From a virus: a DNA stretch of 20,621 nucleotides. Below are positions 1 to 20,621 of the stretch, in pieces. The DNA lies in the IMG/VR virus record IMGVR_UViG_3300010885_044505, positions 1-20,621 of that record, one strand, 5' to 3'. The notes beneath the pieces are model-generated. The model was not told the DNA's origin, ran no database searches, and was given only the letters and a program-made list of their open reading frames with translations. The position numbers were made by a program, and so were the translations under genes. The number at the start of each line of letters is the position of its first letter. Position 1 is the first letter of the stretch.

Positions 1-1406
1 GGCGTGTGTCCGCCAGTGGCGTAGTGGTGAGCAAGGCGAAGGGCGTGACCGACTGCGCCGCCGCGAGCGTTGGGTATGTACCAGTCCGGCATTCCATTCA
101 TAATGCTGACGCCGGTTTCGTTCCCCGATCCGGTGCCCATGCCCCTGCCGCTGTTGTCGCTAGAGAACGACATGCCGGTGTTATATGTGCCCATCCCTGT
201 ATTTAAATTGTTGGCATCCACAAAGTTGTTGTTCAGATTGTTCTGAAGCGACTGGTTTATGTAGTCGTTGGACTGCTGCATGATTCGGTCATTAACCGAC
301 GTATCGACGCCCGTATTGAAGCCGGTGGTATCCACCATCGGATCAGTAACGGTTTGTGTCTGGGTCTTCGCCAGTTGCGTAGCCTTTTCAGCCGCAGCCT
401 TGTCCGCCGCGTACTTTTGAAATGCGGGGTCAAACATGCCGGTTTTGGTTTTTGCGATTGCGGCTTGATCGGCTGCGGACAACGAAGACGGGTTGGAATA
501 ATAGTTCTGGTACAGGCCAGCCTTGGCCTGACGGTCGGCCAATGAAGCATTTAGGTTTTTTGGGCTCTCATATTGGTCGCCAAATATTTGGGTAGCTTTG
601 TTGATGTTTGTACCTGCGGAAAGAAGATCTTTATACGCGCCAGCATATTCAGGGTTCTGGGTAAGTTCATAGACAGAAAAACGGTCCTGCCCTTCAGTGC
701 TGTTAGGGTCAAAGCCAAATTTGTCGGCAAAGTCGAACAAGCCCATCTTGTTCTGCCCGGCATTGGGATTGGTCAGCCGTGTCCCGCCCCACATGGCAGC
801 GCCGTATCCGGTGGGCATGTTGTTCTTGTCAAAGATTGGAGTGCCGTTAGCCGCTCCGGTATTGGTTTGAAACTGGTTGGGATTGTTGAAGCTTTCAACG
901 GTATAATTGCCCATCATTGCGGCGGCAATGGTTGGGTTGAAGGTCTTGGACAGGTAAGCGTAACGCGCGTCAAACGGATTGTCGTACTGGCTATAGTCAA
1001 AGTTTTGCAAATACAGAGGCTTTGTTGGCGGAACTGGCGGATTGTTGCCAAAGCTTGCCACCGCGCCTGTAGACTTCATTGTGTCGGATTTTGCTGCTTC
1101 AAGCGGGTCTTGTGCTGCTTTATTAAACGCATCTTGCATCTGGTCTAAGGTCATGCCATTTGCGGCTTTCTCCTTCCAATATTCCAAGCCAGCGGCGTCA
1201 GCCTCGCGCTCAATGCCTTTTGTTGTTTTGTATAGGTTTTGAATGTCAGCTTCGCTGATTGCGGGCGCTTTATCAGCAGCAGCCGAAGTGGCGGCGCGCG
1301 CCACCTCAACCGCCGGAGCTGGGGCGGGCGCTTTGGCCTCGGGAGCCCCGCCGTCTTCGTAACGGCGGCGCTTGGCGGTAAGGAGTGCGCTATGGACCGG
1401 GTTCAT
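1..1406 (-). CDS. Virion-associated lysozyme-like protein with DUF4214-like segment (3' end cut by window edge)
   Basis: An uninterrupted reading frame of 468 codons starts at 1406 and runs off the left edge, so the C-terminus is missing. The start ATG overlaps the portal stop as TGATG. After a basic N-terminus and a Pro/Ala linker (about residues 21-50), residues 52-100 look like a DUF4214-type segment (AD-AGL-YW followed by NGMTLDQM). Residues 156-285 match the plan of phage tail lysozymes: AAAMMGNYTVES with candidate catalytic Glu171, a Gly-Leu-Phe-Asp segment near 222, then the helix ending FGDQYESP. The rest is Gln/Asn/Gly-rich, with an ARGGAVGHALRLA segment near 448-460. Such proteins are usually injected or tail-tip peptidoglycan hydrolases that open the cell wall during DNA entry. 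Position next to the portal fits. The family call is by motif; the enzymatic role is inferred. Confidence 0.8.
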   Translation of the reverse strand, partial: MNPVHSALLTAKRRRYEDGGAPEAKAPAPAPAVEVARAATSAAADKAPAISEADIQNLYKTTKGIEREADAAGLEYWKEKAANGMTLDQMQDAFNKAAQDPLEAAKSDTMKSTGAVASFGNNPPVPPTKPLYLQNFDYSQYDNPFDARYAYLSKTFNPTIAAAMMGNYTVESFNNPNQFQTNTGAANGTPIFDKNNMPTGYGAAMWGGTRLTNPNAGQNKMGLFDFADKFGFDPNSTEGQDRFSVYELTQNPEYAGAYKDLLSAGTNINKATQIFGDQYESPKNLNASLADRQAKAGLYQNYYSNPSSLSAADQAAIAKTKTGMFDPAFQKYAADKAAAEKATQLAKTQTQTVTDPMVDTTGFNTGVDTSVNDRIMQQSNDYINQSLQNNLNNNFVDANNLNTGMGTYNTGMSFSSDNSGRGMGTGSGNETGVSIMNGMPDWYIPNARGGAVGHALRLAHHYATGGHT

Positions 1407-3841
1407 CAATCACTCCCGCTTTTAAGCTGGGGCTCATTGCTCTCCAGCCGCTGCACCATGCCGGGGTCGAGGATTTGGTTTACGACGCCCAGACCTTGCG
1501 GGTTAGCCGCCATATCCTCGGCCAGCTTGACAGCCGCCAGTCTCTCGCGGCTTTCGCGGTCACGCTTGCGGTTAATGGCGTCAAGCTCAGCGTCTTCTTG
1601 CTTCTGGTCCAACTCGCGCTGGCGAAGCTGAAGATCCGCCGCCTTCATGGGGTCAGCCGTGCGGTCAGCCTGCCCCTTGGCCTGAACCTCGGCTATCTGC
1701 GCCTGCTTCAGTTGCAGGTCAGCGCCCTTGAGCTGCATGTCAGCTTGCGCCATTGCCTGCTTAATCTGGGCGTCCATCGGATTGACCCCACCACCAGCGG
1801 CTGCACCGGCCTGCGGGATCTGCTGCGCTTTGGCGTGCAACTCGGCGGCCTGCGCTTCGCCCACCATCTTCTTGGTGTCGCTGTCCTGCTTCTTAATGAG
1901 CAAGTCGCCAAGGCCCTTAAGGACCAACGGGTTGGCCAACATCCCCTCAATACCGCCCTGCGGAACCTTGCTGAAGAACTGCTCAGGGTTGTTCCAACCC
2001 ATGACCTGCATGGCGTCAGTTATGACGGCCTTCTTGTCGAACAGTTCGGGCGAGCTACCCATGAGCTGCATGAGGCCAACGACCTTCATGATGCGCTGGG
2101 TGTGGCTCGCCGTGTTTGGGTCAGCCTGCGGCGTCAGCTCGTAGTCGTCGATGGCGCGCAGGAAGGTTTCCTGATCCCACTGGTAGGACGGCTGCTTGTT
2201 GCGCTGCCAGAAGCTTTCGGGATTGTCCTTGAACGTCCGCACCAACAGCCGGAATTCCTCGGCCTGCGCCGCGTGCATCCGCTTGTGAACGGCGTTCATC
2301 ATCTTGGTGGCTTGGTCGATCATGGCCAGCGTCGTGCCAACCGGCGCGTCAGCGCGGCCCTCGCCTACCTGTGCCTCACTGGTGCCGCCAATCCTCATGC
2401 CCGTCTCGGCCATGTTCTGAACGAGCGACATTAGGGCGCCTGACGGCTCCTTGTACGGGAGCGGCATGATGGCTTGGTTTAGCGGCATACCGCCAGTTTT
2501 AACAAGCGCGCCTCCGCCCGGAGGAACGCGAAAGATATTTGTGTTCTGACGCGCGCCAGTGTCGGCCATGAGGAAGCCGGGGAAATTGGCATACATGCCA
2601 GCGTCAAGAAGCTCACGCCACGCAGCAGTGATAGCATCAGTTGTATTGCCAAGAATGTGTAAGAGACCGATGTCATAGAAGCCTAGCCCCGGCACGAATG
2701 AATATTTCACGAAGTTGATGCGCGCCTCGGGTAGGTCCAGATCGTCCTCGTCGTAGTTGCGGACGATGCTCAGGACCTGCTTGGACGAAGTGTCAATAGT
2801 GACGCGATAGGGGATTTCGAGGCCGGAGACCTTGCCCTTGTACTTGTGTTCAAAGCCCTTGATGTCCAGCTCGCAGTAGATTTCGTAAATCTCGCGGTCG
2901 CGATCATCGGGGTTGCCGGACGCCGAAAGGGCAATGCCCTGCTGGCTATTCTTTTCTTTCTGGACGCTATCGAGCGTCGGCAGGCGGGCAACGGACAGGT
3001 CAATGTCCTTGTAGACGCCAAGTATCTGAAGCCGCTTGACGATACTGGGGCGCATGTAAGAGCGATGCGTGATGCGTTTGGCGTTACGAAGATCGGTTGC
3101 CGCGTTGTTGACGATCAGGTCGTCGGCATCCACCGTCTCAGACGCCGGGCGATTTCGTAACGGACAATAGTAGACCTTCTTGAACGACGTGCCGCCGAAG
3201 CCCAGCATGAGGAGCATACGATCCGTGTCTGGATAGTATTCGGTGGCGGTCGTCGTCAAGAAGTGGTTGAGGTCCGTCTCCAACGCGTTAGCAAGCTGGT
3301 CCTCTTGGAAGTTTGCGTTGTTGTCGTCGTTACGAACCTTCACCGGCCCATCGGTGGGCAGCAGCTCCGAACGGGCATTTGCTTGGAATCGCAGCACTGC
3401 TTCAAGCAGCAGCGGGTGGCGCACCTTGGACATGCCTTCCACCGGAGCGCCATCAGACGCCCCCTGCAAACCGGGGATTTCCAGCTTGAGCCCCATCAGC
3501 TTGATGCCGGTGGCCCTGTTCTCGATCCATTCCTTGCGGCTGTCGATGTCGTCCTGAACGCCGCGCAGCAGTTCGTCGCTGATCCGGTACAACTCAAGCT
3601 CGTCAATGTCGTCTACGAGGTTGTCAAACCAGTCCTTGGGCGCGTCGGGCTCGGACTCATCAAGCGGCTTACCGTCAAGGCTAATGCTGATCGACCCGTC
3701 GCCATGCTCGATCTCCAGCACATTGCCGCGCTGATCCATGACAGGCGTATCGCCGTCCTCGATCATCTCGATCTGGACAGCGGGTGCCTCATCGGAAAAG
3801 GGCTGGCGAATGGATGGCGACAGACCGGGGGTCAACGACAT
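1406..3841 (-). CDS. Phage portal protein
   Basis: An 811-residue protein lies just downstream of the terminase genes. Its size and layout suit the large portal proteins of podovirus-like phages: an acidic N-terminus, an alpha/beta core with a DTDRMLLMLGFGGTSFKKVYY segment near 210-230, and a long C-terminal helical, Gln/Ala/Lys-rich region (about 690-790) that should be a coiled coil. Portal proteins form the dodecameric ring at one capsid vertex through which DNA is packaged and ejected, and they dock the terminase. The start ATG at 3841 has an AGGGA-type ribosome site about nine bases upstream and lies two bases after the previous stop. The stop overlaps the lysozyme-like gene start, so the two are probably translationally coupled. 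There are no frameshifts. The call rests on gene order plus overall sequence character rather than one diagnostic motif. Confidence 0.85.
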   Translation of the reverse strand: MSLTPGLSPSIRQPFSDEAPAVQIEMIEDGDTPVMDQRGNVLEIEHGDGSISISLDGKPLDESEPDAPKDWFDNLVDDIDELELYRISDELLRGVQDDIDSRKEWIENRATGIKLMGLKLEIPGLQGASDGAPVEGMSKVRHPLLLEAVLRFQANARSELLPTDGPVKVRNDDNNANFQEDQLANALETDLNHFLTTTATEYYPDTDRMLLMLGFGGTSFKKVYYCPLRNRPASETVDADDLIVNNAATDLRNAKRITHRSYMRPSIVKRLQILGVYKDIDLSVARLPTLDSVQKEKNSQQGIALSASGNPDDRDREIYEIYCELDIKGFEHKYKGKVSGLEIPYRVTIDTSSKQVLSIVRNYDEDDLDLPEARINFVKYSFVPGLGFYDIGLLHILGNTTDAITAAWRELLDAGMYANFPGFLMADTGARQNTNIFRVPPGGGALVKTGGMPLNQAIMPLPYKEPSGALMSLVQNMAETGMRIGGTSEAQVGEGRADAPVGTTLAMIDQATKMMNAVHKRMHAAQAEEFRLLVRTFKDNPESFWQRNKQPSYQWDQETFLRAIDDYELTPQADPNTASHTQRIMKVVGLMQLMGSSPELFDKKAVITDAMQVMGWNNPEQFFSKVPQGGIEGMLANPLVLKGLGDLLIKKQDSDTKKMVGEAQAAELHAKAQQIPQAGAAAGGGVNPMDAQIKQAMAQADMQLKGADLQLKQAQIAEVQAKGQADRTADPMKAADLQLRQRELDQKQEDAELDAINRKRDRESRERLAAVKLAEDMAANPQGLGVVNQILDPGMVQRLESNEPQLKSGSD

Positions 3842-3843
3842 AG

Positions 3844-4038
3844 CTAGTGGTCCCTGCGAGCTTGCATCTCCGCCACAAAGCGTCGGATGCCCTCTTGGGC
3901 CGCAAGTGTATCGGATTTCGCATCAATTTCATAGCGACGTGTAAAGTCGTATGGCTCAACGCCAAAGATTTCAACAAGCCATTGATTTTCGTCGATTTTA
4001 TCGACGTGCGCCCGGCACATAACCCGGTCAGGCATCAT
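3844..4038 (-). CDS. Small conserved phage protein between terminase and portal
   Basis: A protein of about 64 residues of unknown function. I chose the ATGATG pair at 4035-4038 because the sequence from MMPDRVMCRAHVDK onward looks like the conserved part. The reading frame stays open upstream (ATG at 4062 gives 72 residues), so the start is uncertain, and neither option has a good ribosome site. It overlaps the 3' end of the large terminase gene by 11 bases and ends two bases before the portal start, so it is embedded in the packaging operon. The C-terminal half has an alternating hydrophobic pattern (WLVEIFGVEPYDFTRRYEI) followed by a helix (TLAAQEGIRRFVAEMQ). A packaging or head-assembly accessory role is only suggested by position. 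Confidence 0.65.
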   Translation of the reverse strand: MMPDRVMCRAHVDKIDENQWLVEIFGVEPYDFTRRYEIDAKSDTLAAQEGIRRFVAEMQARRDH

Positions 4039-5686
4039 AGAGAGGAGGGGGCGCTTTTCCATATTGCGATTTGCTTTCGTGGATTTCCGCCAACCTTTCG
4101 GGGCTGCGGGTGAGGAGGCCAAGGTCTCGTAGATGTCGCAGAGCCATAGACACCGTGTCAACTAGGTCGTCATGCTTGCCACGAGGGAAGGACGATACTT
4201 GCCGGATGACGGCCTCGGCCCACGTTGTGCCGGGGGCATAGATCATGCCCTCTGCGAAGAGATGCTGGACGCTATAGAGGCGGCCCAGCTTGTCGATGGA
4301 CTTGGGGTCGTACATCTGGACGGCCCACGGCTCGTGGCTGAATAGGCGGCGGATTTCCTGCGCCACGCTGTGGCCTGCCGCCTTGTTCTCGATCAGCAGC
4401 TTGTCCACCTTTAGCGCCTTGCAATCCTTAGCGATCTTCTCGACCAGCTCATGCAACTCCAGCCGCTCGGCCCAAGCGCGCATGAGGATGACGCGCGGGA
4501 CGGCGTTCAGGTCTGAGGTGTAGCTTGTGTTGACGTAGCCGTCGAAGCCTTTGCCGTACCGATCCACGTTACGGGTTGCGGTCGTGGCGGGGTCGCCTGA
4601 GAAGACGCCCCAGATCGTGCAGGCGCTAAAGTCACCGCGCTCTTCGGCCTTGGAGCTGTAAGCGGTGTCGATGGACGCCACGATAAAGTCGAGGTTCGGA
4701 AAGTGGCTGTGGTCCCAAAGCTGCCACCAGCTATCCTTAACGACGTTACCGCCGCGAGGCGAAGGCACCTGCTGGTGCTGCGAGGCCACGGCATACGGAC
4801 CCATTGCCGCCTCGTCGCGGTCCACCACCTCGGGCGGGAAACGCTGTGGGAAAAGTAACTCGCCCTCCTCCTCGCGCGGATCGAGGTAGCCCAGCTTGGT
4901 CGCGACCCCTGACCGCCATGCCTCGTAGCGCATGGGCAGACAGATATGGTCGTAGACGCCTTGAAAGCCTTTGCGCTCAAGGATGACGCCAGAAACGTCT
5001 TCTTCGTGCAGGCGCTGCATGATAACGACGATGGCGCTGGTCTTCGGGTTGTTAAGGCGGGTTGGGACGGCTTCGGTGAACCATTCGAGCGTCGTGTGGC
5101 GCATAGCCTCGCTGTTGGCGCTTTCGACGCTGTGAGGGTCGTCGATCAGCACCCGGTCGCCGCGCGAGCCGGTGATTGAACCAGCCGCCAGCGCCTCGCG
5201 GAACCCGGTCGCCGTGTTCTCGAACTTGGTCTTGGCGTTCTGATCGCCGGTTAGCTTTACCCGGTCGCCCCAATGCTTTTGATACCAATCGCTGGTAACG
5301 AGGCGGCGCATCTTCGTGCTGTCGCGGATTGCAAGGCCCTGCTGATGGGCGGCGCATATGTACCGCATATGGGGCATGTTGCGAGGCCCCCATTCCCACG
5401 AAGGCCAGAAGATGTTGACGATCATCGACTTCATTGTGCCGGGCGGCACATTGATCAGCAGGCGATTGTATGGCGATCCGTCGTCAAGAACGTGGCCGTC
5501 AGTGATTGCCTCAAGATGGGCGGCAATCAAGTCAATGTGCCAGTTGTGGACGTAGGGCTGGCCGGGCTCTACGACGTGCCACGCTTTTCTGATGAAGTTG
5601 GCCAGCGACAGCTCGCAGCGGCGCTTCTCGATGTTCAGAAGCGTTGACCTGCCGTCGATGTCGCGGGGAAGATCAATCTTTCCCAA
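4028..5686 (-). CDS. terL: Terminase large subunit (packaging ATPase-nuclease)
   Basis: A two-domain DNA-packaging motor of 552 residues from the start chosen here. The ATPase domain shows Walker A NVPPGTMKS (about 79-87), Walker B VLIDDPH (about 179-185) and a coupling segment VVIMQRLHEED (about 220-230). The C-terminal RNase H-like nuclease domain begins with the first acidic residue in ASIDTAYSS (Asp340); a later Glu in LLIENKAAG and the Asp pair in GKHDDLVDT complete the expected metal site. It cuts concatemeric DNA and pumps it through the portal. No ATG lies near the N-terminus. I chose TTG at 5686 (MGKIDLPRD), overlapping the small subunit gene by 14 bases; TTG at 5719 would add 11 Arg/Trp-rich residues. 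The 3' end overlaps the next small gene, consistent with one operon. Confidence 0.95.
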   Translation of the reverse strand: MGKIDLPRDIDGRSTLLNIEKRRCELSLANFIRKAWHVVEPGQPYVHNWHIDLIAAHLEAITDGHVLDDGSPYNRLLINVPPGTMKSMIVNIFWPSWEWGPRNMPHMRYICAAHQQGLAIRDSTKMRRLVTSDWYQKHWGDRVKLTGDQNAKTKFENTATGFREALAAGSITGSRGDRVLIDDPHSVESANSEAMRHTTLEWFTEAVPTRLNNPKTSAIVVIMQRLHEEDVSGVILERKGFQGVYDHICLPMRYEAWRSGVATKLGYLDPREEEGELLFPQRFPPEVVDRDEAAMGPYAVASQHQQVPSPRGGNVVKDSWWQLWDHSHFPNLDFIVASIDTAYSSKAEERGDFSACTIWGVFSGDPATTATRNVDRYGKGFDGYVNTSYTSDLNAVPRVILMRAWAERLELHELVEKIAKDCKALKVDKLLIENKAAGHSVAQEIRRLFSHEPWAVQMYDPKSIDKLGRLYSVQHLFAEGMIYAPGTTWAEAVIRQVSSFPRGKHDDLVDTVSMALRHLRDLGLLTRSPERLAEIHESKSQYGKAPPPLYDA

Positions 5687-6131
5687 GCGTGGCCACCAGC
5701 GCGGTCTCCAACGCCTCAAGCTGATCGTCGTCTAGCTCAGACACGTCAAGCGTCCGCAACGTCACCGCCTGCTGGATGGGGCCGCCGTTTGCGCCTGTGA
5801 CCTCTCGGCGCTCAGAGTAATCATCCTTGAAACGCGCCGAGACGGATTTCGTCCAAACAGTTGCGTTGAAGCGATCAAGATACATGCCAGTTCGCCCAGC
5901 TTTCTCCCACCAAGCCTGTTCGTGAAGCTTCGCGCGCGCTAGGGCTGTAGAAAAATCTTCGTGCGCGCGAGACCAATCTATGAGTGTAACGCGATCTACA
6001 TCAAAGTGAGCAGCTATTTCAGCAGGCGAACAGCCTTCCTTACCAAGCTGTACAGCGATCTCGCAATACTCTGGCTTGTAGAGCGAAGGGCGACCAACTG
6101 GCCGCTTATCAGGATCTTTCTTTTTAGTCAC
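5673..6131 (-). CDS. terS: Terminase small subunit
   Basis: A 152-residue protein that should recognise phage DNA and hand it to the large terminase. An HTH lies at about residues 33-55 (CSPAEIAAHFDVDRVTLIDW). The central segment AWWEKAGRTGMY and the C-terminal REVTGANGGPI motif are typical of phage small terminase subunits. The start is GTG at 6131, placed six bases after an AGGTGG ribosome site; a longer frame to TTG at 6197 exists but lacks such a site. It is the first gene of the minus-strand packaging operon and overlaps the large subunit gene. Its promoter should lie within 6132-6250, but I cannot assign one convincingly. Confidence 0.88.
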   Translation of the reverse strand: MTKKKDPDKRPVGRPSLYKPEYCEIAVQLGKEGCSPAEIAAHFDVDRVTLIDWSRAHEDFSTALARAKLHEQAWWEKAGRTGMYLDRFNATVWTKSVSARFKDDYSERREVTGANGGPIQQAVTLRTLDVSELDDDQLEALETALVATLGKD

Positions 6132-6213
6132 GACCCACCTGTGCGATTGTTTCAACGATTGTAACTTCACGCATAAAGATAAGCCCGAACGACCCAAAAC
6201 GCAATATCTAAAA

Positions 6214-6246
6214 TAAATCGCAAAATCGCCGCGAATATGCGATTTA
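6214..6246. repeat. 9-bp perfect inverted repeat in divergent control region
   Basis: TAAATCGCA at 6214-6222 is the exact reverse complement of TGCGATTTA at 6238-6246, with a 15-base spacer. It sits between the start of the leftward packaging operon and the rightward promoter at 6251, so it could be a two-site operator serving either direction. A half-site separation of 24 bases centre to centre, just over two helical turns, would suit a dimer pair on one DNA face. Function is inferred. Confidence 0.5.
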
Positions 6247-6250
6247 CCGC

Positions 6251-6279
6251 TTGACCCCGCAATGGTTGCGCCTTATAGA
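6251..6279 (+). promoter_or_regulatory. Sigma70-type promoter P1 with palindromic operator in the spacer
   Basis: The -35 element TTGACC (6251-6256) and the -10 element TATAGA (6274-6279) are separated by exactly 17 bases. The spacer holds the palindrome CGCAA-TGG-TTGCG (6258-6270), well placed for a repressor to block RNA polymerase. The leader that follows carries CATCAACAACGGAGCA (6285-6300), which includes the ribosome site for the gene at 6306. A near-copy of the whole cassette lies exactly 648 bases downstream. Confidence 0.7.
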
Positions 6280-6305
6280 TAGGACATCAACAACGGAGCA
6301 GGCAA

Positions 6306-6542
6306 ATGAAACTAACCACTGACTATATCCGCCGCATCGCCAAACGTGACAGCCGCATCGACGAGATTGAAATTTGCCCTGACCATCAGGTTACAGTTTG
6401 GCTTGACCCAAAGTGGACTTGGAATGCCCTCGATGGGAACATCACCTGCATGACCTACAACGTGCAGGGTTCAGACGAGTGTTACCGAGACGATGTTATG
6501 ACCTTCCTTGAACATGTCCGCAACATTGAAATCGCCAAGTAA
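6306..6542 (+). CDS. Hypothetical small phage protein
   Basis: A 78-residue, mildly acidic protein that I do not recognise. It begins with a basic helix (YIRRIAKRD), then an Asp/Glu-rich beta-like stretch (IDEIEICPDHQVTVWL), and ends with a short helix. The start ATG has a CGGAGCA ribosome site at the expected distance and follows the P1 promoter, so expression is probably strong. It is the first gene of the rightward transcript, a position often used by early phage genes that modify the host. No signal peptide or membrane segment is visible. The role is unknown. Confidence 0.7.
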   Translation: MKLTTDYIRRIAKRDSRIDEIEICPDHQVTVWLDPKWTWNALDGNITCMTYNVQGSDECYRDDVMTFLEHVRNIEIAK

Positions 6543-6591
6543 CCGGGGACTCCAGCCCCCCACCATCCCTCACTCAACAAGGAACACAACA

Positions 6592-6879
6592 ATGTCCAAC
6601 CTCGCCACCCTCGCAGACCACTACGCCGCCCTCGACGCCCACATCAAAGAGCTGAAAGCCAAGCAGGCTCTCATCCGCGACGAGATTCTCGCCACCCGCG
6701 AGAACGTTATCCACGGCACGCGCGCCATCGTGAAGGTCTATGAAAGCTTCCCCAACACCTTCAGCAAGGATTTGGCCGAAACGCTTCTAAGCCCCGCCGA
6801 CTTCCTGCGCTGCCACGCCAAGGCAATTAAGCCGACGATCCGCTTGAGCGTCACGGCGACAGCTAAGGCTTTGGCCTAA
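6592..6879 (+). CDS. Hypothetical coiled-coil phage protein
   Basis: A 95-residue protein starting at ATG 6592, after an AAGGAA ribosome site. I prefer this over an in-frame upstream start at 6508, which would run inside the previous gene. Residues about 5-40 form an amphipathic helix rich in Ala, Lys and Glu (AALDAHIKELKAKQALIRDEIL), probably a coiled coil. It is followed by a compact segment with GTRAIVKVYE and a basic C-terminus. It is separated from the preceding gene by about 50 bases that hold a small GGGG/CCCC hairpin. It is probably in the same transcript as the gene at 6306. Function is unknown. Confidence 0.75.
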   Translation: MSNLATLADHYAALDAHIKELKAKQALIRDEILATRENVIHGTRAIVKVYESFPNTFSKDLAETLLSPADFLRCHAKAIKPTIRLSVTATAKALA

Positions 6880-6887
6880 AAATCATC

Positions 6888-6910
6888 GCGGGGTGCGCTT
6901 GACACCCCGC
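6888..6910 (+). terminator. GC-rich hairpin overlapping the -35 of promoter P2 (possible weak terminator)
   Basis: GCGGGGTG (6888-6895) pairs perfectly with CACCCCGC (6903-6910) around a seven-base loop. It begins eight bases after the stop of the preceding gene, which suits a transcript end. However, it is followed by AACCATTGC rather than a T-run, so it would be a weak or factor-dependent terminator. The -35 hexamer of the next promoter lies in its loop and right arm, so the two elements are merged. Confidence 0.45.
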
Positions 6911-6927
6911 AACCATTGCAGTAAATA
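6899..6927 (+). promoter_or_regulatory. Promoter P2, near-duplicate of P1, with palindromic operator
   Basis: The -35 hexamer is a consensus TTGACA (6899-6904), followed by a 17-base spacer and TAAATA (6922-6927). The spacer contains GCAA-CCA-TTGC (6909-6919), the same half-sites as in P1. The leader repeats CATCAACAACGGAGCA exactly (6933-6948) before the ATG at 6954. Distances from -35 to start codon are identical to P1, so the two transcripts are probably co-regulated. Confidence 0.68.
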
Positions 6928-6953
6928 TACGTCATCAACAACGGAGCAAACAA

Positions 6954-7232
6954 ATGACTTTCAACTTCTTCACTCTCGGCGAGACCACCCCCTCCCTCAC
7001 CTTCGGCGCTACAGGCGAAGGCATGTGGGACGCCATCTGCGAGAACATCGTGGATCACGTCCTCGGCGCCGACCCCTACTCCGAAGCCGCCGCACGCGAT
7101 CTGGTCGAGATCGTCGCCATGCAGACCCCGGATGAGTCGGAGTACACCGAGGCGGTGTTCGTGCAGGGCAAGCTGGTCGGTTCGATGGACACGCCCTTTT
7201 GGGCGGACCATATCCATTACGTCAAGATCTGA
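6954..7232 (+). CDS. Hypothetical acidic phage protein
   Basis: A 92-residue acidic protein with no family I recognise. It opens with a hydrophobic, Gly/Thr-rich stretch (FNFFTLGETTPSLTFG). A helix with ICENIVDHVLG follows, then a Glu/Asp-rich half ending in FWADHIHYVKI. The start ATG is set by the duplicated promoter/leader cassette P2 and its CGGAGCA ribosome site. It heads a chain of closely packed genes to 8049. There is no membrane segment or signal peptide. Position first behind a strong regulated promoter suggests an abundant early product. Confidence 0.72.
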   Translation: MTFNFFTLGETTPSLTFGATGEGMWDAICENIVDHVLGADPYSEAAARDLVEIVAMQTPDESEYTEAVFVQGKLVGSMDTPFWADHIHYVKI

Positions 7233-7242
7233 GGGGAACGCC

Positions 7243-7422
7243 ATGACCACCGAATACAAAATCATCATCAACTATAACTTTGCTTCTCCGCACAAAAGCT
7301 GGGACTGGTGCGCCGTCACCGACGATTACGACGGGCAGGAAACTGACCCCATCGGCTACGGGGCCACGCCAGCCGAGGCTGTGGCGATCCTGATGGAGCA
7401 ACTGGCGGATCGCGAGCAATGA
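7243..7422 (+). CDS. Hypothetical 59-residue phage protein
   Basis: The ATG at 7243 follows a GAGGGG ribosome site after a ten-base gap from the previous stop. The product is acidic, with a beta-like first half (YKIIINYNFAS) and a YDGQETDPIGYG segment, then a short helix beginning TPAEAVAIL. That second half resembles small phage proteins in which a GYGATP turn leads into a helix; I cannot name the family. The stop overlaps the next start as ATGA, so the next gene is probably translationally coupled. Confidence 0.68.
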   Translation: MTTEYKIIINYNFASPHKSWDWCAVTDDYDGQETDPIGYGATPAEAVAILMEQLADREQ

Positions 7423-7583
7423 GCGGCCTGACCCTCCCCGAACCCACTAATGAGCTTTGCAGCTTCCACAACCCCGAATTGTGGGCGCTGTTTTGCCTGT
7501 ACCGCCACCGCTCCCATGAGCCCAGCTACGTCTGGACCGAGGCGGCTGTTGTTGATGCTCTCAAATATTTGGAGCCAAAATGA
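7419..7583 (+). CDS. Hypothetical 54-residue protein
   Basis: A short gene whose start and stop both form four-base ATGA overlaps with its neighbours (7419-7422 and 7580-7583), the main reason to accept it. The product begins MSGLTLPEPTNEL and contains two Cys and two His (CSFHNPELWALFCLYRHRSHE), which might bind a metal but do not match a named finger. Trp and Tyr are frequent for its size. Function is unknown. Confidence 0.6.
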   Translation: MSGLTLPEPTNELCSFHNPELWALFCLYRHRSHEPSYVWTEAAVVDALKYLEPK

Positions 7584-7786
7584 CCCCCCTCAAAACCGCC
7601 ATGCAACGGCATGGCCTCACGGTGGCCGACGTAGCCCTCCTGACGGGCTCCAAGAGCCGGATGGTAGAGTATTGGCGGGCGGGGCGTTGGCCCCCGCCAC
7701 GGGCTATCCTAATCCTTCTGGCGGCCCTTGATCAGGGCAAGATCAACATCAACTGGCTGGCAGAGCAATTGGAGGTAACACCATGA
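7580..7786 (+). CDS. Small HTH DNA-binding protein (Cro/XRE-like)
   Basis: A 68-residue protein whose fold pattern fits a Cro/CI-type helix-turn-helix. Helix 2 to helix 3 reads LTVADVALLTGSKSRMVEYWRAG (about residues 13-35), with Ala/Leu, Gly and hydrophobic positions where expected. A PPPRAILILLAAL helix and a C-terminal tail follow. It is coupled by ATGA overlaps to genes on both sides. A candidate for the protein that binds the CGCAA-N3-TTGCG palindromes in P1 and P2, since P2 would drive this gene and feedback would be natural. That link is an inference. It could also be a YdaS-like or minimal excisionase-type protein. Confidence 0.72.
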   Translation: MTPLKTAMQRHGLTVADVALLTGSKSRMVEYWRAGRWPPPRAILILLAALDQGKININWLAEQLEVTP

Positions 7787-8049
7787 TTGACGAGACCGGG
7801 AACGTGTATGGGCGGCTTGTAGTGCTTGGCACCAATGGCAACATCACCAAACATAAACGATTGCTATGGTTATGTAAGTGTTCCTGCGGCGCTGAAAAAG
7901 AGATCGAAGGTCGGTATCTACGTCGCAGAAGTGTACAATCCTGCGGGTGCCTCCAGCGCGAGATCAGCCGCAAGCGGTATCGCAATGCCAAAAGCCCTAT
8001 CTGGTGCCGCAGCCCCCTCGACACCATTGACGAGGATATTATTGGTTGA
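7783..8049 (+). CDS. Small Zn-ribbon phage protein (related to N-termini of AP2/HNH phage proteins)
   Basis: An 88-residue basic protein. The N-terminus (MIDETGNVYGRLVVLG) and the cysteine pattern CKCSCG (Cys31, 33, 35) with CGC (Cys54, 56) are typical of a short phage domain that also starts many AP2- or HNH-type DNA-binding and homing proteins. Here only the ribbon and a basic tail (REISRKRYRNAK) remain, with no HNH motif. It may be a stand-alone DNA- or RNA-binding module or the remnant of a longer endonuclease. The start overlaps the HTH gene as ATGA. It is the last gene before the GTAC-repeat region, where it faces the convergent primase-helicase gene. Confidence 0.75.
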   Translation: MIDETGNVYGRLVVLGTNGNITKHKRLLWLCKCSCGAEKEIEGRYLRRRSVQSCGCLQREISRKRYRNAKSPIWCRSPLDTIDEDIIG

Positions 8050-8086
8050 GGTACTCAACTAGGGGACCGAACTTCTCGCCGCACCG

Positions 8087-8126
8087 ACCGTACCACCGTA
8101 CCCCTCCCTAGGAGGGGTGGTACGGT
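8087..8126. other. Bulged 16-bp hairpin in the GTAC region
   Basis: ACCGTACCA (8087-8095) pairs with TGGTACGGT (8118-8126), and CCCCTCC (8101-8107) pairs with GGAGGGG (8111-8117) around a CTA loop. Five unpaired bases (8096-8100) form a bulge on the left arm. No T-run follows on either strand, so it does not look like a simple terminator. A second, smaller hairpin, CGTTTTG-CCC-CAAAACG, follows at 8143-8159. Confidence 0.6.
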
Positions 8127-8157
8127 ACGGTACGGTTTCGGGCGTTTTGCCCCAAAA

Positions 8158-8169
8158 CGTACTAGTACG
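8158..8169. repeat. 12-bp perfect palindrome, copy 1
   Basis: CGTACTAGTACG is its own reverse complement and contains two GTACs flanking a central CTAG. It is followed by GCGAAAGTACGG. An identical palindrome lies 75 bases downstream. It is a likely protein-binding site within the repeat region. Confidence 0.6.
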
Positions 8170-8232
8170 CGAAAGTACGGTACGGTACGCCGGTACGGTT
8201 GAGCTAAGCAATAAGCCCAAAACGTACCGCAA

Positions 8233-8244
8233 CGTACTAGTACG
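8233..8244. repeat. 12-bp perfect palindrome, copy 2
   Basis: Second copy of CGTACTAGTACG, here followed by CCAAAAGTACGG. The 75-base separation from copy 1 is close to seven helical turns, so both sites would face the same side of the DNA. Confidence 0.6.
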
Positions 8245-8285
8245 CCAAAAGTACGGTATGGTACGGTTAAGCATAACAATAGCTA

Positions 8286-10301
8286 TCATGGCTTTGCCCT
8301 CTCCCCTTTTTTCCTTAAAAGCAATCCTGACGCATATGCCCCGTCGCTGACCACCCACCCGTTTTCAAATGGGCTGATGATCTCGGCTGCCAAGAGCGCA
8401 CCCACGGGCTGATCAGCCGACCCCGGCCTCATCTTCTTATCGGCGGTCGCATCATTGCAACTTTCCTTCAGCTTCGCCCTAAGCGACGACCGCGTGACAT
8501 ATGGCGCGCCCTCCTTTTCCTCGGCCCCAGAGGCGTACCAAGCCGCTTCAAATATTTTGAAAAACACCGACTCCTTGCTCTCCTTTTTGGCGGCCACAGG
8601 GGCCTCCGTGAGGTTCACAACGGCGCTCGTGACGGGCTGCTCGTCCTCATCAAACCAACCGGGGATGGTGACGGACGTAAGCTCGGCATAAACCGGCTCG
8701 GCCAATTCGGCATCCTTGGACTTGCGCTGGACAATTGACATTGGCGATCCATCCTTGCCGGGCACAATGCTGATCTCGATGTCCAGCGCCCCGCGCCATG
8801 CGGACGAACCTCGCGCCCTATGCTGGGCCTCCTCGCTGACGCCGGTATGGTGTACGAGCAGCACCGAACATCCAAATTCCGCCATCAGCGCCCCGCAGGC
8901 GTCAAGCATGGTCTTGGCGTCTTGTGCGGAGTTTTCATCCCCCAAAAGAAATCTGTGGAGAGTGTCAACGACGATTAGGCTGGGCCGCTTCGGGAGCGCC
9001 CTGATGTTGTCCACCACCCGCATGTAGCCAGCCGGTGTGTTTAGATCGCACCCGTCGCGAGAGAGCCACATGGACAGCGGCCCCGCGTTCTGGTGGACTT
9101 TCCAAGCCGCTACGCGCCCGCGCAGGCCGTGATGCCCCTCGCCCGCCAGATAAACGACCGTTCCCGTTCGAACGCGGTTGCCTGCCCATTCTGGAACGCC
9201 TGCCGCCATGCGCAGGCACCAATCCAGCACCACGAAGGTTTTGCCGCCCCCGGAGGGTCCGTGGACCATAATCAGGGCTTTATCTTGTAACCATCGTTTG
9301 ACCAGCCACGATATGGGGGCGGGCTGGGCGCAGAAGTCATCAGCGGGGATCAGCCAGTCGTCTTTGGGCGGGACGAGAAGGGCCGCCAAATCATTACCGG
9401 CCTGCGCGTAATCATTGGCGTCCCCCGGCTCTGGCGGCATAACCATGCGAGCCCCGAACTTGGCCGATGCCTGTTCAGCATACCTCTGGCCAACGCCGGA
9501 GGCATCGTTGTCCGCCACAATTACGATGTCCTGCGTGGCCCCGTGGATTTCGCGCAAGATGCCGGTGACGGGGACGAGGTTGGAGGCGGAGTAGGCGACG
9601 ATGCAGGGGCGGTTCGTGGCCTCGTGGATGGTCGCGGCGGTGGCGAAGCCCTCGGCAACATAGAGGGTGCCCGGCTCGTCATTGGTGCCGATCTGCCAAA
9701 AACGAGAGCCTGTCTGTGCGCCTGAGTGATACAGTTTGCCGCCGTCTGCGTCGATGTATTGGAGACTTGAAAGGCTTCCGGCCTGATCGTAGAGCGGGAC
9801 GATTAGCCGTCCGTCGCCGGTGACGCGGGCGCCGTGGGTCTTGATGCCCTTGCGGGCAAGATAAGGATGGTCTGGGCTTGCCGGGCCGCATTCGGACCAA
9901 ATGGTTTCGACGGTGTTGGCGGCGACTTCTTGTTTCTTGGCGTTCTCTGCGTCTCTGAGGGCCTTTGCTTCGGCCATGCGGCGCATATGGATCATTTCTT
10001 CGGTGTGAGTCAACTTGCGGCCAATGTCGGCTCGCCAAGTTGATTCAATGCCTGAGCGCCAACAACCAAAGCGCCCGGCGGGGATGCCGTCCCCGAAGGC
10101 GATGTAAAATCCGGGTTTATCGTGACCGCCTGATCCTTTAGTGCCTGAATTAAACCTATGGATTTTTCCGTCAAGCAGGATCTCTTTTGGCGGGGTTAGG
10201 CCCGCAGCCATGATTGCGTCGCGGAGCTGGTCTTCGGGGGGCAGCGTGTTTTTGGCTGGCGGGGACCAAGGACCGCCGAAAATGTCTGTAATATCAACCA
10301 T
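8286..10301 (-). CDS. TOPRIM primase / RepA-like hexameric helicase fusion (replication protein)
   Basis: A 671-residue replication enzyme. The N-terminal part carries a primase-type region and a TOPRIM fold with Glu217 in VAEGFATA and Asp264/Asp266 in VADNDASG. The C-terminal part is a RecA-fold ATPase of the RepA/AAA_25 kind: Walker A GPSGGGKT at 348-355, Walker B SLIVVDTLHR near 441-450, and a LLVHHTG sensor near 481-487 followed by an ARGSSAW motif. Together these suggest it unwinds the fork and primes the lagging strand, much like other phage and plasmid primase-helicases. The ATG at 10301 has an AAGGTG ribosome site. The frame extends to 10382 but those codons overlap the upstream HTH gene. 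Transcription runs toward the GTAC region just past its stop. Confidence 0.9.
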   Translation of the reverse strand: MVDITDIFGGPWSPPAKNTLPPEDQLRDAIMAAGLTPPKEILLDGKIHRFNSGTKGSGGHDKPGFYIAFGDGIPAGRFGCWRSGIESTWRADIGRKLTHTEEMIHMRRMAEAKALRDAENAKKQEVAANTVETIWSECGPASPDHPYLARKGIKTHGARVTGDGRLIVPLYDQAGSLSSLQYIDADGGKLYHSGAQTGSRFWQIGTNDEPGTLYVAEGFATAATIHEATNRPCIVAYSASNLVPVTGILREIHGATQDIVIVADNDASGVGQRYAEQASAKFGARMVMPPEPGDANDYAQAGNDLAALLVPPKDDWLIPADDFCAQPAPISWLVKRWLQDKALIMVHGPSGGGKTFVVLDWCLRMAAGVPEWAGNRVRTGTVVYLAGEGHHGLRGRVAAWKVHQNAGPLSMWLSRDGCDLNTPAGYMRVVDNIRALPKRPSLIVVDTLHRFLLGDENSAQDAKTMLDACGALMAEFGCSVLLVHHTGVSEEAQHRARGSSAWRGALDIEISIVPGKDGSPMSIVQRKSKDAELAEPVYAELTSVTIPGWFDEDEQPVTSAVVNLTEAPVAAKKESKESVFFKIFEAAWYASGAEEKEGAPYVTRSSLRAKLKESCNDATADKKMRPGSADQPVGALLAAEIISPFENGWVVSDGAYASGLLLRKKGERAKP

Positions 10302-10473
10302 TTGCCGCACCTTCCAGATAATCGCTGAGAGCTTTAAGCACCCTATAACTTGGGTTGGCAGCCTCGTTATCCCGCACGCCACGGATGGTGTTGTAGTGCA
10401 GGCCCGTGGCCTTGGAGATCATGCTAAGTCGCCGGTCTCGCAATGCAAGCCGGATGGCTTCGATTGACATCAT
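10294..10473 (-). CDS. 59-residue HTH protein, probable regulator coupled to the primase-helicase
   Basis: A short frame starting with tandem ATG codons at 10473/10470, preceded by a strong GGAGG ribosome site. The product shows a Cro-like helix-turn-helix: LSMISKATGLHYNTIRGVRDN (about residues 16-36) followed by a RVLKALSDYLEG helix. Its stop lies eight bases inside the primase-helicase gene, implying translational coupling. It probably binds operators in the divergent region 10474-10590, where a 30-bp dyad is present, and may control both its own operon and the recombination operon. The HTH fold is clear by pattern; the target is inferred. Confidence 0.8.
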   Translation of the reverse strand: MMSIEAIRLALRDRRLSMISKATGLHYNTIRGVRDNEAANPSYRVLKALSDYLEGAANG

Positions 10474-10497
10474 TTTATGCCTCCATGTGGATTTCGA

Positions 10498-10525
10498 ACA
10501 TTACTCTGTTGCAAGATGCCCGCAA
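10498..10525 (-). promoter_or_regulatory. Candidate leftward promoter for HTH/primase-helicase operon
   Basis: Read on the minus strand, TTGCGG (10525-10520) and TAATGT (10503-10498) are separated by 16 bases and lie about 25 bases ahead of the start codon. Matches to consensus are moderate. Confidence 0.35.
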
Positions 10526-10537
10526 ATCACCCATAGT
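10509..10537 (+). promoter_or_regulatory. Candidate rightward promoter for recombination operon
   Basis: TTGCAA (10509-10514) and CATAGT (10532-10537) have a 17-base spacer; each keeps four of six consensus bases. It overlaps the leftward candidate face to face, and the predicted start would fall at the edge of the 30-bp dyad at 10545, so a repressor there could block it. Confidence 0.38.
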
Positions 10538-10544
10538 GCAAGCG

Positions 10545-10574
10545 TTGATCGAACGGAATAGTCCGACCGATCAA
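10545..10574. promoter_or_regulatory. 30-bp dyad (operator or leader hairpin)
   Basis: TTGATCG (10545-10551) is inverted as CGATCAA (10568-10574), and inside it CGGA (10554-10557) is inverted as TCCG (10562-10565). The only breaks are two bases on each side and a four-base centre. It ends five bases before the AAGGAGG ribosome site of the next gene. It could be an operator for the adjacent HTH protein or an RNA hairpin that affects translation start. Confidence 0.6.
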
Positions 10575-10590
10575 GACCAAGGAGGCCACA

Positions 10591-11265
10591 TTGGCCATAT
10601 CTGTAAAAAACACAGGCGGTTTGTCCGCTAATGGCGTCAAAATGCTCGTGTATGGGCAAGCGGGCGCTGGAAAGACCAGTTTGATCCCCTCACTGCCCGA
10701 CCCGATTGTTCTGTCAGCCGAGGGCGGGCTGCTGTCCATTCAGGACGCAAATCTCCCTTATATTGAAATAACCTGCATGGACGATTTGAAAGAGGCGTTC
10801 GAATGGATGTCGTCCTCTGAGGCCACGAAATATAAGAGCGTGGCGCTTGACAGCATCAGCGAGATTGCCGAGGTTGTGCTGAACCACGAAAAGAAGATCG
10901 CCAAAGACCCGCGTCAGGCTTATGGCGCAATGCAGGAACAGATGGCTGACATTATCCGCGCTTTCCGCGACTTGCCGGGGCGGCACGTCTACATGAGCGC
11001 CAAGCTGGAGAAGTCTCAGGACGAGACGGGCCGCATTCTCTACGCCCCCTCGATGCCCGGCAACAAGACGGGTCAATCTTTGCCCTACTTCTTCGACGAG
11101 GTGTTGGCGCTGCGGGTTGATAAGGATGCTGACGGCAACACCCAGCGCGCCCTCATGTGCGACAGCGACGGCATTTGGTTGGCCAAGGACCGCAGTGGCA
11201 AGCTAGGCGCTTGGGAGGCCCCGGACCTTGGCGAAATCATTGCGAAGATTGGGGGGGCGTCATGA
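10591..11265 (+). CDS. Sak4-like phage ATPase (AAA_24 type), probable strand-annealing recombination protein
   Basis: A 224-residue RecA-fold ATPase with Walker A GQAGAGKT at 22-29, a Walker B-like KSVALDSISE at 82-91, and an EKSQDETGRILYAPSMPGNKTG segment in the middle. These fit the phage nucleotide-binding proteins that include Sak4 single-strand annealing recombinases. Sak4 proteins usually work with a single-strand-binding protein, and here a DUF669-type protein follows two genes later. The start is TTG at 10591 with an excellent AAGGAGG ribosome site five bases upstream; no ATG is better placed. The stop overlaps the next gene as ATGA. It begins the main rightward operon. Confidence 0.82.
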   Translation: MAISVKNTGGLSANGVKMLVYGQAGAGKTSLIPSLPDPIVLSAEGGLLSIQDANLPYIEITCMDDLKEAFEWMSSSEATKYKSVALDSISEIAEVVLNHEKKIAKDPRQAYGAMQEQMADIIRAFRDLPGRHVYMSAKLEKSQDETGRILYAPSMPGNKTGQSLPYFFDEVLALRVDKDADGNTQRALMCDSDGIWLAKDRSGKLGAWEAPDLGEIIAKIGGAS

Positions 11266-11648
11266 AGCCGCTCCAGACACTCTCTACTGAGTGGGTTGAG
11301 GCGAAGAACGCCGAGCATGACGCCACTGAAAGGCGGCGCCTGATTGAAGACGAGATCTGTCGTCTTCTGGAGGTGCAGCAGGGCGACGAAGGCACGAAGA
11401 AGGTGGAGGCTGAGCCTTTCACCATCAAGATCGCCTCTCGCATCAATCGCAAGGTCGATGCCGATCTGGCGCAAGAGATTGCAGCAGAGCATGACATGCA
11501 GGATCACCTGAGCGTGTTGTTCCGCTGGAAGCCTGAACTCAAAATGTCCACATGGGATGGCGTTGGCAACAATGTCAAAACGGTGTTTTCCCGCGCCATC
11601 ACATCGACGCCCGGAAGGCCGTCATTCACAATTACGAAGGAGAAGTAA
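11262..11648 (+). CDS. Conserved phage protein of recombination module
   Basis: A 128-residue protein starting at ATG 11262, overlapping the Sak4-like gene by four bases. The first half is helical and charged (WVEAKNAEHDATERRRLIEDEICRLL), probably a coiled coil. The second half has a basic patch (KIASRINRKVDADLAQEIAAE) and beta-like segments ending PSFTITKEK. I recall similar proteins lying between an annealing ATPase and a DUF669 protein in other phages, but cannot name the family with certainty. Gene order suggests a partner in recombination. It lies two bases before the next start. Confidence 0.78.
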   Translation: MKPLQTLSTEWVEAKNAEHDATERRRLIEDEICRLLEVQQGDEGTKKVEAEPFTIKIASRINRKVDADLAQEIAAEHDMQDHLSVLFRWKPELKMSTWDGVGNNVKTVFSRAITSTPGRPSFTITKEK

Positions 11649-11650
11649 GC

Positions 11651-12130
11651 ATGGCAAATCTTGGTGAAACATTCGACGTTGAGTTTCTTCCGCAGGGCAA
11701 GACAAGCTTTGATCCCATCCCGCCGGGTTGGTATTCAGTCACCATTGCGGCGGCGGATTTGAAGGCCACGAAGACCGGCACGGGACAGTATATCGCCGTC
11801 CGTTACGACGTTACGGGTCCAAGTCATCAGGGTCGTGTTGTGTTTGGAAACCTGAACATCAAGAACCAGTCGCCCAAGGCCGAGGAAATTGGCCGCCAGC
11901 AGCTTCGCGAGATTTTGGAGGCTACTGGCATTCCCAAAGTGTCTGACACGGATCAGTTGATCGGCCACAGCCTTCAGATCAAGGTCGATATCGAGAAGTC
12001 CGAACAGTATGGGGACAAGAACCAAGTGAAGGGGTTTAAGGGCATTGAGGGCGGCGCGCCGCCAAGGCTTGCGGCGGCGGTAGCAGCTCCCGCCGTGGCG
12101 AAGGCTGCTCCCCCGTGGGCGAAGAAGTAA
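11651..12130 (+). CDS. DUF669-type protein, probable single-strand DNA-binding function
   Basis: A 159-residue protein starting at ATG 11651 behind a GAAGGAG ribosome site. Its pattern (FDPIPPGWYSVTIAAADLKATKTGTGQYIAVRYDV, then VVFGNLNIKNQSPKAEEIGRQQL) matches DUF669 proteins, which share the beta-barrel look of OB folds and commonly neighbour phage annealing recombinases. A Pro/Ala-rich linker leads to a C-terminal PPWAKK tail, similar in layout to the tails that SSB proteins use for partner contacts, although not acidic. It probably coats single strands for the Sak4-like ATPase. A terminator follows immediately, so this gene may end a first, highly expressed transcript. Confidence 0.8.
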   Translation: MANLGETFDVEFLPQGKTSFDPIPPGWYSVTIAAADLKATKTGTGQYIAVRYDVTGPSHQGRVVFGNLNIKNQSPKAEEIGRQQLREILEATGIPKVSDTDQLIGHSLQIKVDIEKSEQYGDKNQVKGFKGIEGGAPPRLAAAVAAPAVAKAAPPWAKK

Positions 12131-12139
12131 TAACAACAG

Positions 12140-12168
12140 CCGGGGCCATAGCGCCCCGGTTTACTTTT
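12140..12168 (+). terminator. Rho-independent terminator
   Basis: CCGGGGC (12140-12146) pairs with GCCCCGG (12153-12159) around a six-base loop, followed at once by TTTACTTTT (12160-12168). It lies ten bases after the stop at 12130. The next gene's ribosome site begins directly after the T-rich stretch, so this probably acts as a partial terminator or attenuator within the longer rightward operon. Confidence 0.8.
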
Positions 12169-12178
12169 GGAGGTCATA

Positions 12179-12982
12179 ATGAAAGTGCTTTCTCTCGGGG
12201 CTGGCGTTCAGTCCACTACACTGGCACTCATGGCCAAATTTGGCGAAATAGAGATGCCTGACTGCGCAATCTTTGCAGACACTGGGGCAGAGCCGAAACC
12301 TGTGTATGACCATTTACAGCGGTTGACTGCTGAACTTCCATATCCTGTGCATATCATCAGCGCAGGGAATATTCGCGATGACCTTGTGCGCGGCACGAAT
12401 ACGGGTGGAAGCAAAAGATTTGCGTCTATCCCTTTCTTTTTGGATCGCGGCAATCTTGGAATTGGGATGGCCCGACGCCAATGCACCTCGGAATACAAAA
12501 TTAAGCCCATCGACAAGCAGCTGCGGGCGCTCCTTGGCTACGCCCCTCGCCAGCGCATCCCCGCGAAGTCCGTTGAGGTTTGGATCGGAATCTCGACTGA
12601 CGAGGCCATCCGCATGAAACCGGCGAATAGCCATTGGAAGGTCAACCGCTGGCCATTGATTGAACTTGGGATGAGCCGGGCAGCTTGTCTTGAATGGATG
12701 ACCCAGCACGGATGGTCAGCTCCAAAGAGCGCGTGCACGTTCTGCCCCTTTCGATCTGACGAGAGTTGGATAGCTATGAAGGCGGCAGATCCCGAGTCAT
12801 TCGAAGATGCCGTCAAGACCGATCACGCGCTGCGTTCCAATGGAACAATGGGGCGTATAAAAGCTGTGCCGTACATCCATCGGAGCTGCAAGCCTCTTGA
12901 TCAGGTCGATCTTCGAACACATGCGGAAGTCGGCCAGCCGGACCTGTTTATGAATGAATGTGAAGGCATGTGCGGAGTCTAA
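12179..12982 (+). CDS. PP-loop ATPase of the PAPS reductase-like family
   Basis: A 267-residue protein with the nucleotide-binding loop SLGAGVQSTT (5-14), which fits the SxGxxS PP-loop of PAPS reductases, DndC-like and related adenylating enzymes. Other features are a FADTGAEP segment (32-39), Cys102 in RRQCTSEYKIKP, CTFC (Cys186/189), and a C-terminal CEGMC (Cys261/265). These cysteines could hold an Fe-S cluster or carry sulfur. Such proteins occur in phages but their substrate is mostly unknown. Sulfur insertion into DNA or RNA, or another adenylation reaction, is possible. The ATG at 12179 follows a GGAGG site that overlaps the end of the terminator. No Dnd partners (DndD, DndE) or 7-deazaguanine genes are visible in the window. 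Confidence 0.85.
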   Translation: MKVLSLGAGVQSTTLALMAKFGEIEMPDCAIFADTGAEPKPVYDHLQRLTAELPYPVHIISAGNIRDDLVRGTNTGGSKRFASIPFFLDRGNLGIGMARRQCTSEYKIKPIDKQLRALLGYAPRQRIPAKSVEVWIGISTDEAIRMKPANSHWKVNRWPLIELGMSRAACLEWMTQHGWSAPKSACTFCPFRSDESWIAMKAADPESFEDAVKTDHALRSNGTMGRIKAVPYIHRSCKPLDQVDLRTHAEVGQPDLFMNECEGMCGV

Positions 12983-12985
12983 AAC

Positions 12986-14008
12986 ATGAAAATCCCTGAA
13001 TTTGAAAACACCATCGAAAACCTGATCGACAAGGCGCATGAAAACCGGGTCAGCAAGCCGCGCCCGCATTTGGGGGCCTCGATGCTTGGGGGACCTTGCG
13101 AACGGTGGATGTGGCTGTCGTTTCGTTGGGCGGTGCAGCCGACCTTCCCGGGGCGGGTATTGCGGTTGTTTCGCCGTGGGCATCAGGAAGAGGCAAACAT
13201 TATTGCGGACCTGCGGTCGATTGGCGTTATGGTTCAGAACACAGAAAAGCAGATCAGCGTGGACTTTGGCTCACATGTGTCGGGGAGCATTGACGCCATC
13301 ATTGAGGGTGGCGTTCCAGAGGCAATGAACAAGCGCCACATTTGCGAGTTTAAAACGCATAGCTCTAAATCATTCAAAGACGTGGAGGCCAAAGGTGTCG
13401 AAAAATCAAAGCCTGAACATTTTGCTCAGATGCAAATCTACATGCACGGGACCGGCATTGACCGTGCATTATATGTGGCGGTTTGCAAAGATAACGACCG
13501 CCTCTACACAGAGCGGGTTCGGTATGACAAGGAGATGGCGGAAAAGCTGGTCGCGCGTGGTAAGCGGATTGCATTGTCTGAGCGTATGCCTCCACCTATA
13601 TCGACTGACCCGACATGGTTTCAGTGTAAATTCTGCGATGCGCATTCTTTCTGCCACGAAACGCATTTAACCAAACATGTAAATTGCAGAACTTGCGCCC
13701 ACAGTACGCCCAAAGAAGATAGCACATGGCGTTGCGAACGGTATGACGCTGACAATGTTTTATATCAATATCAGTATGCTGGGTGCGAGGCACATACGTT
13801 GCATCCCGACCTTGTGCCTTGGAAAATGAAGGATAGCGACATTGAATGGACGGCTATCTATGAAATTGATGGGCATGACGTAAAGAACGGCAGGCCGAGC
13901 GATGAAGTGTACACCAGCCGCGAGATCATCGCGAACGCGGGGGCTTGTACGAATGAAACGGTAAAGAAAATCAAAGAGATGTGGCCGGGCGCGGAGATAG
14001 TGAAATGA
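12986..14008 (+). CDS. Cas4/RecB-like Fe-S exonuclease with extra Cys4 C-terminal module
   Basis: A 340-residue PD-(D/E)XK nuclease. Candidate active site: His66, Asp103 in GSIDAI, Glu121-x-Lys123 in CEFKTH, and QxxxY (Gln148-Tyr152). Cys38 before the core and Cys214, 217, 223 after it form the one-plus-three pattern that holds a 4Fe-4S cluster in Cas4 and AddB. The likely task is end resection, producing the single strands used by the Sak4-like protein. A second cysteine set follows (Cys234, 237, 250, 267; C-x2-C-x12-C-x16-C), resembling a small zinc module that also occurs as a separate gene at 16021. The ATG has a GGAG ribosome site eight bases upstream; the stop overlaps the next gene as ATGA. 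It is not Cas4 of a CRISPR system, as no cas genes or repeats are present. Confidence 0.88.
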   Translation: MKIPEFENTIENLIDKAHENRVSKPRPHLGASMLGGPCERWMWLSFRWAVQPTFPGRVLRLFRRGHQEEANIIADLRSIGVMVQNTEKQISVDFGSHVSGSIDAIIEGGVPEAMNKRHICEFKTHSSKSFKDVEAKGVEKSKPEHFAQMQIYMHGTGIDRALYVAVCKDNDRLYTERVRYDKEMAEKLVARGKRIALSERMPPPISTDPTWFQCKFCDAHSFCHETHLTKHVNCRTCAHSTPKEDSTWRCERYDADNVLYQYQYAGCEAHTLHPDLVPWKMKDSDIEWTAIYEIDGHDVKNGRPSDEVYTSREIIANAGACTNETVKKIKEMWPGAEIVK

Positions 14009-14445
14009 GGCCCATATACGAGACGCCCGAAGACTTAAAGAATGAGCGTGAAGTGGCGGATTATCTGTCCGCCAAATGGGAATGCGATTTTGTAAAGTTG
14101 AAAATTTCGTATGGCTTGGATTTCGGGGTTGTGAAGGACGGCGTTCTTGTGGCGACGGCTGAAATTAAGTGCAGAAACTATACAAGCAAGCAGATTGACG
14201 GCTGGGGCGGCCTTATGTTGAGCGCCAGCAAGTCGCACCGGGCGGCGGAATGGACTGTGCCGTTTGTGTTGGCGGTAAAGCTAACGGATGGCTTGTTTGT
14301 AGCTACAATTGACCAATGGGCCCCATATGCAATCAAAATTACGGGACGCAAAGACCGGGGAGATTGGCAGGACATTGAGCCTTGTTGCATTATCCCTATG
14401 AGCCAATTCGAAAAGATGGAAATGAGCAATGGTTCAACTTCGTGA
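14005..14445 (+). CDS. PD-(D/E)XK nuclease-like protein
   Basis: A 146-residue protein with the signature Glu14 (KNEREVADYL), Asp39 (YGLDFGVV) and Glu53-x-Lys55 (TAEIKCR), the order found in small restriction-like or Holliday-junction-resolvase-like nucleases. A SKSHRAAEW segment and a mostly beta second half follow. The substrate is unknown; branch cleavage or single-strand trimming would suit the neighbours. The start overlaps the Cas4-like gene by four bases and the end overlaps the helicase gene by 17 bases, so all three are probably made together. Confidence 0.75.
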   Translation: MRPIYETPEDLKNEREVADYLSAKWECDFVKLKISYGLDFGVVKDGVLVATAEIKCRNYTSKQIDGWGGLMLSASKSHRAAEWTVPFVLAVKLTDGLFVATIDQWAPYAIKITGRKDRGDWQDIEPCCIIPMSQFEKMEMSNGSTS

Positions 14446-16024
14446 CTATCAACAACACACTATTGACGATCTCTACGCTTGGTTTGCGGCGGGCAATAAG
14501 GGCAATCCCTGCATTGTCATGCCCACCGGATCGGGCAAGAGCCATATCGTGGCCGCCCTGTGTAAGGACGCGCTGCAATCATGGCCTGAGACGCAGATCC
14601 TGATGCTAACGCATGTGAAGGAGCTGATTGAGCAGAACGCCGAGAAGCTGCGCCAACATTGGCCCAACGCGCCTTTGGGCATTTACTCGGCCAGCATTGG
14701 CCAGAAACACCTTGGTGAGCCGATTACTTTTGCGGGCATTCAGTCGATCGGGAAGAAGGCTGCGGATGTCGGGCACATTGATCTGGTGATCATTGATGAG
14801 TGTCACTTGGTGAACCATAAGGAACATGGCGATTATCGAAAGTTTCTTGGCGATTTAACGCGAATTAATCCGGCGCTGCGCGTGATTGGTTTGACCGCCA
14901 CGCCCTTTAGGTTGGGCCACGGCTACATCACTGACAAACCAGCGATTTTTGACGCGTTGTTGGAGCCGGTTAGCATTGAGCAACTGATCTATAGGGGCTT
15001 TCTTGCCACCCTTCGCAGTAAGCACACGAAGGAGCAGCTTGACGTTTCCGGCGTAAAAAAACGCGGTGGCGATTTTATTGAAAGCGAGTTGCAGGCGGCG
15101 GTTGACGTTGATCCAAAAAACCGTGCGATTGTTGACGAGGTTATTGGACTAGCGGAAGATCGAAAGGCTTGGCTATTCTTTTGCGCAGGCGTTGACCATG
15201 CCTACCATGTGTCGATGGTGCTGCAAGAAAAAGGCATTGCTGCCGCCTGCGTGACCGGAAAGACGCCAAAGAAAGAACGTGAGCGCATCCTCGCAGACTT
15301 CAAAGCAGGGCGGCTGCGGGCGCTCACCAACGCCAATGTGCTGACGACGGGGTTTGATTACCCTGACATTGACCTGATCGCCATGCTGCGCCCTACCATG
15401 AGCGCGGGGTTGTATGTACAAATGGCGGGTCGCGGGATGCGGGTGAAGTCGCACACGGATCACTGCATGGTGCTGGACTTTGCGGGTGTAGTGGCCTCGC
15501 ACGGGCCTATAACTGCGGTGCAGCCGCCTAAAACAGGAAAGAAGTCAGACGAGCCCGGCGAAGCCCCCGTAAAGGCTTGCCCAGAGTGCCATGAACTTGT
15601 GCATCCAAGTGCAAAAGAGTGCCCGTCTTGCGGGTATCAATTCCCCATTGCGCAGAAGAAATTGCAGCTCCACCATGACGACATCATGGGGTTGGACGGG
15701 AGTAAAATGCAGGTCACTGACTGGCAATGGCGCAAGCACATCAGCCGAACAAGCGGAAAGGAAATGCTGGCGGTGTCGTATTACGGGGGCATCTCAGACC
15801 CGCCAATTATTGAATATCTCCCGGTAACTCATGAGGGTTACGCAGGGCAAAAAGCCAGACAAACAATCTTCAGGCTCAGTTCTGCGTCGAAAGCTCAAAT
15901 TAGCTTGACGGAGACAGATTTGGGGGCAATGTGTCAGGGACTAAATACTGGCGTTCCTCCACAGACCATCGAATACAAAAAAGACGGCAAATTCTTCAAG
16001 GTGATCAATAGGAGTTGGGCATGA
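14429..16024 (+). CDS. SF2 DEAD/DEAH-box helicase with zinc ribbon
   Basis: A 531-residue helicase. Visible motifs are a Q-motif-like RDYQQ (5-9), PTGSGKS (32-38), DECH (123-126), TATPFR (156-161), a motif IV/V stretch with LTTGFDYPDID, and motif VI QMAGRGMR near residue 335. It then carries a four-cysteine zinc ribbon, CPEC with CPSCG (about 386-403), and a C-terminal domain of unclear fold. Related phage helicases remodel forks and recombination intermediates or help replication start. The ATG at 14429 lies within the end of the preceding gene, and the stop overlaps the next gene as ATGA. No frame damage is seen. Confidence 0.92.
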   Translation: MVQLRDYQQHTIDDLYAWFAAGNKGNPCIVMPTGSGKSHIVAALCKDALQSWPETQILMLTHVKELIEQNAEKLRQHWPNAPLGIYSASIGQKHLGEPITFAGIQSIGKKAADVGHIDLVIIDECHLVNHKEHGDYRKFLGDLTRINPALRVIGLTATPFRLGHGYITDKPAIFDALLEPVSIEQLIYRGFLATLRSKHTKEQLDVSGVKKRGGDFIESELQAAVDVDPKNRAIVDEVIGLAEDRKAWLFFCAGVDHAYHVSMVLQEKGIAAACVTGKTPKKERERILADFKAGRLRALTNANVLTTGFDYPDIDLIAMLRPTMSAGLYVQMAGRGMRVKSHTDHCMVLDFAGVVASHGPITAVQPPKTGKKSDEPGEAPVKACPECHELVHPSAKECPSCGYQFPIAQKKLQLHHDDIMGLDGSKMQVTDWQWRKHISRTSGKEMLAVSYYGGISDPPIIEYLPVTHEGYAGQKARQTIFRLSSASKAQISLTETDLGAMCQGLNTGVPPQTIEYKKDGKFFKVINRSWA

Positions 16025-16224
16025 GACATGAGAAGCCAAAAGTATTGGTTGCCCATGAGAAAATGATGAGGGAATTGTTTGACAAGGGGCCACCGAAGTT
16101 CTGCTACAACTGCATGAACTACAGCGGCGATGGGCGTTGCGGGGTGTTTGACATGGTGCCTCCAAAGGAGTTCACTCAGGTAGCCAACCAATGCGACGAA
16201 TGGTTAATGGAGCCGCCGTTTTGA
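16021..16224 (+). CDS. Cys4 zinc-binding mini-protein
   Basis: A 67-residue protein with Cys28-x2-Cys31-x8-Cys40-x17-Cys58 (FCYNCMNY ... RCGVF ... NQCDEW), probably one structural zinc. I begin it at ATG 16021, which overlaps the helicase stop as ATGA; a TTG six bases earlier is possible. The cysteine spacing resembles the extra C-terminal module of the Cas4-like protein at 12986. A helper of the neighbouring helicase or nucleases is plausible but unproven. Confidence 0.75.
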   Translation: MRHEKPKVLVAHEKMMRELFDKGPPKFCYNCMNYSGDGRCGVFDMVPPKEFTQVANQCDEWLMEPPF

Positions 16225-16235
16225 GGAAGCGCATC

Positions 16236-16613
16236 TTGACTGACAGAATTCCGACAGAACACGAAGAACAGCGCGAACTTGTGAAGTGGTTCCGTCAAAC
16301 TTTTGACGGTGTTCGCATATTTGCCATTCCCAATGGTGGTGCCCGCAGCATCACCACGGCGGCTAGGTTGAAGGTTGAGGGGGTAAGCGCAGGCGTACCT
16401 GATCTTTACGTTCCGGCGTGGAAACTTTGGATTGAAATGAAGCGAACGGAGGGTGGCGTAGTAGATAAAAATCAAAAAGATTGGCATTCCTACTTGATGT
16501 CAATCGGGGACACGGTAATAATATGCAAGGGCGCGGAAGCGGCCAAACAAATGATCCAAAAAATAAAGGCAAACAACCATGAACCGATACGAGAGAAACA
16601 ACCGGCTGATTGA
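16236..16613 (+). CDS. VRR-NUC domain nuclease
   Basis: A 125-residue, single-domain nuclease. Motifs fit the VRR-NUC family: EHEEQRELVKWFR at the N-terminus, IPNGGARS (31-38), GVPDL with Asp56, and IEMKR with Glu67 and Lys69, followed by a C-terminal helix. Stand-alone phage VRR-NUC proteins are thought to be structure-specific nucleases, possibly resolving branched DNA before packaging. I chose TTG 16236, which follows an AGGAAG ribosome site and starts right before the conserved RIPTEHEEQ block. TTG 16221 or ATG 16191 would extend it into the previous gene. It overlaps the next gene by 35 bases. Confidence 0.88.
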   Translation: MTDRIPTEHEEQRELVKWFRQTFDGVRIFAIPNGGARSITTAARLKVEGVSAGVPDLYVPAWKLWIEMKRTEGGVVDKNQKDWHSYLMSIGDTVIICKGAEAAKQMIQKIKANNHEPIREKQPAD

Positions 16614-16878
16614 AGAAATCAGCGAGGCGCTCGAACGCAGCGTCCCTCTAAAACACCATGTAGAGGTGCTGGCGGCTTTACGCAGGGCCCAAGAACTGCT
16701 TGCCCGCGTTGCGCCATACGTTAGAAACCGGGCGATGGCGGACGAAGCCAAGTTGGCGGCAAAGCTGTTGGATGGGTTTTTTTGGGACGTAGACAATCAC
16801 CCATCGGCGTTTTTCGACATCAGCAACGGGTTTGATCCCAAAGAGTATCTGAAGCAAAAGGGAATATTGAAATCATGA
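16579..16878 (+). CDS. Hypothetical helical phage protein
   Basis: A 99-residue protein of unknown function. Residues 1-55 are helical and charged (RLIEEISEALERS, then AALRRAQELLARVA), and an aromatic-rich end follows (GFFWDVDNHPSAFFDI). It begins inside the end of the VRR-NUC gene, which is a longer overlap than elsewhere here; ATG 16579 is preceded by a weak AAAGG. The stop overlaps the next start as ATGA, supporting it as a real coupled gene. Confidence 0.7.
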   Translation: MNRYERNNRLIEEISEALERSVPLKHHVEVLAALRRAQELLARVAPYVRNRAMADEAKLAAKLLDGFFWDVDNHPSAFFDISNGFDPKEYLKQKGILKS

Positions 16879-17081
16879 GCAACATCGTTCAGCTAAACCC
16901 AACCCTGCCCCTGACCACGCCGCTGGGGAAGGCCCTGTGCCACTTCATAATCGACAACGGCGACGAGCATCATATCCTGTGGGTCTGCATTCAGGACGAA
17001 ACTGGCGAAATTTGGGTCTGGCCCAACACGCAGGTGCGCGGGCGTAACAACCCAACAATGGGGAGGAAGATAGATGAGTGA
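16875..17081 (+). CDS. Hypothetical 68-residue phage protein
   Basis: An unrecognised protein with a Pro/Thr-rich N-terminus (LNPTLPLTTPLGKALC) and a compact beta-like body (HHILWVCIQDETGEIWVWPN) ending in Arg/Lys. The body resembles a small two-sheet domain with several Trp. It starts in an ATGA overlap and ends eight bases inside the next gene, typical of this operon. No catalytic motif is seen. Confidence 0.7.
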   Translation: MSNIVQLNPTLPLTTPLGKALCHFIIDNGDEHHILWVCIQDETGEIWVWPNTQVRGRNNPTMGRKIDE

Positions 17082-17274
17082 ATGGCAACCTATAGAGACC
17101 GCAGACGTTGAGACCACCTTCCTGCTGTGGGAGCCGTCTTGGTGGAAAGAATCGCCGGGTGGGGGCTTTCTTGTGGTGGGGTATTACGACACCGACTTCC
17201 AAGAGTGGCGCAATCATGAAGGGTATGAGATCAACCCCACCCACTGGATGCCAATGCCGGAGGGCCCGAAATGA
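17074..17274 (+). CDS. DUF551-type small protein
   Basis: A 66-residue protein beginning WQPIETADVETTFLLW and ending THWMPMPEGPK. A W-x-P-I start and a THWMP-x-P end are the hallmarks of DUF551 proteins, which are common in phages and prophages and have no known activity. The middle contains GGGFLVVGYYDTDFQEW. It is coupled to both neighbours by start/stop overlaps (ATGs at 17074 and 17271). Confidence 0.82.
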   Translation: MSEWQPIETADVETTFLLWEPSWWKESPGGGFLVVGYYDTDFQEWRNHEGYEINPTHWMPMPEGPK

Positions 17275-17513
17275 GAAAAACAGAACGATATGCAGGTCAA
17301 AGTTACAAAGGAAAACGCTCAAAGGGCGTGCGATTTGGCACGCTATGGGCTGATTATGACAGTGCTGAAGGAGAAGTTACAATTACTTTTGAGTTTGCAA
17401 ACCAAGATTCGTTGATGAGAGCGGACATTTTGAATGATGTCATTGGACTTCTTACCCGCGAATATGAAGATGCCATGCAAAAATTTTGGGGTGAAATAGG
17501 AGAGGAAAAATGA
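17271..17513 (+). CDS. Hypothetical 80-residue phage protein
   Basis: A protein with a very basic N-terminus (MRKTERYAGQSYKGKRSKG), a beta-like centre (EVTITFEFANQDSL) and an acidic helical end (DVIGLLTREYEDAMQKFW). The charge split could suit nucleic-acid contact through the N-terminus, but I recognise no family. It overlaps both neighbours as ATGA. Confidence 0.7.
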   Translation: MRKTERYAGQSYKGKRSKGVRFGTLWADYDSAEGEVTITFEFANQDSLMRADILNDVIGLLTREYEDAMQKFWGEIGEEK

Positions 17514-17722
17514 GTGAACCATTCAAAATTTGCATTCAACGCGCAGAGACGCGCCAAGAATGGGATGCAATGCAAGATGACTATATCAATCGTGCAGTTG
17601 CCGCCGCCGACCGCATCGAAAAGCTGGAGGCGGCGTTGCGGGAAGTACTTAGCCTTGGCGATTGGGGGGCTAATATATTAGCCCGAACCGTCATTCTTGA
17701 GGCGTTAGAGGCAAAGGATTAA
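17510..17722 (+). CDS. Hypothetical coiled-coil phage protein, last gene of operon
   Basis: A 70-residue acidic protein. Residues about 25-50 (DYINRAVAAADRIEKLEAALREVL) form a likely coiled coil of the kind seen in many small phage accessory proteins. The start overlaps the previous stop as ATGA. It is followed after eight bases by the terminator at 17731, which marks the end of the rightward operon begun at 10591. Function is unknown. Confidence 0.7.
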   Translation: MSEPFKICIQRAETRQEWDAMQDDYINRAVAAADRIEKLEAALREVLSLGDWGANILARTVILEALEAKD

Positions 17723-17730
17723 CGGTTGAA

Positions 17731-17759
17731 AGAGGGGGCCTAAGCCCCCTCTAACTTTT
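17731..17759. terminator. Bidirectional terminator between converging operons
   Basis: AGAGGGGGC (17731-17739) and GCCCCCTCT (17744-17752) form a nine-base-pair stem with a CTAA loop. Rightward it is followed by AACTTTTATT; leftward it is followed on the minus strand by TTCAACC, a weaker tail. It ends the rightward operon, and the minus-strand gene stop lies within the T-rich flank, so both transcripts probably use it. Confidence 0.85.
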
Positions 17760-18174
17760 ATTCTTCGTTGGCGTTCAGCTCAAGCGCCATCGTGATCTGG
17801 TCAGCCAGTTCGTTCAAAGCGTCACGAACTTGCGTGGCGACAATGACCATATCCTCATCATCACTACCAATCATGAAGATCAGGGATGATACGGCATCCT
17901 GAAGAGACACGTCGTACTTGGTGTTGGGCTCATCAAGCTCTTCCGCCGAATGAACGCGCAGCACCATTGGATCTTCAATGGGCTCGCCACCCTCCCCGTC
18001 GCAAGGAGAGCTACCAACGCTCCACACGATGGGAAAGCTGCAATCACCCGGCAAAATTTCTTCGTCGTCTTCATCCTCAAAGGCAACTTCTACAGTTTCC
18101 ACAGCTTCCTCAAGCGCATCCTTGATTGCTTCAAGAACGGCTTCAACTTCAAGTCGCAATGCTTCCTTGTTCAT
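17758..18174 (-). CDS. Highly acidic protein, candidate DNA mimic
   Basis: A 138-residue protein with 38 Asp/Glu and only six Lys/Arg, a net charge near -32. Acidic residues are spread along the chain, with dense runs at about residues 32-40 (EDEDDEE) and near SDDEDM. Helical heptad-like stretches at both ends and two Cys (in GDCSF and SPCDG) are present. Such charge is typical of DNA-mimic proteins, which phages use against restriction enzymes, repair nucleases or host regulators, but no family match is evident. The ATG has a strong GAGGAGA ribosome site. On the minus strand a 7-bp hairpin (18209-18191, one wobble pair) sits just before that site and could influence expression. It is the last gene of the minus-strand block and may be a simple acidic structural protein instead. 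Confidence 0.78.
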   Translation of the reverse strand: MNKEALRLEVEAVLEAIKDALEEAVETVEVAFEDEDDEEILPGDCSFPIVWSVGSSPCDGEGGEPIEDPMVLRVHSAEELDEPNTKYDVSLQDAVSSLIFMIGSDDEDMVIVATQVRDALNELADQITMALELNANEE

Positions 18175-18230
18175 GACGATCTCCTCAGAGCTGGCACCAG
18201 CAGTACCAGATTGCCATAAAAATGTGACGA

Positions 18231-18464
18231 CTATTTAGCCGGGCCGCCCTCAATTACCCGCACTTCCGCGGTTGAGGTTGCCTTGATTGACGAGCAAACT
18301 TTACGCATCATTGTGTAGGTTAAGTCACGCGCAATGGGGTCTTCGCACCCCTCGGCGAACTTGCCCAAGTGAACGAACGCGTAGGCGCGCTGGGAAACAG
18401 GATCGTCAAAGATTGGCGTTTCGTCGTCCACAAGCTCGACAATATCATCATCACTATCACGCAT
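18231..18464 (-). CDS. Hypothetical protein with acidic N-terminus
   Basis: A 77-residue protein starting at ATG 18464, chosen because an AAGGA ribosome site lies eight bases upstream; ATG 18473 is too close to that site. The first 20 residues are acidic (DSDDDIVELVDDETPIFDD), then AYAFVHLGKFAEGCEDP and a basic helical end follow. The start overlaps the upstream gene's stop by eight bases. It is separated by about 56 bases from the acidic protein downstream. Function is unknown. Confidence 0.65.
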   Translation of the reverse strand: MRDSDDDIVELVDDETPIFDDPVSQRAYAFVHLGKFAEGCEDPIARDLTYTMMRKVCSSIKATSTAEVRVIEGGPAK

Positions 18465-18714
18465 TGTCTTCATCCTTCTCAGGTGTAAACCAATTGTTGT
18501 CATCAATGGGAAGCGACAGGCTCCTCATGTGGTGAATGCTTGGCTCCCTATGATAGGCCCGGTGTCGATCCCGCTCAAGCACCTTCATACGGCCCTCAAG
18601 CTCCAGCACACGCAAATTAAGCGCAATTAGCTCACGCGCCATTTCGTTCTCGGCGTCCATAACGCCGTGCTTAGTGCGAAACATGGCGCAAAGCTCCTCC
18701 GCAAAAGGGTGCAT
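18457..18714 (-). CDS. Hypothetical coiled-coil protein
   Basis: An 85-residue protein from ATG 18714, which follows a GAGG ribosome site; a TTG at 18729, overlapping the metallophosphoesterase stop, would add five residues. The central region (ENEMARELIALNLRVLELEGRMKVLERD) is a clear coiled coil, followed by a His/Arg-rich patch (RHRAYHREPSIHH) and an acidic tail. It is probably an oligomeric accessory protein. No family was recognised. Confidence 0.65.
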   Translation of the reverse strand: MHPFAEELCAMFRTKHGVMDAENEMARELIALNLRVLELEGRMKVLERDRHRAYHREPSIHHMRSLSLPIDDNNWFTPEKDEDNA

Positions 18715-18725
18715 CTTATCGAGCC

Positions 18726-19724
18726 TCAAGAGTATTTTTCCTGCAACTGACGCATGTCAAGAAACCGATGCGATATGATGTGACCGGATTTGATATTCAA
18801 TTCATAGATGCCGTAGGACCAACCCGAGGTAGCCGTTCCTGCGTACTTGGCGACGTATCCGTCAGGCATGGCGCTTCCCAAATTGAGAACCTCGATGCTA
18901 TTGTTAATTCCGATCTTTGGTGCCTTACGAAAGGACGAGCGATGCGTATGACCAAAGACTACGCTGTGAGTTGCATGATTAGCTATCTGGTTTTCGCTGT
19001 TTTGGCCGCCGTAGGGCTTGCCCATTATGTTCTTGGGAACGTGCGTAAACCCAACCCCGTCGATAAATAGCCATTGCCCATAGGGATGCAGCCGCCAGCG
19101 ATACCGAGCGCAAAGTTCCTCAAATTGTATATACAACGTCCCTACAGTTTCTGCGTTTTTGTTCTCAAAGCGTTGAATTCGCTCTTCGTGGTTGCCCGCC
19201 GTCAACTCCATTGGGATGTTTAGGTCTTTGATTTCTTTGAAGAACAGGCACATGGCCTCTTCGCAGCTTTCCATATCTGTTTTGAAGGATGGCCGCATGG
19301 CGTGGTTGACGCTGCCCGGTGCGTCATGCGTGGAAACAGAATCCCAAGAACAGAAGTCGCCTATTTGCACAATCCGGTTAGGAACGACTGCGGCACAATG
19401 TCGCGCAATCCACTTGAACCGATCTTTTGCCATGCCGGGCTGGTCATGAGTGTCGCCTATAGCGATGACTGTAGTGCTGCTATCCGTGCGTCCGCCAATG
19501 TATTTTGGCTTGCTTGTTGAGAAAAATGATAACCTTTTCTTCAAATCGTCTATTTCTTTTTCCATATCCTGAATTTTAGTAAACGCCGCTGGAACCCTAG
19601 TTGGCGTATTGGTTTTTATCCGAGCCCGAACGGTTGATTCCGCCACACCCAAAAACTTGGCCGCCTTGCGGATGGACCCGTGCTTTTTGCACAAATCCTG
19701 AACTGCTTGCGTTGTAAGGTACAT
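18726..19724 (-). CDS. HTH-metallophosphoesterase
   Basis: A 332-residue protein. Residues 6-40 look like a helix-turn-helix (GSIRKAAKFLGVAESTVRARIK), followed by a short coiled coil (51-68). A calcineurin-like phosphoesterase domain then shows all main metal motifs: GDTHD (90-94), GDFCSWDS (122-129), GNHEER (177-182), His250/His253 and GHTH (258-261). The family includes nucleases, phosphodiesterases and protein phosphatases; a fused DNA-binding domain suggests a nucleic-acid substrate or a promoter target. The ATG at 19724 follows GGGGAAC; the frame continues upstream to 19826 but would cross the divergent gene's promoter. It is the first gene of the minus-strand block ending at 17758. Confidence 0.88.
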   Translation of the reverse strand: MYLTTQAVQDLCKKHGSIRKAAKFLGVAESTVRARIKTNTPTRVPAAFTKIQDMEKEIDDLKKRLSFFSTSKPKYIGGRTDSSTTVIAIGDTHDQPGMAKDRFKWIARHCAAVVPNRIVQIGDFCSWDSVSTHDAPGSVNHAMRPSFKTDMESCEEAMCLFFKEIKDLNIPMELTAGNHEERIQRFENKNAETVGTLYIQFEELCARYRWRLHPYGQWLFIDGVGFTHVPKNIMGKPYGGQNSENQIANHATHSVVFGHTHRSSFRKAPKIGINNSIEVLNLGSAMPDGYVAKYAGTATSGWSYGIYELNIKSGHIISHRFLDMRQLQEKYS

Positions 19725-19796
19725 TTTTATGTTCCCCACTCGGATGAGTGTGTGTATCATAGAATTGTGAAAAATTAAAAAAGCTGTGGAGCAAAA
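19725..19796. promoter_or_regulatory. Divergent control region
   Basis: Seventy-two bases separate the leftward metallophosphoesterase from the rightward DnaA-domain gene. On the minus strand TATGAT (19760-19755) is a good -10 candidate with no clear -35. ACTC-GGAT-GAGT (19738-19749) is a small inverted repeat. TGATACACA on the minus strand (19758-19750) is one base from the DnaA-box consensus TTATNCACA. GTGGAG before the ATG at 19797 is the rightward ribosome site. Confidence 0.4.
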
Positions 19797-20294
19797 ATGA
19801 AAACGATGGAAGAGATGCAAGCGCACTATAAAGCTGTTCGAGAGCGTTTAAGGTACACGCCGCCCTCAAAGCCAATCATCATCCCCCCGATTGAAGCGGC
19901 AGCGCCGGAGCCGGAGCCAGCGCCCGCTCCAGCACCTGAGCCCAAAATACAGATTGTAAGCATAGCTCCTTTGCCGCCTGCCCAGAGCATTTTGCATGAA
20001 ATCGCTCTTAAACATGATGTAACGGTCAGGGACATAACAGGGCGAGATCGCAAAAAGAAATACATGAAAGCCCGGCAAGAGGCCGCTTACGAGTTGAAAT
20101 TAAGGTTAAACCTTTCTTTCCCGAGGATTGGGCGCGTTCTGGGTAAGCGGGATCACACAACCATCTTGCACAGCGTTCGCAAACACGCAGAGTTAAATAA
20201 TTTGCCGCCGTTAAGCTTTCCTAAAGAAGTTCAGGCGCATAGTGACTACACCAAAACGGAGAACCAAAATGAACATCTTGAACCTAGCCTATGA
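19797..20294 (+). CDS. DnaA domain IV-like DNA-binding protein
   Basis: A 165-residue protein with a helical N-terminus, a Pro/Ala/Glu linker (PEPEPAPAPAPEP, about 37-49) and a C-terminal domain (about 62-133) that matches the DNA-binding domain of DnaA. It shows HEIALKHDVTVRDITGRDR, ARQEAAYEL, LSFPRIGRVLG and the signature KRDHTTILH (117-125). The AAA+ ATPase region of full DnaA is absent, so it should bind DnaA-box-like sites without ATP-driven assembly. It may recruit or block host initiation, act as a regulator, or mark the phage origin. The ATG at 19797 has a GTGGAG ribosome site. The end overlaps the small membrane gene at 20269. Confidence 0.88.
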   Translation: MKTMEEMQAHYKAVRERLRYTPPSKPIIIPPIEAAAPEPEPAPAPAPEPKIQIVSIAPLPPAQSILHEIALKHDVTVRDITGRDRKKKYMKARQEAAYELKLRLNLSFPRIGRVLGKRDHTTILHSVRKHAELNNLPPLSFPKEVQAHSDYTKTENQNEHLEPSL

Positions 20295-20367
20295 AGCCGC
20301 CAACATTTTTGCCACTTGCGTAGCTGTAGTGGCAATTTTCACCATCTGCCTTGCGATGGGGGGCTGA
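20269..20367 (+). CDS. 32-residue predicted membrane peptide
   Basis: A short gene with a GGAG ribosome site seven bases before its ATG, overlapping the end of the DnaA-domain gene by 26 bases and finishing one base before the next start. After MNILNLAYEA the chain is a single hydrophobic helix (ANIFATCVAVVAIFTICLAMGG) long enough to cross a membrane. It may be a small membrane effector or holin-like peptide. Real by context, role unknown. Confidence 0.6.
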   Translation: MNILNLAYEAANIFATCVAVVAIFTICLAMGG

Positions 20368-20368
20368 C

Positions 20369-20587
20369 ATGGACAATTTCTTTTACGTTTGGGACCGTAT
20401 GCACCGGATCGCCACACGTTTGGAGCAGGCGGAGGCTCGAATAAAAGAACTGGAAACCACAACAAAAATAGAAACAACGATTGATAATTTGATGCGCCGT
20501 GGTCTAATCCCTTACATGCCGGTGGCAAAACACGACGGATACACGAACGGAACCGCAAAACTTTGCAACTTGAAAGACAGGCCCTGA
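20369..20587 (+). CDS. Hypothetical coiled-coil phage protein
   Basis: A 72-residue protein starting at ATG 20369, just after the membrane-peptide stop. Residues 10-38 (RMHRIATRLEQAEARIKELETTTK) form a coiled coil, then LMRRGLIPYMPVAKHDGY and a Lys/Asn-rich tail follow. No family was recognised. Spacing suggests translation coupled to the preceding small gene. Confidence 0.68.
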   Translation: MDNFFYVWDRMHRIATRLEQAEARIKELETTTKIETTIDNLMRRGLIPYMPVAKHDGYTNGTAKLCNLKDRP

Positions 20588-20588
20588 A

Positions 20589-20621
20589 ATGAAGTTTTTC
20601 ATTACATTGAACGTGCCCACC
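20589..20621 (+). CDS. Start of a further gene, cut by right edge
   Basis: ATG 20589 lies one base after the previous stop and opens a frame MKFFITLNVPT that runs off the window. Only 11 codons are visible, so no function can be given; the close spacing matches the local gene pattern. Confidence 0.4.
   Translation, partial: MKFFITLNVPT

Follow-up and report, generated by a model that had tools for sequence, protein, structure and literature searches.

The window analysed here is an entire IMG/VR virus record of 20,621 bases that carries a tailed-phage gene set, with the terminase subunits and portal encoded on the minus strand and the early genes on the plus strand; other genes include a primase-helicase, a Sak4-like protein, a Cas4-domain exonuclease and a helicase. 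The divergent junction at ~6.2 kb contains a promoter (promoter A), and a second promoter (promoter B) lies 648 bp downstream (Table 1). The genes that diverge from promoter A are those of the terminase subunits, and no divergent repressor gene faces the early promoter. A search of the DNA of positions 5600-8100 against 50,697 phage records returned no match. The complete relative MW202675 has a terminase that is 65% identical, and its gene order is different and uninformative. Two matches in genome collections lie on ~60-kb contigs binned with 'Opitutae' MAGs, which are probably phage contigs.

Both promoters combine a TTGAC -35 element, GCAA-N3-TTGC half-sites in the spacer between the -35 and -10 elements, and a common 16-nt leader. 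A sequence-only reading of this DNA had described these elements, and its coordinates and sequences for both copies were correct, as was the offset of 648 bases, which holds for the -35 and for the leader alike. The same reading assigned a 17-base spacer to each promoter. This is the case for promoter A, and promoter B can be read with 17 or 18 bp, the latter being the spacing of promoter B in relatives. The -10 of promoter B is poor, and operator B, with 4-bp arms, is a weaker palindrome than operator A. The two-base shift of the operator between the promoters, also noted earlier, is real when measured from the -35; across the family, it is from the -10 instead that the operator keeps its distance, and operators A and B both lie within 1 bp of the family-wide position relative to that element. 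A reading of the spacer palindrome as an RNA hairpin or attenuator was rejected, because the palindrome is upstream of the predicted transcript start and is absent from its own promoter's transcript.

Table 1. Features of the early region (window positions; a dot marks features given without a strand).
Feature	Position	Strand	Details
Inverted repeat upstream of promoter A	6215..6245	.	AAATCGCA-N15-TGCGATTT; from sequence
Promoter A	6251..6279	+	-35 TTGACC 6251-6256, 17-bp spacer, -10 TATAGA 6274-6279; from sequence, kept in relatives
Operator A	6258..6270	.	CGCAATGGTTGCG; from sequence
Leader, first copy	6285..6300	+	CATCAACAACGGAGCA; Shine-Dalgarno GGAG 6295-6298, ATG 6306
First gene behind promoter A, 78 aa	6306..6542	+	no assigned function; exchangeable slot
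Second gene of transcript A, 95 aa	6592..6879	+	no assigned function; kept in relatives
Inverted repeat straddling promoter B -35	6888..6910	.	GCGGGGTG-N7-CACCCCGC; no T-run; from sequence
Promoter B	6899..6928	+	-35 TTGACA 6899-6904; -10 TAAATA 6922-6927 (17 bp) or AAATAT 6923-6928 (18 bp)
Operator B	6908..6920	.	CGCAACCATTGCA; from sequence; reverse complement of operator A over 12 bases (GCAATGGTTGCG, 12/12)
Leader, second copy	6933..6948	+	CATCAACAACGGAGCA; from sequence; ATG 6954
First gene behind promoter B, 92 aa	6954..7232	+	no assigned function; relatives on 12 viral contigs
Small gene of transcript B, 59 aa	7243..7422	+	no assigned function
Small gene of transcript B, 54 aa	7419..7583	+	ATGA overlap with the start of the next (HTH) gene
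XRE/Cro-like HTH protein, 68 aa	7580..7786	+	proposed autorepressor; recognition helix at about residues 26-33

The three small genes behind promoter B and the helix-turn-helix (HTH) gene that follows them are closely spaced on one strand, with the last two overlapping, and apparently form a single transcript; their order is unchanged in relatives. Homologs of the promoter A gene and of the HTH protein (as a close relative) were found on four contigs each, and a tblastn scan for homologs of the 95-aa gene found nothing. None of the cargo proteins tested against PHROGs and NCBIfam matches a known family.

Family matches of the 68-aa HTH protein itself are weak, with PHROGs repressor matches at an E value of 1.4e-4, Pfam matches below the cut-off, no match in NCBIfam, and weak profile matches to Aca1-3 and to Aca2 chains of known structure. 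The AlphaFold2 model has five helices at a pLDDT of 91.8, and its structural matches, to many HTH proteins, include Aca2 (Z 8.0 over 62 residues, rmsd 3.0, a moderate score given that Z values of 8 or less are common for folds this small), Aca10, Aca1, HigA2, P22 c2 and 434 Cro. The predicted model and these matches place an XRE/Cro-CI-type DNA-binding fold in the protein. The cultured-phage collection holds no close homolog; tblastn of the HTH protein and of the 6954 gene against cultured phages found none, and divergent members of the HTH family gave weak matches only. The aligned family is too divergent to serve as a scan query. The sequence-only reading had proposed a second HTH regulator at 10294, a candidate that was rejected, as this position falls in the N-terminal part of the minus-strand primase-helicase.

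The window by itself makes a limited case. Identity of the 16-nt leaders proves little alone, because 46 of 500 shuffles (9%) hold at least one exact 16-mer repeat. The palindrome GCAANNNTTGC occurs three times against 0.77 expected, a count that 2 of 100 shuffles reach and that is modest by itself, and the combined pattern TTGAC-N1-6-GCAA-N3-TTGC occurs twice against 0.004 expected, which none of 500 shuffles matches. The decisive evidence that the palindromes exceed chance is comparative. Most IMG/VR relatives carry a 13-bp palindrome in the same place in the promoter spacer, and 64 of 90 promoters have its centre 9 bp upstream of the -10, these and the other comparative counts being drawn from related sequences that are not independent. 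The operators fall into classes, with CGCAATNATTGCG in the closest relatives of the window, CGAAATNATTTCG in others, CGAATTTTATTCG in L022 and CGAACAATGTTCG in L023, and homologs of the 68-aa protein are encoded downstream in phages of every class. Changes in one half-site are matched in the other: operator positions 3 and 11 are complementary in 18 of 19 distinct operators found through the protein (shuffle mean 10), and, with operators from the scan included, 39 of 40 distinct operators show at position 11 the mirror image of the change at position 3. The former is the cleaner number, because sites from the scan had to match at positions 1-4.

Many class II relatives have a second operator-like site 28-31 bp upstream, about three helical turns away, a spacing that would be compatible with cooperative binding. 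The operators of long records gather in a single early region; one 61.7-kb record, for example, has seven of them in 2.6 kb, and a few isolated pattern matches elsewhere in such records are probably due to chance. Most of the matches listed from a broad scan for the class I operator likewise look like chance.

The association between operator and HTH gene was also seen when the protein was not used. An IMG/VR scan with the pattern TTGACA-N1-2-GCGAA-N5-TTCGC found 53 stretches, and 28 of 47 promoter-like sites are followed by an HTH gene 100-2423 bp downstream, as compared to none of 13 sites that have no promoter features (Fisher p 7e-5). For 15 of the other 19 promoter-like sites the contig ends soon after; in the case of L168 and L187, it ends soon after the last operator. 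The HTH-like ORF is very weak at L169/L213, which represent one promoter, and L182 and L205 have sites that fit the operator pattern and no HTH gene. Two records found by the DNA pattern only, L035 and L064, belong to an unrelated lineage in which a distant HTH homolog is present, with the CGCAA-N3-TTGCG sites GCGCAACAGTTGCGC in front of that homolog and CGCAATCATTGCG in the next promoter, and seem to be a separate, independent case of such control. In L013, the HTH protein is divergent and neither operator class is found; instead, three promoters, at 4541 and 4920 on the plus strand and at 1576 counted on the reverse strand, have a common CATGCAGAGTTGACATG straddling the -35.

At the level of individual residues, a recognition code in which Glu reads C and Gln reads A was rejected, as Glu occurs with CGAAA in L206 and Gly with GCAA in L015. 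Met at residue 28 pairs with C at operator position 3 in three lineages versus twelve without (Fisher p 0.002), which, from a hand-made table of lineages that are not independent, is a lead only.

The two promoters had been taken for copies of one duplicated cassette. The leader with its ribosome binding site does look copied in the lineage of the window, and the remainder of that claim did not hold: in relatives, A and B are distinct promoters in places of their own. The pair is not a simple cassette duplication, because the operators are reverse-complementary and the two promoters of relatives carry clearly different leaders. Since leader B of the window resembles leader A, copying of the leader within this lineage is the likeliest reading of the sequences. 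The genes behind the two promoters also differ in turnover, with seven unrelated first genes behind promoter A in eight phages and two families behind promoter B in seven; family-wide, 92 promoters lead to 88 distinct first ORFs in 30 families. By this pattern, promoter A heads an exchangeable slot for early genes.

The palindromes are very probably the operators of the phage's own XRE/Cro-like protein, which would exert negative feedback over a small set of early promoters. The promoter architecture, the conservation of the operators, the paired changes in their half-sites and the co-occurrence with homologs of the 7580 HTH protein can all be read directly from the DNA, and the proposal of repressor control of two early transcripts, made from the window alone, is well supported by the last three. 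We infer that, early in infection, host RNA polymerase would fire both sigma-70-type promoters, and that the HTH protein, encoded at the end of transcript B, would then accumulate. A dimer of the protein would occupy the 13-bp palindrome in each spacer, blocking polymerase and shutting down both transcripts, including the one from which the HTH protein itself is made. Such a negative feedback loop may serve to limit the amounts of potent early proteins, and the HTH protein would be an autorepressor of two to four early promoters per phage. There are loose ends for the repressor model, namely L020, where one operator of each class is found on one contig and the HTH gene is off the contig; L017, where operator B is lost; L182, L205 and L169/L213 from the scan; and the weak -10 of promoter B in the window.

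A narrower version of the repressor model is that the locus is a true acr-aca operon, in which the HTH protein would be an anti-CRISPR-associated regulator and the small genes would inhibit CRISPR-Cas or other defences. In acr-aca operons, core promoters hold inverted repeats (as for every Aca family), sometimes with a second repeat, a downstream gene encodes an HTH autorepressor, and repression has been shown experimentally (PMC9410906). The locus is similar in that a small HTH protein is encoded downstream of small early genes with no assigned function, an inverted repeat lies within the core promoter, many relatives have the second upstream site, the predicted model resembles Aca2 as well as Aca10 and Aca1, and unrelated genes replace the first gene of promoter A between phages. 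However, two to four promoters share the operator here rather than a single operon, no cargo protein matches a known family, and Aca proteins of known structure are only weakly similar in sequence, with no close match, making a true acr-aca operon rather unlikely. A further idea, less likely than not, is that a family of uncultured phages employs one fast-evolving Aca-like repressor to gate several early 'expression sockets', in which unrelated small anti-defence or host-takeover genes replace one another. If so, the co-varying operators would provide a searchable signature, a spacer palindrome plus an HTH gene, for new anti-defence genes. Genes swapped behind conserved promoters are good candidates for anti-defence or host-takeover functions in phages that have no close cultured relative.

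Inverted repeats inside core promoters are also a feature of lambdoid operators, and the HTH protein could be a CI-like lysogeny repressor, with the two promoters being lytic promoters of a temperate phage. As with Cro and CI of lambda, 434 and P22, an XRE-type fold is combined with a short palindromic operator that overlaps the promoter spacer, and more than one promoter would be controlled, an arrangement resembling that of lambda. In contrast to the lambdoid systems, the HTH gene is within the repressed transcript itself, and each promoter has one operator, often with the second site upstream in class II relatives. In addition, neither a tyrosine integrase nor a resolvase was found in the virus records of nine relatives, which span 30-62 kb and are possibly incomplete, the window itself being a fragment. 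A lysogeny repressor is thus improbable.

The sites could instead be bound by a host regulator exploited by the phage, with the HTH protein doing something else. In the comparison, which covered phage sequences, operator class tracks the lineage of the phage HTH protein, promoter-like sites co-occur with the HTH gene, and the divergent HTH protein of L013 pairs with a different operator, all of which make a host regulator very unlikely. MerR-type activators typically have a palindrome between the -35 and -10 and would correct an over-long spacer (19-20 bp), but in 84 of 90 promoters the spacer is 17-18 bp long, with nothing to correct; moreover, the fold is XRE-like and the window protein has no MerR match, leaving such an activator with a very slim chance. 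Chance palindromes in two unrelated promoters would agree with the mild over-representation of the palindrome alone in the window, but are contradicted by the two copies behind TTGAC and by conservation with mirrored changes across relatives, and can practically be dismissed.

The preferred reading, autorepression by the HTH protein, also has parallels in other systems. HigA-type antitoxins are autorepressors with a small XRE-like fold, and the structural match to HigA2 and the autoregulated operon proposed here are in keeping with these; unlike HigA, no toxin partner was recognised beside the HTH gene. The start-associated sequences of cluster K mycobacteriophages likewise place a repeated leader together with inverted repeats in front of several genes of one phage (PMC3203893). 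In their extended sites the repeats measure 17 bp, the spacer varies and no binder is known (PMC3203893), whereas the palindrome described here is 13 bp long, sits within a canonical promoter and has a candidate protein. Literature searches found no description of this repressor/operator family, and the control scheme is of a known kind, in a family that appears to be unstudied. An isolated palindrome is thereby placed in a predicted repressor-operator family whose natural variants in specificity lend themselves to work on the co-evolution of small HTH proteins and their sites.

Several other elements were noted in the region and in relatives. The inverted repeat upstream of promoter A has a counterpart in L016 (about 730-770), AATTCGCA-N15-TGCGAATT, in which a change relative to the window is matched on both arms; the conserved consensus of the two is AAWTCGCA-N15-TGCGAWTT, and the repeat may bind another protein. 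The repeat straddling the promoter B -35 is present in L015, L016, L019 and L077 and absent in L018, and is a possible end-of-transcript hairpin of transcript A. In class II relatives, a DnaA-box, TTATCCACA, is found just upstream of many early promoters (for instance, L014 4903 and L009 4904), with 54 copies, overlapping loci among them, versus 8 of the reversed pattern; none is found in the window. A leader inverted repeat, CGGTC...GACCG, also seen in class II relatives (for instance, at L006 4926 and 5319), lies at the expected mRNA 5' end of 48 of 79 CGAA-class promoters and of 0 of 13 CGCAA-class promoters, and is possibly an mRNA-stabilising hairpin.

Elsewhere in the window, a metallophosphoesterase encoded at 18726-19826 on the minus strand has an HTH-like segment at its N-terminus, and 19797-20294 encodes a DnaA domain IV-like protein. 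Between two convergent genes, a GTAC-rich block at 8090-8270 contains runs of GGTACGGTACG and two copies of CGTACTAGTACG, and holds 16 of the 46 GTAC sites of the window. As single-stranded DNA this block folds far better than shuffles (z -5.1), and it is a possible terminator, replication or packaging element.

Follow-up and report, generated by a model that had tools for sequence, protein, structure and literature searches.

Organization of the locus

The window analysed here, a stretch of 20,621 nucleotides, is a virus contig without an attached host genome (IMG/VR record IMGVR_UViG_3300010885_044505). Within it, a repeat-rich region separates two converging genes: a minus-strand primase-helicase gene, whose stop is at position 8286, and a plus-strand open reading frame (ORF) of 88 aa, which ends at 8049. 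The features of this region, with their strand in parentheses where one applies, are:

8051-8285 (minus): proposed replication origin, a GTAC/CGTAC iteron array with a hairpin, just past the 3' end of the helicase gene; GTAC density, and a place kept in relatives
8090-8101: two word copies in inverted orientation, on the far side of the hairpin
8100-8118 (minus): 19-nt hairpin ACCCCTCC-TAG-GGAGGGGT, with direct word copies on one side and inverted ones on the other; folding, and relatives
8119-8137 (minus): three direct pentamers (ACCGTACCGTACCGTAC), before the hairpin on the helicase strand; a triple kept in relatives while its letters change
8146-8152 (minus): GGGCAAA box (TTTGCCC on the plus strand), part of the fixed frame; GGGGCAAA is enriched in relatives
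8158-8169: palindrome CGTACTAGTACG, copy 1
8233-8244: palindrome CGTACTAGTACG, copy 2
8286-10382 (minus): primase-helicase ORF, 698 aa, with Toprim_3, AAA_25 and a predicted C-terminal winged helix; Pfam, 1g8y match, AlphaFold models
8298-8576 (minus): predicted winged-helix domain of the helicase, residues ~603-695; AlphaFold2, structural matches
8412-8459 (minus): recognition segment, residues 642-657, which varies with the repeat word; covariation
10294-10473 (minus): 59-aa HTH regulator that overlaps the start of the helicase and is conserved in relatives; three-frame translation, same layout in annotated phages

The AAA_25 domain of the helicase is recognized by Pfam (E 4.7e-35), and the sole solved relative found by sequence, RSF1010 RepA (1g8y, E 6e-10), matches over this domain. 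Residue numbers follow the 698-aa ORF. The true start is probably at position 10301 (residue 28, 27 codons inside the longest ORF), since the 59-aa HTH gene overlaps there, as it does in annotated relatives. The 88-aa protein (7783-8049, plus strand), which adjoins the proposed origin, resembles an HNH endonuclease domain (phrog_374, E 1.4e-19) and can be compared with the origin-directed nuclease Odn of ICP1. Another plus-strand gene, at 19797-20294, encodes a protein with a DnaA C-terminal DNA-binding domain (Bac_DnaA_C, E 1.4e-16); the window contains no perfect DnaA box.

The original prediction, of a GTAC-saturated region between converging genes, is borne out on recounting. Seventeen GTAC tetramers are present in the 214 nt from 8051 to 8264, out of 46 in the whole window; three blocks end in GGTACGGTT (8129-8137, 8192-8200 and 8260-8268); spacings of 5 and 10 nt are found; and the array lies 21 nt past the stop of the TOPRIM/AAA_25 primase-helicase gene. 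Words as short as these, built on a self-complementary tetramer, might be expected to arise by chance or in low-complexity sequence. However, 300 Markov-1 simulations of the window give at most 5 GTAC per 214 nt (mean 2.8), and the place and frame of the array are common to more than 100 relatives (see below). The probability of a chance origin is therefore negligible, and we count this explanation as already refuted. GTAC is the only tetramer of the window to attain such a density in any 214-nt stretch.

On the helicase strand, the array consists of modules of direct pentamers (ACCGTACCGTACCGTAC), a spacer, and inverted copies, with the hairpin as the last spacer. This hairpin is predicted to fold strongly as single-stranded (ss) DNA (z -5.7) and is not accompanied by a T run. 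The functional unit is larger than 8051-8264: it extends up to about 8285 and includes the 19-nt hairpin and the TTTGCCC box. Searches of the array region for promoters, terminators and Rfam matches found none. Multiple short direct repeats are thus present in cis beside a putative initiator gene, which is the arrangement of an iteron origin.

Arrays beside homologous helicases

A motif scan of IMG/VR yields 42 contigs, about half of which have the helicase with an array right after its stop. Since the scan also matches loci without the helicase (the other half, approximately), it was used only as a lead, and homologues were then gathered by protein alone, which avoids selection on the motif. 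The pooled set contains 107 non-redundant helicases, a minority of them from the motif scan or from a search of annotated phages; 105 have enough downstream sequence for analysis. Within the 300 nt after the helicase stop, a 5-mer is repeated at least 7 times at 103 of the 105 loci versus 14% of background windows, and at least 9 times at 78 of the 105 versus 2.4%.

The repeated word differs from locus to locus. It is CGTAC in the clade of the window and CGGAC, CGGAA, CGTAA, CCCCT, TGACCC or TACCC in others; among named phages it is GGTACA (Idiomarinaceae phage 1N2-2), GGTTCA (Alteromonas phage PB15 and XX1924) or GGGACA (Salicola phage CGphi29), and a scan of bacterial genome contigs adds further words and wider host groups. 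The earlier expectation that the repeats would be conserved beside the same helicase thus holds for the arrays, which recur next to homologues, but not for the word itself. As read from these sequences, the GTAC motif is one state of a switching code rather than a conserved signature. A DNA-level search of named phages with the window array gives no match, in line with a word that switches.

The place of the array can vary. At three loci (L108, L127 and L182) a small inserted gene or other repeats, such as the ATATGCG-type repeat that precedes the array in L182, displace it from the helicase stop. In L093 the array was not found directly, and MW202475 (L048, 43% identity) has no comparable array. 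A search of PLSDB plasmids returned no full-length helicase homologue.

A fixed frame around a changing word

While the word changes, the frame that holds it stays: across relatives it consists of direct copies, a hairpin, inverted copies, and the GGGGCAAA box. A hairpin with a stem of at least 6 follows the word triple at 45 of 53 loci, compared with 2.3% of shuffled segments, and its stems have many different sequences. The hairpin core CCTTTAGG is found at 40 of 103 loci (0.1 expected) and the GGGGCAAA box at 42 of 103 (0.4 expected). DnaA boxes (TTATNCACA) are also concentrated here, with 78 in 36.7 kb of array regions versus 28 in 654 kb elsewhere, an enrichment of about 50-fold; they often lie at +6, +18 and +197 from the helicase stop, and 35 of the 107 loci have at least one. 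The suggestion that the DnaA-domain protein binds the array gains no specific support, as the window array has no DnaA box, although a third of the relatives have one.

Since the array directly follows the helicase gene and contains a strong hairpin, it might instead be a regulatory or mRNA 3' element, bound by the helicase and used for autoregulation or attenuation. The lack of a recognizable terminator or promoter argues against this, as does the 50-fold enrichment of DnaA boxes around the arrays of relatives. In addition, direct and inverted word arrays that flank a palindrome are typical of the DNA sites bound by initiators. We consider a regulatory element very unlikely and an origin the preferred reading.

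Helicase residues that follow the word

Covariation was measured by comparing distances between origin 5-mer spectra with those between 10-residue windows of the helicase, corrected for the divergence of the remaining protein. Within the helicase, covariation with the word is confined to residues ~637-666, with a peak at 647-656 (partial r 0.453, 0/2000 permutations); before residue 600, the partial r across all loci is at most 0.10. For pairs with less than 20% divergence the peak rises to 0.77 (residues 649-658), and the best window before residue 600 gives 0.24. Nearest neighbours share a word in 79% of cases when chosen by residues 642-657, versus 45% when chosen by residues 28-600. Among pairs at most 12% diverged, the word has changed in 48 of 56 with a changed segment and in 1 of 35 with an unchanged segment, and at greater divergence an identical segment goes with an identical word in 88 of 94 pairs; these pairs share sequences, so the counts are not independent observations.

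Other phage proteins tested show no comparable covariation with the word: values are at most 0.15 for Sak4 and at most 0.13 for the HTH regulator. This bears on the idea that the array is a partition (centromere-like) or packaging site, as iteron clusters can also serve as centromeres and terminase-like genes are located a few kb from the array in the window. However, the words track the helicase and not the other genes tested (Sak4 and the HTH regulator), relatives contain DnaA boxes, and no ParA or ParB was detected when ten window proteins were scanned against Pfam. We regard a partition or packaging role as highly improbable.

A further alternative accepts that the array is an origin and supposes that the words are read by another protein, with the C-terminal domain of the helicase covarying through adjacency and joint recombination. 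The winged-helix segment is indeed only ~150-200 nt from the array, and the close pairs L032/L168 and L058/L062 resemble swaps of domain plus array. Yet the signal peaks within the domain and drops to ~0.1 at residues 676-691, which are nearer the array; proximity or simple linkage alone is thus insufficient. The absence of signal in Sak4 and the HTH regulator, the parallel recurrence of single-residue switches (S655Y and V649Q), and a clade that keeps the winged helix as its own gene (both described below) also weigh against a separate reader, which we judge unlikely. The preferred reader is the helicase itself.

Word switches between close relatives

Helicases that are nearly identical over residues 28-600 can be followed by different words. 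Examples are L061 (CGGAA) and L112 (CGTAA), 97.4% identical over this region; L032 (CGTAC) and L168 (CGTAA), 97.7%; and L015 (CGTAC) and L178 (CGGAC), 95.8%. On a tree of residues 28-600, the word has changed between CGTAC and CGGAC five times and residue 655 between S and Y five times, with S655 accompanying CGTAC and Y655 accompanying CGGAC in 4 of 4 independent pairs. CGGAA and CGTAA have interchanged seven times, and V649 accompanies CGGAA and Q649 accompanies CGTAA in about 5 of 6 pairs, with none opposite. Taken singly, the sign tests are not significant (P 0.125 for residue 655, about 0.06 for residue 649), and both residues were selected on the data for which they account; the exception is L239, a held-out genome contig with the Y655-P motif and the word CGGAC. 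Other loci (L121, L138/L140/L141 and L240) have CGTAA with other residues; thus, there is no one-residue-to-one-base code. D648 was considered as a reader of word position 5 and dropped, as agreement is limited to 2 of 3 independent pairs and L240 is a counterexample.

In two pairs, L058/L062 and L032/L168, the helicases are similar or near-identical up to residue 600, and the recognition segment and the word are strongly different. This pattern suggests that domain and origin were swapped together by recombination.

A predicted winged helix and its split genes

In the AlphaFold2 model, the C-terminal region of the helicase contains four helices (residues 603-617, 631-639, 644-650 and 659-665) followed by a beta wing (669-678), with a pLDDT of 86.8. 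Structural matches are mostly to winged helices of the ArsR, MarR and CRP types (best Z 7.1). Pfam has no model for the domain, and Foldseek gives no match at E under 0.001. The assignment as a winged helix (wHTH) thus has moderate support from modelling. The covarying residues are placed by the model on helix 644-650 and the loop that follows it.

In eight contigs (L128/L297, L298-L303 and L154) the gene is split: the helicase core is followed by the array and hairpin, and then by a stand-alone winged-helix ORF. The core ends just before the winged helix, mostly at a stop after ...AETR, and the separate ORF encodes ~80 aa and is equipped with a ribosome-binding-site-like sequence. The array lies before position 3501 in L297-L303 (before 1815 in L299) and at 882-1305 in L154. 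In L128 a second wHTH-like ORF follows the stand-alone winged helix. These contigs indicate that the reading domain is a module that can be detached in nature and remains with the origin.

Proposed function

Very probably, judging from these comparative data, region 8051-8285 is a phage replication origin that is bound by the adjoining primase-helicase through its own C-terminal winged helix. The arrays that recur beside homologues support the possibility of a phage origin raised at the outset, and the covariation together with the gene fission makes the helicase's own winged helix the predicted binder. GC skew, which had been proposed as a check, is uninformative: for the window and four complete phages, the cumulative minimum falls within ~1-2.5 kb of the array, but divergent transcription, which starts at the same place, explains it equally well.

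In the mechanism we propose, the primase-helicase would use its winged helix to bind the repeated pentamers, probably forming oligomers on the direct and inverted copies around the hairpin. The bound helicase would then open the DNA, load itself, and prime synthesis, so that replication would initiate at the array; in many relatives, host DnaA may assist at the flanking DnaA boxes. The word would serve as a private address, with ~ten winged-helix residues (~642-657) and all copies of the word switching together.

We also lean, with some reserve, towards a broader picture. A large and widespread group of phages would have private, mutually orthogonal origins that are read by a RepA-type (RecA-fold) primase-helicase. 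The word would be set by ~ten decodable residues and would switch repeatedly, both by point changes and by swaps of domain plus array, and in one clade the array would separate the helicase core from a reading domain encoded by its own gene.

Significance

In open-access papers, we found no description of these origins. The present analysis supplies a candidate origin for a common type of phage primase-helicase for which none was found described. It also provides many natural initiator-origin pairs in which the DNA word and the apparent reading residues have changed together, some of them near-isogenic, with helicases ~97% identical outside the reading domain and different words. Two questions become directly testable: how an essential initiator can move to a new target and still function, and whether word switches make co-infecting phages or satellites incompatible. 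At the level of sequence, the system resembles a natural code by which replication origins are recognized.

Comparison with known systems

By sequence, the AAA_25 domain of the helicase is related to that of RSF1010 RepA (1g8y). RSF1010 RepA is not known to have a TOPRIM part or a winged helix, and in RSF1010 the iterons are bound by a different protein, RepC. In geminiviruses, a small part of the initiator, Rep, covaries with short iterons; however, this is a rolling-circle Rep of plant ssDNA viruses and an unrelated protein. TIGR guide-RNA arrays, in which 8-12-nt repeats alternate with 9-nt spacers in units of ~36 nt (PMC12045711), were ruled out, since the words here are 5-nt direct copies without variable spacers.

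Other systems share parts of the arrangement. The primase-helicases of pRN1 (ORF904) and phage BIP-1 contain a winged helix, and a stem-loop just 3' of the gene is conserved in structure and variable in sequence (PMC4234260). A predicted winged helix and a sequence-variable stem-loop in the same place are found here as well; however, the pRN1 and BIP-1 proteins have an archaeo-eukaryotic primase and an SF3 helicase, and no switching iteron words are reported for them. In the PLE satellites of Vibrio cholerae, the RepA DNA-binding domain varies in step with the origin iterons and is swapped together with them as a module, possibly driven by the origin-directed nuclease Odn (PMC8263062). Domain and iterons likewise vary together here, where this is seen as covariation, and by analogy nuclease attack on the origin is a possible driver of word switching. 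PLE differs in that its initiator is of the RepA_N type rather than a helicase, its iterons are ~30 bp, and it has few variants rather than many words.

In SaPI Rep and SCCmec Cch2, the C-terminal domain binds short iterons located just downstream of its own gene, which for Cch2 are three 5-nt direct copies of AAGTG (PMC7581432). The feature in common is a set of short iterons right after the helicase gene. The proteins differ: SaPI Rep and Cch2 contain DUF927 or D5_N/Primase_Cterm and work with other primases or polymerases, whereas the protein here combines TOPRIM with a RepA-like AAA_25 domain, and Pfam finds only AAA_25 and Toprim in the window helicase, with no DUF927 or D5_N/Primase_Cterm. 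Also unlike those systems, the word here switches within a conserved frame, and many members have DnaA boxes. The best explanation, by analogy, is that these loci would work as the SaPI Rep and Cch2 origins do, on an unrelated type of helicase.
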